From Streptomyces sp. L-9-10 (GTDB taxonomy: Bacteria > Actinomycetota > Actinomycetes > Streptomycetales > Streptomycetaceae), in NCBI RefSeq assembly GCF_004151105.1, contig NZ_PHRF01000064.1:124001-188000 (forward strand): a stretch of 64,000 nt of DNA, read 5' to 3'. The position numbers and the translations under genes were made by a program. The notes under the pieces were generated by a model. It saw only the letters and a list, made by a program, of their open reading frames with translations, was not told the DNA's origin and did not search any database. Within the stretch, counting starts at the first letter, position 1. Each line of letters begins with the position of its first letter. Positions 1 to 64,000 of the stretch are shown here, piece by piece.

Positions 1-985
1 GACCATTCTTGGTCTGTCCGCCCTGATCGCTGTCGACTTCTTCATCGGGCGCAAGCCCCATGACGTGTCGATGAAGGAAGCCGGTATCTGGACGGTCGTC
101 TGGATCGCCCTCGCCGCGCTGTTCGGCCTCGGCCTGATGGTGTTCGGGACGGGGCAGGCGTCCGGCGAGTTCTTCGCCGGCTTCATCACCGAGAAGTCGC
201 TCAGTGTCGACAATCTCTTCGTCTTCGTCCTGATCATGGCGAAGTTCTCGGTTCCCACGCATCTGCAGCAGCGCGTGCTGCTCATCGGTGTGCTGATCGC
301 CCTGGTCCTGCGCGCGATATTCATCGCGGCCGGCGCCGCGATCATCGCCAGCTTCTCGTGGGTCTTCTTCATCTTCGGCGCGTTCCTGATCTACACCGCC
401 TGGAAGCTCATCCAGGAGGCACGCTCGGACGACGAGGAAGAGGAGTTCGAGGAGAACCGTCTCCTGAAGTCCATCGAGAAGCGCTTCGGGGTCGCCGACA
501 AGTACCACGGCACCAAGCTCTTCATCCGGAGCAACGGCAAGCGGATCCTGACCCCGCTGATGGTGGTCATGCTGGCCATCGGCACCACCGACGTGCTGTT
601 CGCGCTGGACTCCATCCCCGCGATCTTCGGTCTGACCCAGGACCCGTACATCGTCTTCACCGCCAACGCCTTCGCCCTGATGGGTCTGCGGCAGCTCTAC
701 TTCCTCATCGGGGGGCTGCTCAAGAAGCTGGTGCACCTCAGCTACGGCCTGTCGGTCATCCTGGGCTTCATCGGTGTGAAGCTGGTGCTCCACGCGCTGC
801 ACGAGACCGGGGTGAACGTCCCCGAGATCTCCATTCCGGTCTCGCTGGCGGTCATCTGCGGTGTCCTGATCGTCACCACGATCACCAGCCTGATCGCCTC
901 GAAGAAGCAGGCGGAGCGCGACGCGGTCGCCGCCGGGACGGACGGCGGCAAGGACAGCAAGGACAAGGACAGCATCGAGGCCTGA
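1..985 (+). CDS. TerC/Alx-family integral membrane protein (5' partial)
   Basis: The reading frame is open at the left edge of the window, so the first few residues are missing; about 327 residues are visible, ending at TGA 983-985. It is a polytopic inner-membrane protein of the TerC family, whose members are linked to tellurite resistance and, more recently, to metal (notably manganese) export. Family hallmarks are visible: the acidic membrane motif EKSLSVDNLFVFV early in the protein and DVLFALDSIPAIFG in the second half. Between them lies a charged cytoplasmic loop (EEEEFEENRLLKSIEKRFG). Several hydrophobic segments surround these motifs. The C-terminus is a short Lys/Asp/Gly-rich tail. 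Substrate is inferred from family only. The stop codon lies in the first copy of a 19-bp tandem repeat. Confidence 0.9.
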   Translation, partial: TILGLSALIAVDFFIGRKPHDVSMKEAGIWTVVWIALAALFGLGLMVFGTGQASGEFFAGFITEKSLSVDNLFVFVLIMAKFSVPTHLQQRVLLIGVLIALVLRAIFIAAGAAIIASFSWVFFIFGAFLIYTAWKLIQEARSDDEEEEFEENRLLKSIEKRFGVADKYHGTKLFIRSNGKRILTPLMVVMLAIGTTDVLFALDSIPAIFGLTQDPYIVFTANAFALMGLRQLYFLIGGLLKKLVHLSYGLSVILGFIGVKLVLHALHETGVNVPEISIPVSLAVICGVLIVTTITSLIASKKQAERDAVAAGTDGGKDSKDKDSIEA

Positions 986-1055
986 TCCTCACGGAACGGC
1001 CTGATCCTCACGGAACGGCCTGATCCTCGCGGTACGGCCTGATCCTCACGGAACA
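980..1055. repeat. 19-bp tandem repeat, four copies, overlapping a gene end
   Basis: Four head-to-tail copies of a 19-bp unit (GCCTGATCCTCACGGAACG) start at 980, 999, 1018 and 1037. Copies 1 and 2 are identical, copy 3 differs at two positions and copy 4 at one. The first copy contains the last codon and TGA stop of the TerC gene, so the array multiplies the gene's own end and repeats its stop codon. Confidence 0.9.
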
Positions 1056-1064
1056 GGCGCAACG

Positions 1065-1104
1065 GAGAGGGGGCGAGCGGCAGTACTGCCGCTCGCCCCC
1101 TCTC
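1065..1104. terminator. Bidirectional stem-loop terminator
   Basis: A perfect 19-bp inverted repeat (arms 1065-1083 and 1086-1104) is centred on TA and flanked by a pyrimidine-rich CTCTCTC tail. It sits between the plus-strand TerC gene and the convergent minus-strand hydrolase, so it can end transcripts from both sides. There is no U-run, which is usual in streptomycetes. Confidence 0.85.
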
Positions 1105-1134
1105 TCTCGTGTCAGCGAAGGGCCGGGCCAGCCG

Positions 1135-1788
1135 TCACCAGCCCCGCGCCCGCCAGGCCGCGAGCTGCGGGCGCTCGGCGCCGAGAGTGGAGTCGTTGCC
1201 GTGCCCTGGGTAGATCCACGCCTCGTCCGGCAGGGCCGCGAAGATCTTGGTCTCGATCCCGTCCATCAGGCTCGTGAAATCCGCCGGGGTCCCGGTCCTC
1301 CCGGGGCCGCCGGGGAACAGGCAGTCGCCGGTGAACAGATGCGCGTGGTCGTGCGGGTCGTCGTAGACCAGCACGATCGAGCCCGGGGTGTGGCCCACCA
1401 GATGCAGGGCGGTGAGTTCGATCTCACCGACGCGGATCGTGTCCCCGTCCTCGACCGGGACGTCGGTGGGGACGGGGATGCCCTCGGCGTCGTACCGCCC
1501 CGCGTACGTCCGCGCCCCCGTGGCCGCCACGACCTCGGCCAGGGCCTGCCAGTGGTCGCCATGGCGGTGTGTGGTGACGACCGACGCGATGCCGTCGTCA
1601 CCGATCAGGGTCAGCAGCGTGGAGGCGTCATTGGCCGCGTCGATCAGCAGCTGCTCGCCGGTGGCCCGGCAGCGCAGCAGATAGGCGTTGTTGTCCATCG
1701 GCCCCACGGCCACCTTGGAGATCATCAGGGCGGGCAGTTCATGCACATCCGCCGGTCCGCCGACCTTCACCGTTCCGCTGTACGTCAT
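1135..1788 (-). CDS. MBL-fold metallo-hydrolase (glyoxalase II-like)
   Basis: This 217-residue protein belongs to the metallo-beta-lactamase-fold hydrolases of the glyoxalase II type, which cleave thioesters and related substrates using two metal ions. The signature HxHxDH appears as THRHGDH near residue 75. Further metal ligands are visible in HLVGHTPGS and FTGDCLF and in the C-terminal IYPGHG. The N-terminus (ISKVAVGPMDNNAYLLR) is typical of the family. It follows the mycothiol-dependent-type gene by 10 nt and is probably cotranscribed with it. That pairing suggests a role in thiol-conjugate or aldehyde detoxification, but the substrate cannot be told from sequence. Confidence 0.88.
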   Translation of the reverse strand: MTYSGTVKVGGPADVHELPALMISKVAVGPMDNNAYLLRCRATGEQLLIDAANDASTLLTLIGDDGIASVVTTHRHGDHWQALAEVVAATGARTYAGRYDAEGIPVPTDVPVEDGDTIRVGEIELTALHLVGHTPGSIVLVYDDPHDHAHLFTGDCLFPGGPGRTGTPADFTSLMDGIETKIFAALPDEAWIYPGHGNDSTLGAERPQLAAWRARGW

Positions 1789-1798
1789 ACGGATCAGC

Positions 1799-2485
1799 CT
1801 ATAGCGGGGGCAGTACGGGGAGGGGGCCGTCCGGGGACTTCAGGGCGGCGCCGTCCCTGCGGCCCGCGAGCCAGCCCATCAGGTCCGCGGCGGGTCCGCT
1901 CACGGCGAGCGCGGTGCCCTCCCTACGGCCCGTGCGCCGGCTCCGTCCGTCGGGCGTGGTCAGGACCAGCGGCGGGACGGCGGCGTTCCCGGAGAAGCGC
2001 TCCACGAGGAAGCGGGTCTCGCGCTCGGTGAACTCCTCGGAGAGATCTTCCAGCTCATGGCCGATACCGAGATCGACATGGTGCAGCTCGATCTCGATCA
2101 GCCGCCGGAACGGGAGGCGGGCCGCCACATCCGTGACGCCGTTGCGCATCGTGACGACGCGCGTCCAGTCCGCGGGCGCGGCCGCGGAATGCTGGAAGCC
2201 GTCGGCGGTGTTACGTACATCGGCGAGCTGGACATCCAGCGGGCGCGACGCGTCCCGCTCGATGTCCGCGTCACGGGTTTCGGCGTCGCGGTACATGGGT
2301 CGGCCTTCGAGCACATTGACCAGTGCGTCCGCGTTCCTGGCGAGATGTGCCAGCACATGTCCCCGGCTCCAGCCCGGGAGCCGTGACGGCGCGGCGAGGG
2401 CCGCGTTGTCCAGTCGGGCGGCTGCGCTGAGGAGCCGGTCCGTCGCTTCACGTACAGCCGCCAGGTCACGCTCGTGATCGATCAT
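1799..2485 (-). CDS. Maleylpyruvate isomerase family, mycothiol-dependent-type enzyme
   Basis: This 228-residue protein looks like the actinobacterial maleylpyruvate isomerase family (DinB-like four-helix bundle), members of which use mycothiol as cofactor. The N-terminal half carries the bundle with SRLPGWSRGHVLAHLARNADAL, containing a conserved metal-ligand His. A second motif, EIELHHVDLGIG, supplies the remaining His ligands. The C-terminal domain ends with AVSGPAADLMGWLAGR, also typical. The start ATG at 2483-2485 gives the canonical N-terminus (IDHERDLAAVREATDRL). The frame runs on upstream, but that extension is antisense to uvrA and not protein-like. No Shine-Dalgarno sequence is visible; a promoter-like pair lies just upstream. 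Confidence 0.85.
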   Translation of the reverse strand: MIDHERDLAAVREATDRLLSAAARLDNAALAAPSRLPGWSRGHVLAHLARNADALVNVLEGRPMYRDAETRDADIERDASRPLDVQLADVRNTADGFQHSAAAPADWTRVVTMRNGVTDVAARLPFRRLIEIELHHVDLGIGHELEDLSEEFTERETRFLVERFSGNAAVPPLVLTTPDGRSRRTGRREGTALAVSGPAADLMGWLAGRRDGAALKSPDGPLPVLPPL

Positions 2486-2492
2486 GGCGCCG

Positions 2493-2521
2493 ACGATAGT
2501 GCCGCCACTCGATCGGGTGAA
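2493..2521 (-). promoter_or_regulatory. Candidate promoter of a leaderless transcript
   Basis: Read on the minus strand, TTCACC (2516-2521) and TATCGT (2493-2498) are separated by 17 nt. The -10-like box ends 7 nt before the ATG at 2485, and no ribosome-binding site is present. This arrangement suggests a leaderless mRNA for the maleylpyruvate isomerase-family gene. Confidence 0.35.
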
Positions 2522-2713
2522 GACGGTGACGGGCGGCCGTAAATCGAATGCGCGTGCTATAAGCTCGGAAGAGGCATCCTGGCATGTAGGAATCCCGCCC
2601 GGCGCTCCGAAGCCCGGCGATCCACCACTTGGCAATCCATTCGTTCTGGCGACCCCCATTAGTGTGGGAAGGGGGCTCCGCCCCTGCTTCTCTCCAGAAA
2701 GGTGCGGACAGGC

Positions 2714-5671
2714 GTGGCCGACCGTCTCATCGTCCGTGGCGCGCGCGAGCACAATCTCAAGAACGTGTCGCTCGACCTCCCCCGTGACTCCCTCATCGTC
2801 TTCACCGGGCTTTCCGGGTCGGGCAAGTCCTCTCTCGCGTTCGACACGATCTTCGCCGAGGGGCAGCGCCGGTACGTGGAGTCCCTCTCCTCGTACGCCC
2901 GGCAGTTCCTCGGTCAGATGGACAAGCCGGACGTCGACTTCATCGAGGGGCTCTCCCCGGCAGTCTCCATCGACCAGAAGTCGACCTCGCGCAACCCGCG
3001 CTCGACGGTCGGCACGATCACCGAGGTCTACGACTACCTCCGGCTGCTCTTCGCGAGGATCGGCAAGCCGCACTGCCCCGAGTGCGGCCGGCCGATCTCC
3101 CGGCAGTCGCCGCAGGCCATCGTGGACCGGGTGCTCGAACTGCCCGAGGGCAGCCGGTTCCAGGTCCTCTCGCCGCTCGTCCGTGAGCGCAAGGGCGAGT
3201 TCGTCGATCTCTTCTCCGATCTCCAGACGAAGGGGTACAGCCGGGCCAGGGTCGACGGGCAGACGATCCAGCTCAGCGAGCCGCCCAAGCTCAAGAAGCA
3301 GGAGAAGCACACCATCGAGGTGGTGGTCGACCGCCTCACGGTGAAGGACAGCGCCAAGCGCAGGCTGACCGACTCGGTCGAGACCGCGCTCGGTCTCTCC
3401 GGCGGCATGGTCGTGCTCGACTTCGTCGACCTCCCCGAGGACGACCCCGAGCGCGAGCGGATGTACTCCGAGCATCTGTACTGCCCGTACGACGATCTCT
3501 CCTTCGAGGAGCTGGAGCCCCGCTCCTTCTCCTTCAACTCGCCCTTCGGCGCCTGCCCCGACTGCACCGGTATCGGTACGCGCATGGAGGTCGACCCGGA
3601 GCTGATCGTTCCCGACGAGGACAAGTCACTCGATGAAGGCGCGATCCACCCCTGGTCCCACGGCCATACGAAGGAGTACTTCGGACGGCAGATCGGCGGC
3701 CTCGCCAAGGCCCTCGGATTCCGTACGGACATCCCGTGGGCCGGACTGCCGCAGCGTGCCAGGAAGGCCCTGCTGTACGGCCACAAGACCCAGGTCGAGG
3801 TCCGGTACCGGAACCGGTACGGCCGCGAGCGCGCCTACACCAGCCCCGCCTTCGAGGGAGCGGTCTCCTTCGTCAAGCGGCGGCACACGGAAGCGGAGAG
3901 CGACACCAGCAGGGAGCGCTTCGAGGGCTATATGCGCGAGGTGCCCTGCCCGACCTGTGAGGGCACCCGCCTCAAGCCGATCGTCCTCGCGGTCACGGTC
4001 ATGGAGAAGTCCATCGCCGAGGTCGCCGCGCTGTCGATCAGCGACTGCGCCGACTTCCTGGGCGAGCTCAAGCTGGACGCCCGGGACAAGAAGATCGCCG
4101 AGCGGGTGCTCAAGGAGGTCAACGAACGGCTGAAGTTCCTGGTCGACGTCGGCCTGGACTACCTCTCGCTGAACCGCGCGGCCGGGACCCTCTCCGGCGG
4201 CGAGGCCCAGCGGATCCGGCTCGCGACGCAGATCGGCTCGGGGCTGGTCGGGGTGCTGTACGTCCTGGACGAGCCGTCGATCGGTCTGCACCAGCGGGAC
4301 AACCACCGGCTGATCGAGACCCTGGTCCGGCTGAGGGACATGGGCAACACCCTGATCGTCGTGGAGCACGACGAGGACACCATCAAGGTGGCCGACTGGG
4401 TGGTCGACATCGGCCCCGGCGCCGGTGAGCACGGCGGCAAGGTCGTGCACTCGGGACCGTTGAAGGGGCTGCTGGCCAACAAGGAGTCGATGACCGGCCA
4501 GTACCTCTCCGGGAAGAAGGCCATCCCGACGCCGGGCATCCGCCGGCCGGTCGACCCGGGCCGGCAGCTCACCGTGCACGGCGCCCGGGAGAACAACCTG
4601 CGGGACATCGATGTGTCGTTCCCGCTGGGTGTGTTCACGGCCATCACCGGAGTCTCGGGCTCCGGCAAGTCGACGCTGGTCAACGACATCCTGTACACGC
4701 ATCTGGCGCGCGAGCTGAACGGCGCGAAGTCGGTGCCCGGCCGGCACACCCGGGTCGACGGCGACGATCTGGTCGACAAGGTCGTCCATGTCGACCAGTC
4801 GCCCATCGGCCGTACGCCCCGCTCCAACCCGGCCACGTACACCGGTGTCTTCGACCATGTCCGCAAGCTCTTCGCCGAGACGATGGAGGCCAAGGTCCGC
4901 GGCTACCTCCCCGGGCGCTTCTCCTTCAACGTCAAGGGCGGCCGCTGCGAGAACTGCTCGGGCGACGGCACGATCAAGATCGAGATGAACTTCCTGCCGG
5001 ACGTCTACGTCCCGTGCGAGGTCTGCCATGGGGCCCGCTACAACCGGGAGACCCTGGAGGTCCACTACAAGGGCAAGTCCATCGCCGAGGTGCTGGACAT
5101 GCCGATCGAGGAGGCCCTGGACTTCTTCGAGGCCGTCCCGACGATCTCGCGGCACCTCAGGACGCTCAACGAGGTCGGCCTCGGGTATGTCCGGCTTGGC
5201 CAGTCCGCGCCGACCCTCTCGGGCGGTGAGGCGCAGCGGGTGAAGCTGTCGAGCGAGCTGCAGAAGCGGTCCACCGGCCGCACGGTCTACGTCCTGGACG
5301 AGCCGACGACCGGTCTGCACTTCGAAGACATCAGCAAGCTGATCACGGTGCTCTCCGGACTGGTCGAGAAGGGCAACACGGTGATCGTGATCGAGCACAA
5401 CCTGGACGTCATCAAGACGGCGGACTGGGTGATCGACATGGGACCGGAGGGCGGCAACGGCGGCGGTCTGGTGATCGCGGAGGGCACCCCGGAGCAGGTG
5501 GCCGGAGTCCCGGCCAGCCACACCGGAAAGTTCCTGCGGGAGATCCTGGACGCCGAGAGCATCAGCGACGCGGCGCCCATGAAGAAGGCCACCACCCGCA
5601 AGACGGCGGCCAGGAAGGCACCGGCGAAGGCGGCGGCGAAGAAGACCACCGCGCGCTCGCGCCGCGCCTGA
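2714..5671 (+). CDS. uvrA: UvrABC excinuclease subunit A
   Basis: UvrA is the damage-recognition ATPase of nucleotide excision repair; it dimerises, loads UvrB at lesions and leaves. The 985-residue product has two ABC ATPase modules: Walker [10 protein letters not shown] near residue 32 and GVSGSGKST in the second half, each with a signature LSGGEAQR and a Walker B LDEP. The zinc-finger cysteines are present (CPECG, CPDC and the C-terminal CENC...CEVC). The C-terminus carries a Lys/Ala-rich tail ([21 protein letters not shown]), common in actinobacteria. GTG 2714 is preferred because it gives the conserved [13 protein letters not shown] start; an in-frame GTG lies at 2702. AGAAAGG at 2696-2702 is the likely ribosome-binding site. 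No clear SOS box was seen upstream. Confidence 0.97.
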
Positions 5672-5807
5672 CCCCGGGGGTGCCCGGGGCGCCGGGTGTG
5701 TCGGGTGCGTCGGGCCCTCCCGGGGGCGCCCCGGGGGGCGCTCAGGCCCCGCGTCGCCTCGTGACCAACGGCTGTCCCGTCGCCCCCGGACTCGGCACAA
5801 TCCTGGG

Positions 5808-6749
5808 ATGGACGAGACAGGTGTGGACGACACGGGGGCGGACGGGACGGGTGCGGACGGGGCGGGTCGGGACGAGACGGTTCTGACGGACGACGGGGTA
5901 CGGCTCTGGGCCACGCGCACGGGCGGCGGCCCCGGCGAGCCCGTGATCCTCTGCCATGGCGGGCCGGGCCTCTGGGACACCCTGGACGAGCCGGCCGCTC
6001 TGCTCCCCGGCACCCCGGCGTACCGCTGGGACCAGCGGGGCTGCGGCCGCTCCCAGCGCTCGGGCCCGTACAGCACCGACCGTTCGATCGCCGACCTCGA
6101 AGCCGTACGGCGCCACTTCGGGCCGGAGCGGGTCACGCTGCTCGGCCACTCCTGGGGCGCGCGGCTGGCCCTGGAATACGCGCTGGCCCATTCCGCCCGG
6201 GTCGGCGGGCTGATCTATGTCTCGGGCACCGGCATCGACGACGACTCCACCTGGCATCCGGCATACAAGGAGGCGTTCCACCGCAGGCTCGGCGAGCGCC
6301 CCGGCCGGCGGAAGCGCTGGGAGGAACTGCGTGAGCGCGGCGACGGCCGTACGGACGCGGAGGACCGGGAGTACGCGGTCCTCCAGTGGTCGGTGGACTT
6401 CACCGACCGCGACCGCGCGCAGGCACACGCCGAGGCCATGGCGAGCCCGTGGTTCGGCGTCAACTACGCGTGCAACGCCACCATCGGCGCGGAGCTGAAG
6501 CGGCCCTCGGCCACCCACGGACTACGGGAGCGGTGCGCGGCGCTGCGTGTCCCCGTGCTGATCGTGGACGGGGAGGGCGACATCCGGCCCCGCTGGTCCG
6601 TGGACTCGCTGGAGCGCGCGCTCCCCGACGTGACCAGGACGACGCTGGCGGGCGCGGGACACCTGCCCTGGACCGAGGACCCGGAGGGCTTCCGGGCGGC
6701 GGTCGGGGCGTTCCTCGAAGGCGTGCGCCACCGGCGGGGCAGCCGCTGA
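5808..6749 (+). CDS. Alpha/beta hydrolase, proline iminopeptidase-like
   Basis: This 313-residue cytoplasmic protein has the alpha/beta-hydrolase fold. It shows the oxyanion-hole motif CHGGPGLWD, then DQRGCGRSQRSGPY as in proline iminopeptidases, and the nucleophile elbow GHSWGA. The acid lies in IVDGEGDIRP and the catalytic His in AGHLPW near the C-terminus. The substrate is unknown; aminopeptidase and ester hydrolase are both possible. The first 25 residues are a low-complexity Asp/Thr/Gly repeat (DDTGADGTGADG) that may lie upstream of the true start, although no better start with a ribosome-binding site was found. A CACAAT box ends 6 nt before the ATG, so the message may be leaderless. Confidence 0.82.
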   Translation: MDETGVDDTGADGTGADGAGRDETVLTDDGVRLWATRTGGGPGEPVILCHGGPGLWDTLDEPAALLPGTPAYRWDQRGCGRSQRSGPYSTDRSIADLEAVRRHFGPERVTLLGHSWGARLALEYALAHSARVGGLIYVSGTGIDDDSTWHPAYKEAFHRRLGERPGRRKRWEELRERGDGRTDAEDREYAVLQWSVDFTDRDRAQAHAEAMASPWFGVNYACNATIGAELKRPSATHGLRERCAALRVPVLIVDGEGDIRPRWSVDSLERALPDVTRTTLAGAGHLPWTEDPEGFRAAVGAFLEGVRHRRGSR

Positions 6750-6831
6750 AGAGCGGCCGGAACGGCCCCGGTATCGTCGCGTATGTCACCGGCCCCCGCC
6801 GTCACCGGCCCCCGACCCAGTGGAGACACCC

Positions 6832-7260
6832 ATGCCCGGCCCGTCCGCCGCTCGTCGCACCGTGCTGAAGGGCGCCGCGCTCGCCGGTGCGGCCGGGCTG
6901 GGGGTGGCGGCCTGCTCCACCGAGTCGAAGCTGGGCCACGCCGAGAACCCCACCCCCACCGCACCGGTCGACCTCGGCGCGGCGGCGGAGGTGCCGGTCG
7001 GCGGCGCGAAGCTCTACCGGGAGCAGCGACTGGTGGTGAGCTGCCCCGCGAAGGGGGAGTACAAGGCGTTCAGCGCGCAGTGCACCCACGCGGGCTGCCT
7101 CCTGGAGAAGCTGGAGGGCACGGTGGGTGACTGCCCGTGCCACGGCAGCAAGTTCGACGTCACCAACGGCAAAGCGCTCCAGGGTCCGGCGACCGAGCCG
7201 CTGCCCGAGGTCCCGGTCACGGCGGAGGGCGGCAAGCTCATCGCGGGCCCCCGGGCCTGA
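6832..7260 (+). CDS. Rieske (2Fe-2S) lipoprotein with Tat signal
   Basis: This 142-residue secreted protein starts with a twin-arginine-type signal (ARRTVLKGA) followed by a lipobox ending at Cys (GVAAC), so it is probably exported folded and anchored to the outer face of the membrane. The Rieske cluster ligands are CTHAGC and CPCHGSKFD, the disulfide-bearing type found in high-potential Rieske proteins. ATG 6832 is chosen because GGAG at 6822-6825 lies 6 nt upstream. An in-frame GTG at 6820 would add four residues and has no such site. It is an electron-transfer protein; partner unknown. No oxidase or dehydrogenase gene is adjacent. Confidence 0.9.
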
Positions 7261-7321
7261 GAGCCGTCGCGGTACCCCCGGCGCGGTCCTGCTGTCGGTC
7301 CCCGACAGTAGGGTGGACGGC

Positions 7322-9454
7322 ATGGCCGACCCCTCCAGCTACCGCCCCAAGCCGGGACAGATCCCCGACTCGCCGGGGGTCTACAGGTTCCGTGACGACC
7401 ACCGGCGGGTGATCTATGTCGGGAAGGCGAAAAGCCTGCGTCAGCGGCTCGCCAATTACTTCCAGGACCTCGCGGGTCTGCACCCGCGTACCCGCACCAT
7501 GGTCACCACCGCGGCGTCCGTCGAGTGGACCGTCGTCTCCACCGAGGTCGAGGCGCTCCAGCTGGAGTACTCCTGGATCAAGGAGTACGACCCGCGTTTC
7601 AACGTCAAGTACCGCGACGACAAGAGCTATCCGTTCCTCGCCGTCACGCTGAACGAGGAGTTCCCCCGGGTCCAGGTGATGCGCGGCGCCAAGAAGAAGG
7701 GCGTGCGCTACTTCGGCCCGTACGGACACGCGTGGGCCATCCGCGAGACCGTCGACCTGATGCTCCGTGTCTTTCCCGTACGGACGTGCTCCGCCGGGGT
7801 GTTCAAGAACGCCGCGCGGACCGGCCGGCCCTGTCTCCTCGGCTACATCGGCAAGTGCTCGGCGCCCTGCGTCGGCCGGGTCACCCCCGAGGAACACCGC
7901 GAACTGGCCGAGGAGTTCTGCGACTTCATGGCCGGCCGCACCGGCACGTACATCCGTCGCCTGGAGCAGCGGATGACCGACGCCGCCGAGGAGATGGAGT
8001 ACGAGAAGGCGGCCCGGCTGCGTGACGACATAGGCGCGCTGCGCCGCGCGATGGAGAAGAACGCGGTCGTGCTCGCCGACGCCACGGACGCCGACCTCAT
8101 CGCGGTGGCCGAGGACGAGCTGGAGGCCGCCGTACAGATCTTCCACGTCCGCGGCGGCCGGGTCCGCGGCCAGCGTGGCTGGGTCACGGACAAGGTCGAG
8201 ACCGTGGAGACGGCGGGGCTCGTCGAGCACGCCCTCCAGCAGCTGTACGGGGAGGAGCGCGGGGACGCCGTCCCCAAAGAGGTGCTCATCCCCGCCCTGC
8301 CGGAGGACGCGGAGGCCGTCGGCCAGTGGCTCAGCGAGCGCCGCGGATCCCATGTCTCGCTGCGGATTCCGCAGCGCGGCGACAAGAAGGACCTGATGGC
8401 GACGGTCGGGCGCAACGCCCAGCAGTCACTGGTCCTGCACAAGACCAAGCGCGCCAGCGATCTCACCACCCGCTCCCGGGCCCTGGAGGAGATCGCGGAG
8501 GCCCTCGGTCTGGACAGCGCGCCGCTGCGTATCGAGTGCTTCGACATCTCGCATCTCCAGGGTGACGATGTCGTGGCGTCCATGGTGGTCTTCGAGGACG
8601 GCCTCGCCCGTAAGGGTGAATACCGCCGGTTCCAGATCAAGACCTTCGAGGGACAGGACGACGTCCGGTCGATGCACGAGGTCATCGGGCGGCGCTTCCG
8701 GCGCTACCTCCAGGAGAAGGAGCGGACCGGGGAGTGGCCCGAGGAGCAGGACCGGCCCGAGGAGCCGGGGGAGTCCGGGGAGCCCGGGGAGTCCTCAGCC
8801 GAGCCTGCGGAGCCCGGGGAGTCCTCGGTCGAGACCGGAGAGCCCGGGGAGTCCCCGGCCGGGGTCGGCCCCCTGGACCGGCTGGAGCAGCTGGACCGGC
8901 TGGAACAGCCCGGACGTGAGGACGACGGCCGCCCCAAACGCTTCGCCTATCCGCCCCAGCTGGTGGTCGTCGACGGCGGGCAGCCGCAGGTCGCGGCGGC
9001 CAAGCGGGCCCTGGACGAGCTGGGCATCGATGATGTCGCCGTCTGCGGTCTCGCCAAGCGCCTCGAAGAGGTCTGGGTGCCGGACGAGAGCGACCCGGTG
9101 GTCCTGCCACGCTCCAGCGAGGGGCTCTATCTGCTCCAGCGCGTACGGGACGAGGCGCACCGCTTCGCCATCACGTACCAGCGGGCCAAGCGGGCCAAAC
9201 GCGTCAGGTCCAGCCCGCTGGACGATGTGCCCGGCCTCGGTGAGTCGCGGAAGCAGTCGCTGATCAAGCATTTCGGCTCGGTGAAGAAGCTGCGGCAGGC
9301 GACAATCGACCAGATCTGTGAGGTTCCGGGCGTGGGACGCAAAACGGCCGAGTCCGTCGTCGTGGCCTTCGCCAAGGCGGCCCCGGCGGCACCCGCCGTG
9401 AACACGGCAACAGGAGAGATCATGGAAGACAACGGGGGCAGCACGCATGACTGA
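7322..9454 (+). CDS. uvrC: UvrABC excinuclease subunit C
   Basis: UvrC makes both incisions in nucleotide excision repair after UvrB loading. The order is: GIY-YIG nuclease domain (PGVYRFRDD...[13 protein letters not shown]) at residues 15-95; a Cys-containing linker ([11 protein letters not shown]); the UVR motif that binds UvrB; the RNase H-like second nuclease ([33 protein letters not shown]); and a tandem helix-hairpin-helix DNA-binding end ([21 protein letters not shown]). The protein is 710 residues, longer than usual because an acidic Glu/Pro/Gly/Ser insert of about 65 residues (near 474-538) splits the second nuclease domain. The frame is open upstream, but ATG 7322 gives the canonical start. 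The last 8 nt overlap rapZ. Confidence 0.96.
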
Positions 9455-10385
9455 GCACGACCGGGACGGAGCAGGGCACGTGAGTACGGGCACCACACAT
9501 GAGACGGGTGACGCCGTCGAGGCGGCCATCCCCGAACTGGTGATCATCTCCGGTATGTCGGGCGCGGGCCGCAGCACCGCGGCCAAGTGTCTGGAGGACC
9601 TCGGCTGGTTCGTCGTGGACAATCTGCCGCCCGCGCTGATCCCCACCATGGTGGAGCTCGGCGCCCGCTCGCAGGGCAACGTGGCGCGGATCGCGGTCGT
9701 GGTCGACGTACGGGGGCGGCGGTTCTTCGACAACCTCCGCGAGTCCCTCGCCGACCTCGACGCCAAGCAGGTGACCCGGCGGGTCGTCTTCCTGGAGTCC
9801 TCCGACGAGGCGCTGGTGCGCCGCTTCGAATCCGTACGCCGCCCGCACCCGCTCCAGGGCGACGGCCGGATCGTGGACGGCATCGAGGCCGAGCGGGAGC
9901 TGCTGCGCGAGCTGCGCGGCGACGCGGATCTGGTGATCGACACCTCCAGCCTCAACGTTCATGAACTGCGCGCCAAGATGGACGCCCAGTTCGCCGGGGA
10001 CGAGAAGCCGGAGCTGCGGGCCACCGTCATGTCGTTCGGCTACAAGTACGGTCTGCCGGTCGACGCCGACCTGGTGGTGGACTGCCGCTTCCTGCCCAAC
10101 CCGCACTGGGTCCCCGAGCTGCGGCCCTTCACCGGGCTCAACGAGGAGGTGTCCGCGTATGTCTTCAACCAGCCGGGCGCCAAGGAGTTCCTGGACCGCT
10201 ACACCGAGCTGCTCCAGCTGATCGCCTCGGGCTACCGCCGCGAGGGCAAGCGCTATGTGACCGTCGCCGTCGGCTGTACCGGCGGCAAGCACCGTTCCGT
10301 CGCCATGTCCGAGAAGCTCGGCGCGCGCCTCGTCTCCGAAGGCATCGAGACCGTCGTCGTCCACCGGGACATGGGGCGCGAGTGA
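9447..10385 (+). CDS. rapZ: RapZ/YvcJ-family nucleotide-binding protein
   Basis: RapZ-family proteins are P-loop ATP/GTP-binding proteins; in E. coli RapZ is an RNase E adapter in amino-sugar regulation, and in actinobacteria the role is less clear. The 312-residue product has a Walker A motif (GMSGAGRST near residue 36), the conserved [10 protein letters not shown], the C-terminal RNA-binding-type domain (SFGYKYGLP...DCRFLPNP) and [16 protein letters not shown]. The gene overlaps uvrC by 8 nt and the next gene by 4 nt, so the run uvrC-rapZ-yvcK-whiA is translationally coupled. This order is conserved widely in actinobacteria and Firmicutes, minus uvrC in some. Confidence 0.94.
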
Positions 10386-11416
10386 CCGGACGCACCTTCC
10401 GCATGCGCCGGCTGCGCAAGGGTGTCCCGGCGCTGTCGTCGCGGGGGCGCGGCGCCCAGCCCAAGGTCGTCGCGCTCGGCGGCGGAATGGGCCTGTCCGC
10501 GTCCCTCGCGGCGCTCCGCCGGATCACCGGCGACCTCACGGCCGTCGTGACCGTCGCCGACGACGGCGGTTCCAGCGGCCGCCTCCGGGAGGAGCTGGGC
10601 GTCCTGCCGCCCGGCGATCTGCGCAAGGCCCTGGCGGCGCTCTGCGGCGACGACGACTGGGGCCAGACCTGGGCGCGGGTGATCCAGCACCGCTTCCAGT
10701 CGAAGGGCGACCTCCATGAGCACGCGGTGGGCAATCTGCTGATCGTCGCCCTCTGGGAGCAGCTGGGCGACCATGTGCAGGCCCTCGACCTGGTCGGCAA
10801 GCTCCTCGGGGCGCACGGCCGGGTGCTGCCCATGTCCGCCGTACCGCTGGAGCTCCAGGCGCTCGTACGGGGCCATGACCCGGCGCGCCCCGACCAGGTC
10901 GACACGGTGCGCGGCCAGGCCACCGTCGCGCTCACCCGCGGTGAGGTGCAGTCCGTCCATCTGGTGCCGCACGACCCGCCGGCCGTCCCCGAGGCGGTCG
11001 CCGCGGTGCTCGACGCCGACTGGGTGGTGCTCGGCCCCGGCTCCTGGTTCTCCTCGGTCATCCCCCATCTCCTGGTGCCCGAGCTGCTCGACGCGCTCGT
11101 CGAGACGAAGGCGCGCCGGGTCCTCTCGCTGAACCTCGCGCCGCAACCCGGTGAAACCGAAGGCTTCTCACCGCAGCGTCATTTGGAGGTTTTGGGGCGA
11201 CACGCCCCTAAACTCGCCCTGGACGTGGTGCTGGCCGACCAGGCCGCCGTGCCCGACCGCGATTCACTCTCCGATGCCGCGAAGCGGTTCGGTGCCGCGG
11301 TCGAGCTAGCGCCGGTGGCAGCGCCCGACAGTTCCCCGGTCCATGATCCGGAGCTGTTGGCAGCCGCGTACGACCGTATTTTTCGGATGCATGGAAGGAT
11401 CGGCCCATGGCGATGA
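10382..11416 (+). CDS. yvcK: YvcK/CofD-like UDP-sugar-binding protein
   Basis: This 344-residue cytoplasmic protein belongs to the YvcK (CofD-like) family. Characterised homologues bind UDP-N-acetylglucosamine and control cell-wall precursor flux and gluconeogenic growth. Conserved signatures are the glycine-rich [37 protein letters not shown], the [10 protein letters not shown] segment and [14 protein letters not shown]. The GTG start at 10382 overlaps the rapZ stop (GTGA), and the 3' end overlaps whiA by 10 nt. Its position between rapZ and whiA is the standard one. The first 27 residues are basic and variable. Confidence 0.93.
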
Positions 11417-12396
11417 CGCCAGCGGTGAAGGACGAGATCGCCCGCCTCCCCGTCACCCGGACGTGCTGCAGGAAGGCTGAGGTCTCGGCGATCCTCCGGT
11501 TCGCGGGCGGGCTGCACCTGGTGAGCGGCCGCATCGTGATCGAGGCGGAGCTGGACACCAGCATCGCCGCGCGCCGGCTGCGGAAGGACATCCTGGAGAT
11601 CTTCGGGCACAACTCCGAGCTCGTCGTGATGGCCCCGGGCGGACTGCGCCGCGGCAGCCGTTACGTCGTACGGGTGATTACGGGCGGTGATCAGCTGGCC
11701 CGGCAGACCGGACTGGTCGACGGCCGTGGCCGCCCGATCCGCGGACTGCCCCCCCAGGTCGTCTCCGGTGCCACCTGTGACGCGGAGGCGGCCTGGCGCG
11801 GCGCGTTCCTGGCACACGGCTCGCTCACCGAGCCGGGCCGCTCCTCCTCGCTGGAGGTGACGTGCCCGGGGCCCGAGGCGGCCCTCGCGCTGGTCGGTGC
11901 CGCCCGCAGGCTCCAGATCGCCGCCAAGGCGCGTGAGGTGCGCGGGGTGGACCGGGTGGTGGTACGGGACGGTGACGCGATCGGCGCGCTGCTGACCCGG
12001 CTCGGCGCCCATGAGTCGGTGCTGGCGTGGGAGGAGCGGCGGATGCGCCGCGAGGTCCGTGCCACGGCCAACCGCCTCGCCAACTTCGACGACGCGAATC
12101 TGCGCCGTTCGGCGCGGGCCGCGGTCGCGGCGGGAGCCCGGGTGCAGCGTGCGCTGGAGATCCTCGGCGAGGAGGTGCCCGAGCATCTCGCCGCCGCGGG
12201 CCGGCTGCGGATGGAGCACAAGCAGGCGTCGCTGGAGGAACTGGGCGCGCTCGCCGACCCGCCGCTCACCAAGGACGCGGTCGCGGGCCGGATCAGGCGG
12301 CTGCTGGCCATGGCCGACAAGCGGGCCCAGGACCTCGGGATTCCGGGCACGGAGTCCAATCTGAGCGAGGACCTGGCCGACGGTCTCGTCGGCTAG
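11407..12396 (+). CDS. whiA: Sporulation transcriptional regulator WhiA
   Basis: WhiA works with WhiB to switch aerial hyphae to sporulation septation in Streptomyces, activating genes such as ftsZ, whiG and parAB. The 329-residue protein has the N-terminal degenerate LAGLIDADG-homing-endonuclease fold ([20 protein letters not shown]...[12 protein letters not shown]) and a C-terminal helix-turn-helix ([36 protein letters not shown]). The start ATG lies inside the upstream gene and is followed two codons later by a second ATG. The stop TAG shares its final G with the left end of an inverted-repeat element, so insertion there may have set the present 3' end of the gene. Confidence 0.97.
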
Positions 12397-12614
12397 GGCC
12401 TCTCGTTTGGATCATGCCGGGCTCGCGTGCCCGCGGTGACATCAGCCGCTGCCGCGGCGGGCCGCGCCTCGCCGCGTTGTCGTCGGTCACCAGGGCTCCG
12501 CCATGGCTCCCTCCTCCGCCTCGCGATCCTCCCCCGTAGCCTGAACGGCACGGGAGGGACCCCCTCCACCAGACCCCGCTCCCTGATCCGGCCTGATCCA
12601 AACGAAAGACCCTG
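12395..12614. mobile_element. MITE-like element with 24-bp inverted ends
   Basis: Imperfect terminal inverted repeats bound this 220-bp segment. The left end (12395-12418) and the reverse complement of the right end (12591-12614) match at 21 of 24 positions, with the shared core TCGTTTGGATCA. No convincing transposase-like or conserved reading frame lies inside. The left end abuts the whiA stop codon within CTAG, a target favoured by several IS5-group elements, but no exact target duplication is present on the right. The size, ends and lack of coding capacity suggest a non-autonomous transposon remnant. A large attenuator-type hairpin is the alternative. Confidence 0.6.
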
Positions 12615-12657
12615 GGCCCTGTCGCGAAAGTAGCGCCGTCCGCCCGCCATCCCCAAC

Positions 12658-12696
12658 TGCCCGCTGCCGGCGCCGAATAGGTGTCGGCAGCAGGCA
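12658..12696. terminator. Stem-loop between whiA and the carboxypeptidase gene
   Basis: Two 16-nt arms (12658-12673 and 12681-12696) match at 13 positions around a 7-nt loop, followed by ATTTC. It could end transcription from the whiA operon beyond the inserted element. Confidence 0.5.
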
Positions 12697-12791
12697 TTTC
12701 ACCGCCCCTCGACACACCCTTGACATGATCATGGAGGGTGGTGAGCCTGGCGTCTGTCCACGGATGTGGCAGACAACAGCAAGGGGGGCAC

Positions 12792-15755
12792 ATGAGACGA
12801 AGAGCGGGATCGATCCTCGCGGCGGGCGCGCTGCTGCTGGCGGGCATCACGGCGGCGCCGACCGCCCAGGCACGGCCCGGATCCGCGCCGGGCGCCGAGG
12901 CGGCACCGGGCGCGGACGCCGTGAAGGTCTTCGACGCCGAGGTCACCAAGGAGCAGATACCGCTGCTTCTCGCGGCCGGTCAGGACGCCCATGAGCTGAC
13001 GGAGCGTGCTCCCGAGAAGGGGACGGCGAGCGTCGAGCTGTTCCTCACCGACGCGCAGGCGCGCGCCCTCGCGAAGCAGGGTGTCGAGGCCACCGAACGG
13101 AAGGTGTCCGCGAAGGCGGGCGCCCGGCTGCGGGCGGCGGGGGACGGGGTGTTCCGCCCGTACAGCGGCGCGGGCAACCTCCGCGAGGAGATCGTCGAGA
13201 CGGGACAGGCCAACTCCCGGATCGCCAAGGTCGTCTCCATCGGCAAGACCCTCAACGGCCAGGACATCCTGGCCCTCAAGCTCAGCAAGGGGGCCCGGAC
13301 GACCAAGGACGGCGCCAAGCCGTCCGTGCTGTACATGTCCAACCAGCACGCCAGGGAGTGGATCACTCCCGAGATGACGCGCCGGCTGATGCACCACTAC
13401 ATCGACAACTACGGCAAGGACCGGCGGATCACCAGGATCGTCGACTCCACCGAACTGTGGTTCGTCCTCTCCGCCAACCCGGACGGCTACGACTACACGC
13501 ACAGCTCGGACAGCGCCCGGCTGTGGCGCAAGAACCTCCGGGACGTGGACGGCGACGGGAAGCTCGCCTCCGGCGACGGGGTCGACCTCAACCGGAACTT
13601 CCCCTACAAGTGGGGCTACGACGACGAGGGTTCGTCGCCCCGGCCCGCCGGCGAGACCTACCGCGGCGCGGGGCCGGGCTCCGAGCCCGAGACCCAGGCG
13701 ATCGACCGCTTCCAGAAGCGCATCGGCTTCGACTACGGCATCAACTACCACTCCGCGGCCGAACTGCTGCTCTACGGCGTGGGCTGGCAGGTCGCCACCC
13801 CGACACCCGACGACGTGCTCTACAAGGCGCTCGCCGGCACCCCCGAGAACCCCGCGGTCCCCGGCTACTACCCGCAGGTCTCCTCCGAGCTGTACACCAC
13901 CAACGGTGAGGCCGACGGGCACGCGGCGAACGTCAACGGAACGATGATGTTCACCCCGGAGATGACCACCTGCCAGACCGCGTCCGCCGTCGACCCGGAC
14001 GACGCCTGGGAGGCCAGGGACTGCCGGTCCGGCTTCAACTTCCCCGACGACGAGAAGCTGATCCAGGACGAGTTCGCCAAGAACGTCCCCTTCGCGCTCT
14101 CCGTCGCCGAGACCGCCGCCCACCCCGACCAGCCCTCCTCCCCGGTCGGCCTCACCGCCCCCGACTTCACCCCCGACCCGTTCACCACCTCGTACGCGCG
14201 CGGCGCCGACCAGGAGGTCTCCGTCACCGCCCGCAGGTCGGTCCGTGACAAGGAGCTCAACTACCGCGTCAACGGCGGCCGTACGCACGACGAGGACCTC
14301 AAGGCGTGGAAGGGCGGCGAGACCTACGGAGGCGAGGACAACCTCCACTTCGACGAGTACCGCGCCGAGATCGAGGACGCTCGTCCGGGTGACACCGTCG
14401 AGGTCTGGTTCACCGGACGGACCAGGAGCGGAAAGTCCACGTCCAGCGAGCACTTCCGGTACACCGTGGCCGAACGCCCCCGCGCCGACACGCTCGTGAT
14501 CGCCGAGGAGGGGGCGCCGGCGCAGCAGCTCCGCGCCTACACCGACGCCCTGCGCGCCAACGGCCGTACCGCCGCCGTCTGGGACGTCGCCACCCAGGGC
14601 GCACCGCACCCGCTGGGTATCCTCAGCCACTTCTCCACCGCGGTCCACTACACCGGCGCGGCCGCCCCGGGCGGACCCACGCAGCTGGCCCTGCGCGCCT
14701 TCCTCAACGAGGGCGGCGAACTGATCGAGGCGGGACGGCGCGCGGGCGGCGACGCCCAGGTCGGACGGACCGTGACCGACGACTTCAGCCAGTACTACCT
14801 GGGCGCGTACGGACGGTCGTCCACGCCGGGTGCCACCGGCTTCACCGGTGAGGGAGCGCTCGCGGGCGCGGCCGGATCGCTCGCCGGGCTGCCCGGCAAC
14901 CCGCTGGACCCCGCGGGCGCCTACACCGTCACCTCCGACACCCTCGACCCGAAGGAGTTCCCGCAGTTCAGGAGCGCCGGGTCGGGCTCGTACACCGGGG
15001 TCACGAACCCGTACGCCCCGTACGCCGGCCAGTGGATGGCGGCGGTCCCGCACCAGGACAACGAATGGAGCAGGCTCAGCCGGACCGTCGACCTCACCGG
15101 GGTCACCGCCGCCGACAAGCCTGCCCTCCGCTTCGCGCTCAACTGGAACACGGAGCAGGGCTACGACCACGCCGCCCTGGAGGCCCGTACCGCCGGGGCC
15201 GAGGACTGGACCACCCTTCCCGAGGCCGGCGGCGCGACCAGCGCGGCCGTCCCGGCCGAGTGCGGGGCGGGGTTCTACCTCGAAGGCCATCCCTTCCTCG
15301 GCCACTACCTGACCCTCGGCGCGGACGGCTGCACGGCGACCGGGACCAGCGGTTCCTGGAACAGCTTCACCGGCAGCTCGAACGGCTGGCGGCAGGTCTC
15401 CTTCGACCTGAGCGCCTACGCGGGCAAGAAGGCCGAGATCTCGCTCAGCTACATCAGCGACCCCGGCAGCGGCGGGCTCGGGCTGTTCGCGGACGACGCG
15501 AAGCTCGTCGTGGGCGGCGCGGACCGCGAGTCCGAGGGTTTCGAGACCTCCCTCGGCGCCTGGACCACGCCCGGCGCGCCGGCCGGGAGCCCCGTGGTGG
15601 AGGGCGACTGGGCGCGCTCCCAGGCTCTGTTCACCTCGTACGCGTCCGTCACTACGCGTAACACCGTGCTGTTCGGCTTCGGTCTGGAGCATGTGCCGGA
15701 CGCCGGGGAGCGCGCGACGCTGCTCGGCAAGGCGCTGCGCGCCCTGCGAGGCTAG
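12792..15755 (+). CDS. Secreted M14 zinc carboxypeptidase
   Basis: This 987-residue exported metallopeptidase starts with an Arg-rich signal peptide (RRRAGSILAAGALLLAG...QA). A propeptide-like region follows to about residue 110. The M14 catalytic domain carries the zinc ligands H186 and E189 (NQHAREW) and H320 (NYHS), and a probable catalytic Glu near residue 390 (FTPEMT). Beyond about residue 470 the chain continues for some 500 residues. That part includes a stretch resembling the C-terminal domains of immune inhibitor A-type peptidases (FALNWNTEQGYDHAALEA, GWRQVSFDLSAYAGKKAEISLSYISD), probably for substrate or surface binding. AAGGGGG at 12781-12787 precedes the ATG. It likely digests external protein; specificity is unknown. 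Confidence 0.9.
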   Translation: MRRRAGSILAAGALLLAGITAAPTAQARPGSAPGAEAAPGADAVKVFDAEVTKEQIPLLLAAGQDAHELTERAPEKGTASVELFLTDAQARALAKQGVEATERKVSAKAGARLRAAGDGVFRPYSGAGNLREEIVETGQANSRIAKVVSIGKTLNGQDILALKLSKGARTTKDGAKPSVLYMSNQHAREWITPEMTRRLMHHYIDNYGKDRRITRIVDSTELWFVLSANPDGYDYTHSSDSARLWRKNLRDVDGDGKLASGDGVDLNRNFPYKWGYDDEGSSPRPAGETYRGAGPGSEPETQAIDRFQKRIGFDYGINYHSAAELLLYGVGWQVATPTPDDVLYKALAGTPENPAVPGYYPQVSSELYTTNGEADGHAANVNGTMMFTPEMTTCQTASAVDPDDAWEARDCRSGFNFPDDEKLIQDEFAKNVPFALSVAETAAHPDQPSSPVGLTAPDFTPDPFTTSYARGADQEVSVTARRSVRDKELNYRVNGGRTHDEDLKAWKGGETYGGEDNLHFDEYRAEIEDARPGDTVEVWFTGRTRSGKSTSSEHFRYTVAERPRADTLVIAEEGAPAQQLRAYTDALRANGRTAAVWDVATQGAPHPLGILSHFSTAVHYTGAAAPGGPTQLALRAFLNEGGELIEAGRRAGGDAQVGRTVTDDFSQYYLGAYGRSSTPGATGFTGEGALAGAAGSLAGLPGNPLDPAGAYTVTSDTLDPKEFPQFRSAGSGSYTGVTNPYAPYAGQWMAAVPHQDNEWSRLSRTVDLTGVTAADKPALRFALNWNTEQGYDHAALEARTAGAEDWTTLPEAGGATSAAVPAECGAGFYLEGHPFLGHYLTLGADGCTATGTSGSWNSFTGSSNGWRQVSFDLSAYAGKKAEISLSYISDPGSGGLGLFADDAKLVVGGADRESEGFETSLGAWTTPGAPAGSPVVEGDWARSQALFTSYASVTTRNTVLFGFGLEHVPDAGERATLLGKALRALRG

Positions 15756-15758
15756 GGC

Positions 15759-15811
15759 CTGTCCTCAGGCGGCGCCGTCCGCCCGGAGGGCAGGCGGGAC
15801 CGTGAGGACAG
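15759..15811. terminator. Candidate stem-loop after the carboxypeptidase gene
   Basis: A perfect 9-bp inverted repeat (CTGTCCTCA at 15759-15767, TGAGGACAG at 15803-15811) encloses a GC-rich loop that can itself fold. A small nested hairpin GCCTG-TCCT-CAGGC lies at its left edge. It begins 4 nt after the stop codon. Confidence 0.4.
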
Positions 15812-15930
15812 CTCCTCGCCAGGGGCCGGTCACCGGGTCCGCGGCGGCTCGTCACCCCGTATCGACGGGAACGGGCCGCCGGCGGATCGGGTGGCCACTC
15901 GATGTCACCACGCGGCCCGTGGAGAGGTAG

Positions 15931-17010
<1,080 letters not shown>

Positions 17011-17057
17011 TCCAGGGCCGCTGAGTTCAGGGCCGGTAGGCATCTCGGTATGAGCGA

Positions 17058-17098
17058 CAGGGTTCGGCCGGCGCACAAGCGGCGCCGTTCGAGCCCTG
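17058..17098 (+). promoter_or_regulatory. Intercistronic stem-loop between gap and pgk
   Basis: An inverted repeat with arms of about 17-18 nt (17058-17074 and 17081-17098, a few mismatches, one of them G-U compatible) encloses a 6-nt loop. It ends well before the pgk ribosome-binding site. It could be a processing or partial termination site that lets gap be expressed above pgk. Confidence 0.45.
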
Positions 17099-17135
17099 TT
17101 GGCCTGTCCAGACATCTCAAGGAGTCCCGCAGCAG

Positions 17136-18347
17136 ATGAAGACGATCGACGAACTTCTCGCAGAAGGGGTCGCCGGACAGCGCGTATTCGTCCGCGCCGA
17201 CCTCAATGTGCCGCTCGCCGGCACCACCATCACCGACGACGGCCGTATCCGGGCCGTACAGCCGACGGTCGCCAGGCTCGCCGAGGCGGGCGCCCGGGTG
17301 ATCGTCGCCTCCCACCTGGGCCGTCCCAAGGGCGCCCCGGACCCCGCCTTCTCACTCGCCCCCGCCGCCGCGCGCCTCGGTGAACTCCTGGGCGCCGACG
17401 TGGCGTTCGCGACCGACACGGTCGGCGAGTCCGCCAAGGCCGTGGTCGCGGCCCTCGCCGACGGCCAGGTCGCCGTCCTGGAGAACCTCCGCTTCAACCC
17501 GGGCGAGACCTCCAAGGACGACGCCGAGCGCGGCGCCTTCGCCGACCAGCTCGCCGAGCTGGCCGATCTCTATGTGGGCGACGGCTTCGGGGCGGTGCAC
17601 CGCAAGCACGCCTCCGTCTACGACCTGCCGGCCCGCCTGCCGCACGCTGCGGGCTATCTGATCGCCACCGAGGTCGGTGTCCTCAAGAAGCTCACCGACG
17701 ACGTCAAGCGGCCCTACGCCGTGGTCCTCGGCGGCGCCAAGGTCTCCGACAAGCTCGGGGTCATCGACCATCTCCTGGAGAGGGCCGACCGCATCCTGAT
17801 CGGCGGCGGCATGGTCTTCACCTTCCTGAAGGCGCAGGGCCACGAGACCGGCTCCTCGCTGCTCCAGGAGGACCAGATCCCGGTGGTCCAGGAGTATCTG
17901 AGGCGGGCCGACGAGCGCGGGGTGGAGTTCGTGCTCCCCGTGGACGTCCTGGTGGCACCGGAGTTCCCGGACCTCGGGACCAAGGCGCCGGCGCACCCCA
18001 CGACAGTGGCCGCGGACGCCATTCCGGCCGGACAGATGGGCCTGGACATCGGCCCCGAGACCGGCCGTCTGTACGCCTCGAAGCTCGCCGACGCGGAAAC
18101 CGTGTTCTGGAACGGTCCCATGGGCGTCTTCGAGCACCCCGACTACGCCGAGGGCACCAAGGCCGTCGCCCAGGCGCTCGTCGACTCCCCGGGCTTCTCC
18201 GTCGTCGGCGGTGGCGACTCCGCCGCCGCCGTCCGGATCCTGGGCTTCGACGAGAAGGCATTCGGCCATATCTCGACCGGTGGCGGCGCGAGCCTCGAAT
18301 ACCTCGAGGGCAAGACGCTCCCCGGCCTCGCGGCACTGGAGGACTGA
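17136..18347 (+). CDS. pgk: Phosphoglycerate kinase
   Basis: This kinase transfers phosphate from 1,3-bisphosphoglycerate to ADP. The 403-residue monomer shows the N-terminal signature [14 protein letters not shown], the substrate-binding basic region ASHLGRPKG, the hinge segment [18 protein letters not shown] and the nucleotide-binding C-domain with [12 protein letters not shown] and [20 protein letters not shown] lies 12 nt before the ATG. It is separated from tpiA by only 7 nt, so the two are cotranscribed. Confidence 0.98.
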
Positions 18348-18354
18348 CCCCCGT

Positions 18355-19149
18355 ATGACTGCTTCATCCGAAAAGGCCGGCCGTACCCCGCTGATGGCGG
18401 GCAACTGGAAGATGAACCTCAACCACCTTGAGGCCATCGCGCACGTCCAGAAGCTCGCCTTCGCGCTGGCCGACAAGGACTACGACGCCGTCGAGGTCGC
18501 CGTCCTGGCGCCCTTCACCGACCTGCGGTCCGTACAGACCCTGGTCGACGGCGACAAGCTCAAGATCAAGTACGGCGCCCAGGACATCTCGGCGCACGAC
18601 TCCGGCGCCTACACCGGCGAGATCTCGGGCCCGATGCTGGCGAAGCTGAAGTGCGCCTACGTCGCCGTGGGCCACTCCGAGCGCCGGCAGTACCACGCCG
18701 AGACGGACGAGATCTGCAACAGCAAGGTGAAGGCCGCGTTCAAGCACGGTCTGACCCCGATCCTCTGCGTCGGCGAGGGCCTGGACGTCCGCAAGGCGGG
18801 CCGGCAGGTCGAGCACACGCTGAACCAGCTCGACGGCGGTCTCAAGGACGTACCGGCCGACCAGGCCGAGTCCGTCGTGATCGCGTACGAGCCGGTGTGG
18901 GCCATCGGCACCGGCGAGGTCGCCACCCCCGAGGACGCCCAGGAGGTCTGCGGGGCGATCCGCGGCCGGCTGGCCGAGCTGTACTCGCGGGAGCTGGCCG
19001 ACAAGGTCCGGATCCAGTACGGCGGCTCGGTGAAGTCCGGGAACGTGGCCGCGATCATGGCGCAGCCCGATGTGGACGGCGCCCTGGTGGGCGGGGCGGC
19101 GCTGGACGCCGACGAGTTCGTCAAGATCGTGCGCTTCCGCGACCAGTGA
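18355..19149 (+). CDS. tpiA: Triosephosphate isomerase
   Basis: This enzyme interconverts dihydroxyacetone phosphate and glyceraldehyde 3-phosphate. The 264-residue TIM barrel has the start [11 protein letters not shown] (catalytic Lys), the catalytic His in VAVGHSERR, the catalytic Glu in [12 protein letters not shown] and the phosphate-binding loops YGGSVKSGN and LVGGAAL. ATG 18355 lies 7 nt after the pgk stop and gives the canonical N-terminus; the frame is open further upstream inside pgk but is not used. Confidence 0.98.
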
Positions 19150-19255
19150 GTATGCGGTAGCACGGATCCGTCGTACCCTGGCGGGGGCCGAATGGGCAAT
19201 GTCCGCGTACGCGTAGCGCGACTATGTGTACCGGAGGAGCCCGGTCGGTCCCCGT

Positions 19256-19330
19256 CGTTCGTTTCGTGCTGTTCGTTCTGCGTCGTTCGTTCTCAGTGTT
19301 CGTTTTCAGTCCTGTCGGTCCTGTCAGTCC
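19256..19330 (+). other. T-rich GTTCGTT-repeating leader before secG
   Basis: Between tpiA and secG lie about 200 nt without a gene. The second half is unusually T-rich for this genome, with repeated GTTCGTT-like and CCTGTC-like units. It also codes for nothing recognisable. It may be a 5' untranslated region; just before it, a near-perfect 22-nt palindrome (19156-19177, centre GGATCC) follows tpiA and could be a weak terminator or a binding site. Confidence 0.4.
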
Positions 19331-19348
19331 GAGGAAGTTGGTCCAGCC

Positions 19349-19585
19349 GTGGTTATGGGGTTCTCGATCGCCCTCATCGTCTTCAGCCTGCTGCTGATGC
19401 TGCTGGTGCTGATGCACAAGGGGAAGGGCGGCGGCCTCTCCGACATGTTCGGTGGCGGAATGCAGTCGTCCGTCGGTGGTTCCTCCGTCGCGGAGCGTAA
19501 CCTCGACCGCATCACCGTGGTTGTCGGTCTGCTGTGGTTCGCGTGCATTGTCGTTCTCGGCCTGGTGCTGAAGCTGGACAGCTGA
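19349..19585 (+). CDS. secG: Preprotein translocase subunit SecG
   Basis: SecG is the small accessory subunit of the SecYEG protein-export channel. The 78-residue product has two membrane helices (GFSIALIVFSLLLMLLVLMHK and the C-terminal RITVVVGLLWFACIVVLGLVL) joined by the conserved glycine-rich cytoplasmic loop GKGGGLSDMFGGGMQSSVGGS. The GTG at 19349 is preferred because GAGGAAG at 19331-19337 is 11 nt upstream; an ATG two codons later is the alternative. secG after tpiA is the normal actinobacterial order. Confidence 0.95.
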   Translation: MVMGFSIALIVFSLLLMLLVLMHKGKGGGLSDMFGGGMQSSVGGSSVAERNLDRITVVVGLLWFACIVVLGLVLKLDS

Positions 19586-19647
19586 CCGTACGCACGGTAC
19601 GGCGGCGCGGGCGCGGCCTATCATGGGTTCCGCGCCCGGCGGCAGGG

Positions 19648-19674
19648 GGTAACTCCCTTCACTGGACGCGCGTT
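19648..19674 (+). promoter_or_regulatory. Possible SigR-type promoter of rbpA
   Basis: GGTAAC (19648-19653) and GTT (19672-19674) are 18 nt apart, close to the SigR pattern GGGAAT-N18-GTT used for thiol-oxidative stress genes. In S. coelicolor rbpA is known to be induced by disulfide stress through SigR. The -35 departs from consensus at two positions, so this is tentative. TAGACT at 19685-19690 could serve a housekeeping promoter. Confidence 0.4.
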
Positions 19675-19755
19675 GGGCCTTACGTAGACTGGGGCGCCCG
19701 GCAGCGGAGCTGCCTCTCGATGCTTTGCGGCACCATCACGCAGGGAGTTACGACC

Positions 19756-20091
19756 GTGGCAAGTGGCAACGCGATCCGGGGAAGCCGGGTCGGAGCGGGG
19801 CCGATGGGTGAGGCCGAGCGCGGCGAGTCCGCGCCCCGCCTGCGCATCTCCTTCTGGTGCTCCAACGAGCACGAGACGGTGCCGAGCTTCGCCAGTGACG
19901 CGCAGGTTCCGGAGACGTGGGACTGCCCGCGCTGCGGATTCCCGGCCGGTCAGGACCGGGACAATCCGCCGGACCCGCCGCGCACCGAGCCGTACAAGAC
20001 GCACCTCGCCTATGTACGGGAACGGCGCAGCGACGCCGACGGCGAAGCGATCCTCGCCGAAGCACTCGCCAAACTGCGCGGCGAGATCTAG
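19756..20091 (+). CDS. rbpA: RNA polymerase-binding protein RbpA
   Basis: RbpA is an actinobacterial transcription factor that binds the principal sigma factor and RNA polymerase, stabilises the open complex and affects basal rifampicin tolerance. The 111-residue product shows the conserved core ASGNAIRGSRVGAGPMGEAERGE, the zinc-binding residues CSNEH and CPRCG, and the basic-linker/sigma-interaction region PYKTHLAYVRERRSDADGEAILAEAL. The GTG start is preceded by AGGGAG 8 nt upstream. A strong terminator follows, so it is probably monocistronic. Confidence 0.97.
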   Translation: MASGNAIRGSRVGAGPMGEAERGESAPRLRISFWCSNEHETVPSFASDAQVPETWDCPRCGFPAGQDRDNPPDPPRTEPYKTHLAYVRERRSDADGEAILAEALAKLRGEI

Positions 20092-20102
20092 ACACGTCTT
20101 TC

Positions 20103-20131
20103 CGGCCGGACACCCCACAGGTGTCCGGCCG
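20103..20131 (+). terminator. Terminator of rbpA
   Basis: A perfect 12-bp stem (CGGCCGGACACC and its complement) with a CCACA loop is followed by a T-rich stretch. It lies 12 nt after the rbpA stop. Confidence 0.88.
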
Positions 20132-20258
20132 AAGCGTTTATGTCCCCTTTTGCTCTGCTTTCGTTCCCGTGGTGTCCCCGTAGCGTCGCCGTTCACCCTG
20201 ATCAATTAGGTTGGACAGGCAACAGGGCATGCACGCAGGCACGAGAAGAAGTGGGCTG

Positions 20259-21920
20259 ATGTCCGAGATGAACGCGGAAAGCCGTACCAGGCTGACCCGG
20301 AGGCCCGAGTGGGACGCACTGGGCAAGCACCGGGAGCAGCTGGGGCAGACGCATCTGCGAGAGCTGTTCGCCGCCGATCCGGCGCGCGGCGCCGGCTACA
20401 CCCTCCAGGTGGGCGACCTCTACCTGGACTACTCCAAACACCTGGTGACCGGCGAGACCCTGGCGCTGCTGCGCGAGCTGGCCGCGGCCACCGGAGTCGC
20501 CGAGCTGCGGGACGCGATGTTCCGCGGCGAGAAGATCAACACCACCGAGGACCGCGCCGTACTGCACACGGCGCTGCGCGCCCCGCGTGACGCCGTCATC
20601 GAGGTCGACGGCGAGAACGTCGTACCGGCGGTGCACGCCGTGCTCGACAAGATGAGCGCCTTCGCCGACAGGATCAGGTCGGGCGAGTGGACGGGCCACA
20701 CCGGCCGGCCCATCAAGAACGTCGTCAACGTCGGTATCGGCGGCTCCGATCTCGGGCCCGCGATGGCGTACGAAGTGCTCCGGTCCTTCACCGACCGCGC
20801 GCTGACGGTGCGGTTCGTCTCCAATGTCGACGGAGCCGATCTGCACGAGGCCGTACGGGACCTGGACCCGGCCGAGACGCTGTTCATCATCGCGTCGAAG
20901 ACCTTCACCACCATCGAGACCATCACCAACGCCACCTCCGCGCGCGACTGGCTGCTCAGTGGGCTCGGGGCCGGACAGGAAGCCGTCGCCAAGCACTTCG
21001 TGGCACTCTCCACGAACAGCGAGAAGGTCTCCGCGTTCGGTATCGACACGGCCAACATGTTCGAGTTCTGGGACTGGGTCGGCGGGCGCTACTCGTACGA
21101 CTCGGCCATCGGGCTCTCGCTGATGATCGCGATCGGCCCCGACCGGTTCCGCGAGATGCTCGACGGCTTCCACCTCGTCGACGAGCACTTCCGTACCGCC
21201 GCCCCGGAGGCCAACGCGCCGCTGCTGCTCGGGCTGCTGGGTGTCTGGTACGGGGCGTTCTTCGACGCCCAGTCGCACGCGGTCCTGCCGTACAGCCACT
21301 ATCTGTCGAAGTTCACCGCCTACCTCCAGCAGCTCGACATGGAGTCCAACGGCAAGTCGGTGGACCGGGACGGCAATCCGGTCGACTGGCAGACCGGGCC
21401 CGTCGTCTGGGGCACGCCGGGTACCAACGGGCAGCACGCGTACTACCAGTTGATCCACCAGGGCACCAAGATCATCCCGGCCGACTTCATCGGCTTCGCC
21501 CGGCCTGTCGCGGATCTGGCGCCCGGACTCGTCGCGCAGCACGATCTGCTCATGGCCAACTTCTTCGCCCAGACCCAGGCGCTCGCCTTCGGCAAGACCC
21601 CCGACGAGGTACGGGCCGAGGGGGTGGCGGAGAAGCTGGTGCCGCACAAGACGTTCCGTGGCAACCACCCGACGACCACCATCCTCGCCGAGGAGCTCAC
21701 CCCGTCCGTCCTGGGCCAGCTGATCGCGCTCTACGAGCACAAGGTGTTCGTCCAGGGCGCCGTCTGGAACATCGACTCCTTCGACCAGTGGGGCGTCGAG
21801 CTGGGCAAGGTCCTCGCCAAGAAGATCGAGCCCGTCCTCACCGGCGACGAGCCGGGCGAGGGGCTGGACTCCTCCACCTCCACACTGGTCGGGGCGTACC
21901 GCTCGTTGCGGGGGCGCTGA
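20259..21920 (+). CDS. pgi: Glucose-6-phosphate isomerase
   Basis: This enzyme interconverts glucose 6-phosphate and fructose 6-phosphate, the branch point between glycolysis and the pentose phosphate pathway encoded on the opposite strand nearby. The 553-residue product has [19 protein letters not shown], the sugar-phosphate motif [25 protein letters not shown], the signature [19 protein letters not shown] and the C-terminal [25 protein letters not shown] 20259 is chosen; an ATG three codons later and upstream ATG 20229 or TTG 20211 are alternatives. The next gene starts 4 nt after its stop. Confidence 0.97.
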
Positions 21921-21924
21921 GCCG

Positions 21925-22425
21925 ATGACGGGGGAGGGGGGCCGGCGGCTGAGGCCGCCGAACAACACGCTGGACAGGCGTGCCATCGGCTGGTGGCGCA
22001 CGCGGTGGCTGCTGCTGACCGTGGCGCCGGTGGGGGTGCTGGTCCTGCTCGGGGCGCTCATCACCCCGGCACGGACCTGGCTGCTGGTCCCCGCCGTCGT
22101 GCTGGCGGTGCTCGGGCTGGCCTGTACGGCACTGATACCCATGTGGTCGTTCAGGGTGCACCGCTGGGAGGTGACGGACGAGGCCGTCTATGTCCGCACC
22201 GGCTTCTTCTGGCAGAAGTGGCGGATCGCGCCGATGTCCCGGACCCAGACCGTGGACACCGTGCGCGGTCCGCTGGAGCAGCTGTTCAAGCTCTCCACGG
22301 TGACCGTCACGACCGCGTCCGCCAAGGGCGCCGTGCGGATCGCGGGGCTCGACCACGAGCTGGCCGCGGGGCTGGCCGAGCAGCTGACGCACATCACGCA
22401 GGCCACTCCGGGGGACGCGACATGA
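21925..22425 (+). CDS. PH domain-containing membrane protein (YdbS-like)
   Basis: This 166-residue protein has two predicted membrane helices near the N-terminus (WLLLTVAPVGVLVLLGAL and WLLVPAVVLAVLGLACTALI). A bacterial PH-type domain follows (RWEVTDEAVYVRTGFFWQKWRIAPMSRTQTVDTVRGPLEQLFKLSTVTVTTASAKG), as in the YdbS family. The role is unknown. Bacillus YdbS/YdbT pairs have been linked to antimicrobial tolerance. It starts 4 nt after pgi and overlaps its longer partner by 4 nt (ATGA), so the two proteins are probably made together and may form a complex. Confidence 0.85.
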   Translation: MTGEGGRRLRPPNNTLDRRAIGWWRTRWLLLTVAPVGVLVLLGALITPARTWLLVPAVVLAVLGLACTALIPMWSFRVHRWEVTDEAVYVRTGFFWQKWRIAPMSRTQTVDTVRGPLEQLFKLSTVTVTTASAKGAVRIAGLDHELAAGLAEQLTHITQATPGDAT

Positions 22426-23972
22426 GCGAGCCCGCGGAGTCCGGGGGGCCCGCGGAGGGGGAGTGGCGGCGGCTGGACCGGCGTACGCTCCTGGTCACCG
22501 TAGTGCTCATGGCCGGGGTCGCCGTGGTCGCCGGTGTGCCGTCCTTCGCCGGCATGGCCGGCGGCCTGGGGTCGCTGACGGCGATCGGCTGGGTGTCGGC
22601 CGGTGCCGTGCTGCTGATCGTCTGCGTCACGGGCGCGGACTACATACGGTGGCGCCGCACCCGCTACCGGATAGGACCCGAGCGCGCCGAACTCCGTACC
22701 GGACTGTTCCTGCTGAAGCGCCGGTCGCTGGCCCGTGAGCGGATACGGAGCGTCGACCTGACGGCCCATCCCCTGCTCCGGGTCCTCGGGCTGGTGAAGG
22801 TCCGGATCGGCACCGGCGAGCAGACCGGCGGGGAATCCACGCTGGAACTCGACCCCGTCACCCGCGCCGAGGGCGAGTGGCTCAGAAGCGAACTGCTCGA
22901 CCGGATCCCCGAGACGTCCGGGGCGTACAGCGACGGCACGCTGGCCTCATTCGACCGGCGGTGGATCCGCTACGCGCCGCTCTCCTTCGTCGCCCCGCTG
23001 CTCGGTGCCTCGGCGGCCGGGGGACTGGTGCAGCTCAGCGACTGGGTCGGCATGCAGCTGCGGCTGTTCGAATGGCTGGGCGACTACTTCCGGACCGTCT
23101 CGATCCTCTGGGGGAGCGTGATCCTGCTCGCCGTGCTGGCCCTCGTGGGCGTCATAGGGTCACTGGGCCTGTGGATCGAGATGTGGTGGAACTACCGTCT
23201 GGAGCGGGAGCCCGGCCGTACGCTCCGGGTCCGCCGCGGACTGTTCACCTCCCGCTCCATCTCCATCGAGGAGCGCCGGCTGCGCGGTGTGGAGCTGGTC
23301 GAGCCGCTCGGGGTCCGGATGGCGGGCGCGGCCAGGATGGACGCGGTCGCCACCGGTCTCGCCCAGGAGGACGAGGACGCGCGCAGCGACAAGAAGACGC
23401 TGCTGCCGGCCGCGCCCCGGGCGCTGGCCGACGCGGTGGCGGCGCAGGTCCTGCGCGAGCCCGTGTCCCCGACGAGCAGCGTGACCCTGATCCCGCACCC
23501 GCGTGCCGCGCGGGGGCGCCGGCTGCGCTGGTCCGTGGCGTACGCGCTGGTTCCGGTCGTGATCCTCGCCGTTCTCGGCCTGCTGCTGACCGACGTCCTG
23601 CTCTTCATCGCGGCGGTCGGTGCGGTGATCCTGCTGCCGGTGGCCGTGCTGCTGGCCCTGGACGCCTACCGCAACCTGGGCCATGGCCTCAGCGGCGGCT
23701 ATCTCGTGGCCCGCTCCGGCACGGTGCGCCGCGCGACGGTCGCCCTCCAGCGCGGTGGTGTGATCGGCTGGACGGTCAAGCAGTCGTACTTCCAGCGCCG
23801 CGCGGGCCTGCTGACACTGACGGCGACCACGGCCGCGGGCGAGGGCGCGTACCACGTGTACGACGCGGCGTGGGGCGAGGGCCTGGCCTTCGCGGACGAG
23901 GCGGTTCCGGGCCTGCTGGCGCCTTTCCTGGAGCCGGACACGGACCCGGACGAGACGCCTCGGCAGTCGTAG
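22422..23972 (+). CDS. PH domain-containing membrane protein (YdbT-like)
   Basis: This 516-residue protein carries repeated YdbT-type PH domains and membrane helices: helices near residues 30-75, a PH domain (YRIGPERAELRTGLFLLKRRSLARERIRSVDLTAHPLLRVLGL), further helix pairs, a second PH domain (RTLRVRRGLFTSRSISIEERRLRGVELVEPLGVRMAGAARMDAVATGL), another helix pair and a third (YLVARSGTVRRATVALQRGGVIGWTVKQS). The start ATG overlaps the stop of the preceding small partner. Function is unknown; the two-gene arrangement is the usual one. A 33-bp terminator hairpin follows. Confidence 0.85.
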   Translation: MSEPAESGGPAEGEWRRLDRRTLLVTVVLMAGVAVVAGVPSFAGMAGGLGSLTAIGWVSAGAVLLIVCVTGADYIRWRRTRYRIGPERAELRTGLFLLKRRSLARERIRSVDLTAHPLLRVLGLVKVRIGTGEQTGGESTLELDPVTRAEGEWLRSELLDRIPETSGAYSDGTLASFDRRWIRYAPLSFVAPLLGASAAGGLVQLSDWVGMQLRLFEWLGDYFRTVSILWGSVILLAVLALVGVIGSLGLWIEMWWNYRLEREPGRTLRVRRGLFTSRSISIEERRLRGVELVEPLGVRMAGAARMDAVATGLAQEDEDARSDKKTLLPAAPRALADAVAAQVLREPVSPTSSVTLIPHPRAARGRRLRWSVAYALVPVVILAVLGLLLTDVLLFIAAVGAVILLPVAVLLALDAYRNLGHGLSGGYLVARSGTVRRATVALQRGGVIGWTVKQSYFQRRAGLLTLTATTAAGEGAYHVYDAAWGEGLAFADEAVPGLLAPFLEPDTDPDETPRQS

Positions 23973-23989
23973 AACACGGCAAACGTAAG

Positions 23990-24065
23990 CACGGAGCGCG
24001 TGTACGCGTCGCGGCCCGGACCACCGGCAAGCGGTCCGGGCCGCGACGCGTACACGCGCTCCGTG
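23990..24065. terminator. Very long perfect hairpin, bidirectional terminator
   Basis: Arms of 33 nt (23990-24022 and 24033-24065) are perfectly complementary around a 10-nt loop. The site separates the plus-strand PH-domain genes from the convergent pgl end. A stem of this length is exceptional and should also block invading transcription in both directions. Confidence 0.9.
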
Positions 24066-24093
24066 TCAGGCAGGACTAGCTGTCATACAAGGC

Positions 24094-24876
24094 CTAGGCC
24101 GAGGCCGGCGGGTAGAGCGCCCGGGGCAGGGCCGAGGCCGCTGCCGCGTCGAGCAGCCAGAGCGTGCGGCTGCGGCCGTACGCCCCCGCCGCCGGTGCCT
24201 GGATCTCGCCCGCGCCCGACAGCGCGATCTCCGCGGCCTTCGCCTTGTCCTCGCCCGCCGCCAGCAGCCACACCTCGTGTGCCGCGCGGATCGCGGGCAG
24301 CGTGAGGGAGATACGGGTCGGCGGGGGCTTGGGAGCGCCGTGCACGGCGACCACCGTGCGCTCGGTCTCCCGTACGCCCGGCAGCTCGGGGAAGAGCGAC
24401 GCCACATGCGTGTCGGGCCCGACCCCCAGCATCAGGACATCGAAGGTCGGCACCGGCCCGTGGTCCTCCGGGCGGGCCGCCGCGGCGAGTTCGGTGGCGT
24501 ACGCGGCCGCTGCCGCCTCCACATCACTGCCGTACGGGCCGTTCGAGGCCGGCATCACATGCACCCGCGAGGGGTCCAGCGGCACCGAGTCGAGCAGCGC
24601 CGCGCGCGCCTGGGTGATGTTGCGCTCCGGGTCGCCCTCCGGCAGGAACCGTTCGTCGCCCCACCACAGATCGAGCCGCGACCAGTCGATCGCGTCCCGG
24701 GCGGGCGCCGCGGACAGTGCGGCCAGCAGACCGTTGCCGTTGCGCCCGCCCGTCAGGACGACGGAGGCGGAGCCGCGCGCGGCCTGGGCGTCCACGATCT
24801 TCGTGATCAGCCGGGCCGCCGCGGCCTGCGCCATCAGCTCCTTGTCGCGGTGGACGACCAGCTGCGGAGCGCTCAC
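24094..24876 (-). CDS. pgl: 6-phosphogluconolactonase
   Basis: This enzyme hydrolyses 6-phosphogluconolactone, the second step of the oxidative pentose phosphate pathway. The 260-residue product belongs to the NagB/DevB-like family: VVLTGGRNGNGLLAALS phosphate loop, WWGDERFLPEGDPERNITQAR, and FDVLMLGVGPDTHVASLFP, which carries the conserved active-site region. It overlaps opcA by 4 nt at its start and is the last gene of the tkt-tal-zwf-opcA-pgl operon. Confidence 0.94.
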   Translation of the reverse strand: MSAPQLVVHRDKELMAQAAAARLITKIVDAQAARGSASVVLTGGRNGNGLLAALSAAPARDAIDWSRLDLWWGDERFLPEGDPERNITQARAALLDSVPLDPSRVHVMPASNGPYGSDVEAAAAAYATELAAAARPEDHGPVPTFDVLMLGVGPDTHVASLFPELPGVRETERTVVAVHGAPKPPPTRISLTLPAIRAAHEVWLLAAGEDKAKAAEIALSGAGEIQAPAAGAYGRSRTLWLLDAAAASALPRALYPPASA

Positions 24877-25928
24877 TTCGACTCCGCCTTCTTGGGCATG
24901 GCGGCAGGCGTGACCGCGCCGGCGGGCTTGGCGGACTTGGCGGGTGTCGCACCGCCGTCAGCCGTACCGCCGTCACCGGCCGCCCTCGACGACGAGCCCG
25001 ACCCGTCACCGAGCCGGTCCACGCCGAACCGCAGCGCCGACGCGTACGTGTCGTCCGGGTCCAGCCGGCGCAGCTCCTCGGCGATCAGCTCCGAGGTCTC
25101 CCGCCGCTTCAGCGCCACCGCCCGGTCCGGCTGCCCCTGGATGGAGAGCGTCGCCAGCGAGCCGTCCGCCCGGCCCAGCTGGATCGGCCCGCAGGACGTC
25201 TCCATCCATACGGCCGTGAGGCCGGGGCCCTTCGAGACGCTGCGCTTGACCGGTACGTGCAGCCGGTCCGCGAGCCACATGGCGAGCAGCTCGCAGCTCG
25301 GGTTGTGCTCCTCGCCCTCCACCTCCACCGAGGTGACATCGCAGGCGACCTGGTCCAGAGCGGCCGCGACCATCGAGCGCCACGGCGTGATGCGGGTCCA
25401 GGACAGATCCGTGTCGCCCGGGGTGTACGCCTCGGCGCGTGCCGTCAGCTCCGCCACGGGATCCTCGGCCGCGTACGTGTCGGTCACCCGGCGCTGCGCC
25501 AGCTTGCCCAGCGCGTCCTTGGCCGGGTTGACCGGCGCGTTGACCGGCCACCACACGACGACGGGGGCGTCCGGCAGCAGCAGGGGCAGGACCACCGACT
25601 GCGCGTGGTCCATCACCTCGCCGTACAGCCGCAGGACGACCGTCTCGCCGGTGCCCGCGTCGGCCCCCACCCGTACTTCGGCGTCGAGCCGGGCCTTGGC
25701 CCGGTCGCGCGGCGATCGCGAGTGACGCTTGACGACGACCAGCTTCCTCGACGGGTGCTCGCGGGACGCCTCGTTGGCGGCCTTGAGCGCGTCGTACTGG
25801 TTCTCCTCGTCGGTGACGAGCACCAGCGTGAGGACCATGCCGACGGCAGGGGTGCCGATCGCCCTGCGCCCCTGCACCAGCGCCTTGTTGATCTTGCTGG
25901 ACGTGGTGTCCGTAAGGTCGATCTTCAT
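24873..25928 (-). CDS. opcA: Glucose-6-phosphate dehydrogenase assembly protein OpcA
   Basis: OpcA is an allosteric effector/assembly factor that activates Zwf in actinobacteria and cyanobacteria and can respond to redox state. The 351-residue product begins with DLTDTTSSKINKALVQGRRAIG and contains LVVVKRHSRSPRDRAKARLDAEV, VVLPLLLPDAPVVVWWP and WTRITPWRSMVAAALD, all typical. The C-terminal 50 residues are a Ser/Gly/Ala/Lys-rich tail. It overlaps zwf and pgl by 4 nt each, consistent with coupled synthesis of Zwf and its activator. Confidence 0.95.
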   Translation of the reverse strand: MKIDLTDTTSSKINKALVQGRRAIGTPAVGMVLTLVLVTDEENQYDALKAANEASREHPSRKLVVVKRHSRSPRDRAKARLDAEVRVGADAGTGETVVLRLYGEVMDHAQSVVLPLLLPDAPVVVWWPVNAPVNPAKDALGKLAQRRVTDTYAAEDPVAELTARAEAYTPGDTDLSWTRITPWRSMVAAALDQVACDVTSVEVEGEEHNPSCELLAMWLADRLHVPVKRSVSKGPGLTAVWMETSCGPIQLGRADGSLATLSIQGQPDRAVALKRRETSELIAEELRRLDPDDTYASALRFGVDRLGDGSGSSSRAAGDGGTADGGATPAKSAKPAGAVTPAAMPKKAESK

Positions 25929-27457
25929 GGCCGGCGCCAGCTCCGTCCGTCTCGTGCGAGCATCTCGTCCGCCTCGACCGGACCCCAGGTCCCGGACTCG
26001 TACTGCGCGGGCTTGCCGTGCGTGTCCCAGAAGTTCTCGATCGGGTCGAGGATCTTCCAGGACAGCTCGACCTCCTCCACGCGCGGGAAGAGGTTCGAGT
26101 CGCCGAGCAGCACATCGAGGATGAGCCGCTCGTACGCCTCGGGGCTGGACTCCGTGAAGGACTCGCCGTACGCGAAGTCCATCGAGACGTCCCTGACCTC
26201 CATGGAGGTGCCGGGGACCTTCGAGCCGAACCGCATGGTCACGCCCTCGTCCGGCTGGACGCGGATGACCAGGGCGTTCTGCCCCAGCTCCTCCGTGGCC
26301 GTGTGGTCGAAGGGGGAGTGCGGCGCGCGCTGGAAGACCACCGCGATCTCGGTGACCCGGCGGCCGAGCCGCTTTCCGGTACGGAGATAGAACGGGACGC
26401 CCGCCCAGCGGCGGTTGTCGATCCCCAGCTTCACCGCGGCATAGGTGTCGGTCTTCGACGTGGAGTCGATGCCCTCTTCCTGGAGATAGCCGACGGCCTT
26501 CTCGCCGCCCTGCCAGCCCGCGGCGTACTGCCCGCGCACCGTGCCCTCGGCGAGATCCTTCGGCAGCCGTACGGCGCCCAGCACCTTGGTCTTCTCCGCG
26601 GCCAGCGCGTCCGCGTCGAAGGAGGCGGGCTCCTCCATCGCGGTCAGCGCGAGCAACTGGAGCAGATGGTTCTGGATCACGTCACGGGCGGCGCCGATGC
26701 CGTCGTAGTAGCCGGCCCGGCCGCCGATGCCGATGTCCTCGGCCATGGTGATCTGGACATGGTCGACATACGACCGGTTCCAGATCGGCTCGAAGAGGGT
26801 GTTGGCGAACCGCAGCGCCAGGATGTTCTGGACGGTCTCCTTGCCCAGATAGTGGTCGATCCTGAAGACCTCGTTGGACGGGAAGACCTCGTGGACGACC
26901 TTGTTCAGGTCCTGCGCGGACGCCAGGTCGTGGCCGAACGGCTTCTCGATGACCGCGCGCCGCCAGGAGCCGTCGGTCTGGTCGGCCAGCCCGTGCTTCT
27001 TGAGCTGCTGGACGACCTGCGGGAAGAACTTCGGCGGTACGGAGAGATAGAACGCGAAGTTGCCGCCGGTGCCCTGCGTCTTGTCGAGATCGGCGATCGT
27101 CGCCTTCAGGTTCTCGAACGCGTTGTCGTCGTCGAAGTCGCCCTGGACGAAGCGCATCCCCTGGATGAGCTGCTGCCACACCTCCTCACGGAACGGTGTG
27201 CGCGCGTGCTCCTTTACGGCGTCGTGCACCTCCTTGGCGAAATCCTCGTCCTGCCACTCACGGCGCGCGAAGCCGACGAGCGAGAAGCCCGGCGGCAGCA
27301 GACCGCGGTTGGCCAGGTCATAGATGGCGGGCATCAGCTTTTTTCGGGACAAATCGCCCGTGACGCCAAAGATGACCAGGCCCGACGGCCCCGCGATACG
27401 CGGGAGCCGTCGGTCCGCGGCGTCACGGAGCGGGTTCGCTCCGTGGGTTGCGGTCAA
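25925..27457 (-). CDS. zwf: Glucose-6-phosphate dehydrogenase
   Basis: Zwf oxidises glucose 6-phosphate to the lactone with NADP, the entry to the oxidative pentose phosphate pathway. The 510-residue product has the Rossmann motif LVIFGVTGDLSRKKL, the catalytic RIDHYLGKETVQN and EKPFGHD. The start is probably TTG at 27455-27457, which lies 5 nt after the tal stop and gives TATHGANPLRDAADRRLPRIAGPSG, the usual N-terminus. A GGAGGG inside the end of tal can serve as ribosome-binding site. The upstream open frame is antisense-like and was not used. Confidence 0.96.
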   Translation of the reverse strand: MTATHGANPLRDAADRRLPRIAGPSGLVIFGVTGDLSRKKLMPAIYDLANRGLLPPGFSLVGFARREWQDEDFAKEVHDAVKEHARTPFREEVWQQLIQGMRFVQGDFDDDNAFENLKATIADLDKTQGTGGNFAFYLSVPPKFFPQVVQQLKKHGLADQTDGSWRRAVIEKPFGHDLASAQDLNKVVHEVFPSNEVFRIDHYLGKETVQNILALRFANTLFEPIWNRSYVDHVQITMAEDIGIGGRAGYYDGIGAARDVIQNHLLQLLALTAMEEPASFDADALAAEKTKVLGAVRLPKDLAEGTVRGQYAAGWQGGEKAVGYLQEEGIDSTSKTDTYAAVKLGIDNRRWAGVPFYLRTGKRLGRRVTEIAVVFQRAPHSPFDHTATEELGQNALVIRVQPDEGVTMRFGSKVPGTSMEVRDVSMDFAYGESFTESSPEAYERLILDVLLGDSNLFPRVEEVELSWKILDPIENFWDTHGKPAQYESGTWGPVEADEMLARDGRSWRRP

Positions 27458-27461
27458 GGGA

Positions 27462-28580
27462 TCAGCCCTCCGAAGGGGCGAGGCGCTTGAGCTCCGCCTC
27501 GGTCGACTTGAGCAGGTCGTTCCAGGCGGTCGCGAACTTCTCGACGCCCTCGTCCTCCAGCAGCTGGACGACCTCGTCGTACGAGATGCCCAGCTTCGCG
27601 ACGGCTTCGAGGTCCGCGCGCGCCTGGTCGTACGTACCGCGCACGGTGTCACCGGTGATCCGGCCATGGTCCGCGACGGCTTCGAGCGTGGCCTCCGGCA
27701 TGGTGTTCACCGTGTGCGGCGCCACCAGCTCGTCGACGTACAGCGTGTCCTTGTACGCCGGGTCCTTGACACCGGTCGAGGCCCACAGCGGACGCTGCTT
27801 GTTGGCCTGCGCCCGGTCCAGGGCGGCCCAGCGCTCGGAGGAGAAGACCTCTTCGTACGCCTCGTACGCGAGCCGCGCGTTGGCCAGGGCCGCCTTGCCG
27901 CGGGCCTCCTTGGCCTCGGGCGTGCCCAGCGCGTCGAGCCGCTTGTCGATCTCGGTGTCCACGCGGGACACGAAGAAGGACGCCACCGAGTAGATCTTGG
28001 ACAGGTCCAGGCCGGCGGCCTGAGCCTTCTCCAGACCCGCGATGTAGGCGTCCATGACCTCGCGGTAGCGCTCCAGCGAGAAGATCAGCGTGACGTTGAC
28101 GCTGATGCCCCGGGCGATCGTCTCGGTGATCGCCGGCAGACCGGCCTTGGTCGCCGGGATCTTGATCAGGGTGTTCGGACGGTCCACCAGCCAGGCGAGC
28201 TGCCTGGCCTCGGCGATGGTCGCCTTCGTGCGGTGCGCCAGCCGCGGGTCCACCTCGATGGAGACCCGGCCGTCCTGGCCCTGCGTCGCGTCGAAGACCG
28301 GACGCAGGATGTCGGCGGCGTCGCGGACGTCCGCCGTGGTGATCATGCGGATGGCTTCCTCGACGGTGACCTTGCGGGCGGCGAGATCGGCCAGCTGGGC
28401 GTCGTATCCGTCGCCCTCCGAGATCGCCTTCTGGAAGATCGACGGGTTGGTGGTGACGCCCACCACGTGCTGCTGATCGAGCAGTTCGGCGAGGTTGCCG
28501 GACGTGATCCGCTTGCGCGAGAGGTCGTCGAGCCAGATCGCGACGCCTTCGTCGGAGAGGCGCTTGAGTGCGTCTGTCAT
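27462..28580 (-). CDS. tal: Transaldolase
   Basis: Transaldolase moves a dihydroxyacetone unit between sugar phosphates in the non-oxidative pentose phosphate branch. The 372-residue product is the longer actinobacterial/cyanobacterial type. It has [16 protein letters not shown], the Schiff-base Lys in [31 protein letters not shown] and the late [26 protein letters not shown]. An AGGAGA site precedes the ATG by 12 nt. It follows tkt by 35 nt, a gap that contains a small AT-rich patch (TATATA). Confidence 0.97.
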
Positions 28581-28615
28581 GAGAGTTGCATCTCCTACTG
28601 TTCGTATATAAGGCG

Positions 28616-30691
28616 TCAGCGCGCCGAAGCCGCCAGAGATTCCCGTGCCGCCGCGGCCACCGCGTCCGCGGTGAAGCCGAACTCGCGGAAGAGGACCTTG
28701 CCGTCGGCCGAAGCACCGAAGTGCTCCAGCGAGACGATGCGTCCGGCGTCGCCCACGAAGCGGTGCCAGGTGAGCCCGATACCGGCCTCGACCGCCACCC
28801 GCGCCCTCACGGCGGGCGGCAGAACGCTGTCCTTGTACTCCTGGTCCTGCTCTTCGAACCACTCGACCGACGGCATCGAGACCACCCGGGTCGGGATACC
28901 GGCGGACTGGAGCCGCTCACGCGCCTCGACGGCCAGCTGCACCTCGGAGCCGGTGCCGATCAGCACGACCTGCGGAGCGCCGCCCTCGGCCTCGAACAGG
29001 ACGTAACCGCCCTTGGCCGCGTCGTCGTTGGCCTCGTACGTCGGCACACCCTGGCGGGTCAGCGCCAGACCGTGCGGAGCGCCCTTGTCGTGCCGCTTGA
29101 GGATTTCGCGCCAGGCGATCGCCGTCTCGTTGGCATCGGCGGGGCGGACGATGTTCAGACCCGGGATCGCCCGCAGCGCCGAGAGGTGCTCGACCGGCTG
29201 ATGGGTCGGACCGTCCTCGCCGAGGCCGATCGAGTCATGCGTCCAGACGTAGGTGACCGGCACCCGCATCAGCGCGGCGAGCCGCACGGCCGGGCGCATG
29301 TAGTCGGAGAACACCAGGAAAGTGCCGCCGTAGATACGGGTGTTGCCGTGCAGCGCGATGCCGTTCATGGTCGAACCCATGGCGTGCTCGCGGATGCCGT
29401 AGTGCACCGTGCGGCCGTACGGGTCGGCCTCCGGCAGCGGGTTGCCCACCGGGAGGAACGACGACGTCTTGTCGATGGTGGTGTTGTTCGAACCCGCGAG
29501 GTCGGCGGAGCCGCCCCACAGTTCGGGGATGACCTCGCCGAGCGCCTGGAGCACCTTGCCGGACGCGGCGCGCGTCGCGACGGACTTGCCGGTCTCGAAG
29601 GCGGGGAGCTTCTCCTCCCAGCCCGCGGGCAGTTCGCCGGCCCTGACCCGGTCGAACGTCGCCGCGCGCTCCGGGTTGGCGGTACGCCAGGCGGCGAACG
29701 TCTTCTCCCACTCGGTACGCGCCTCACGGCCGCGGTCGAGCGCCTCACGGGTGTGCGCGAGCACCTCGGTGGAGACGTCGAAGGACTTCTCCGGGTCGAA
29801 GCCGAGCACCTTCTTGGTGGCGGCGACCTCTTCGTCGCCGAGCGCGGAGCCGTGCGCCGCCTCGGTGTTCTGCGCGTGCGGGGCGGGCCACGCGATGATC
29901 GAGCGGGCCGCGATGAACGAGGGACGCTCCGTCTCCGCCCGCGCCGCCTTCAGCGCCTCGTGGAGACCCGCCGGGTCGAGGTCGCCGTTGGGCAGCTGCT
30001 CGACGCGCTGCACATGCCAGCCGTACGCCTCGTACCGCTTGAGGGTGTCCTCGGAGACCGCGGTCTCCGTGTCACCCTCGATGGAGATGTGGTTGTCGTC
30101 CCAGAGCAGGACCAGATTGCCCAGCTTCTGGTGGCCGGCCAGCGAGGACGCCTCGGCCGAGATGCCCTCCTGGAGGCAGCCGTCACCGGCGATCGCCCAG
30201 ATGGTGTGGTCGAACGGGGAGGTGCCGGGCGCGGCGTCCGGGTCGTACAGACCGCGCTCGTAGCGAGCGGCCATCGCCATGCCCACCGCGTTCGCGACAC
30301 CCTGCCCGAGCGGACCCGTGGTGGTCTCCACACCGACGGTGTGTCCGTACTCCGGGTGGCCCGGGGTCTTCGAACCCCAGGTGCGGAAGGACTCCAGGTC
30401 TTCGAGTTCCAGGCCGTATCCGGCCAGGTAGAGCTGGATGTACAGGGTCAGGGACGAGTGGCCCGCCGAGAGGATGAACCGGTCGCGGCCGGTCCACTGC
30501 GCGTCGGCGGGATCGTGCCGCATCACCTTCTGGAAGAGCAGATAGGCGGCGGGGGCCAGGCTCATGGCCGTACCCGGATGGCCGTTGCCGACCTTCTGTA
30601 CGGAATCCATGGCCAGGACGCGGGCGGTGTCGACTGCCCGGCGGTCCGAATCGGTCCACTCGAGGTCTGTGGTGGTCGGCTTGGTGCTCAC
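28616..30691 (-). CDS. tkt: Transketolase
   Basis: Transketolase transfers two-carbon units between sugar phosphates using thiamine diphosphate. The 691-residue product shows [33 protein letters not shown], the cofactor-binding region [15 protein letters not shown]...[13 protein letters not shown], and the second-domain motifs [11 protein letters not shown] and [23 protein letters not shown]. The start is GTG. It heads the minus-strand pentose phosphate operon, with a TAGGCT -10-like box about 70 nt upstream at 30758-30763. Confidence 0.97.
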
Positions 30692-31017
30692 CCTGAGTCA
30701 GGGCTCCTCTCCACATGATCGAATCCCGGTGTCTGAGGGCGCACCGGTTCGCTGTCGAGCCTACCCGCAGCAACAGTCATCTTTCCGAGCGTGTTTCCAG
30801 GGTGCGGCGCGGCCGGAGAGTTCGCCTCCCGGCGCCCCGGAGTTCACCTCCAGGCAGGTCGTGAGGACCGTTCCGGGAGGGCTTTCGGCGGTGTTTCGCA
30901 CCATCGACCCCCGCGAAGATCGGCATGAGGGCAACGTCTAGAGTGGCGTGGTACGCGCAAGTCTTTACCGGGGCTTCACGCCCGGAGCTTGCTGGGATTT
31001 CTCTGTCAGGGGTGTGC
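30692..31017. promoter_or_regulatory. Divergent promoter region between tkt and ctaB
   Basis: This 326-nt gap holds no recognisable gene. TAGGCT (30758-30763, minus strand) may be the tkt -10 box and TAGAGT (30939-30944, plus strand) the ctaB -10 box. Neither has a convincing -35 at the right distance, so both are read as -10-driven or activator-dependent. No operator palindrome stood out. Confidence 0.4.
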
Positions 31018-31965
31018 GTGACGGCCGTCGAGTCCCGACCCGCAGGGGTCGCTCTGACTCCGAGCTCGGGCGGCCATCGGCCGTTCGGCGCCCGCGTCAA
31101 GGCATTCGTGTTGCTGACCAAGCCGCGGATCATCGAACTGCTGCTCATCACCACCATTCCGGTGATGTTCCTGGCCGCGCAAGGTGTGCCGAATCTGTGG
31201 CTGGTCGTCACCACCTGTGTCGGAGGCTATCTCTCCGCCGGTGGTGCCAACGCGCTGAACATGTACATCGACCGTGACATCGACGCCCTGATGGACCGTA
31301 CGTCGCAGCGTCCTCTCGTCACCGGCATGGTCTCGCCGCGCGAGGGGCTGGTGTTCGGCCTCACGCTGGCCGTGGTGTCGACCCTCTGGTTCGGACTCCT
31401 GGTCAACTGGCTGTCCGCGGCCCTCGCCCTGGGCGCGCTGCTCTTCTACGTCATCGTCTACACGATGATCCTCAAGCGCCGTACCTCGCAGAACATCGTC
31501 TGGGGCGGTATCGCGGGCTGCATGCCGGTGCTGATCGGCTGGTCGGCGGTGACCAATTCGGTGTCCTGGGCCGCCGTCATCCTCTTCCTCGTCATCTTCT
31601 TCTGGACGCCGCCGCACTACTGGCCGCTCTCCATGAAGGTGAGGGACGACTACGCGCGCGTGGGCGTTCCGATGCTCCCGGTCGTCGCCACCAACCAGGT
31701 CGTGGCCCGCCAGATCGTCCTCTACAGCTGGGTGATGGTCGCGGTCTCGTTGCTGCTCACCCCCCTGGGGTACACCGGCTGGTTCTATACGACGGTCGCG
31801 CTGGTGTCCGGCGGCTACTGGCTCTGGGAGGCGCACGGACTCCAGTCGCGCGCCAAGGCCGGCGAGACGGGCGCCAAGCTCAAGGAGATGCGGCTGTTCC
31901 ACTGGTCCATCACCTATGTGTCGCTGCTCTTCGTGGCCGTGGCCGTGGATCCCTTCCTGCGCTGA
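31018..31965 (+). CDS. ctaB: Protohaem IX farnesyltransferase (haem o synthase)
   Basis: CtaB attaches a farnesyl chain to haem b to give haem o, the precursor of haem a in cytochrome c oxidase. The 315-residue UbiA-family membrane protein has about nine hydrophobic helices. Its catalytic Asp-rich motif is [18 protein letters not shown], and a second conserved segment is [19 protein letters not shown]. The GTG at 31018 is chosen because AGGGG lies 5 nt upstream and it gives the conserved [10 protein letters not shown] start. The next enzyme, CtaA, is encoded 2 kb away. Confidence 0.96.
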
Positions 31966-31997
31966 GGCGCCCCCCGTACCGCACCGACTTGCTCCAC

Positions 31998-32041
31998 CGA
32001 CGGGTGGGGCGCGTGGTCAAGGCCACGCGCCCCACCCGTCG
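31998..32041 (+). terminator. Terminator of ctaB
   Basis: A perfect 19-bp stem (arms 31998-32016 and 32023-32041) with a TCAAGG loop lies about 30 nt after the ctaB stop. The following gene needs its own promoter. Confidence 0.9.
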
Positions 32042-32074
32042 TCGGTTCATCTACCCGTGGGTAGCATCCCGTTC

Positions 32075-32449
32075 ATGGCAGAGACCCAGCAGACAGAGCA
32101 GAGCGACGCGGCCGACGAGAACAGGGCCCTGGCCCGGCGGGAGGCGCGCGACGAGCGCCGGGCCGCCCGGCTGGCGAAGCGGATCGGCGCCTTCGCCAGG
32201 CGGCACGGAGGTGCGGAAGGGCAGCTCGCGTACCTCGGACAGGCCGGTACGCGCATCGTGCTGGTCGGTGAGGACGGCGGCTGGGGCGATCTCGTCGCCC
32301 CCTCGCACGCCATCGCGAGCAGCGCCGCGGAGAAGGCGGGGCTGACGCTGCACGAGTCCTTCGACGGCGAGTTCGCCGCCAAGGTGCGCACGGGGCCGTA
32401 CGAATGGAAGCGGATGGCCGGACTCCAGCTCGGTGGCCGCGAAGCCTGA
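32075..32449 (+). CDS. Conserved hypothetical protein
   Basis: This 124-residue protein has no family I can name with certainty. The N-terminal half is highly charged and probably helical (ENRALARREARDERRAARLAKRIGAFARRHGG). The second half is a compact alpha/beta stretch (QLAYLGQAGTRIVLVGEDGGWGDLVAPSHAIASSAAEKAGLTLHESFDGEFAAKVRTGPYEWKRM). There is no signal peptide or membrane helix. TAGCAT ends 7 nt before the ATG and there is no ribosome-binding site, so the transcript may be leaderless. It lies between ctaB and an amidohydrolase gene; no role can be inferred. Confidence 0.7.
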   Translation: MAETQQTEQSDAADENRALARREARDERRAARLAKRIGAFARRHGGAEGQLAYLGQAGTRIVLVGEDGGWGDLVAPSHAIASSAAEKAGLTLHESFDGEFAAKVRTGPYEWKRMAGLQLGGREA

Positions 32450-32576
32450 GGCGTCGCGAGGCCCGAGCCGTCGCGCCGTCGCGAGGCCAGGGGGGCGCCG
32501 CGGCGTCCGAAAGGCGCCACCCGAGCGCGAGTTACCCGTTAGGACAGTAGGAGTACGGTCCACGACGGGAAACCCG

Positions 32577-33695
32577 ATGATCGAAACAGCGTCCCTCGTG
32601 GACCAGTACTGCCACGGCGTACTCCGCACGGAACTGGGCCTCGCCACCTTCGAGGCCCAGCTCGGCGGAACGGCGCGCGCTCCCGCGTCCGGCACCACGT
32701 TCTTCGACACCCAGACCGGGTTCGCCGTCCGGCGCTGGTGCCCGCCGCTGCTCGGTCTGGAGCCGCACTGCCCGCCCGCCCGCTACCTCGCCCGCCGCCG
32801 GGAGCTCGGCGTACTCGAAACCGGACGCCGGCTGCTGCGCGCCACCGGGATCTCCACCTATCTGGTGGACACCGGACTGCCCGGCGATCTGACCGGGCCC
32901 GCCGAGATCGCCGCGACGGGCGCGGCCGAGGCGCGGGAGATCGTCCGGCTGGAACCGCTGGCCGAACGGGTCGCCGATGTCGCGGGAGGAGCGGGCACCT
33001 TCCTGGCCGGTCTCGCCGAATCCGTGCACGCGGCGGCGGACTCCGCCGTCGCCTTCAGCTCCGTCGCCGGGGCCAGAACGGGGCTCGCCGCCTCGCCCGA
33101 GCCGCCGGGGCCGGGGGAGGTGCGGGGCGCGGCGGGCCGCTGGCTGGCCGGGCGCCGGGCCGGGGGCCCGCTCACCGATCCCGTACTGCTGCGGCATCTG
33201 CTCTGGATCGCGGTCGGCTCGGGACTGCCGCTGCAACTGCACGCGGGCGGCGCCACCGACACGTATCCGCGGGACGGCCACGCCGACCCGGGGGCGCTCA
33301 CCGGCTTCGCGGCGGCCACGGCCGGGCTCGGCACCGATCTCGTCCTGCTCAACGGCTATCCGTACCACCGGCACGCGGCCCATCTGACGAGCGTCTTCCC
33401 GCATGTGTACGCGGATCTGGGCCCCGTACTGGCGCGGACCGGGGCCGGGGCCGCGGCCGTGCTCGCGGAGATCCTGGAGCTGGCGCCGTTCGGCAAGCTG
33501 CTGTTCTCCAGCGGCGCGCGCGGGCTGCCCGAGCTGCACGTGGTGGGTGCGCAGGTGTTCCGGGAGGCGCTGGAACGGGTCCTCGGCGGCTGGGTGGGCG
33601 ACGGCGCGTGGGCGTTACGGGACGCCCAGCGCGTCGCCAGGATGATCGCGGCCGGCAACGCCCACCGGCTCTACGGGCTGCCGGACGCTTCCTGA
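32577..33695 (+). CDS. Amidohydrolase-family protein (FluG N-domain-like)
   Basis: This 372-residue protein resembles the amidohydrolase domain that in some organisms is fused or adjacent to glutamine synthetase-like enzymes. Visible features are QYCHGVLR near the N-terminus, FDTQTGFAVRRWCPPLLGLEPHCPPARYLARR, and the metal-site-like LQLHAGGATDTYPRDGHADPGAL. Further conserved segments are VLLNGYPYHRHAAHLTSVFPHVYADLG and PFGKLLFSSGARGLPELHVVGA. The classical HxH at the first site appears as CHG, so metal use may differ. Substrate unknown; no glutamine synthetase is adjacent. ATG 32577 has only a weak GGGA upstream. Confidence 0.75.
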   Translation: MIETASLVDQYCHGVLRTELGLATFEAQLGGTARAPASGTTFFDTQTGFAVRRWCPPLLGLEPHCPPARYLARRRELGVLETGRRLLRATGISTYLVDTGLPGDLTGPAEIAATGAAEAREIVRLEPLAERVADVAGGAGTFLAGLAESVHAAADSAVAFSSVAGARTGLAASPEPPGPGEVRGAAGRWLAGRRAGGPLTDPVLLRHLLWIAVGSGLPLQLHAGGATDTYPRDGHADPGALTGFAAATAGLGTDLVLLNGYPYHRHAAHLTSVFPHVYADLGPVLARTGAGAAAVLAEILELAPFGKLLFSSGARGLPELHVVGAQVFREALERVLGGWVGDGAWALRDAQRVARMIAAGNAHRLYGLPDAS

Positions 33696-33753
33696 CCGCA
33701 CTCTGTCGCTTCGTGCGCGGATGCGTTCGCGGACGGACGTTTTCCGGTCGTAT

Positions 33754-33823
33754 TTCTCAAGCCGCGCTTCTCAGACCGCGCTTCTCGGACTGTGCTTCTC
33801 AGGCCGCGCTTCTCAGACCGCCG
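33754..33823. repeat. 14-bp tandem repeat, five copies, at the ctaA 3' end
   Basis: Five consecutive 14-bp units of the type TTCTCAGACCGCGC begin at 33754, 33768, 33782, 33796 and 33810. They differ by one to four bases. The last unit runs into the stop and final codons of ctaA, which is read on the other strand. The 117-nt gap between the convergent amidohydrolase and ctaA genes otherwise holds nothing visible. Confidence 0.8.
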
Positions 33824-34781
33824 AGAGCGTCGGGTCCGACTGCGCGGGGATCTCCGTCGCCACCCGGGGCCGCTCGCGCAGGCTCATCGCCAGCCGCAGG
33901 ACGGCGATCCACACCAGACAGGACCCCAACATATGGGCGCCGACCAGGACTTCGGGGAGGTCGGTGAAGAACTGCACATAGCCGATGCCGCCTTGCGCCA
34001 GCAGCACGAGCAGCAGCTCGCGGGCGCGCGCCCGGGTGTCGGCGGGGGCGTCCACCACCCGCAGCACCAGCCACATCGCCACCGCAAGCGCGCAGACGAT
34101 CCAGGCGAACACCGCGTGCACATGGGCGGTGGTGGCCCAGTCGAACGGCATCCGGGGCACATCGCTGCTGTCACCGGCGTGCGGGCCCGAGCCCGTCACC
34201 GCCGTACCCGCCGCGATCAGCACGACCGCGGCGCCCACCAGCGCCCAGGACAGCTTGCGCACCGGGCGCGGGACGCGCGGCCGGGGGGCGCCGTCGCCCT
34301 CGCGGGTGCGCAGCCAGGTCAGCGTGGTGACGGTGAGCAGGGTGCTGGCGAGGAAGAAGTGCCCGGCGACGGTCCACGGGTTGAGGTCCATCCACACCGT
34401 GATCCCGCCGATCACGGCGTTGCCCATCACGATCCAGAACTGCGACCAGGCGAGCCGGGTCAGCCCGCGCCGCCGCGGCTTGGTGGAGCGCGCCGCGATG
34501 ATCGCCCAGCCGACCGCCGCGCACAGCACATAGGTCAGCATGCGGTTGCCGAACTCGATCGCGCCGTGCACCCCTTGCTCGGGGGTGGCGAAGAGGCTGT
34601 CGTCCGTGCACTTCGGCCAGGTGTCGCAGCCGAGGCCGGAACCGGTCAGCCGGACAGCGCCGCCGGTGACGACGATGACGACACTCATCACGACGGCGGT
34701 GAGCGCGGCGCGCTGGAGCGTACGGGGCGAAGGCGTCCAGCGCTGAGCGATATACGCGAGGGGGGTCAACACGGCCACCAT
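33813..34781 (-). CDS. ctaA: COX15/CtaA-family haem A synthase
   Basis: CtaA oxidises the C8 methyl group of haem o to give haem a. The 322-residue integral membrane protein has about eight helices. The Glu-bearing motif is GVHGAIEFGNRMLTYVL, the first Cys pair is GLGCDTWPKC, and His ligands are seen in AGHFFLASTLL, AHVHAVFAW and GAHMLGS. The second half repeats the first, as in the family. ATG 34781 is preferred over an in-frame upstream start at 34847 that adds a charged stretch; no clear ribosome-binding site is visible for either. A degenerate tandem repeat overlaps its 3' end. Confidence 0.92.
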   Translation of the reverse strand: MVAVLTPLAYIAQRWTPSPRTLQRAALTAVVMSVVIVVTGGAVRLTGSGLGCDTWPKCTDDSLFATPEQGVHGAIEFGNRMLTYVLCAAVGWAIIAARSTKPRRRGLTRLAWSQFWIVMGNAVIGGITVWMDLNPWTVAGHFFLASTLLTVTTLTWLRTREGDGAPRPRVPRPVRKLSWALVGAAVVLIAAGTAVTGSGPHAGDSSDVPRMPFDWATTAHVHAVFAWIVCALAVAMWLVLRVVDAPADTRARARELLLVLLAQGGIGYVQFFTDLPEVLVGAHMLGSCLVWIAVLRLAMSLRERPRVATEIPAQSDPTLSAV

Positions 34782-34870
34782 CGTAGGACGGAGCTTGTGC
34801 AGCTTTTCACGAGGGGTACGTATGCCGCGTCTCAGCGGTCCGGCCACCCGCTGCCGCCCCGCTCACGGGG

Positions 34871-35716
34871 CTACTCCCAGCGGAAGAACGCGCCCGCCGC
34901 GCCGAGACCGAGGGCGGACCAGACCGCGAGAATCCCGAGGTCGCCCCACGGCAGCGCGGCGCCGTGCTGGAGCACCTCGCGCAGCCCGTCGGAGAGTGCC
35001 GATATCGGCAGCAGCCCGAGCACCGAGCGCGCCGCGTCCGGGAACTCGTCCAGCGGCACGATCACCCCGCCACCCACCAGGAGCAGCAGAAAGACCAGGT
35101 TCGCGGCGGCCAGCGTCGCCTCGGCCCTGAGCGTGCCGGCCATCAGCAGCCCGAGCCCGGAGAAGGCGGCCGTGCCCAGTACGAGCAGGGGCAGAACGGC
35201 GAGCGGGCTGCCCTCGGGGGACCAGCCGAGCGCGAACGCGATCACCGTCAGCAGCACGATCTGGAGCACTTCGGTGACCAGCACGGAGAGCGTCTTGGCG
35301 GCCATCAGGGCCCACCGCGGCAGCGGCGACACCGCGAGCCGCTTGAGCACCCCGTACCGCCGCTCGAAACCGGTGGCGATGGCCTGGCCGGTGAAGGCCG
35401 TGGACATCACGGCCAGCGCGAGGACGCCGGGGGCGAGGAAGTCCACCGCTTTGTCCGCGCCGGTGTCGATGATGTCGACCGTCGAGAAGAGCACCAGCAG
35501 CAGCGACGGGATGATCACGGTCAGCAGCAGCTGCTCGCCGTTGCGCAGCAGCAGCTTCGTCTCGAACGCCGTCTGCGCCGCGATCATGCGCACGAGCGGC
35601 GCCGCGCCGGGTGCCGGAGCGTAGGTGCCGGTGCCGGTGCCCGCGCCGCGTGCGCCCGTGCCGCGCGTACCCGCGCCGCTCGTGCCGGTGCCGGTGCCGC
35701 TCGCGCTGGTGGTCAT
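34871..35716 (-). CDS. ABC-2 type transporter permease
   Basis: This 281-residue protein is the membrane subunit of an ABC exporter. It has six predicted helices with the ABC-2 signature region FLAPGVLALAVMSTAFTGQAIATGFERRYGVLKRLAVSPLPRW and the later GVIVPLDEFP. The first 32 residues are a peculiar Gly/Thr/Ser/Ala low-complexity stretch (SGTGTGTSGAGTRGTGARG) encoded by an imperfect DNA repeat at about 35615-35710. The start overlaps the ATPase stop by 4 nt (ATGA). Substrate unknown. Its place between ctaA and sufR is usual in streptomycetes. Confidence 0.88.
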   Translation of the reverse strand: MTTSASGTGTGTSGAGTRGTGARGAGTGTGTYAPAPGAAPLVRMIAAQTAFETKLLLRNGEQLLLTVIIPSLLLVLFSTVDIIDTGADKAVDFLAPGVLALAVMSTAFTGQAIATGFERRYGVLKRLAVSPLPRWALMAAKTLSVLVTEVLQIVLLTVIAFALGWSPEGSPLAVLPLLVLGTAAFSGLGLLMAGTLRAEATLAAANLVFLLLLVGGGVIVPLDEFPDAARSVLGLLPISALSDGLREVLQHGAALPWGDLGILAVWSALGLGAAGAFFRWE

Positions 35717-36696
35717 GAACGCAGCTCCTTGCCGGTCAGTTCGAGGAAGACGTCCTCCAGCGTGTGCCGCTCCACGGAGATCCCGTTCGCCATCACGCCG
35801 TGCTGCGCGCACCAGGAGGCCACCGTGGCGAGCAGTTGCGGATCGACCCCGCCGTTGATCCGGTAGACCCCCGAGGACAGCTCGTCGGCGGCGGTGCCGT
35901 CCGGCAGCGCCTTCAGCAGGGAGCCGAGGTCGAGCCCGGGGCGCCCGGTGAAGCGCAGGGTGTTCTCCGCGCCGCCCCGGCACAGCTCCTCGGGGCTGCC
36001 CTGGGCGATGACCCGGCCCGCGTCGATGATCACCACATCGTCGGCCAGCTCCTCGGCCTCGTCCATGAAGTGCGTGGTCAGCACCACGCCCACGCCGTCG
36101 GAGCGCAGCTCGCGTACGAGATCCCAGGTGGAGCGGCGGGCCTGCGGGTCGAGGCCGGCGGTCGGCTCGTCCAGGAAGACCAGCTCGGGGCGGCCGACGA
36201 CGGCCAGGGCCAGCGCGAGCCGCTGCTGCTGGCCGCCGGAGAGGCGGCGGTAGGTGGTACGTCCGCAGCTGCCGAGGCCGAGCCGTTCGATCAGCGCGTC
36301 CACATCGAGCGGACGGGCGTGCAGCCGGGCCATGTGGCGGAGCATCTCGTCGGCGCGTGCCCCGGAGTACACGCCGCCGGACTGGAGCATCACGCCGATG
36401 CGCGGGCGCAGCCGGGCGGCGTCGGCGACGGGGTCGAGCCCCAGGACGCGCACGGATCCGGCGTCCGGCTCGCGGTATCCCTCGCAGATCTCGACCGTGG
36501 TCGTCTTGCCGGCTCCGTTGGGGCCGAGGACGGCGGTGACCGTACCGGCACCGACCGTGAGATCGAGGCCGTTCACCGCGGTCCTGGCCCCGTAGCGCTT
36601 GACCAGGCCCCGTACCTCGACGACCGGCTCTCGGGAGGTCCGGCCCGCGGCGGAGCCGCTTTCGGGCAGACGGCCACCCGGGAAGTCGCTGTACAT
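35713..36696 (-). CDS. ABC transporter ATP-binding protein
   Basis: This 327-residue ATPase pairs with the ABC-2 permease that follows. It has Walker A LGPNGAGKTTT, signature LSGGQQQRLALA, Walker B LVFLDEPTAGLD and the switch His in LTTHFMDEAEELAD. The C-terminal DUF4162-type region ends TLEDVFLELTGKELR, as in DrrA/CcmA-like exporters of lipophilic compounds. It is transcribed away from sufR; the 209-nt gap carries the suf control sites. Confidence 0.9.
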   Translation of the reverse strand: MYSDFPGGRLPESGSAAGRTSREPVVEVRGLVKRYGARTAVNGLDLTVGAGTVTAVLGPNGAGKTTTVEICEGYREPDAGSVRVLGLDPVADAARLRPRIGVMLQSGGVYSGARADEMLRHMARLHARPLDVDALIERLGLGSCGRTTYRRLSGGQQQRLALALAVVGRPELVFLDEPTAGLDPQARRSTWDLVRELRSDGVGVVLTTHFMDEAEELADDVVIIDAGRVIAQGSPEELCRGGAENTLRFTGRPGLDLGSLLKALPDGTAADELSSGVYRINGGVDPQLLATVASWCAQHGVMANGISVERHTLEDVFLELTGKELRS

Positions 36697-36819
36697 GCCG
36701 GGAAGTCTAGGCAGGCGGACGGGGCCTCAATCCCGCGGGGGTGAAACGGCGATCGCACGCCATTCGGAGCCCCGGCTTCCGGGTGCGCGCGACCGCCGGC
36801 GAACCGAGCCCTCTAGAGA

Positions 36820-36833
36820 TTAGGTAACCCTAA
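36820..36833. promoter_or_regulatory. Iron-box-like palindrome TTAGG-N4-CCTAA
   Basis: TTAGGTAACCCTAA is an inverted repeat with the outer half-sites of the IdeR/DmdR iron box, but is 14 nt rather than 19 nt long. It lies between the divergent ABC exporter and the suf operon. Binding by an iron regulator is a guess from similarity. Confidence 0.3.
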
Positions 36834-36869
36834 GTGATGAAGCGCACCGGAAGCTGTCTTCCGCCTCGG

Positions 36870-36899
36870 TTGTCAGGGCCGGAGGAATTACGCAACAAT
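36870..36899 (+). promoter_or_regulatory. Promoter of the suf operon
   Basis: TTGTCA (36870-36875, five of six matches to TTGACA) and AACAAT (36894-36899) are separated by 18 nt. The -10 box ends 6 nt before the GTG of sufR, so transcription should begin at or next to the start codon, giving a leaderless mRNA. Confidence 0.55.
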
Positions 36900-36906
36900 G
36901 GCGTTG
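36893..36906. promoter_or_regulatory. SufR operator CAAC-N6-GTTG
   Basis: CAAC (36893-36896) and GTTG (36903-36906) are separated by exactly 6 nt. This is the operator described for SufR in cyanobacteria and, as I recall, for the sufR operon of Streptomyces avermitilis. The left half covers the -10 box and the right half ends on the G of the GTG start codon, so bound SufR would block initiation. Confidence 0.75.
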
Positions 36907-37649
36907 TGAAATACGTTGGCGAGGCTTCCCAGGAGGAACTCGCGACCGGCGAGCACTCCACTCGCAACCGGGTCGCGCGGTCCATCCTGGACCACGGCCC
37001 GTCCACCGTCTCCGATCTTGCGGGACGCCTCGGGCTCACGCAGGCGGCCGTCCGCCGTCATCTGGACGCACTGGCGGCCGATTCCGTAGTGGAGCCCCGC
37101 GACCAGCGGATCTACGGCTCGCGAGGGCGCGGCAGGCCCGCCAAGGTGTTCGCCCTGACCGACTGCGGCCGGGACGCCTTCGACCAGTCCTACGACCAGC
37201 TCGCCGCGGACGCCCTGCGCTGGATCGCGGCCGCCGCCGGCGGCGGCGAGCGGGGTGAGGCGGCCGTCGCCGCCTTCGCCCGTGCCCGTATCGCCGGCCA
37301 GTCCGAGGGCTACCGGGAGGCGGTCGAGGCCGCCGAGCCGGATCAGCGGACGGAGGCACTCGCCAAGGCGCTGAGTGCCGACGGGTACGCTGCTACGGCG
37401 CGTAGCGCGCCGAACCGACAGGGCGAGCAGCTCTGCCAGCACCACTGCCCGGTCGCGCACGTCGCCGAGCAGTTCCCCCAGCTGTGCGAGGCGGAGACGG
37501 AATTCTTCTCCCAGCTGCTCGGGACCCATGTGCAGCGGCTGGCCACCATCGCCCATGGCGACGGGGTCTGCACGACCTTCATTCCCCGCGCCACCCCACA
37601 GACCACCCATCACGCTTCTGAAAGCACAGCCGGGAGGAACCCCGCATGA
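36906..37649 (+). CDS. sufR: Fe-S cluster-sensing repressor SufR
   Basis: SufR is a DeoR/ArsR-like winged-helix repressor that binds its operator in the [4Fe-4S] form and releases it when clusters are short, inducing the suf genes. The 247-residue product has the DNA-binding domain at residues 17-85 ([41 protein letters not shown]). The probable cluster ligands are C177-x3-C181-x12-C194, with C222 further on. The GTG at 36906 gives the conserved KYVGEA start. GGAGGA at 36881-36886 is too far away and instead precedes a four-codon frame ATG-GCG-TTG-TGA whose stop overlaps this GTG. The 3' end overlaps sufB by 4 nt. Confidence 0.95.
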
Positions 37650-39067
37650 CGCTCCCCACGGAGACTGCCCACCCTGAGCTCGAGGGTCTGGGCACGTACG
37701 AATTCGGCTGGGCCGACTCCGACGCGGCCGGCGCCGCTGCCAAGCGCGGTCTCTCGGAGGCTGTCGTCCGCGACATCTCGGAGAAGAAGAACGAGCCGGA
37801 GTGGATGCTCAAGCTGCGGCTCAAGGGTCTGCGCCTGTTCGACAAGAAGCCCATGCCCAACTGGGGCTCCGACCTGTCGGGCATCGACTTCGACAACATC
37901 AAGTACTTCGTGCGGTCCACCGAGAAGCAGGCGGCTTCCTGGGAGGAGCTGCCGGAGGACATCAAGAACACGTACGACAAGCTCGGCATCCCGGAGGCGG
38001 AGAAGCAGCGCCTCGTCGCCGGTGTCGCCGCCCAGTACGAGTCCGAGGTCGTCTACCACCAGATCCGTGAGGACCTGGAGGAGCAGGGCGTCATCTTCCT
38101 GGACACGGACACCGCGCTGAAGGAGCACCCGGAGCTCTTCCAGGAGTACTTCGGCACGGTCATCCCGGTCGGCGACAACAAGTTCGCCTCGCTGAACTCG
38201 GCCGTGTGGTCCGGCGGATCGTTCATCTACGTGCCGAAGGGCGTGCGCGTCGACATCCCGCTCCAGGCCTACTTCCGTATCAACACGGAGAACATGGGCC
38301 AGTTCGAGCGGACGCTGATCATCGTCGACGAGGACGCCTACGTCCACTACGTCGAGGGCTGCACCGCCCCGATCTACTCCTCGGACTCGCTGCACAGCGC
38401 CGTGGTCGAGATCATCGTCAAGAAGGGCGGCCGCTGCCGCTATACGACGATCCAGAACTGGTCGAACAACGTCTACAACCTGGTCACCAAGCGGGCCGTG
38501 GCCTACGAGGGCGCGACCATGGAGTGGGTCGACGGCAACATCGGCTCCAAGGTGACCATGAAGTACCCGGCCGTCTACCTGATGGGCGAGCACGCCAAGG
38601 GCGAGACCCTGTCCATCGCCTTCGCGGGCGAGGGCCAGCACCAGGACGCCGGCGCCAAGATGGTCCACATGGCCCCGCACACTTCGTCGAACATCGTCTC
38701 CAAGTCGGTGGCGCGCGGTGGCGGCCGTACCTCGTACCGCGGTCTGATCGAGATCGGCGAGGGCGCCGAGGGCTCCAAGTCCAATGTGCTCTGTGACGCG
38801 CTGCTGGTGGACACCATCTCGCGGTCCGACACCTACCCGTACGTGGACGTCCGCGAGGACGACGTGTCCATGGGCCACGAGGCGACCGTCTCCAAGGTCT
38901 CCGAGGACCAGCTCTTCTATCTGATGAGCCGCGGCCTCTCCGAGTTCGAGGCCATGGCCATGATCGTCCGCGGCTTCGTGGAGCCGATCGCCAAGGAGCT
39001 GCCCATGGAGTACGCGCTGGAGCTCAACCGGCTGATCGAGCTGCAGATGGAGGGGTCCGTCGGCTGA
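37646..39067 (+). CDS. sufB: Fe-S cluster assembly protein SufB
   Basis: SufB is the main scaffold of the SufBCD complex on which nascent Fe-S clusters form from sulfide delivered by SufS/SufU. The 473-residue product contains the conserved beta-helix core: [47 protein letters not shown] and [20 protein letters not shown]. The segment [20 protein letters not shown] and the late [38 protein letters not shown] are also conserved. It overlaps sufR by 4 nt and is followed 77 nt later by sufD, the only sizeable gap in the operon. No intein is present. Confidence 0.98.
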
Positions 39068-39144
39068 CCGCCGCGCGGCCCTCGCCCGACCAGCAGCGCC
39101 CGTAATCCCTTACGCAGAGGCAGAGAGAGAGCACGACGACAGCC

Positions 39145-40326
39145 ATGGCTGAGGCTCAGAACATTCCGGCGGGTTCCACGACCGCCGGTTCGATCGCGGT
39201 GGCCGCCGAGTCGACCGTCGCCACGCGCATGAGCGCGCCCCCCTCCTACGACGTGGCGGACTTCCCCGTCCCGCACGGCCGCGAGGAGGAGTGGCGGTTC
39301 ACGCCGCTGGAACGGTTGCGCGGTCTGCACGACGGCAGCGCCGTCGCGCGGGACGGCGGCGTCACGGTCGAGGTGACCGCCCCCGAGGGCGTCATCGTCG
39401 AGACCGTCGGCCGTGACGACGCGCGGGTCGGCAAGGCCGGTATCCCGGTGGACCGGGTCGCCGCCCAGGCGTACTCCTCGTTCGAGAAGGCCTCGGTCGT
39501 CTCGGTGCCCAAGGAGACCGTGGTGAGCGAGCCGATCCGGATCGCCGTCCGCGGCGAGGGCGGGGTCTCGTACGGTCACCAGATCATCGAGCTGGGAGCC
39601 TTCGCCGAGGCGGTCGTGGTCATCGACCACACCGGCGACGGCGTGCTCGCCGCCAATGTCGACTACCTCATCGGGGACGGCGCCAAGCTGACCGTCGTCT
39701 CCGTGCAGGACTGGGACGACAAGGCCGTCCATGTCGCCCAGCACAACGCGCTGGTCGGCCGCGACGCCTCGTTCAAGTCGATCGTGGTCACCTTCGGCGG
39801 CGACCTCGTACGGCTCCAGCCGCGCGTGCGGTACGCGGGCACCGGCGGCGAGGCCGAGCTGTTCGGCCTCTACTTCACCGACCGCGGCCAGCACCAGGAG
39901 CACCGTCTCCTCGTCGACCACAACACCCCGCACTGCAAGTCCAACGCGGCCTACAAGGGCGCGCTCCAGGGCGCGGACGCGCACGCCGTATGGATCGGTG
40001 ACGTGCTCATCCGCGCCGCGGCCGAGGGCACCGACACCTATGAGATGAACCGGAACCTGGTCCTCACGGACGGCGCCCGGGTCGACTCGGTGCCGAACCT
40101 GGAGATCGAGACCGGTGAGATCGCCGGCGCGGGCCACGCCTCCGCCACCGGCCGGTTCGACGACGAGCAGCTCTTCTACCTGATGGCCCGCGGTATCCCG
40201 GAGACCGAGGCCCGCCGGCTGGTGGTCCGCGGCTTCTTCGCCGAGCTGGTCCAGAAGATCGGCCTGCCGGATGTCGAGGAACGTCTGATGGCCTCGATCG
40301 AGGCGGAGCTGGAGGCGTCAGTCTGA
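39145..40326 (+). CDS. sufD: Fe-S cluster assembly protein SufD
   Basis: SufD partners SufB in the SufBC2D scaffold and is needed for iron entry. The 393-residue product has a variable N-terminus (FPVPHGREEEWRFTPLERLRGL, a SufD hallmark), the beta-helix domain and the conserved end HASATGRFDDEQLFYLMARGIPETEARRLVVRGFFAELVQKI. Its stop overlaps the ATG of the next gene by 1 nt (TGATG). Confidence 0.97.
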   Translation: MAEAQNIPAGSTTAGSIAVAAESTVATRMSAPPSYDVADFPVPHGREEEWRFTPLERLRGLHDGSAVARDGGVTVEVTAPEGVIVETVGRDDARVGKAGIPVDRVAAQAYSSFEKASVVSVPKETVVSEPIRIAVRGEGGVSYGHQIIELGAFAEAVVVIDHTGDGVLAANVDYLIGDGAKLTVVSVQDWDDKAVHVAQHNALVGRDASFKSIVVTFGGDLVRLQPRVRYAGTGGEAELFGLYFTDRGQHQEHRLLVDHNTPHCKSNAAYKGALQGADAHAVWIGDVLIRAAAEGTDTYEMNRNLVLTDGARVDSVPNLEIETGEIAGAGHASATGRFDDEQLFYLMARGIPETEARRLVVRGFFAELVQKIGLPDVEERLMASIEAELEASV

Positions 40327-40643
40327 TGGCCTACGTCCGAGTCTGTGGGCTGGGCGAGCTGGAGGAGGACACCCCGAAGAGGGTGGAACTCGACGGCACG
40401 CCCGTCTCCCTCGTCCGTACCGAGGGCGAGGTGTTCGCGATCAACGACATCTGCTCGCACGCGAACGTGTCCCTCTCGGAGGGCGAGGTCGAGGACTGCA
40501 TGATCGAATGCTGGCTGCACGGCTCCAGCTTCGACCTCCGTACCGGAAAGCCGTCCGGCCTGCCCGCGACGCGCCCGGTCCCCGTTTACCCCGTAAAGAT
40601 CGAAGGGGACGATGTGCTCGTCTCCGTCACCCAGGAGTCCTGA
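40326..40643 (+). CDS. Rieske-type ferredoxin in the suf operon
   Basis: This 105-residue cytoplasmic Rieske protein resembles the ferredoxin subunits of non-haem iron oxygenases. The cluster ligands are CSHANV and CWLHGSSFD (C-x-H and C-x2-H), without the extra disulfide cysteines of respiratory Rieske proteins. It lies between sufD and sufC, the usual actinobacterial place. It may carry electrons for cluster assembly or be an early client of the system; this is inferred from context only. Confidence 0.93.
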   Translation: MAYVRVCGLGELEEDTPKRVELDGTPVSLVRTEGEVFAINDICSHANVSLSEGEVEDCMIECWLHGSSFDLRTGKPSGLPATRPVPVYPVKIEGDDVLVSVTQES

Positions 40644-40650
40644 GTCACCC

Positions 40651-41442
40651 ATGGCAACGCTTGAAATCCACGACCTGCACGTCTCCGTCGAGGCGGAGAA
40701 CGGCCCCCGCGAGATCCTCAAGGGCGTCGACCTGACCGTCAAGCAGGGCGAGACCCACGCCATCATGGGCCCCAACGGCTCCGGCAAGTCGACCCTCGCG
40801 TACTCCCTCGCGGGCCACCCCAAGTACACGATCACCGGTGGCACCGTGACCCTGGACGGCGAGGACGTCCTGGAGATGACCGTCGACGAGCGCGCCCACG
40901 CCGGTCTCTTCCTCGCCATGCAGTACCCGGTCGAGGTCCCCGGCGTCTCCGTCTCCAACTTCCTGCGCACCTCCGCCACCGCCGTGCGCGGCGAGGCCCC
41001 CAAGCTGCGTACCTGGGTGAAGGAGGTCCGGGAGACCATGGAGCGTCTCCAGATGGACCCCTCCTTCGCCGAGCGCAACCTGAACGAGGGCTTCTCCGGC
41101 GGCGAGAAGAAGCGGCACGAGATCCTTCAGCTCGAACTGCTCAAGCCCAAGATCGCGATCCTCGACGAGACCGACTCCGGCCTCGACGTCGACGCGCTGC
41201 GTGTGGTCTCCGAGGGCGTCAACCGCGTCCGCGAGAGCGGCGAGGTCGGCACCCTGCTGATCACGCACTACACGCGGATTCTCCGCTACATCAAGCCCGA
41301 CTTCGTGCATGTCTTCGCGCAGGGCCGGATCGCCGAGTCCGGCGGTGCGGAGCTGGCCGACAAGCTGGAGAACGAGGGCTACGAGGCATACGCGAAGGGC
41401 GGCCCCGTGAGCGGAGTGAACTCAGAGGAGGATGTCGCGTGA
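40651..41442 (+). CDS. sufC: Fe-S cluster assembly ATPase SufC
   Basis: SufC is the ABC-type ATPase of the SufBC2D scaffold. The 263-residue product has Walker A MGPNGSGKSTLAYSL, signature FSGGEKKRHEILQLELL, Walker B IAILDETDSGLDVDALRVV (the SufC-specific form) and the switch His in LITHYTRILRYIKPD. The start ATG at 40651 lies 7 nt after the Rieske stop. The 3' end overlaps sufS by 4 nt (GTGA). Confidence 0.98.
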   Translation: MATLEIHDLHVSVEAENGPREILKGVDLTVKQGETHAIMGPNGSGKSTLAYSLAGHPKYTITGGTVTLDGEDVLEMTVDERAHAGLFLAMQYPVEVPGVSVSNFLRTSATAVRGEAPKLRTWVKEVRETMERLQMDPSFAERNLNEGFSGGEKKRHEILQLELLKPKIAILDETDSGLDVDALRVVSEGVNRVRESGEVGTLLITHYTRILRYIKPDFVHVFAQGRIAESGGAELADKLENEGYEAYAKGGPVSGVNSEEDVA

Positions 41443-42713
41443 CACAGCTGCCGGGCCTTCTCACAGGATCGGATCGGCTGCTCGACGAGGCGATCCGCAA
41501 GGATTTCCCCATCCTCGACCGGGTGATCCACGACGGCAAGAAGCTCGTGTACCTGGACTCCGCGGCGACCTCGCAGAAACCGCGCCAGGTACTCGACGCG
41601 CTCAGCGAGTACTACGAGCGGCACAACGCGAATGTCCACCGCGGCGTGTACACCATCGCCGAGGAGGCCACGGCGCTGTACGAGGGCGCCCGTGACAAGG
41701 TCGCCGCCTTCATCAACGCGCCGAGCCGCGACGAGGTGATCTTCACCAAGAACGCCTCCGAGTCGCTCAACCTCGTGGCGAACATGCTCGGCTGGGCGGA
41801 CGAGCCCTACCGGGTGGACCACGAGACCGAGATCGTCATCACGGAGATGGAGCACCACTCCAACATCGTGCCGTGGCAGCTGCTCTCGCAGCGCACGGGC
41901 GCGAAGCTGAAGTGGTTCGGCATCACCGACGAGGGCCGCCTCGACCTGTCCAACATCGACGAGATCATCACGGAGAAGACGAAGATCGTCTCCTTCGTGC
42001 TGGTCTCCAACATCCTGGGCACCCAGAACCCGGTCGAGAAGATCATCCGGCGTGCGCAGGAGGTCGGCGCGCTGGTCTGCGTCGACGCCTCGCAGGCCGC
42101 CCCGCACCAGGTGCTCGACGTACAGGCGCTCCAGGCCGACTTCGTCGCCTTCACCGGCCACAAGATGGTCGGCCCGACCGGGATCGGCGTCCTCTGGGGC
42201 CGCCAGGAGCTGCTGGAGGACCTGCCGCCGTTCCTGGGCGGCGGCGAGATGATCGAGACCGTGTCGATGCACTCGTCGACGTACGCCCCGGCGCCGCACA
42301 AGTTCGAGGCGGGTACGCCCCCGATCGCGCAGGCCGTCGGTCTCGGCGCGGCCGTGGACTATCTCACCGCGATCGGCATGGACAGGATCGCCGCGCACGA
42401 GCACGCCATCACCGAGTACGCGGTGAAGCGGCTGCTGGAGGTCCCGGGTCTGCGGATCATCGGCCCCGAGACGGCCGAGGACCGCGGCGCGACGATCTCC
42501 TTCACGCTCGGCGACATCCACCCCCACGATGTGGGCCAGGTCCTCGACGAGCAGGGCATCGCGGTCCGGGTCGGCCACCACTGCGCGCGGCCGGTCTGCC
42601 TGCGGTACGGAATTCCCGCGACCACGCGAGCGTCTTTCTATCTGTACTCCACTCCGGCCGAGGTCGACGCTCTGGCCGAAGGGCTTGAGCACGTCCGCAA
42701 CTTCTTCGGATGA
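41439..42713 (+). CDS. sufS: Cysteine desulfurase SufS
   Basis: SufS is the PLP enzyme that removes sulfur from cysteine and passes it on as persulfide. The 424-residue group II desulfurase has LVYLDSAATSQKPRQVLDAL, NVHRGVYTIAEEATALYEGAR and the PLP Lys in AFTGHKMVGPTGIGVLWGR. The catalytic Cys lies in VRVGHHCARPVCLRYG near the C-terminus, on the short loop typical of SufS. The GTG start overlaps sufC; sufU follows after 25 nt. Confidence 0.98.
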   Translation: MTQLPGLLTGSDRLLDEAIRKDFPILDRVIHDGKKLVYLDSAATSQKPRQVLDALSEYYERHNANVHRGVYTIAEEATALYEGARDKVAAFINAPSRDEVIFTKNASESLNLVANMLGWADEPYRVDHETEIVITEMEHHSNIVPWQLLSQRTGAKLKWFGITDEGRLDLSNIDEIITEKTKIVSFVLVSNILGTQNPVEKIIRRAQEVGALVCVDASQAAPHQVLDVQALQADFVAFTGHKMVGPTGIGVLWGRQELLEDLPPFLGGGEMIETVSMHSSTYAPAPHKFEAGTPPIAQAVGLGAAVDYLTAIGMDRIAAHEHAITEYAVKRLLEVPGLRIIGPETAEDRGATISFTLGDIHPHDVGQVLDEQGIAVRVGHHCARPVCLRYGIPATTRASFYLYSTPAEVDALAEGLEHVRNFFG

Positions 42714-42738
42714 GGACCTGAGAGGGCAGGGGCAGTTC

Positions 42739-43203
42739 GTGAAGCTGGATTCGATGTACCAGGACGTCATCCTGGACCACTACAAGCACCCGCACGGGCG
42801 CGGTCTCCGGGACGGCGACGCCGAGGTGCACCATGTCAATCCGACGTGTGGTGACGAGATCACGTTGCGTGTCCGGTACGTGGGTTCGCTGATCGCGGAC
42901 GTGTCGTACGAGGGCCAGGGCTGCTCGATCAGCCAGGCCAGCGCGTCCGTGCTGAACGACCTCCTGGTCGGCAAGGAACTGGCCGAGGCGCAGAAGATCC
43001 AGGGCGCCTTCCTGGAGCTGATGCAGTCGAAGGGGCAGCTGGAACCCGACGACGCGATGGAAGAGGTGCTGGAGGACGCGATCGCGTTCGCCGGCGTCTC
43101 GAAGTACCCCGCCCGCGTGAAGTGCGCGCTGCTGAGCTGGATGGCGTGGAAGGACGCGACGGCCCAGGCCCTGGGCGACAGCGCGACGAAGGAGACGGCA
43201 TGA
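42739..43203 (+). CDS. sufU: SufU, zinc-dependent sulfurtransferase for SufS
   Basis: SufU takes persulfide from SufS through a zinc-bound cysteine; older work called it an IscU-like scaffold. The 154-residue product shows ILDHYKHPHGRG, the ligand Cys in NPTCGDEI, the second in YEGQGCSISQASASVL and the third in PARVKCALLSWMAW. It has the insertion that separates SufU from IscU. The GTG 42739 start is weakly preceded by AGGGG. The 3' end overlaps the next gene by 4 nt. Confidence 0.96.
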   Translation: MKLDSMYQDVILDHYKHPHGRGLRDGDAEVHHVNPTCGDEITLRVRYVGSLIADVSYEGQGCSISQASASVLNDLLVGKELAEAQKIQGAFLELMQSKGQLEPDDAMEEVLEDAIAFAGVSKYPARVKCALLSWMAWKDATAQALGDSATKETA

Positions 43204-43538
43204 GCGAGAACGAGACCCTGACGATCAAGCCGGCCTCGGAGGACGAGGTCCGTGAGGCGCTGTACGACGTCGTCGACCCCGAACTGGGCATCGACGTCGT
43301 CAACCTCGGTCTGATCTACGGCATCCACATCGACGATTCCAATATCGCCACCCTGGACATGACCCTGACGTCGGCGGCGTGTCCGCTGACCGATGTGATC
43401 GAGGACCAGGCGAAGGCGGCCACGGACGGCATCGTCAACGAACTCAAGATCAACTGGGTCTGGATGCCGCCGTGGGGCCCGGACAAGATCACCGACGACG
43501 GCCGCGAGCAGCTGCGCGCGCTGGGCTTCAACGTCTGA
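43200..43538 (+). CDS. Metal-sulfur cluster assembly factor (SufT/DUF59 family)
   Basis: This 112-residue MIP18/PaaD-like (DUF59) protein is the usual last gene of actinobacterial suf operons. Homologues help deliver Fe-S clusters to target proteins. The hallmarks are VREALYDVVDPELGIDVVNLGLIYG, the conserved Cys in MTLTSAACPLTDVIEDQ and WVWMPPWGPDKITDDGREQLRALGF. It overlaps sufU by 4 nt and is followed by a strong terminator. Confidence 0.94.
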   Translation: MSENETLTIKPASEDEVREALYDVVDPELGIDVVNLGLIYGIHIDDSNIATLDMTLTSAACPLTDVIEDQAKAATDGIVNELKINWVWMPPWGPDKITDDGREQLRALGFNV

Positions 43539-43564
43539 GCGACTGAGCGTCGGACCACGCGAGA

Positions 43565-43597
43565 GGGCCCCATGATCCCGGCCGGATCATGGGGCCC
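43565..43597. terminator. Terminator of the suf operon (bidirectional)
   Basis: A perfect 14-bp stem (arms 43565-43578 and 43584-43597) with a CGGCC loop and a following TTC lies between the suf operon and the convergent membrane-protein gene, and can serve both. Confidence 0.9.
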
Positions 43598-43607
43598 TTC
43601 GTACGTT

Positions 43608-44807
43608 CTAGCCGTGGGCCGGGGTTCCGGCGGCTTCGGCCAGAGTGGGGGCCAGGTTCTCGGTGCGGATGCGGCGGTCGACGTAGAGCAGGTTCAGCAC
43701 CAGCTGGGGGAAGGTCGTCGTGATGAACTGCATGATCAGCTGGGCGACCAGGATCAGCAGCAGAAAGCCGCTCACGGCCACCAGGATCTGTCCGACCGTC
43801 GGGTCGCCGCCGAGGGCGGACGGGGTCAGCAGGTTGCCGAAGGCGGTCAGCGCGTTGATCAGCTGCTGGACGACGAAGCCCGCGACGGACGCCATGGCGA
43901 AGGCCAGCAGCGAGATACCGCAGATCCGCCACCAGGCGCCGCGCACCAGGGCGGCCGAGCGGCGCAGGGACGCGAGCGGGCCGCGGGATTCGATGACGGC
44001 GACCGCCGGGGCCAGACTGAGACGGACCCAGAGCCAGACCGCCGGCGGCGTGATAGCCAGGGCGCCCAGGAAGCCCAGCGGGATCAGCCAGAACAGATGG
44101 GCGGGCGAGCCGTCCATGGCGATGTAGGTGATCAGCGTGGCGATGAAGCCCAGGGTGAGCAGGGCCACCGGCAGGACGGCGATCAGCCCGCTGAGGACGA
44201 CGGCGCCGAGAACCGCGGGGAACCGGGAGAGTGCCCGGCGCCAGACCGCGCCGAAGGTGGTGGGGCGGCCCAGGACGGCGCTCTGTACGACCGAGGGGCA
44301 GGCGGCCTGGACGAGCGCGTTGGCGGCCAGCAGCATCCCCAGACCGAAGAGCCAGACGCAGCCGAAGGCGATCAGCAGCGGCCGGACCTCGGCCCAGGAC
44401 GGATCCACGCCGTGGGGTGTGTCGACGACCTCGCGCAGCTGGTCGCCGACCATGGCGTAGGCGACGGCCAGCGCGATCGCCACGGCTGCCATGGCCATGC
44501 CGTACACCGCGGCGGCCACCCCGAGCAGCTGCTTCCAGTACCCGCCTATGGTGGCGAACGCGCCGCCGAGTATGTCGCCGAGGCTGAGCGGGCCGAGGGG
44601 TATCACCCCGGGCTTGGGCGGCGACGGCGGCGGCGCCCAGCCGCCCCAGCCGTAGGGCCCGCTTCCGTACGGCCCGTTGCCGTACGGCCCACCAGGACCG
44701 CTTCCGTACGGCCCGCCAGGACCGTTCCCGTACGGCCCGCCAGGACCGTTCCCGTACGGCCCGCCAGGACCACTTCCGTGCCCGCCACCGCCGCCCCACC
44801 CCGTCAT
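43608..44807 (-). CDS. Multi-pass membrane protein with Gly/Pro/Tyr repeat N-terminus
   Basis: This 399-residue protein begins with about 60 residues of tandem GPGGPYGN-type repeats, encoded by an imperfect DNA repeat at about 44655-44790. About six to eight hydrophobic helices follow, of the kind annotated as glycerophosphoryl diester phosphodiesterase membrane domain or DUF975-like (LGPLSLGDILGGAFATIGGYWKQLLGVAAAVYG, RALSRFPAVLGAVVLSGLIAVLPVALL, SLRRSAALVRGAWWRICGISLLAF). No catalytic domain is present, so enzymatic activity is unlikely. A GTG at 44819 would add four residues. Function unknown; such proteins often act in envelope stress or as scaffolds. Confidence 0.78.
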   Translation of the reverse strand: MTGWGGGGGHGSGPGGPYGNGPGGPYGNGPGGPYGSGPGGPYGNGPYGSGPYGWGGWAPPPSPPKPGVIPLGPLSLGDILGGAFATIGGYWKQLLGVAAAVYGMAMAAVAIALAVAYAMVGDQLREVVDTPHGVDPSWAEVRPLLIAFGCVWLFGLGMLLAANALVQAACPSVVQSAVLGRPTTFGAVWRRALSRFPAVLGAVVLSGLIAVLPVALLTLGFIATLITYIAMDGSPAHLFWLIPLGFLGALAITPPAVWLWVRLSLAPAVAVIESRGPLASLRRSAALVRGAWWRICGISLLAFAMASVAGFVVQQLINALTAFGNLLTPSALGGDPTVGQILVAVSGFLLLILVAQLIMQFITTTFPQLVLNLLYVDRRIRTENLAPTLAEAAGTPAHG

Positions 44808-44897
44808 GCCCTGCGCCACCGCTCTGCTCCGCTCCCGCTGCTCCGATCCGGATGACACACCGTAACCGTTGGGTCCGACAGAGGGATGACCGGACGG

Positions 44898-44938
44898 TGT
44901 GTACGGCCGTACGCATCGATGTGTACACTCGTACGCAT
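44898..44938. promoter_or_regulatory. Twin operators over the SMR/TetR promoter
   Basis: Two 19-nt direct repeats of TGTGTAC-N3-CGTACGCAT (44898-44916 and 44920-44938) each contain a GTAC-N4-GTAC palindrome; their centres are 22 bp apart. The second covers a TACACT -10-like box (44924-44929) and the ATG of the efflux gene. They are the natural binding sites for the TetR protein encoded in the same operon. Confidence 0.6.
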
Positions 44939-45257
44939 GGGATATGGACTGCTGGCCGCGGCGATCGCGGCGGAGGTGGCCGCGACGTCGGCCATGAAGT
45001 ACAGCGAGGGCTTCACCCGGCTGTGGCCCTCGCTGGTGACCGTCGTGGGCTATGTCATCGCCTTCGCCCTGCTCGCGCAGACCCTCAAGACCATCTCCAT
45101 CGGCACCGCCTACGCGATCTGGGCCGGTGTCGGCACGGCCGCCATCGCCGCCATCGGGATGGTCTTCATGAACGAGTCGCCGGCGCCGGCGAAACTGCTG
45201 GGCATCGCCCTCGTGATCGCGGGCGTCGTCGTGCTCAACCTCGGAGGAGCCCACTGA
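44937..45257 (+). CDS. SMR-family multidrug efflux transporter
   Basis: This 106-residue protein of the small multidrug resistance family has four membrane helices and works as an antiparallel or paired dimer exporting cationic compounds (or guanidinium) in exchange for protons. The essential Glu lies in helix 1 (LLAAAIAAEVAATSAMKYSEGF), and the signature GTAYAIWAGVGTAAIAAIGMVFMNE is present. ATG 44937 has no ribosome-binding site and follows a -10-like box by 7 nt, so the message is probably leaderless. The stop overlaps the TetR gene by 1 nt. The substrate is not evident from sequence. Confidence 0.93.
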   Translation: MGYGLLAAAIAAEVAATSAMKYSEGFTRLWPSLVTVVGYVIAFALLAQTLKTISIGTAYAIWAGVGTAAIAAIGMVFMNESPAPAKLLGIALVIAGVVVLNLGGAH

Positions 45258-45832
45258 TGACCCGCCGTTACGACCCCGACCGGCGCCAGCGGATCATCGA
45301 CGCCGCGATCCGGGTGGTCGGGCGCGGCGGTATCGCCGGACTGAGCCACCGCACCGTCGCCGCCGAGGCCGATGTGCCGCTCGGCTCCACCACGTACCAC
45401 TTCGCCTCGCTCGACGAACTGCTGATCGCCGCGCTGCGGCAGACGAACGACAGCTTCGCGGCGGCCGTGCGGGAGAGCGGCGCCCTCGCGGACCCGCGGT
45501 GCGACCTCGCCGGTGAGCTGGCCCGGATCACCGGGGAGTGGCTCGCCGGGGACCGTACCGGCGTGGAGCTGGAGTACGAGCTGTATCTCGCGGCGCTGCG
45601 GCGGCCCGCGCTGCGCCCGGTCGCGGGGGAGTGGTGCGCCGCGCTCGGGGACGAGGTGGCCCGACGCACCGATCCCCTCACCGCGCGGGCCGTGGTCGCG
45701 CTGCTGGACGGGATCTGCCTCCAGGTGCTGCTCACGGACGCGGTGTACGACGGCGACCACACTCGCGCGATGCTGACGCGGCTGATCCCGTCGGGAGGCC
45801 GACCCGCATCGTCGGGAGGCCGGCCCGCATGA
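45257..45832 (+). CDS. TetR-family transcriptional regulator
   Basis: This 191-residue regulator has the N-terminal helix-turn-helix of TetR proteins (RRQRIIDAAIRVVGRGGIAGLSHRTVAAEADVPLGSTTYHFASLDELL) and an all-helical ligand domain ending in a short PSGGRPASSGGRPA repeat. It overlaps the SMR gene by one base (TGATG), so it is co-expressed and most likely represses its own operon through the twin operators. The ligand is probably a substrate of the pump. Confidence 0.92.
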   Translation: MTRRYDPDRRQRIIDAAIRVVGRGGIAGLSHRTVAAEADVPLGSTTYHFASLDELLIAALRQTNDSFAAAVRESGALADPRCDLAGELARITGEWLAGDRTGVELEYELYLAALRRPALRPVAGEWCAALGDEVARRTDPLTARAVVALLDGICLQVLLTDAVYDGDHTRAMLTRLIPSGGRPASSGGRPA

Positions 45833-45962
45833 GCCCCTGGTCCGTCCCGTCCGTCCCGTCCGTCCCGTGCGTTCCCCCTTCCGGGCCGGAGATCGCGTGG
45901 CGCTGCGCCCGTCACCTGAGACCGGTTCGCCCGCGCCCCGCCGGGACCGTTAAGTTCGGAGC

Positions 45963-46961
45963 ATGACCGACACGTCTTCCTCCAGTTCCTCCCGCACCAC
46001 CGGCGCCGTCGCCGCCGGCCTCGCCACCCTCGCCGAGGACGGCACCGTCCTCGACACCTGGTTCCCCGCCCCCGCGCTCTCCGCCGAGCCCGGCCCGGCC
46101 GGCACCGAGCGGCTGACCGCCGAGCGCGCCGTGGAACTGCTCGGAGAGGGCGCGGCCAAAGCCATCGGCCCCGACGCCCGCCGCGGGGTCGAGGTCGTCG
46201 CCGTCCGTACGGTCATCACCTCGCTCGACGACAAGCCGCTGGACACGCATGACGTGTATCTGCGGCTGCATCTGCTCAGCCACCGGCTCGTTCAGCCGCA
46301 CGGCCAGAGCCTGGACGGCATCTTCGGTCTGCTCGCCAATGTCGCCTGGACCTCGCTCGGCCCGGTCGCCGTCGACGCACTGGAGACGGCACGGCTCAAC
46401 GCCCGTGCCGAGGGGCTGCATCTCCAGGTGACCTCGGTCGACAAGTTCCCGCGGATGACCGACTACGTCGCCCCCAAGGGGGTCAGGATCGCCGACGCGG
46501 ACCGCGTACGGCTCGGCGCGCACCTCGCCGAGGGCACCACCGTGATGCACGAGGGCTTCGTCAACTTCAACGCGGGCACCCTCGGCACTTCCATGGTCGA
46601 GGGCCGGATCTCGGCGGGCGTCGTCATCGGCGACGGCTCGGACATCGGCGGCGGCGCCTCCACCATGGGCACCCTCTCCGGCGGCGGCAAGGAGCGCATC
46701 GTCATCGGCGAGCGCTGCCTGATCGGTGCCGAGGCGGGCATCGGGATCGCGCTGGGCGACGAGTGCGTCGTCGAGGCGGGGCTCTATGTCACGGCCGGTA
46801 CGCGCGTCACGCTGCCCGACGGCCAGATCGTCAAGGCCCGTGAGCTGTCCGGCGCGAGCAATATCCTCTTCCGCCGCAACTCGGTGACCGGCGCGGTCGA
46901 GGCCCGTCCGAACAACGCGGTCTGGGACGGTCTCAACGAGGTGCTCCACAGCCATAACTGA
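45963..46961 (+). CDS. dapD: Tetrahydrodipicolinate N-succinyltransferase
   Basis: DapD succinylates tetrahydrodipicolinate in the lysine/diaminopimelate pathway. The 332-residue product is the actinobacterial type, with an N-terminal alpha/beta domain and a left-handed beta-helix of hexapeptide repeats ([51 protein letters not shown]). The end is typical: [42 protein letters not shown] ends 6 nt before the ATG, so the transcript may be leaderless. The last three codons plus stop are the first unit of a tandem repeat. dapA, an earlier step of the pathway, lies convergently just downstream. Confidence 0.95.
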
Positions 46962-47006
46962 TCAGCCATAACTGATCAGCCATAACTGATCAGTCACAAC
47001 TGACCC
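46951..47006. repeat. 14-bp tandem repeat copying the dapD stop codon
   Basis: Three identical copies of GCCATAACTGATCA start at 46951, 46965 and 46979, followed by a degenerate fourth at 46993. The first copy contains the final His-Asn codons and TGA of dapD, so the gene end is followed by further copies of itself. Each unit contains the palindrome TGATCA, which also occurs at the end of the convergent dapA gene near 47030. Confidence 0.9.
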
Positions 47007-47025
47007 CGGCCGATCACGGCGGGTA

Positions 47026-47940
47026 TCAACTGATCATGGCGGGGGCGGCGGTGGATCCGACGAGCTCCCCGTACGCCTCCAGCAGCCCGTCGGCCGTCTC
47101 CCGGCCGGCGGGCCGCAGTGGTTCGCGCACCGGTCCTCCGGGCCGCCCGAGCGCGCCCAGCAGCGCCTTCGCGGTGACCGTGCCGGGCAGCCCCGAGGCC
47201 ATCATCAACTCGGCCAGGGGAAGCGTGAGTTGGTTGAGCCGTACGGACTCGGTGACCGCGCCCGCGTCATACGCGTCGAGCGCGGCGCGCAGCGGGCGGG
47301 GCGCGGCGTTGGCGACCGTACTGACGAATCCGGCGCCGCCGACCGCGTAGAGCGGCAGATTCAGCTCCTCGCACCCGGAGTAGTACGCGAGCGAGGTGCG
47401 GGCGATCACTTTGGAGCTGCCGAGCAGGTCGTACGCGCAGTCCTTCACGGCGACGACGCGGGGGTGCGCGGCGAGGCGGAGCATGGTCGCGGGCTCGACG
47501 CGGGTGCCGGTGCGGCCCGGGATGTCGTACAGCATCAGCGGGATGCCCGACGCGTCGGCGATCCGCAGGAAGTGCGCCTCCACGTCCGCCTGCGGCGGGC
47601 GGCTGTAGTACGGGGAGACCACCAACAGGCCGTCGGCACCGGCCTGTTCGGCCTCCCGTGCGAGGGCCAGGGTGTGCCGGGTGTCCGCGCTGCCGACGCC
47701 CGCGACGACGGCGGCCCGGCCGCCCACCTCGTCGCACACCGCGCGGACGAGAGCGGTCTTCTCGGCGTCCGTGGTGGTGGGCGACTCCCCGGTGGTGCCG
47801 TTGAGGACCAGCCCGTCGCACCCCTCGTCCACGAGCCGGCCGGCGAGTTCGCGGGCGCCGGGCAGATCCAGCTCTCCGTCCGCGGTGAACGGCGTGACCA
47901 TCGCGCAGAGGGCGCGGCCGAAGGGGCGAGGAATGCTCAT
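47026..47940 (-). CDS. dapA: 4-hydroxy-tetrahydrodipicolinate synthase
   Basis: DapA condenses pyruvate with aspartate semialdehyde at the start of the diaminopimelate/lysine branch. The 304-residue TIM barrel has AMVTPFTADGELDLPGARELA, the pyruvate-binding LNGTTGESPTTTDAEK, catalytic Tyr in LMLYDIPGRTGTRV and the Schiff-base Lys in VVAVKDCAYDL. The ATG at 47940 gives the canonical length; 12 more codons are open upstream. Streptomycetes usually carry several DapA-like proteins, and the C-terminal third is less typical, so a related aldolase role is possible. Convergence with dapD supports the lysine role. Confidence 0.85.
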   Translation of the reverse strand: MSIPRPFGRALCAMVTPFTADGELDLPGARELAGRLVDEGCDGLVLNGTTGESPTTTDAEKTALVRAVCDEVGGRAAVVAGVGSADTRHTLALAREAEQAGADGLLVVSPYYSRPPQADVEAHFLRIADASGIPLMLYDIPGRTGTRVEPATMLRLAAHPRVVAVKDCAYDLLGSSKVIARTSLAYYSGCEELNLPLYAVGGAGFVSTVANAAPRPLRAALDAYDAGAVTESVRLNQLTLPLAELMMASGLPGTVTAKALLGALGRPGGPVREPLRPAGRETADGLLEAYGELVGSTAAPAMIS

Positions 47941-48108
47941 GGTGGCAGTGTCCGCCGCGCGACTGTGAAGGTCCACTTAGATCTGCTTCGAGTGAGGGTG
48001 AAGTGATGCTAAAGGTAGTGGTCCCGGGCTGTCTGGCATGATCGGCGAGTGCCGCGCAGGGGGCGGGGGACGGGTGCCCCGCGAGGGGCGGGCGGGGGAG
48101 TGGATCGC

Positions 48109-48702
48109 ATGGCACGAATACGCCGGACGGCCGCGATGGCGGCGGGCTCGCTGGTCCTGATCGTGGGGGCGACCGGATGCTCCGACATCAGGAACGAGAT
48201 CGACGCCGCGCGGGGCACGTTCCAGGGGTCCGGGAGCCCCGAGCCCTGGGAGGCCTCCGGTCCCGGCCGCTGTCTCGCCTCGGGGGTGGCCATCAGCCAT
48301 GGCATGGTGAACGCCGCCATGGGGATCCGGGCCGTGTCGATCGGGCTGCGGAACTGCGGGACGAAGCCCTACCGGGTCAACGGCTACCCGGAGATCGGTG
48401 TCCTGGACGAGGACCGCGAGCCGGTCGGCCTGAAACTGATCCAGGGGAACGGGAGCACCGGCGCGGCCGATGACCAGGGACCGGGGGAACTGACCCTGGC
48501 GCCGGGGGAGTCCGCGCGGTCGGCGTTGCGGTGGAACAACCGGATCACCGAGTCCGGGGCCCACTCGACCGGCTCCTACGTGGTCGTCGCGGCGGCGCCG
48601 GGCGAGGAACGCGACACGCTCCCGCTGTCCGTGGACATCGGTTCCGACGGCGAACTGCACGTCACCGCGTGGACGGTCGCGGAGACCCCGGAACCGTCGT
48701 GA
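48109..48702 (+). CDS. DUF4232-type lipoprotein
   Basis: This 197-residue exported lipoprotein has a signal peptide with a lipobox ending at Cys (SLVLIVGATGC). A DUF4232-like beta domain follows (CLASGVAISHGMVNAAMGIRAVSIGLRNCGTKPYRVNGYPEIGVLDEDREPV), common in actinobacterial surface proteins of unknown function. The two Cys of the mature domain (GRCLASG, LRNCGTK) are placed to form the disulfide usual in this family. GGGGGAG lies 8 nt before ATG 48109; an in-frame GTG at 48100 is the alternative. Confidence 0.8.
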   Translation: MARIRRTAAMAAGSLVLIVGATGCSDIRNEIDAARGTFQGSGSPEPWEASGPGRCLASGVAISHGMVNAAMGIRAVSIGLRNCGTKPYRVNGYPEIGVLDEDREPVGLKLIQGNGSTGAADDQGPGELTLAPGESARSALRWNNRITESGAHSTGSYVVVAAAPGEERDTLPLSVDIGSDGELHVTAWTVAETPEPS

Positions 48703-48791
48703 ACGGGCGGGCCGGAGCCCGTACACCCGCATCCGATATCGGCACCGAAGAGTGATCGCTGGGCCGTTCGGAATGGGGCAGGATGCGTACC

Positions 48792-48917
48792 ATGACGCGT
48801 ACGCTCCGCTCCTCACCGCTCCTGGTGTTATCGCCCCCCACGCTCGCGACAGCCGTACGCGGATCCGAGGGCGGCCATGCCTCCGACTACCGCGTGCCGC
48901 AAGGCGCTTCGGGGTAG
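48792..48917 (+). CDS. Possible 41-residue peptide with a TTA codon
   Basis: A short frame starts at ATG 48792, with AGGA 9 nt upstream. It would encode a basic, then hydrophobic N-terminus (TRTLRSSPLLVLSPPTLATA) resembling a weak signal sequence. Codon 13 is TTA (48828-48830), the rare leucine codon that in Streptomyces needs the developmentally controlled bldA tRNA. It lies in the 255-nt gap before the SMI1/KNR4 gene. Short length and lack of a known family make this uncertain. Confidence 0.25.
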   Translation: MTRTLRSSPLLVLSPPTLATAVRGSEGGHASDYRVPQGASG

Positions 48918-48957
48918 CAGAGGCCGGACTGTCAGTGGGCGCTGGTGCAATGGAGAC

Positions 48958-49602
48958 ATGGAGGGCATGGAGAGCATGGACACCGAAAACGCCGATCGGG
49001 GCGATGCCGACCAGGGTGGGACAGGCCGGGGCGACGCCGTGGAGGGCGCGGCCGACGAGGGCGAACTCGCCACATTGCGCGCGGCCTTCCCGTCGGAGGG
49101 CTGCCTGCCACCTCTGGGCTGGGACGGGGTGCGCGCCTTCGAGCGCGAACACGGAATCGTCCTGCCCGAGCCGTACCGCACGCTGGTCGCGGAGATCTGC
49201 GACGGATGCAGCGACGGGCCCGCCGATATCGACGGGCTGATACCCCTGGCCGCGCTGCCCGCCGACTGGGGATGCGACCAGACACAGCGGGATCTCGCGA
49301 AGCCCTTCCCGCTCACCGAGACATGGGTGTGGGAGGACGACCCCCGGCCGTACGAGGAGATAGAACCGCTCATCGACGAGGTCTCCAACTACGGGAGCGT
49401 GGTGCTGGGCACGGACGGCTGCGGGATGTACTGGCATCTCGTCGTCAGCGGTGCGCACCGGGGGCGGATCTGGACCATCAGCGATGTGGGCGCGGCGCCG
49501 TTCGGAACGGCTCTCGGGCACACCACAGCGGAAGACGGTTTCGCGGGCTGGGTGGCGCACTGGGCCACCACGCGCCGGCCGTGGTTCGACGTCGTGGTCT
49601 GA
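48958..49602 (+). CDS. SMI1/KNR4-family protein
   Basis: This 214-residue cytoplasmic protein has the SMI1/KNR4 (SUKH-like) fold: GWDGVRAFEREHGIVLPEPYRTLVAEICDG, then GLIPL, YGSVVLGTDGCGMYWHLVVSGAHRGRIWTISDVG and FAGWVAHWAT. Such proteins often act as immunity proteins against nuclease toxins in contact-dependent systems, but many are orphans. No toxin gene is adjacent. Three in-frame ATGs (48958, 48967, 48976), each preceded by GGAG, make the exact start uncertain. The N-terminal 40 residues are acidic and Gly-rich. Confidence 0.82.
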   Translation: MEGMESMDTENADRGDADQGGTGRGDAVEGAADEGELATLRAAFPSEGCLPPLGWDGVRAFEREHGIVLPEPYRTLVAEICDGCSDGPADIDGLIPLAALPADWGCDQTQRDLAKPFPLTETWVWEDDPRPYEEIEPLIDEVSNYGSVVLGTDGCGMYWHLVVSGAHRGRIWTISDVGAAPFGTALGHTTAEDGFAGWVAHWATTRRPWFDVVV

Positions 49603-49704
49603 CGGGATGACGGTGGCTGCGGCCCGTTGACCTCAACCGCACTTCACATTTGAACATGGTGGTCGGAGGCGCACCGCGGGGGCGCGCCACGAGGAGGTCC
49701 CGCC

Positions 49705-50409
49705 ATGTCCGTGCGCCTCAGCACCGTTCCCGAGATCACCCGCCCCGGCGTGGGGCTCGTCCTGGCCAGCACATGGCGCGTCGGCACGCCCGAGCGGCAG
49801 CGGGCCACGGTCGACGCCATCACCCGGGCCTGGCGGAGCAGGGAGTGGCCGGACGTCGGGCTGCTCTCGTACAGCGTCTTCACCGGCGACGACGGGGGCA
49901 CCCCGCGCCACTACTCGCAGTGGCGCGACCAGGAGGCGTACGACGCGTTCGTCCGCACCTTCCGGGACGAGCGCAACGCCGAGATCGACGCCGCCGTGCC
50001 CGGGATCGAGCGGGTGGGGCTGCACGCGTACGAGCTGTACCGCAGCGGGACCCCGGTGGAGGGGGAGACCCGGGTACCGGGCTGTGTCGTGTTCGTGGAC
50101 GTGGAGTTCGAGGGTCCCGGCCCCGGACGTCAGAAGAGCTGGGTCGACACTGTCTTCGAGGCCCTCGACGATGATCCGGACACGTCCTCCGGCGGGATCT
50201 CGGCGCACTTCCATCTCGGCACCGACGGCACACGCGTACTCAACTACGCGGAGTGGGAGAGCGCGCAGGCGCACATCGACGCGCTCGACGCCCCGGGGGA
50301 CGGCGTCGGTTCGGCCACCGAGCTGTGGAAGCGGGTGCGGTCCTACCCCGGGCTGAAGCGCGGCACGGTGACGCGGTACACCCCCGCGATCAGCCTCAGC
50401 GCCGGCTGA
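49705..50409 (+). CDS. Double ABM-domain protein (antibiotic biosynthesis monooxygenase-like)
   Basis: This 234-residue protein has two dimeric alpha-beta-barrel (ABM-like) domains: residues 14-110 (GVGLVLASTWRVGTPERQRATVDAI...HYSQWRDQEAYDAFVRTF) and 125-225 (GCVVFVDVEFEGPGPGRQKSWVDTVFEAL...LNYAEWESAQAHIDAL). The WR/WE-AQ motif after each third strand is typical. Stand-alone ABM proteins can oxidise aromatic polyketides or degrade haem, but many are uncharacterised. No biosynthetic genes are nearby. GAGGAGG precedes the ATG by 8 nt. Confidence 0.82.
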   Translation: MSVRLSTVPEITRPGVGLVLASTWRVGTPERQRATVDAITRAWRSREWPDVGLLSYSVFTGDDGGTPRHYSQWRDQEAYDAFVRTFRDERNAEIDAAVPGIERVGLHAYELYRSGTPVEGETRVPGCVVFVDVEFEGPGPGRQKSWVDTVFEALDDDPDTSSGGISAHFHLGTDGTRVLNYAEWESAQAHIDALDAPGDGVGSATELWKRVRSYPGLKRGTVTRYTPAISLSAG

Positions 50410-50413
50410 GCGC

Positions 50414-50451
50414 GGCGCCGCCGCCCGCTCGGCCGCAGCGGGCGGTGCGCC
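50414..50451. terminator. GC-rich terminator between convergent genes
   Basis: A 9-bp perfect inner stem (50421-50429 with 50437-50445, 7-nt loop) is extended by an outer GGCGC/GCGCC pair. It lies between the ABM gene and the convergent secreted phosphodiesterase-family gene. Confidence 0.6.
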
Positions 50452-50502
50452 GGGTGCGGTGGCCCGGCCGCGTGTGGGGTAGGGCCGGACCACCGCGGCT
50501 TA

Positions 50503-52341
50503 TCAGGGGCGGAAACGCAGGACCTGCGGATCGTGATCGCTGTTCTGCCGGGCGAACTCCGCGTTGATGTGCACGCTGTCGTAGTCGAACGCACCGGAGG
50601 TGATCGAAGGGCTGGTCAGGATCTGGTCCAGGACCTGGGAGTTGCCCTGGTAGACATACGAGTAACGCTCCGCGGCCGGCAGGGACGTGACCGCCGGATA
50701 CAGCGCGCCGCCGTCGGCCAGCGCCTTGGCCGTCGCCGAGAACTCGAAGTCGTTGATGTCGCCGACCACGAGCACGTCCGCGTCCCGCTGCGCCGCGAGG
50801 ATGTCCTTGACGAACGCGTTCACCGACCGGGCCTGCTGGAGCCGCTGGACCTCGGAGGAACGGTTCACCGGCTGGTGGTGCGAGGTCAGGCTCTCGTCCC
50901 CGCCCTTCGAGGCGAAGTGGTTCGCGATGACGAAGACCGTACGGCCGCGGAAGGTGAACTCCCCGGCCAGCGGCTTGCGGCTGGTGGTCCAGGCCGCGCC
51001 GGCGGGGTCGACCCGGCCGGGAGAGAGCGTCAGCGCCGCGCGGCCGTTCGTGCGGACGACCCCCGTGGCCGTCGTCGCGTCCCCGCCGGGGCGGTCGGTG
51101 AACGAGACCCGCGCCGGGTTGTAGAGGAAGACCTGACGGATATTGCCGCCGGGCTCGCCGCCGTCCTTGTTGTTCTCCGGGTCGATGGTGCGCCAGGCGT
51201 AGGAGGGGCCGCCGGCCGCGGTGATCGCCGCCGTGAACTTCACGATGGTCTCCTCGGCGGACACCGTGCCGTCGTCCGTCGCGCCCGTACTGTCCTGGAT
51301 CTCCTCCAGCGCCAGGATGTCCGGCGAGGAGAGGTTCCGTACGACCGCGCCCGCGAGCGCGTCGAACTTCTCCTGCGGGTCGGAGGGGTCGAGATTCTCG
51401 ACGTTGTACGTGGCGACGGCCAGCTCGCTCCCGCGCTGCGGGCGGGTGGTCTCGGGCTTCAGCTTCCTGTCCGTGACCGTGCCCAGCGTGCGGGCGACGA
51501 GTGTGTAGCCGCCGAACTGGTTGTAGTCCAGGGGGCCTTCGGTGACACCGGACAGCGTGTCGCCGACGTTCGCCGCCGGGAACGGGCTCTGGGCCGCGGG
51601 CGCGAGCTGCTGGATCTGGAGCCGGCCGGTGTTCTGCGAGGTGTACGAACCGTAGACCGTGCCACCGCGGCGGTTGTCGTTCTCCCGCGGCTTGACCGTC
51701 ACCCACAGCTCCGCGTACGGGTCGGTCGCGCCGACCACGCGGGAACCGCCGATACGGACGTTCATGCCCTCCAGCGACTCGTACAGGTCCAGCGCGTAGT
51801 GGCGCGGCTTCAGCCGCAGGCCGTTGACGCTGCCGCCCGCCGCCAGGTCACCCTTCGGCGCGTACGCCGAGGGCACCGACCTCTCCGAGATCACGACCGG
51901 CGCGGGCAGCGGGTTGCCGGAGGAGACGACCGTCACCGTCGGCGAGGCGATCTGGGTGACCGACTGGTTGCCCGAGGCCGCGCCGCCCGGGATGTACTCG
52001 CCGACCGTGCCGGAGACCTTCACCGCGTCGCCCACGGCGACGGTCGGCACGGAGTTGGTGAAGACGAAGACGCCCTCGCTCGTGGAGGCGTCGCGGTCGG
52101 GCCGCGGGTCCTGGATCCAGAACCCCCGGGAACCGGAGGTCCGCACTCCGGTGACGATGCCGGGCACCTCCGCCACCGGTGTCCCCACCAGCGGGGATAC
52201 CCGGCCGGTCCCCTGGATGCCGTGGATCCGGATCCCGGAGGAGGCGGAGGCGGGGGCGCCCGCGCCGGCGAGCAGCCCGGAGGCCAGCGCGAGGGCGACG
52301 AGGGCCGGGACGGCGGCCGTTCTCGGTACGGAAGAAGGCAT
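50503..52341 (-). CDS. Secreted endonuclease/exonuclease/phosphatase-family protein
   Basis: This 612-residue exported protein begins with a Sec-type signal (AVPALVALALASGLLAGAGAPASA). An N-terminal OB-like region follows (RIHGIQGTGRVSPLVGTPVAEVPGIVTGV...GFWIQDPRPD, as in ExeM/YhcR-type nucleases). The C-terminal EEP domain shows VATYNVENLDP, LALEEIQD, the catalytic VFVIANHFASKGG, LVVGDINDFEFS and NSDHDPQVLRFRP. Together these are the metal ligands and catalytic His/Asp of the DNase I-like fold. It is probably an extracellular nuclease for phosphate or nucleotide scavenging. ATG 52341 is chosen over an upstream in-frame start at 52386. Confidence 0.9.
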   Translation of the reverse strand: MPSSVPRTAAVPALVALALASGLLAGAGAPASASSGIRIHGIQGTGRVSPLVGTPVAEVPGIVTGVRTSGSRGFWIQDPRPDRDASTSEGVFVFTNSVPTVAVGDAVKVSGTVGEYIPGGAASGNQSVTQIASPTVTVVSSGNPLPAPVVISERSVPSAYAPKGDLAAGGSVNGLRLKPRHYALDLYESLEGMNVRIGGSRVVGATDPYAELWVTVKPRENDNRRGGTVYGSYTSQNTGRLQIQQLAPAAQSPFPAANVGDTLSGVTEGPLDYNQFGGYTLVARTLGTVTDRKLKPETTRPQRGSELAVATYNVENLDPSDPQEKFDALAGAVVRNLSSPDILALEEIQDSTGATDDGTVSAEETIVKFTAAITAAGGPSYAWRTIDPENNKDGGEPGGNIRQVFLYNPARVSFTDRPGGDATTATGVVRTNGRAALTLSPGRVDPAGAAWTTSRKPLAGEFTFRGRTVFVIANHFASKGGDESLTSHHQPVNRSSEVQRLQQARSVNAFVKDILAAQRDADVLVVGDINDFEFSATAKALADGGALYPAVTSLPAAERYSYVYQGNSQVLDQILTSPSITSGAFDYDSVHINAEFARQNSDHDPQVLRFRP

Positions 52342-52525
52342 GAAGGCACTCCGGAAGACGAGGGAGGGGTGTTCTACGCGCGTCAATCTCTTGGCTGCGG
52401 CGGTCAGTTGTCAAGGGCCCCCGGGCGTCCGGCCGTTGTCGAGTACATGAACCGGGTGGCATAGGTCCAAATGCGTCTACGCTGGGGGCCGCATCGACCG
52501 CGTACGCCACAAGGAGAACCACCAG

Positions 52526-54004
52526 ATGCCCGGAGACCGCCCCACCCTGCCGCCGGTGCGACTGCTCTCGGAAGCGGAGCTGGCGCGGGACGCGCTCGCC
52601 GCGCCACTGCTCGCCCGCGCGGTACGGCTCGCCCGCTGGGCCGGGCCGACGACGCGCGTGGGAGCCGGCGGCGAGCTGGTCGACGAGCAGCTGCCCGCCG
52701 CGGCGGAGGTGCTCGGCCTCGGGGACGAGCTCTCCGAGGGCGACGGCGAGGCGTACGCCGGCGAGGCATGGCGGGTGGCGGTCGACACGGGCCTCGTGGA
52801 GGTCGACGACCCGGACGAGAACGGCGGGCCGGACGGCGCCGCCCCCGACACCGAAGGCCGTGTCACCACGGGCGAGCAGCTCGGAGTGCTCACCTCCGGC
52901 GGCCCGCAGGACATCCTCTCGCTCTGGCTGGACGCCCTGGACGTCGTCTTCGCCGACGCGACCGCGCCCGTGCTGGACGATCTGGCCGCGGCCATCGGCG
53001 ACGACGGCGAGATCGATCTCGACTCGCTGGACTGGGATCCGGAGCTGGAGGCGGAGTTCCTGGAGGGCGTCCTCGGCAACCTCTATCTCCTCACCCTCGT
53101 GGAGGGCGGCGGTGAGGGGCCGGTACCCCTGCCCGTCCTCGCCGCGTCGATGATCGTGCCCGACGACATGGGCGAGCCCACCGACGACATCCTTGAGCAG
53201 GTGTCCGAGGCGATGATGCGGCTGGACGACCAGTTCCGGCTGCTGGAGCCGATCGGACTCGTCTCGTACGTACCCGTCGACGAGGCGCTGATGGTGGAGG
53301 ACACGGAGGACGGCCCTGACGCGTCGCTGCCCGTCGGCGAGGAGGACGTCGCCCGGTACGGGATGGTCCGGCTGACGCCGCTCGGGCTCTACGGGATCAG
53401 GTCCCGGATGCTGGAGGCGGGGGTCGACGCGCCCGCGGTGGGCGACCTCGCGGACAAGGACGCGCACGCGCTGCTGGACGGCGTCGCGCACTTCCCCGAG
53501 CTGTCCGCGCGAGCGGAGACCGAACAGTGGCTGACCCGGCGCGCGCCGGCCGACGCCGCACGCGAACTCCTCACCGCCGCACGCGGCACGGACCCGGGCG
53601 CGCCGCTGCGCCGCCTGCACTGCCAGCAGGCGCTGTCGCTGGTGGGCGCGGAGGCGGAGGCCGCGGTACGGGAGGTCCTGGACGACGCCGAACTGGGCGG
53701 CCTGGCGCGGGTCTGGCTGGCCGAGCTGGGCGCGGGTGACGTGCCGCCGCCGCCCGAGTCGATGATCTTCTGGCTGGCCATCGACACGATCGCCGCGCAG
53801 CTGGACGCGGAGGGGGAGCCGGACGAGCTCCAAGAACTGGTCGAGGGCCTGGTGGGGCAGCACAGCGGGTTCTTCGAGGCGGCGTGGCGGGTGGAGCATC
53901 CGGCGACGGCGGAGGTGCTGGAGGCGATGGGGAGGCTTCATCGGGACAGGGCGGCGTCGAAGGACGCGCGCAAGGCGGCGTTCAAGGCGAGGTCGCGGGG
54001 GTAG
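52526..54004 (+). CDS. Hypothetical acidic, helical protein
   Basis: I do not recognise a named family for this 492-residue protein. It is strongly acidic (for example EIDLDSLDWDPELEAEFLEGV), has no signal peptide or membrane helix, and appears mostly helical. The C-terminal half contains a segment reminiscent of HEAT-like helical repeats (CQQALSLVGAEAEAAVREVLDDAELGGLARVWLAELGA). It ends in a basic tail (HRDRAASKDARKAAFKARSRG). AAGGAGA lies 9 nt before the ATG. It is followed by a repeat-rich island of 860 nt. Confidence 0.72.
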   Translation: MPGDRPTLPPVRLLSEAELARDALAAPLLARAVRLARWAGPTTRVGAGGELVDEQLPAAAEVLGLGDELSEGDGEAYAGEAWRVAVDTGLVEVDDPDENGGPDGAAPDTEGRVTTGEQLGVLTSGGPQDILSLWLDALDVVFADATAPVLDDLAAAIGDDGEIDLDSLDWDPELEAEFLEGVLGNLYLLTLVEGGGEGPVPLPVLAASMIVPDDMGEPTDDILEQVSEAMMRLDDQFRLLEPIGLVSYVPVDEALMVEDTEDGPDASLPVGEEDVARYGMVRLTPLGLYGIRSRMLEAGVDAPAVGDLADKDAHALLDGVAHFPELSARAETEQWLTRRAPADAARELLTAARGTDPGAPLRRLHCQQALSLVGAEAEAAVREVLDDAELGGLARVWLAELGAGDVPPPPESMIFWLAIDTIAAQLDAEGEPDELQELVEGLVGQHSGFFEAAWRVEHPATAEVLEAMGRLHRDRAASKDARKAAFKARSRG

Positions 54005-54082
54005 GGGGCGGTCGCCGGGGTGCGGTTGCGGTTGCGTTGTCGTGGGCCGGGGGCCGGGGTCTCCGGAGGCGCATGTCCGGAC

Positions 54083-54150
54083 GGCATGATGTACGGCGCG
54101 ACTCTGCCTTGTCGTTGGTTCGGGCGTCCGCGCGCCACACATCACGCTTT
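54083..54150 (+). repeat. 68-bp foldback repeat, copy 1
   Basis: The segment is an imperfect palindrome: its first 25 nt (GCATGATGTACGG...) pair with its last 25 nt (...CCACACATCACGC), leaving a short loop around GTCGTTGGTTCGG. A second copy with about 59 of 67 positions identical lies in opposite orientation 340 nt downstream. Confidence 0.8.
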
Positions 54151-54490
54151 AGTGTCCGAACACGCACCTCCTACGCCCCCGACCCCCTCCCGCCGGTGGG
54201 TCCCCGCAACCCGCCGACCTGGGTGGGGGTGTGGGGGTGGTGCGGCCCGGTGGTCATGGCAAATCGCCGTCTCGGAGGAGGCGAGTGGGCTGGTGCGGTC
54301 CGGTATGCCCCGCCACTCGCCGCCTCGGCGAGGGTTAGCGGGCAGGGCGTGATCCGGTGGGCCTCACCCGCTGCTCTGGTAGCGGACCGGGTGGGGAGTG
54401 TGCCGCCGCCTCCCCCGCCCGCCCTCGCGCTCGGCCCCGTCGCTTGTGCGGGCGGTGAAGGGGGGCGCGCAGGGGTCGTGGCCGGGACGT

Positions 54491-54558
54491 AGAGCGTGAT
54501 TTGTGGCGCGCGTACGCCCGAACCATCGACCGGGCGGAGTCGCGCCGTAAATCATGCA
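54491..54558 (-). repeat. 68-bp foldback repeat, copy 2 (inverted)
   Basis: This is the inverted partner of the copy at 54083. Its own arms also pair (GCGTGATTTGTGGCGCG with the complement of the far end), so it can form a hairpin alone or a long cruciform with copy 1. Confidence 0.8.
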
Positions 54559-54582
54559 GTCCCGGGCGCGAGCCCCGGAGCG

Positions 54583-54829
54583 CACCCCGGACCACATGCC
54601 CGCACCCGGAAACCGGCCCCAGCTGAAGACGACCGCACCCCGGACCACATGCCCGCACCCGGAAACCGGCCCCAGCCGAAGACGACCGCACCCCGGCGAC
54701 AACCCGCACCCGGAAACCGGCCCCAGCTGAAGACGACCGCATCCCGGACCACATGCCCGCACACGGAAACCGGCCCGGCCGGAGACGAGCGCGTACCGGA
54801 CCACGAGCCCGCACCCGGCGACGTACGCG
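54583..54829. repeat. 53-bp tandem repeat, four copies plus a remnant
   Basis: Units begin at 54583, 54636, 54689 and 54740, with a degenerate fifth from 54792. Units 1 and 2 are nearly identical; unit 3 lacks 2 nt and unit 4 lacks 1 nt. The core CCCGCACCCGGAAACCGG occurs in the first three units and, with one change, in the fourth. There are no unique spacers, so this is a minisatellite rather than a CRISPR. Confidence 0.85.
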
Positions 54830-54864
54830 CGCTTCCCGCCGAGGCGGACCCGGACCACGCCCGC

Positions 54865-55629
54865 TCACCGCAGGTGCGACGCTCCGTTGAGGTCCAGGAT
54901 CGTTCCCGACGACCATTCCGCCCCCGGCGACGCCAGCCACACCACCGCCCCCGCGATCTCCTCCGCCGTGCCCACGCGCCCGAACGGGCTCTGCGCGCGG
55001 ATCGACTCGCCCTCCTCGCCCGTGAGGCGGGACGCCACGCGTTCCGTGGTGAAGAAGCCCGGGGCCACGGACGCGACGGCGATGCCGTGCGGGGCCAGGG
55101 AGACCGCCAGGGACTGGCCCAGGGCGTGGACCGCCGCCTTCGTCGCGCCGTAGGCCGGGTGGTCCGGTTCGCCGCGGAACGCGCCCCGGGAGCCGATGTT
55201 GATGATCCGGCCGGGCGTCGCGCGGTCGATCATGGAGCGGGCTGCGCGGTGGCTGAGCAGGGCCGTGCCCAGCAGGTTGACGGACAGGTGGCGCTGCCAG
55301 GCCGCCGCCCAGTCGTCGTAGGACGTGGTGGGCAGCGGGTGGGGCTCGTTGACGGCCGCGTTGTTGACGAGGATGTCGATCCCGCCGAGCGCCTCGGCCG
55401 CCTCGTCCGCGACGCGCGCCGCGCCCGCCGGGTCGGCGATGTCGCCGCCCACCAGCGCGTGGCCGGTGCCGGCCAGCGACTCCAGGGTGTGCCGGGCGTC
55501 GGCGGAGCGGGTCGCGTAGTGGACGGCGACGTGGTCGCCCTGCGCGGCGAAAGCGCGGGAGACGGCGCGGCCGAGGCCGCGGGACGCGCCGCTGACGAGG
55601 ACACGGCGGCCGGTGGACGGCAGATTCAT
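54865..55629 (-). CDS. Short-chain dehydrogenase/reductase
   Basis: This 254-residue classical SDR enzyme has the cofactor motif VSGASRGLGRAVSRAF, IDILVNNAAVNEP, the catalytic Ser in NIGSRGAF and YGATK (Tyr/Lys pair), with APGFFTTERV following. The Arg after the second Gly suggests NADP preference. The end (WSSGTILDLNGASHLR) resembles FabG-like enzymes. Substrate unknown. ATG 55629 with GAGAGG 11 nt upstream is chosen; a longer frame from 55665 adds 12 residues. Confidence 0.9.
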   Translation of the reverse strand: MNLPSTGRRVLVSGASRGLGRAVSRAFAAQGDHVAVHYATRSADARHTLESLAGTGHALVGGDIADPAGAARVADEAAEALGGIDILVNNAAVNEPHPLPTTSYDDWAAAWQRHLSVNLLGTALLSHRAARSMIDRATPGRIINIGSRGAFRGEPDHPAYGATKAAVHALGQSLAVSLAPHGIAVASVAPGFFTTERVASRLTGEEGESIRAQSPFGRVGTAEEIAGAVVWLASPGAEWSSGTILDLNGASHLR

Positions 55630-55735
55630 GGGGAAGCGGGCCTCTCGATGTCGGGCGGTGTTCAAGCGCTGTTTATCCGCGGGCGGGAGCGTCGGGAGCG
55701 TACCCCTGACCCACGTGCCCCTTCAGGAGACCGCG

Positions 55736-57154
55736 ATGCCGCTGAGCCGCAGGGAATTCACCGGAAGATCCGCACTGACCGGGGCGGGGCTCGTCCTTAC
55801 CGGCGCCACCGGAGCGTTCGCCACCGCGCCCGGCGCGCTGGCGGCGGAGGACGCTCCCGAGGTCGCCTCCGGGCCCGCGCCGTCGCCCGGTTACGGGCCG
55901 CTCGTCCCCGACCCGCGGGGGATGCTCGCGCTGCCGGCCGGATTCTCGTACCGGGTCATCACGCACAGCGGGGTGACCAAGCTGGAGACCGGCGAGGACA
56001 CCCCGTCCAACCATGACGGCACCGCCACGTTCGAGGGGCCCCGCGGGGTGGTGCTGCTGGTCAACAACCACGAGCTGGACGGTCCCAGGGGCGACTACGA
56101 GTTCCCGGTGCCGCTCACCGAGGGGCTGGTCTACGACCCCGCCGCGGCCGGGGGCTGCACGATCGTCGAGACGCACCGCGACGGCCGTACCGCGGAGTGG
56201 GTCGGTATCGCCGGCACCTCCACCAACTGCGCGGGCGGGCGCACCCCGTGGGGCACCTGGCTCACCTGTGAGGAGAACTCCGACCGGGCCGGTGAGAACG
56301 GGATGACCAAGGACCACGGGTATGTCTTCGAGGTCGACCCGTACGACCGTCGTGCCAACCGGAACCCGCGGCCCATCAAGGCGTTCGGCCGCTATGACCA
56401 CGAGGCCGTGGTCATCGATCCCCGTACCGGCTACGCCTATCTGACGGAGGACGCCTCCGAGCCCAACGGGCTCTTCTACCGCTGGGTCCCGCCGCACGGC
56501 TTCAAGCACGGGCGGGGGCAGCTGCGCCGGCTCGCGGACGACGCGGGGGCGCTCCAGGCGCCCCGCTGCTTCGACGCGGGCGGCCGGTTCGTGGACGACC
56601 TCTCGCGCGCCACGAAGATCGGCACCGTCTACGGCGTGGACTGGGTGGACGTACCGGACCGGGACGGCGGGACCGTGGCCGTACGGGAGCAGTTCGACGG
56701 CGAGGACGTCACCCGCGCCAGGAAGCTGGAGGGCATGTGGTGGGCGGACGGCGGCGCGTACATCGTCTCCTCGTACGCCCGTGACGAGAGCCCCGGCGTG
56801 CCGCACGACGGACAGGTGTGGTTCTACCACCCGCGCCGCCGCACACTGACGCTCAAGGTGCTGCTGGGCGTCAACGCCGACCCGGGCGAGGACGGCGCCT
56901 TCGACGGGCCGGACAACATCACGGTCTCGCCGTACGGCGGGCTGGTCATCGCGGAGGACGGCGAGGGCCTCCAGCACCTCTTCGGGGCGACGGAGCGCGG
57001 ACGTACGTACCCCATCGCGCGCAATGACCTCAACGACAGCGAGTTCACGGGGGTCGTGTTCTCGCCCGACGGCCGCACGCTGTTCGCCAATATCCAGGAG
57101 CCGGGCATCATGCTGGCCATCACCGGCCCGTGGCGGCGCACTCCCCGGGACTGA
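55736..57154 (+). CDS. PhoX-family (DUF839) secreted phosphatase-like protein
   Basis: This 472-residue protein has a twin-arginine signal (LSRREFTGRSALTGAGLVLTG) followed by the DUF839/PhoX beta-propeller: VLLVNNHEL, TWLTCEENSD, GYVFEVDPYD, GRYDHEAVVIDPRTGYAYLTEDASEPNGLFYRWVP, EGMWWADGGAYIVSSYA, DGPDNITVSPYGGLVIAEDGEG and SEFTGVVFSPDGRTLFANIQEPG. These carry the acidic metal ligands known from calcium/iron-dependent PhoX. It is probably exported folded by Tat to release phosphate from organic esters. AGGAGA lies 5 nt before the ATG. No PHO box was identified. Confidence 0.9.
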   Translation: MPLSRREFTGRSALTGAGLVLTGATGAFATAPGALAAEDAPEVASGPAPSPGYGPLVPDPRGMLALPAGFSYRVITHSGVTKLETGEDTPSNHDGTATFEGPRGVVLLVNNHELDGPRGDYEFPVPLTEGLVYDPAAAGGCTIVETHRDGRTAEWVGIAGTSTNCAGGRTPWGTWLTCEENSDRAGENGMTKDHGYVFEVDPYDRRANRNPRPIKAFGRYDHEAVVIDPRTGYAYLTEDASEPNGLFYRWVPPHGFKHGRGQLRRLADDAGALQAPRCFDAGGRFVDDLSRATKIGTVYGVDWVDVPDRDGGTVAVREQFDGEDVTRARKLEGMWWADGGAYIVSSYARDESPGVPHDGQVWFYHPRRRTLTLKVLLGVNADPGEDGAFDGPDNITVSPYGGLVIAEDGEGLQHLFGATERGRTYPIARNDLNDSEFTGVVFSPDGRTLFANIQEPGIMLAITGPWRRTPRD

Positions 57155-57238
57155 CCGCCGCTCCGGAAGGGGTGATCCGGGCGCCCGTCGGTGGCCGGGC
57201 ATGGCGCGTCGGGGCTCCTTGGGCGCATACTCAAAGTA

Positions 57239-57466
57239 ATGACAAAGTCAGCCGGATCCCGGCGCCACCTGCCGTCCAGTCCCTTCAACCGCCAGGCCCC
57301 GGCCTCAGCCCCGCCCGAGCAGTTCGATGTGGGAGACCGTGTCTCGCATGATCAGTTCGGGTTGGGAAGGGTCATCGGAGTCGAGGGCGAACATGCCGTG
57401 CTCATCGATTTCTCGGGGCGCCAGGGGAGGATCCTGAGCCCCTTCGCCAAGCTGACCAAGCTCTGA
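57239..57466 (+). CDS. Small protein resembling the UvrD/PcrA C-terminal Tudor domain
   Basis: This 75-residue protein has a disordered, basic N-terminus (TKSAGSRRHLPSSPFNRQAPASAPPEQ). The rest reads like the C-terminal Tudor-like domain of PcrA/UvrD helicases (FDVGDRVSHDQFGLGRVIGVEGEHAVLIDFSGRQGRILSPFAKLTKL), which contacts RNA polymerase in those enzymes; CarD-type domains are also similar. No helicase is attached. CATACT ends 7 nt before the ATG and there is no ribosome-binding site, so the mRNA may be leaderless. A role at RNA polymerase or in repair is inference only. Confidence 0.72.
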   Translation: MTKSAGSRRHLPSSPFNRQAPASAPPEQFDVGDRVSHDQFGLGRVIGVEGEHAVLIDFSGRQGRILSPFAKLTKL

Positions 57467-57493
57467 AGCCCCGACCCCGGAGCTTGGAGGCCG

Positions 57494-57542
57494 TGCCCCC
57501 GGGCCGCCGCGGACCCTCAGGACCCGCGACGGTGCGGGGGCA
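57494..57542. terminator. Weak hairpin between convergent genes
   Basis: TGCCCCC (57494-57500) pairs with GGGGGCA (57536-57542) around a GC-rich interior that can fold further. It lies between the small Tudor-like gene and the convergent TerD gene. Confidence 0.4.
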
Positions 57543-57583
57543 TCGTGCCACGCGCCGCCCTCCGGGAGCGGCCAGGGGCGCCG

Positions 57584-58801
57584 TCAGAGGATCTTCGCGG
57601 CGGGCTTGACCATGCCCCGGACCGTACGGGACTTGACGAACTCCCCCAGACCGGTCATCTCCCACTCGCCGGAGAACTGCCGGATCAGCTTCGCCATCAG
57701 CACCCCGGTCTGCGGCTCGGCGGTGGTCAGGTCGAAGCGCACCAGTTCCTCGTTCGTGGCCGCGTCGATCAGCCGGCAGTACGCCTTGGCGACCTCGGTG
57801 AACTTCTGGCCGGTGAAGGAATTGACCGTGAAGACCAGACCGGTCGCCTCGTCGGGGATCCGGCCGAGATCGACGACGATCACCTCGTCATCGCCCGCGC
57901 CCTCGCCGGTGAGGTTGTCGCCGGAGTGCTTGATCGCTCCGTTGAGGATGGAGAGCTTGCCGAAGTAGCAGCTGTCCAGATGGTTGCGGTTCGGGCCGTA
58001 GGCGATCACGGACGCGTCCAGGTCGATGTCCTTGCCGCGGTACGCCGGCTCCCAGCCGAGGCCCATCTTGACCTGCGTGAGCAGCGGACGGCCGCCCTTG
58101 ACCAGCGATACCGTCTGGTTCTTCTGGAGGCTGACCTTGCCCTTGTCCAGGTTGATCTTGCCGCTGCCGGGCGCGGCGGCGGGGGCCGGGGGAGCGGCCG
58201 GCGGGGTGGCGGGGACCGGCGGAGCGGCGATGCGCGGATCGGCTCCCGCGCGGGAACGGGCGGGAGCCGGGGCCGCGGCGGGGGCCGCGGCCGGGGCGGG
58301 CTCCTCCACGGAGACGCCGAAGTCGGTGGCGATCCCGGCCAGCCCGTTGGCGTACCCCTGGCCGACCGCGCGGACCTTCCACGCCCCGTTGCGCAGATAG
58401 ATCTCCACGATCACCAGGGCGGTCTCGGTGCCGAGCTGCGGCGGTGTGAACGTCGCGAGCGCACCGCCGCTGCCCGCGTCGCGGATCGTGGCCGTGGGCT
58501 CGATGCCCTGGAAGCTCTGCCCCGCCGCGTCCGGACTGGCCGTGACGACGATCTTCTCGATGCCGGCGGGCACGGCGCTGGTGTCGACGACGATCGCGTC
58601 GGGCGCCGTGCCCCCGCCGGAGCGGTGGCTCACGCCGGGGCCCGTCGGCTGGTTGTAGAAGATGAAGTCGTCGTCTGAGCGCACCTTGCCGTCGGCGGTG
58701 AGCAGCAGGCCCGAAACGTCGAGCCGCACGGGAGCGGCGACGTCCACCGCCACATGGGCGGTGGGAAGAGGGATGTTCGAGCCGGGGGTCATAGCTGTCA
58801 T
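57584..58801 (-). CDS. Double TerD-domain protein
   Basis: This 405-residue cytoplasmic protein carries two TerD-type calcium-binding domains joined by an Ala/Pro-rich linker (residues about 182-235). Domain 1 includes RSDDDFIFYNQPTGPGVSHR and IVVEIYLRNGAWKVRAVGQGYANGLAGIATDFGV. Domain 2 includes KGKVSLQKNQTVSLVK, MGLGWEPAYRGKDIDLDASVIAYG, DDEVIVVDLGRIPDEATGLVFTVNSFTGQKFTEVAKAYCRLID and WEMTGLGEFV. The acidic calcium sites are visible in both. TerD proteins are linked to tellurite and envelope stress and to differentiation in Streptomyces. A second ATG three codons in is possible. It is not linked to the TerC gene at the other end of the window. Confidence 0.92.
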   Translation of the reverse strand: MTAMTPGSNIPLPTAHVAVDVAAPVRLDVSGLLLTADGKVRSDDDFIFYNQPTGPGVSHRSGGGTAPDAIVVDTSAVPAGIEKIVVTASPDAAGQSFQGIEPTATIRDAGSGGALATFTPPQLGTETALVIVEIYLRNGAWKVRAVGQGYANGLAGIATDFGVSVEEPAPAAAPAAAPAPARSRAGADPRIAAPPVPATPPAAPPAPAAAPGSGKINLDKGKVSLQKNQTVSLVKGGRPLLTQVKMGLGWEPAYRGKDIDLDASVIAYGPNRNHLDSCYFGKLSILNGAIKHSGDNLTGEGAGDDEVIVVDLGRIPDEATGLVFTVNSFTGQKFTEVAKAYCRLIDAATNEELVRFDLTTAEPQTGVLMAKLIRQFSGEWEMTGLGEFVKSRTVRGMVKPAAKIL

Positions 58802-58883
58802 GCCAGACGTAACGAACGACCCCGCTTTGCCGTTCCCTTACCTTCGGCCGATCGGGCCCTCGGACGGCCGGGGCCGGGCGGCC

Positions 58884-59693
58884 TCAGTGGGGCCAGCGCG
58901 GCGGGTCGGTGGCGAACGTGCCGCCGAGGAAGGCGTGGTCCCGGTTGTCCGGGTCGAGTTCGCCCTGCTCCGCGACGAGCTTCTCGGCGTACTGCTCCGA
59001 GTCGTCCCGCGGCTCGTACCCCAGCGCCCGTGCGCTGGTGAGGTCCCACCACAGCCGGGTGTTGGCGGAGGAGCCGTAGACGACGCTGTGGCCGACGTCC
59101 TCGGCGGTGAGGGCGGCGTGGAAGAGCCGCGCGCAGTCGCCGGGGCTCAGCCAGACGGAGAGCATGCGGACCGTGCTGGGCTCCAGGAAGCAGGAGCCGA
59201 TCCGTACGGAGACGGTCTCCAGGCCGTGCAGGTCCCAGTAGAGCTGCGCCAGGTCCTCGCCGAAGCACTTGGAGAGGCCGTAGAGCGTGTCGGGGCGGCG
59301 CGGGGTGTCGACGGGGATCAGCGGGTCGTCCCCCCGCGGGCGCGGTGTGAAGCCGACCGCGTGGTTGCTGGAGGCGAAGACCGTGCGTCCGACGCCCTCG
59401 GCGCGGGCCGCCTCGTACAGGTTGTACGTCCCCTCGATGTTCGCGCGCAGGATCTTGTCGAAGGTGGACTCCAGCGAGATGCCCGCGAGATGGATGATCG
59501 CGTCGACGCCCCGGACGGCCTCGCGCAGCGCGTCCTTGTCCGTGAGGTCGGCGGTGATGGCGGTGGGCTCGCCCTCGATGGGATTGACGTCGAAGAGCCG
59601 CAGCTCGTAGCCGTACGCGGGCAGCAGGCCCCGCATCAGGGTGCCGAGGCCGCCGGCGGCGCCGGTGAGCAGGACGGTGCGGGGTGCGGGCAT
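58884..59693 (-). CDS. udh: Uronate dehydrogenase
   Basis: Udh oxidises glucuronate or galacturonate to the aldarolactone with NAD, the first step of the oxidative uronate pathway. The 269-residue SDR-type protein follows characterised uronate dehydrogenases closely: VLLTGAAGGLGTLMRGLL, VDAIIHLAGISLESTFDKIL, VFASSNHAVGF, DTPRRPDTLYGLSKCFGEDLA (catalytic Tyr/Lys), ETVSVRIGSCFLEPSTVRML and WWDLTSARALGYEPRDDSEQY. GAGGAG lies about 9 nt before the ATG. It is divergent from kdgD, which acts later in the same pathway, with a promoter for each in the gap. Confidence 0.87.
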   Translation of the reverse strand: MPAPRTVLLTGAAGGLGTLMRGLLPAYGYELRLFDVNPIEGEPTAITADLTDKDALREAVRGVDAIIHLAGISLESTFDKILRANIEGTYNLYEAARAEGVGRTVFASSNHAVGFTPRPRGDDPLIPVDTPRRPDTLYGLSKCFGEDLAQLYWDLHGLETVSVRIGSCFLEPSTVRMLSVWLSPGDCARLFHAALTAEDVGHSVVYGSSANTRLWWDLTSARALGYEPRDDSEQYAEKLVAEQGELDPDNRDHAFLGGTFATDPPRWPH

Positions 59694-59773
59694 GGGGAAG
59701 ATCTCCTCGCGGCTCGGGCCGGGCGCACGGATATATGGGCTCAGACCCGTGGATGGAATTCACATGCGTGGAC

Positions 59774-59803
59774 AAAGTAAGGAGTGGGGCGGAGTACCGT
59801 CAA
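59774..59803 (-). promoter_or_regulatory. Promoter of udh
   Basis: On the minus strand TTGACG (59798-59803) and TACTTT (59774-59779) are separated by 18 nt, a good housekeeping-type promoter pointing at udh, with the start about 70 nt before the ATG. Confidence 0.55.
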
Positions 59804-59851
59804 GTCTCGTCCGGAGTGCGGGAATCCGCCTCTGGGTTGCGGTTTTCCGTC

Positions 59852-59881
59852 TTGACCGGCGGTCCGCGGCTGCCCTAGCGT
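59852..59881 (+). promoter_or_regulatory. Promoter of the kdgD operon
   Basis: TTGACC (59852-59857) and TAGCGT (59876-59881) are separated by 18 nt, a near-consensus streptomycete housekeeping promoter. Downstream of it lies an A/T-richer stretch with GATATGGACATC, a partial palindrome that could bind a regulator. Confidence 0.6.
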
Positions 59882-59960
59882 GGCGTTGTTCAGAGATATG
59901 GACATCGATCAGAATTGTGCACGAGCGGTCACCGCTCGACGCATGGCCCAGGGAGCGCCC

Positions 59961-60986
59961 GTGACCTCAGCCCCGCTCGCCGCCCGCCTGACGCACGTGG
60001 CCGGGCCGCTGTTCTTCCCCGTCACCCCGTACGGGCCCGACGGCGCGCTCGACCTCGACGCGTACCGCGCGCATGTCGGCGAAGGCGTCGCCGGGGGAGC
60101 CGCCGCCGTCTTCGCGTGCTGCGGCACCGGCGAGTTCCACGCCCTCACGCCGGAGGAGTTCCGCGCCTGCGTGGCCGTGGCCGTCGAGGAGACCGCAGGC
60201 CGCGTCCCGGTCGTGGCCGGCGCGGGCTACGGCACGGCGCTCGCCGTCCAGTACGCGGGGATCGCCGAGGAGGCCGGCGCGGACGGGCTGCTCGCGATGC
60301 CGCCCTATCTGGTCGTCGCCGACCAGGAGGGCCTGCTGCGCCACTACACCGCGCTGGCGGGCGCCACCTCGCTGGAGACGATCGTCTACCAGCGCGACAA
60401 CGCCGTCTTCACCCCCGAGACCGTCGTGGAACTCGCCCGGGTGGACGGCATCGTCGGCCTCAAGGACGGATACGGCGACCTCGAACTGATGCAGCGCATC
60501 ATCAGCGCCGTACGCACCGAGGAGCCGGACCGCGACTTCCTCTACTTCAACGGCCTGCCCACCGCCGAGCTCACCGGCCTCGCCTACCGGGGCATCGGCG
60601 TCACCCTCTACTCCTCCGCCGTCTTCTGCTTCGTCCCCGAGATCGCGCTCGCCTTCCACCGGGCGCTGTCCACCGGCGACGACGCCACCGTGAACCGTCT
60701 GCTCGACGGCTTCTACCGCCCCCTGGTCGAACTGCGCGGCAAGGGACGCGGATACGCCGTCTCGCTCGTCAAGGCGGGCGTCCGGCTGGGCGGACTGGAG
60801 GTCGGGGAGGTACGGCCGCCGCTGAGCGAGCCGCAGCCCGCGCACATCAAGGAACTGGCCGAGATCATCGAGCGGGGCCGGGCCGTGCTGCGGAGCGGCG
60901 ACGGAGGCGAGGACGGACGTACGGACGGAAGCGCGGGCCCGGACGGCGCGGGCACCGGGACCGGTACGGAAGGCGGCGCCGCGTGA
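59961..60986 (+). CDS. kdgD: 5-dehydro-4-deoxyglucarate dehydratase
   Basis: KdgD dehydrates and decarboxylates 5-dehydro-4-deoxyglucarate to 2-oxoglutarate semialdehyde, a late step in uronate and glucarate breakdown. The 341-residue DapA-superfamily TIM barrel shows GPLFFPVTPYGPDGALDLDAYR, CGTGEFHALTPEEF, LLAMPPYLV, IVYQRDNAVF, the Schiff-base Lys in VGLKDGYGD, and GVTLYSSAVFCFVP. GTG 59961 is preferred with GGGAG 5 nt upstream; ATG 59943 is the alternative. A Gly/Asp/Thr-rich tail extends it beyond the usual length. It overlaps the next gene by 4 nt. Confidence 0.88.
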   Translation: MTSAPLAARLTHVAGPLFFPVTPYGPDGALDLDAYRAHVGEGVAGGAAAVFACCGTGEFHALTPEEFRACVAVAVEETAGRVPVVAGAGYGTALAVQYAGIAEEAGADGLLAMPPYLVVADQEGLLRHYTALAGATSLETIVYQRDNAVFTPETVVELARVDGIVGLKDGYGDLELMQRIISAVRTEEPDRDFLYFNGLPTAELTGLAYRGIGVTLYSSAVFCFVPEIALAFHRALSTGDDATVNRLLDGFYRPLVELRGKGRGYAVSLVKAGVRLGGLEVGEVRPPLSEPQPAHIKELAEIIERGRAVLRSGDGGEDGRTDGSAGPDGAGTGTGTEGGAA

Positions 60987-62161
60987 AGACCTCGGCCTTC
61001 CTCTATCCCTGGGACGTGCTGGGCGACCCCGACGCCCCCGCCAGGATCGCGGACCTCGGCGTCCGGCAGGTCACCCTCGCCTCCGCCTACCACTCCACCC
61101 GCGCGCTGACCCCGCGCCATCCGCACCACCGCGTGGTCACCGCGGAACACGCCGCCGTCCTCTACACGCCGGACGACGCCCGCTGGGCGCCCCACGAACT
61201 GCGCCCGTACACCGCCGGGTCCTGGGCCCCCGGCGACGCGTACGGCGAGGCCGCGGCGGCCCTGGCCGACGCCGGACTCGACGTGCACAGCTGGGTGGTC
61301 CTCGCGCACAACTCCCGTCTCGGCGCCGAGCATCCCGGCACCTCGGTGGTGAACGCCTACGCCGACCGCTATCCCTGGGCGCCCTGTATCGCCAGGCCCG
61401 CGGTCGGCGCGTATCTGGTGGAGCTGGCGGCCGAGGCCGCCGTACGCCCCGGCGCGCGCGGTACCGAGCTGGAGTCCTGCGGCTGGTACGGGCTCGCGCA
61501 TCTGCACGCCCACGACAAGATCGCGGGCGTCGGCCTCGGCGACGCGGCGCAGTACCTGATGTCGCTCTGTTTCTGCGCCGTCTGCCGGGAGGGATACGCG
61601 GGCCTCGGAGTTCCGCCCGGCGAACTGGCCGCCGCCGTACGGCGCGCGCTGGGGCCCGTCTGGGCCACCGGCTCCGCCGAGTCGGGCTGGCCCTCGGTCG
61701 AGAAGCTCCTCGGCGCGGATCTCGCCGCCGTCACCGCCGAGTGGCGCGGCTCGGTCGCCCGTACGCTCCAGGAACGGGCGGTCGCGGCCGTACGGGCGGA
61801 AGCAGGACCCGGCTTCCAGGTGCTGCTGCACGCCGATCCGGCGTCGTACCACGTCGGCGCCAACGCCGGGGTGGACCCCGCGCACATTCTCGGGGTCGCG
61901 GACGGGGTCGTCCTGCCCTGTACCGGGGGCGCGGCGGAGACGATGCTGAGCCCGTTCGCCGGACACGCCACCGAGGCGTCCGTCCTGGCCGTCAACTTCA
62001 CGGTCGTCACCGGCATGGGCGGCAAACCGGCCGCTCTCGCCGACGACGCGGCGCGGGCGAAGGCGCTCGGGGCCACCGAACTGCGGCTGTACCACGCGGG
62101 ACTGGCGTCGGACGCGGATCTGAAGGCCGTCGCGAAGGCGCTGTCGGACCTCGGTGGCTGA
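60983..62161 (+). CDS. Uncharacterised putative TIM-barrel protein in the uronate cluster
   Basis: I cannot assign this 392-residue protein to a characterised enzyme. It starts TSAFLYPWDVLGDPDAPARIADLGVRQVTLASAYHSTRAL, like an (alpha/beta)8 barrel, and contains VHSWVVLAHNSRLG, ELESCGWYGLAHLHAHDK and LMSLCFCAVCREGYAGLGVP. A CxxC next to GY is typical of some glycoside-hydrolase-like barrels. Also present are FQVLLHADPASYHVGANAGVDP and NFTVVTGMGGKPAAL. No signal peptide is seen. The GTG start overlaps kdgD by 4 nt, so it is coupled to uronate catabolism. A cytoplasmic hydrolase releasing uronates from oligosaccharides is one possibility, by context only. Confidence 0.75.
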   Translation: MKTSAFLYPWDVLGDPDAPARIADLGVRQVTLASAYHSTRALTPRHPHHRVVTAEHAAVLYTPDDARWAPHELRPYTAGSWAPGDAYGEAAAALADAGLDVHSWVVLAHNSRLGAEHPGTSVVNAYADRYPWAPCIARPAVGAYLVELAAEAAVRPGARGTELESCGWYGLAHLHAHDKIAGVGLGDAAQYLMSLCFCAVCREGYAGLGVPPGELAAAVRRALGPVWATGSAESGWPSVEKLLGADLAAVTAEWRGSVARTLQERAVAAVRAEAGPGFQVLLHADPASYHVGANAGVDPAHILGVADGVVLPCTGGAAETMLSPFAGHATEASVLAVNFTVVTGMGGKPAALADDAARAKALGATELRLYHAGLASDADLKAVAKALSDLGG

Positions 62162-62170
62162 GCCGGGCGG

Positions 62171-63388
62171 TCATGGCCGCGGGGTCTTCCTCCGCGCGTG
62201 ACGTGGGGCGGCCAGCGCCCATGCGGTGAGCAGCCCGGCCGCCCCCGTCACCGGCAGCAGTACGGCCGGGTCGGCCAGCGCGATCAGTCCCGCGCCGAGC
62301 GCCAGCGCCAGCGCGTTGGGCACGTATATCAGCGTGTTGGCGGTGGCCGCCGTCCGGCCCAGGACCGGGGCCGGGGTGTCGCGCTGCACCGCGGTCAGCG
62401 CCGCGATCAGCACACACGGCAGCCCGGCGCCGACCCCGGCGGCGCTCGCCAGCACCACCGCGTCGTACGGCAGCGCCCGCGCCGCCACGGCCAGTGCGAA
62501 CAGCGCGATACCGGCGGCGGCGAACACCCTCTCCGGCAGCCGCCGCAGCAGCGGGCCCGCCACCAGCCCCGCCAGAACGGACCCGGCGCCCTGCACCGCG
62601 TACAACACCCCCACGTACGCGGGGGAGTGGCCGAGGCCGCGGTCGACGACCGCGTAGACGGCCGCGCCGTTGAGCCCGGCGAGCAGCATCGTCGCCGAGG
62701 CGGCCAGCACGAGCGGCCGTACCGCCGGCGCGTCGCGCAGCGCCCGGACGCCCTCCGCGATGCCGGGCCCCCGGCCTTCGGCGAGGGCCCGGCGCGGCTT
62801 CTCCTCCCGTACGCGCATCGCCGCGAAGAGCCCGGCGGCCACGGCGAAGGTCACCGCGTCGAGCAGCGCCACGGAGCCGCCGCCGAACCGGGCGAAGAGC
62901 GCGGCGCCCGCGAGCGGCGCCAGCAGTTTCATGCCCTCGTTGGCCGTCATCCGCAGCCCGTTGAAGTCGCCCAGCAGCCGGGGGGCGATCGCCGTGGCGA
63001 CCAGAGCCGACTCCGCCGCGTCCTGGAGGACACCGCTCGCGCCGTGGACGAACAGCACACAGAACAGGATCCAGACACGGTCCGCCGAGTCGACGGCGAG
63101 CAGCAGCGGCAGCAGCGCCGCCATGGCGAGATTGCAGCCGATCAGCAGGGGCCGCCGGCGCACCCGGTCGGCGAGCGCCCCCAGCAGGGGGCCCGCCAGC
63201 GTGGGTGCCCACAGCGCGAAGACCGTGAGCGCGGCCAGACTGTCCGAGCCCGTCAGCGACTTGGTCCAGATCCCGGCCGCCAGCCACATCGCGGACGTAC
63301 CGAAGCCGGACACGACGACACCCGTCAGATACAGCCCCGCGTCACGGTCCCGCAGCACGCTCCCCAGACCTGCCCCGCCCGACCCCAT
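62171..63388 (-). CDS. MFS transporter
   Basis: This 405-residue protein has twelve predicted membrane helices and the major-facilitator loop between helices 2 and 3 (GPLLGALADRVRRRPLLIGCNLAMA). It resembles drug/metabolite exporters of the Bcr/MFS_3 type (RLLGDFNGLRMTANEGMKLLAPLAGAALF). The substrate is unknown; import of uronates is unlikely for this subgroup. The ATG at 63388 has GGTGGGG upstream. A longer frame to 63709 is not protein-like. It converges on the uronate cluster with only 9 nt between stops. Confidence 0.88.
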   Translation of the reverse strand: MGSGGAGLGSVLRDRDAGLYLTGVVVSGFGTSAMWLAAGIWTKSLTGSDSLAALTVFALWAPTLAGPLLGALADRVRRRPLLIGCNLAMAALLPLLLAVDSADRVWILFCVLFVHGASGVLQDAAESALVATAIAPRLLGDFNGLRMTANEGMKLLAPLAGAALFARFGGGSVALLDAVTFAVAAGLFAAMRVREEKPRRALAEGRGPGIAEGVRALRDAPAVRPLVLAASATMLLAGLNGAAVYAVVDRGLGHSPAYVGVLYAVQGAGSVLAGLVAGPLLRRLPERVFAAAGIALFALAVAARALPYDAVVLASAAGVGAGLPCVLIAALTAVQRDTPAPVLGRTAATANTLIYVPNALALALGAGLIALADPAVLLPVTGAAGLLTAWALAAPRHARRKTPRP

Positions 63389-63684
63389 TGCCCCACCGGT
63401 CCCTTCCGCCTCGCGGTACGCACGCTCCGTGCGCCTCCCGCACGCCTCCTGTACGGGCGTCAGAGTGGCCTGTGAGGACCCGGCCCGCGCATCGGGTGAT
63501 CGCCCTACTCCCGGGCACGGAAGGGGCCTTAGACGGGCTCGGGGCGGCTCCGGGCGGCACCGGGGCGGTGGGGGCTGAGCGTTCTCTGTAACGCCTGTGA
63601 AGCATGTGCTCAATGGGGCAGTCATCGACGGCTGATGAAGTCCAGCCTGCACCCCCCGCACGGCTGCACATCCCGGAGGTTCTG
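63389..63684. other. Intergenic region between MFS gene and next operon
   Basis: This stretch of nearly 300 nt between divergent genes shows no convincing gene. Alternative ATG starts for the plus-strand gene lie at 63604 and 63613, but they lack ribosome-binding sites. I saw no clear promoter pair or operator. Confidence 0.4.
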
Positions 63685-63987
63685 TTGAGCCAGCCTCAGC
63701 CACCCACACAGGAGCAGTTGGACGCCTACATACGGACCAGACTGGCGCTGGCCGGCGTCGATCTCGATCTGCTGCCCACGCGGCCCGACCCCGCGACCGG
63801 CGTGCCCACCCGTGACCAGGCGCTGCGTTCGCTGCGGTCCTTCGTCGCCACGGTTCCCGCGGCCATAGCGGGCTGGACGCCGCAGGTGAGCGGGGCGCCG
63901 GCCGCCGCGTACGCGCAGCAGGCCGCGCCGCCGCTGCTCTATCCGTCGATCACCGAGGCCTGGACCGGAAAGGCGGACGGACGATGA
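63685..63987 (+). CDS. Small hypothetical protein
   Basis: This 100-residue protein starts at TTG 63685, chosen because GGAGGT at 63675-63680 lies 4 nt upstream and because the result (SQPQPPTQEQLDAYIRTRLALAGVDL) begins at the conserved-looking region. It contains ATGVPTRDQALRSLRSFVATVPAAIAGW and ends YPSITEAWTGKADGR. There is no membrane helix. It overlaps the next gene by 4 nt (ATGA), so it is probably the small partner of that product. Function unknown. Confidence 0.65.
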   Translation: MSQPQPPTQEQLDAYIRTRLALAGVDLDLLPTRPDPATGVPTRDQALRSLRSFVATVPAAIAGWTPQVSGAPAAAYAQQAAPPLLYPSITEAWTGKADGR

Positions 63988-64000
63988 GCCGCGCCGTCAA
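63984..64000 (+). CDS. Start of the next gene (3' partial)
   Basis: ATG 63984 overlaps the stop of the preceding gene (ATGA) and opens a frame that runs off the window after five codons (MSRAV). Nothing can be said about its product; the tight overlap implies an operon. Confidence 0.5.

Follow-up and report, generated by a model that had tools for sequence, protein, structure and literature searches.

The palindromic repeats closest to those described here are the REP sequences and the doublets that they form. REPs are 20-40 nt long and have a terminal GTAG or CGTC tag; in the REPIN or BIME, REP doublets are moved by RAYT, a Y1 HUH transposase that recognises the tetranucleotide and the hairpin as single-stranded DNA, and the REPIN tetranucleotide faces outward. 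The pneumococcal BOX elements are also a modular, hairpin-forming intergenic repeat, with modules arrayed in tandem. According to passages of PMC3116915, inverted doublets are favoured among REPINs or BIMEs (93% of 430 doublets), singlets are present beside doublets, the spacer and the pair are predicted to form one hairpin, and the elements constitute within-genome populations that lie outside genes. Another relevant element is ERIC, also named IRU or RU-1, which is presented in parts of PMC2229807 and PMC10969869 as a 127-bp enterobacterial palindrome with a long stem-loop, located in intergenic regions and forming within-genome families; the review gives no proven transposase for it, and its table includes a 7-bp TIR, TA ends and target duplications. 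Likewise, part of PMC3733652, a text in which the word Streptomyces is absent, describes the CGTC-tagged REPs as palindromic repeats of 20-40 bp, frequently found as dimers, with no dedicated transposase found. ERIC and the CGTC-tagged REPs are palindromic repeats without a known transposase and without a proven way to spread, which gives a wider interest to the repeats analysed here.

Two foldback repeats present in a stretch of 64,000 nucleotides from Streptomyces sp. L-9-10 (hereafter the window) are members of a large and apparently unnamed hairpin family, scattered 3' of genes in many Streptomyces. Judged by analogy, this family appears to work like a REPIN, with inverted doublets and singlets, built from palindromes of the size of ERIC. 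It shares with REPIN/BIME the preference for inverted doublets (39/39 here), the singlets beside doublets, the prediction of the pair and its spacer as one hairpin, the within-genome populations and the location outside genes. It differs in that its units are several times longer (120-160 nt), no RAYT is present in 6 of the 10 carriers searched, the doublets consist of two unit types (A and B) with exchangeable cores, and almost no divergent-promoter positions are occupied; in addition, the GTAG or GTAA of these units is internal, whereas the tag of a REP is terminal. In contrast with the description of ERIC, with which the comparison was made, no TIR, TA ends or target duplications were shown for the Streptomyces units, and ERIC is not known to form doublets of fixed polarity; the likeness lies in the size, the long stem-loop, the intergenic location and the families within genomes. 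The CGTC-tagged REPs are similar in being palindromic, often dimeric and devoid of a dedicated transposase, and differ by their length of 20-40 bp. The likeness to BOX lies in the modular, hairpin-forming and intergenic character of the repeat; nevertheless, in Streptomyces the outer stem is common to the units and it is the cores within it that are exchanged. No description of the family was found in the open-access papers searched, also with words from the core and flank sequences; the family is absent from the passages concerned of PMC1590033 and PMC11678152, and PMC6006769 has no mention of Streptomyces.

The reading that we favour, with a probability of roughly 0.55, is that the pair would represent one copy of a modular family of foldback repeats, non-autonomous and located in the 3' regions of Streptomyces genes, in which selection would act on the folded strand. 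Sequence comparison shows directly how many copies there are and how they are paired, polarised and placed, as well as their covariation and the asymmetry of their strands; mobility and function are inferred.

The inverted pair in the window

The two copies lie at 54083-54150 and 54491-54558, where an earlier note on this DNA had located them, and are 88% identical, in opposite orientation, over the first 73 nt (query from 54079 against the reverse strand of 54490-54562). They belong to an ungapped inverted pair with arms of 115 nt that are 77% complementary (54079-54193 and 54448-54562). The earlier note also regarded each copy as an imperfect palindrome, and this was borne out; however, the extent that it gave was too short, given that outer arms lengthen the palindromes to about 54043-54192 and 54449-54598, i.e., each copy is a palindrome of approx. 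150 nt when these arms are counted. The interval between the copies, taken to be free of genes, has no gene call. The pair is placed between two convergent genes, one on the plus strand (52526-54004) with no Pfam family at E<=0.001, and the other on the minus strand (54865-55629), which encodes a short-chain dehydrogenase/reductase (PF13561, PF00106).

Both units have the type of core that we named core 1. Unit A (54057-54178, minus strand) matches R1 with 107.7 bits (E 1.9e-19) and unit B (54463-54584, plus strand) with 125.4 bits (E 5.8e-23); in both, the strand that folds better reads outward from the spacer. To the left of unit A, an outer arm of its palindrome was seen in the 150-nt fold at approximately 54043-54056, and is conserved among the A copies of this genome. 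Further out, at 54023-54043 of the plus strand, a region that starts with GGTTGCGGTTGCG is probably the left end of the composite, since it resembles the left end aligned in G344 and the left flanks of A in this genome; its boundary is approximate. The spacer (54179-54462), whose length varies between pairs, has an inverted repeat of its own (54267-54288/54313-54334). In unit B the asymmetric internal loop GTAGA (54489-54493, plus strand) faces a lone A at 54558; below it is GGAC/GTCC (54485-54488/54559-54562) and above it the upper stem, whose 5' strand, GCGTGATTTGTGGCGC (54494-54509, plus strand), pairs with 54542-54557.

Folding of 78-nt RNA segments gave z scores of -5.1 (plus strand) and -3.2 (minus strand) for unit B, and of -2.9 (minus strand) for unit A; the plus strand of unit A alone has no unusual structure (z only -0.9). 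When 150-nt segments were folded with DNA parameters, the better strands reached -4.6 (A) and -5.1 (B), and the other strands -1.8 (A) and -2.0 (B). Folded in full, the A-spacer-B segment is predicted to yield a single hairpin (z -11.9), so that A and B could pair on a transcript that crosses the pair. No match above the Rfam gathering score was obtained for positions 53800-55000 of the window and six loci; a known RNA family was discarded, as nothing came near this score and the weak matches to microRNA families were taken as chance. Likewise, no intrinsic terminator formed by a hairpin and a T tract was detected at 53900-54950.

Architecture and folding of the unit

The unit is a palindrome of about 120-160 nt with three parts: an outer stem that covaries, a core that is almost invariant and contains an asymmetric internal loop, and a tip that varies. 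These features were defined from 37 units of 34 genomes aligned with MAFFT; each genome contributed the best-scoring unit that left room for the flanks, and three of them a second type as well. The sequence of the outer stem varies while pairing is kept: 93.3% of the cells in the alignment pair, and double changes occur in 14 of 29 pairs. The 81 double-change cells exceed the 26.6 (sd 5.4) expected from shuffles, none of 500 reaching 81, and the covariation score was 0.232 as compared to 0.069 at most for slid control structures; the number of further pair types was no higher than in the shuffles (29 versus 27.1, reached by 110/500). The structure tested was obtained with RNAalifold from the same alignment with nine pairs added by eye, a procedure that favours the tested version over the slid ones. 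Single pairs switch widely, e.g., between C-G (17) and U-A (16), or C-G (16) and G-C (13). Taken together, these comparisons indicate that evolution has preserved the hairpin shape.

Above the outer stem, the internal loop reads GUAAA, GUAGA or ACUAAA opposite one base, and separates GGAC/GUCC from an upper stem that hardly varies (GCGUGAUKUGUGGCGC / GCGCCGUAMAUCAUGC). In this stem, three pairs are mostly G-U (34/34, 35/37 and 25/31 of the sequences with letters at these positions), and become A-C mismatches on the opposite strand. The strand represented by the model was the more stable one in 162 of 172 units, by a mean of 9.9 kcal/mol, whereas the same was true for 47 of 95 random 122-mers; by genome mean it was better in 32 of 35 genomes. 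Therefore, one strand is favoured, either as RNA or as single-stranded DNA. These data bear on a different proposal, i.e., that the palindrome is a dimer-binding site in double-stranded DNA for a nucleoid or recombination protein, with which the dyad symmetry of the conserved core would agree. A duplex site needs no covariation, no variation of the tip and no inequality of the strands; for this reason the variable length of the tip, the outer stems that covary without conservation of sequence, and the G-U pairs on one strand that are A-C on the other make this proposal extremely improbable.

Distribution of the family in Streptomyces

A query of 82 nt taken from the first copy detected 27 copies at 19 places of the same genome (E<1e-4), in the form of eight facing pairs and 11 other copies, one of which (C161:406242) is oriented toward a unit whose core differs and was named core 2. 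The earlier note had considered that the lack of further copies would indicate a local accident; this is ruled out by the 27 copies, and the observation is far from chance. Two unit types recur in this genome, and the pairs are formed by A followed by B, facing inward; the outer stem of type A is CCTCCGGAGG...GTCCGGAC and that of type B is CGCTCCGGGG...GTCCGGGAC.

Copies were also found in other Streptomyces: a covariance model built from 16 units gave matches at E<=0.01 in 72 of 392 Streptomyces genomes, including the one studied here, in a search that scored nine places per genome, which makes the copy numbers lower bounds. In the order as a whole, 36 of 245 genomes showed matches at E<=0.001, and all of them belong to Streptomyces, one of the eight genera sampled. 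Some genomes are rich in matches, with 23 in G344, 17 in G354, 18 in G074 and 9 in G098 at E<=1e-4, and 32 in G225, 33 in G173, 32 in G356, 14 in G165, 11 in G241 and 9 in G089 at E<=1e-5; these figures refer to matches, and in some cases the two strands of a palindrome were counted separately. Pairs predominate in G344 and G354, G225 has eight pairs and about sixteen single matches, and G074 and G098 have single units only at the threshold used (E<=1e-4). The many copies, the inverted pairs of a single polarity and the compensatory changes lend support to the earlier suggestions of a REP-like family and of a structured RNA or cruciform; the third suggestion, a non-autonomous mobile cassette, is plausible.

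The query of unit A gave no match in plasmids and that of unit B none in phages, and an origin in either was discarded. A 17-base core pattern was present in 13 viral contigs, yet none of them holds a unit at E<=1, and a second core pattern had no viral matches.

Polarity and spacing of the doublets

All 39 neighbours separated by less than 800 nt, in eight genomes, have the better-folding strand directed outward from the spacer, and the figure is 47 of 47 over all the loci examined, many of which were chosen because two close matches had been listed there. Possible exceptions outside these loci are two neighbours of equal polarity in G389, with gaps of 626 and 715 nt (E 2.5e-6 to 6e-5); no neighbours of reversed (inward) polarity were seen among the matches listed in the order-wide search. 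The gap is near constant within some genomes and different between genomes. From start to start, nine pairs of G344 are separated by 190-197 nt and five of G354 by 188-197 nt, with gaps between units of 62-76 nt in both (one more gap of G344 measures 362 nt); the gaps are 91-94 nt in G225, 76-287 nt in the eight pairs of the genome studied here, and about 350-560 nt in G356.

Location relative to genes

The 128 distinct sites from 46 genomes comprise 60 between convergent genes, 66 between codirectional genes (39 and 27) and 2 flanked by divergent genes, and none of them overlaps a gene call; i.e., 126 of the 128 are located 3' of at least one gene, with a median distance of 95 nt from the unit to the stop codon. 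Of 240 unit-bearing loci, 113 yielded no site of their own, being duplicates or having one side without a called gene. As background, the window and four pieces of S. scopuliridis contain 34 intergenic regions that measure 100 nt or more, of which 11 were divergent; this gives a binomial p of 7e-19, a value that depends on a limited background and on a gene caller of our own making.

To judge by the translations, the sites that recur in several genomes include those at cobT-cobA, at trkA and at a convergent pair of ABC and MFS genes, among others. The unit located 3' of cobT is sense to this gene in G004, G224, G162, G318 and G375 (L031, L045, L050, L060 and L061), and antisense in G074 and S. 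scopuliridis; the five sense units cluster by site, as expected of a vertically inherited copy. Overall there is no sense bias, given that single units in codirectional regions were sense in 20 of 46 cases, which counts against a strand-specific RNA acting in cis.

The placement of the units, their proximity to stop codons and the shared orthologous sites, such as that 3' of cobT, would all fit a host-evolved 3'-end module, i.e., a noncanonical terminator or decay barrier that is homogenised at fixed sites and is immobile; also in its favour, Streptomyces terminators identified by Term-seq have long stable hairpins with few Us, according to part of PMC12207403. However, near-identical copies at unrelated sites, numbers that go from no match to 33 matches depending on the genome, empty orthologous sites and the lack of sense bias speak against immobility at fixed sites, and make this alternative unlikely.

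Orientation relative to the replication origin is uneven, since 43 of 66 units point toward oriC over seven genomes (p 0.019), with 15/18 in G074 and 3/9 in G098; this tally was made among the matches listed for some genomes, and facing pairs were left out. The data neither support nor exclude a mechanism acting on the single-stranded DNA of the lagging strand. In C1 of G074, the single units point to dnaA/oriC in 15 of 18 cases, a lean that the other genomes do not clearly reproduce.

A small gene for a putative membrane protein is found between B and A, 485 nt apart from start to start, in L142 (G344), and beside B in L151 (G354); it looks like a host gene and not like cargo.

Homogenisation and exchange of cores

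The comparison of sequences also reveals a restriction to one genus within the order, homogenisation within genomes, exchange of cores and inversion in place. Of the 140 units that represent the ten best-sampled genomes (172 units overall), 136 had their nearest relative within their own genome. The nearest relative of our strain among the genomes compared is G511, taken as Streptomyces scopuliridis RB72, in which the genes next to the pair of the window are 95% identical. No fewer than eight sites of our genome, nine with L005/L039, carry sequence of the family at the equivalent position in S. scopuliridis; some of these are truncated, some have core 2, and L002 has only one neighbour in common. 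The S. scopuliridis loci were chosen by their match to the window element.

A tree was obtained for 35 near-full-length units, 20 from our genome (one of which is window B read on the other strand, and was ignored) and 15 from S. scopuliridis, after chimeric and truncated units were dropped. In this tree, A units form sister clades by genome, and B units are mostly split by genome, less cleanly than A, with L027_1475 and the diverged L026 grouping with S. scopuliridis. Among the 14 A and 15 B units chosen for the calculation, mean identity within each genome was 0.93 and 0.91 for A and 0.87 and 0.87 for B, and between genomes it was 0.83 (A) and 0.78 (B). At three shared sites with intact units, orthologues were 0.83, 0.81 and 0.75 identical, versus 0.87-0.98 for the three best paralogues within their own genome, and the sequence neighbouring these units is 84-94% identical between the two. 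Since paralogues are more alike than orthologues at shared sites, the copies are subject to concerted evolution within the genome. Because at least nine sites are common to S. scopuliridis, part of the pattern corresponds to old copies kept alike by homogenisation rather than to fresh transposition.

Repeated reinsertion into hot spots is a less economical account of the shared sites. Hot-spot insertion could explain them, because at one shared site A and B are in opposite order in G000 and G344, as read by eye. Nevertheless, at the L011/L275 site a block is inverted in place between our genome and S. scopuliridis, and orientation at shared sites was discarded as uninformative about independent insertion. 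In copy L024, the left half of an A unit is joined to the left half of a B-type unit, a junction as would be expected from template switching between inverted copies.

The cores are exchanged on a common outer stem. In the A unit of S. scopuliridis at the window site, the outer stem and the loop are kept and the apical hairpin is replaced by core 2. This core accounts for 5 of 8 matches in our genome and for many of the 44 in S. scopuliridis, a number that includes fragments and shared outer stems; in ten other genomes the core 2 query matched only G225 (1) and G028 (7), over the shared outer stem alone, core 1 being present there where the locus was read. A third core, a near-perfect hairpin, stands by itself in L295, and in the A'/B' copies half of this core takes the place of one arm. 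Cores 1 and 2 have a common foot, GGAC-GUAAA-GCG, with the loop GTAAA likewise below core 2, and for this reason it is suggested that the loop is the recognised part.

Empty sites and the search for a transposase

The empty sites invoked by the earlier note were found in part: at the window site both neighbours are kept and the pair is missing in G006, G023 and G085, although no empty site can be read exactly. The gaps there measure about 314, 282 and 144 nt, respectively; the model has no match in G006 and G023 and one marginal match in G085 (16.7 bits, E 0.057), where the gap contains another hairpin-like repeat. No target duplication or clean ends were found in flanks that are mosaics of other repeats and empty sites that do not align to the base. 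The ends of the composite are approximate and show a weak terminal similarity, GGTTG.GG.

The Y1/RAYT family (PF01797) is absent at E<=0.001 from six of ten copy-bearing genomes (G000, G344, G354, G074, G173 and G225), for which mobilisation by RAYT was rejected; it may operate in the four that carry PF01797 (G098, G257, G278 and G356), a family also found in one of ten genomes without a model match. That the units are a REPIN/BIME moved by RAYT would agree with this distribution of PF01797, with the inverted doublets and singlets, the within-genome populations, the GTAG or GTAA that many units have at the base of their upper hairpin and the orientation lean of G074; against it are the six genomes without the enzyme, the size of the units (120-160 nt, not 20-40) and a tetranucleotide that here faces the spacer, and we regard it as quite unlikely.

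Many copies, no coding capacity and inverted ends are features that the family shares with a MITE, i.e., in the classical sense, a deletion derivative of a DDE insertion sequence, moved in trans, in which A and B would be the long terminal inverted repeats. The near-constant length of the composite within G344, G354 and G225, the G000 pairs of differing spacer length, the empty sites and the weak similarity of the termini are in line with this origin. However, G074 and G098 have single units only at the threshold used, the conserved part is the interior core and not the ends, and target duplications were not seen. No transposase was found in the stretches between facing units 0.3-2.3 kb apart in G344, G356 and G165, which by eye contain spacer or host-like genes only, nor, mostly by eye, in the flanking genes. 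Three genes between units analysed with Pfam encode a rhodanese, an aldo/keto reductase (between units of the other polarity 3 kb apart) and a product of no family; from this inspection of the pair-enclosed stretches, an autonomous copy was discarded. On balance, the MITE origin seems rather doubtful.

A possible mode of spread and action

According to the reading of a modular family selected as a folded strand, units exist alone or as inverted A/B doublets that can also fold into one giant hairpin, and the outer stem is free to change provided that pairing holds. The hairpin would form 3' of genes, above all between convergent ones, on the transcript or on single-stranded DNA during replication or repair. 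Initially, a trans-acting or recombination process may have spread the units; template switching or gene conversion between copies would then homogenise them, swap their cores and flip them in place. Finally, the folded strand may mark or protect the 3' ends of transcripts or block read-through between convergent genes, which would explain why almost only 3' positions are occupied. A role at 3' ends is reasonable by analogy, because of the hairpin terminators of Streptomyces mentioned above (PMC12207403) and because overlapping convergent transcripts (cutoRNAs) are common according to part of PMC3765725, which allows for unknown ways of handling the conflict; repeats at sites of convergent overlap would represent a concrete candidate boundary.

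A bolder version, possible but held only tentatively, is that of a genus-wide palindromic repeat system that lacks its own transposase, in which the conserved asymmetric loop on the covarying stem would be recognised, the apical hairpins would be swappable cargo, copies would be spread and rewritten by mutual templated conversion with the A and B arms homogenised separately, and the host would use the hairpins to insulate convergent genes. Sister species that have sites but not sequences in common make it feasible to separate conversion from transposition, in a genus that is genetically tractable. The family also carries a warning, i.e., that a single copy should not be taken for a locus-specific regulator.

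Assembly breaks and adjacent repeats

Several contigs of G028 and S. scopuliridis end in or next to a unit; for this reason draft assemblies probably under-count the family, and the repeats may explain assembly breaks at unit sites.

Other repeats are located beside the units. On the outer side of unit B, at 54586-54869 of the plus strand, there are five degenerate tandem repeats of approx. 53 nt, which are a separate repeat with two families (D1 and D2); about one copy of it is present in S. scopuliridis, and comparable sequence is also found after B elsewhere in our genome. A further palindromic repeat, which has CCGGCG(A/T)TTGAGG as its core, adjoins many units of G344 and G074 (flanks of L133-L141 and L153-L168), and a relative of it is present in the element-free site of G085. 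Another conserved stretch, in which GGTACGAGCGAATCGAGCAC and/or CGAACCGAGCCC precede a run of A, is found after single A or B units in our genome and in G028 (L003, L007, L014 and L033).
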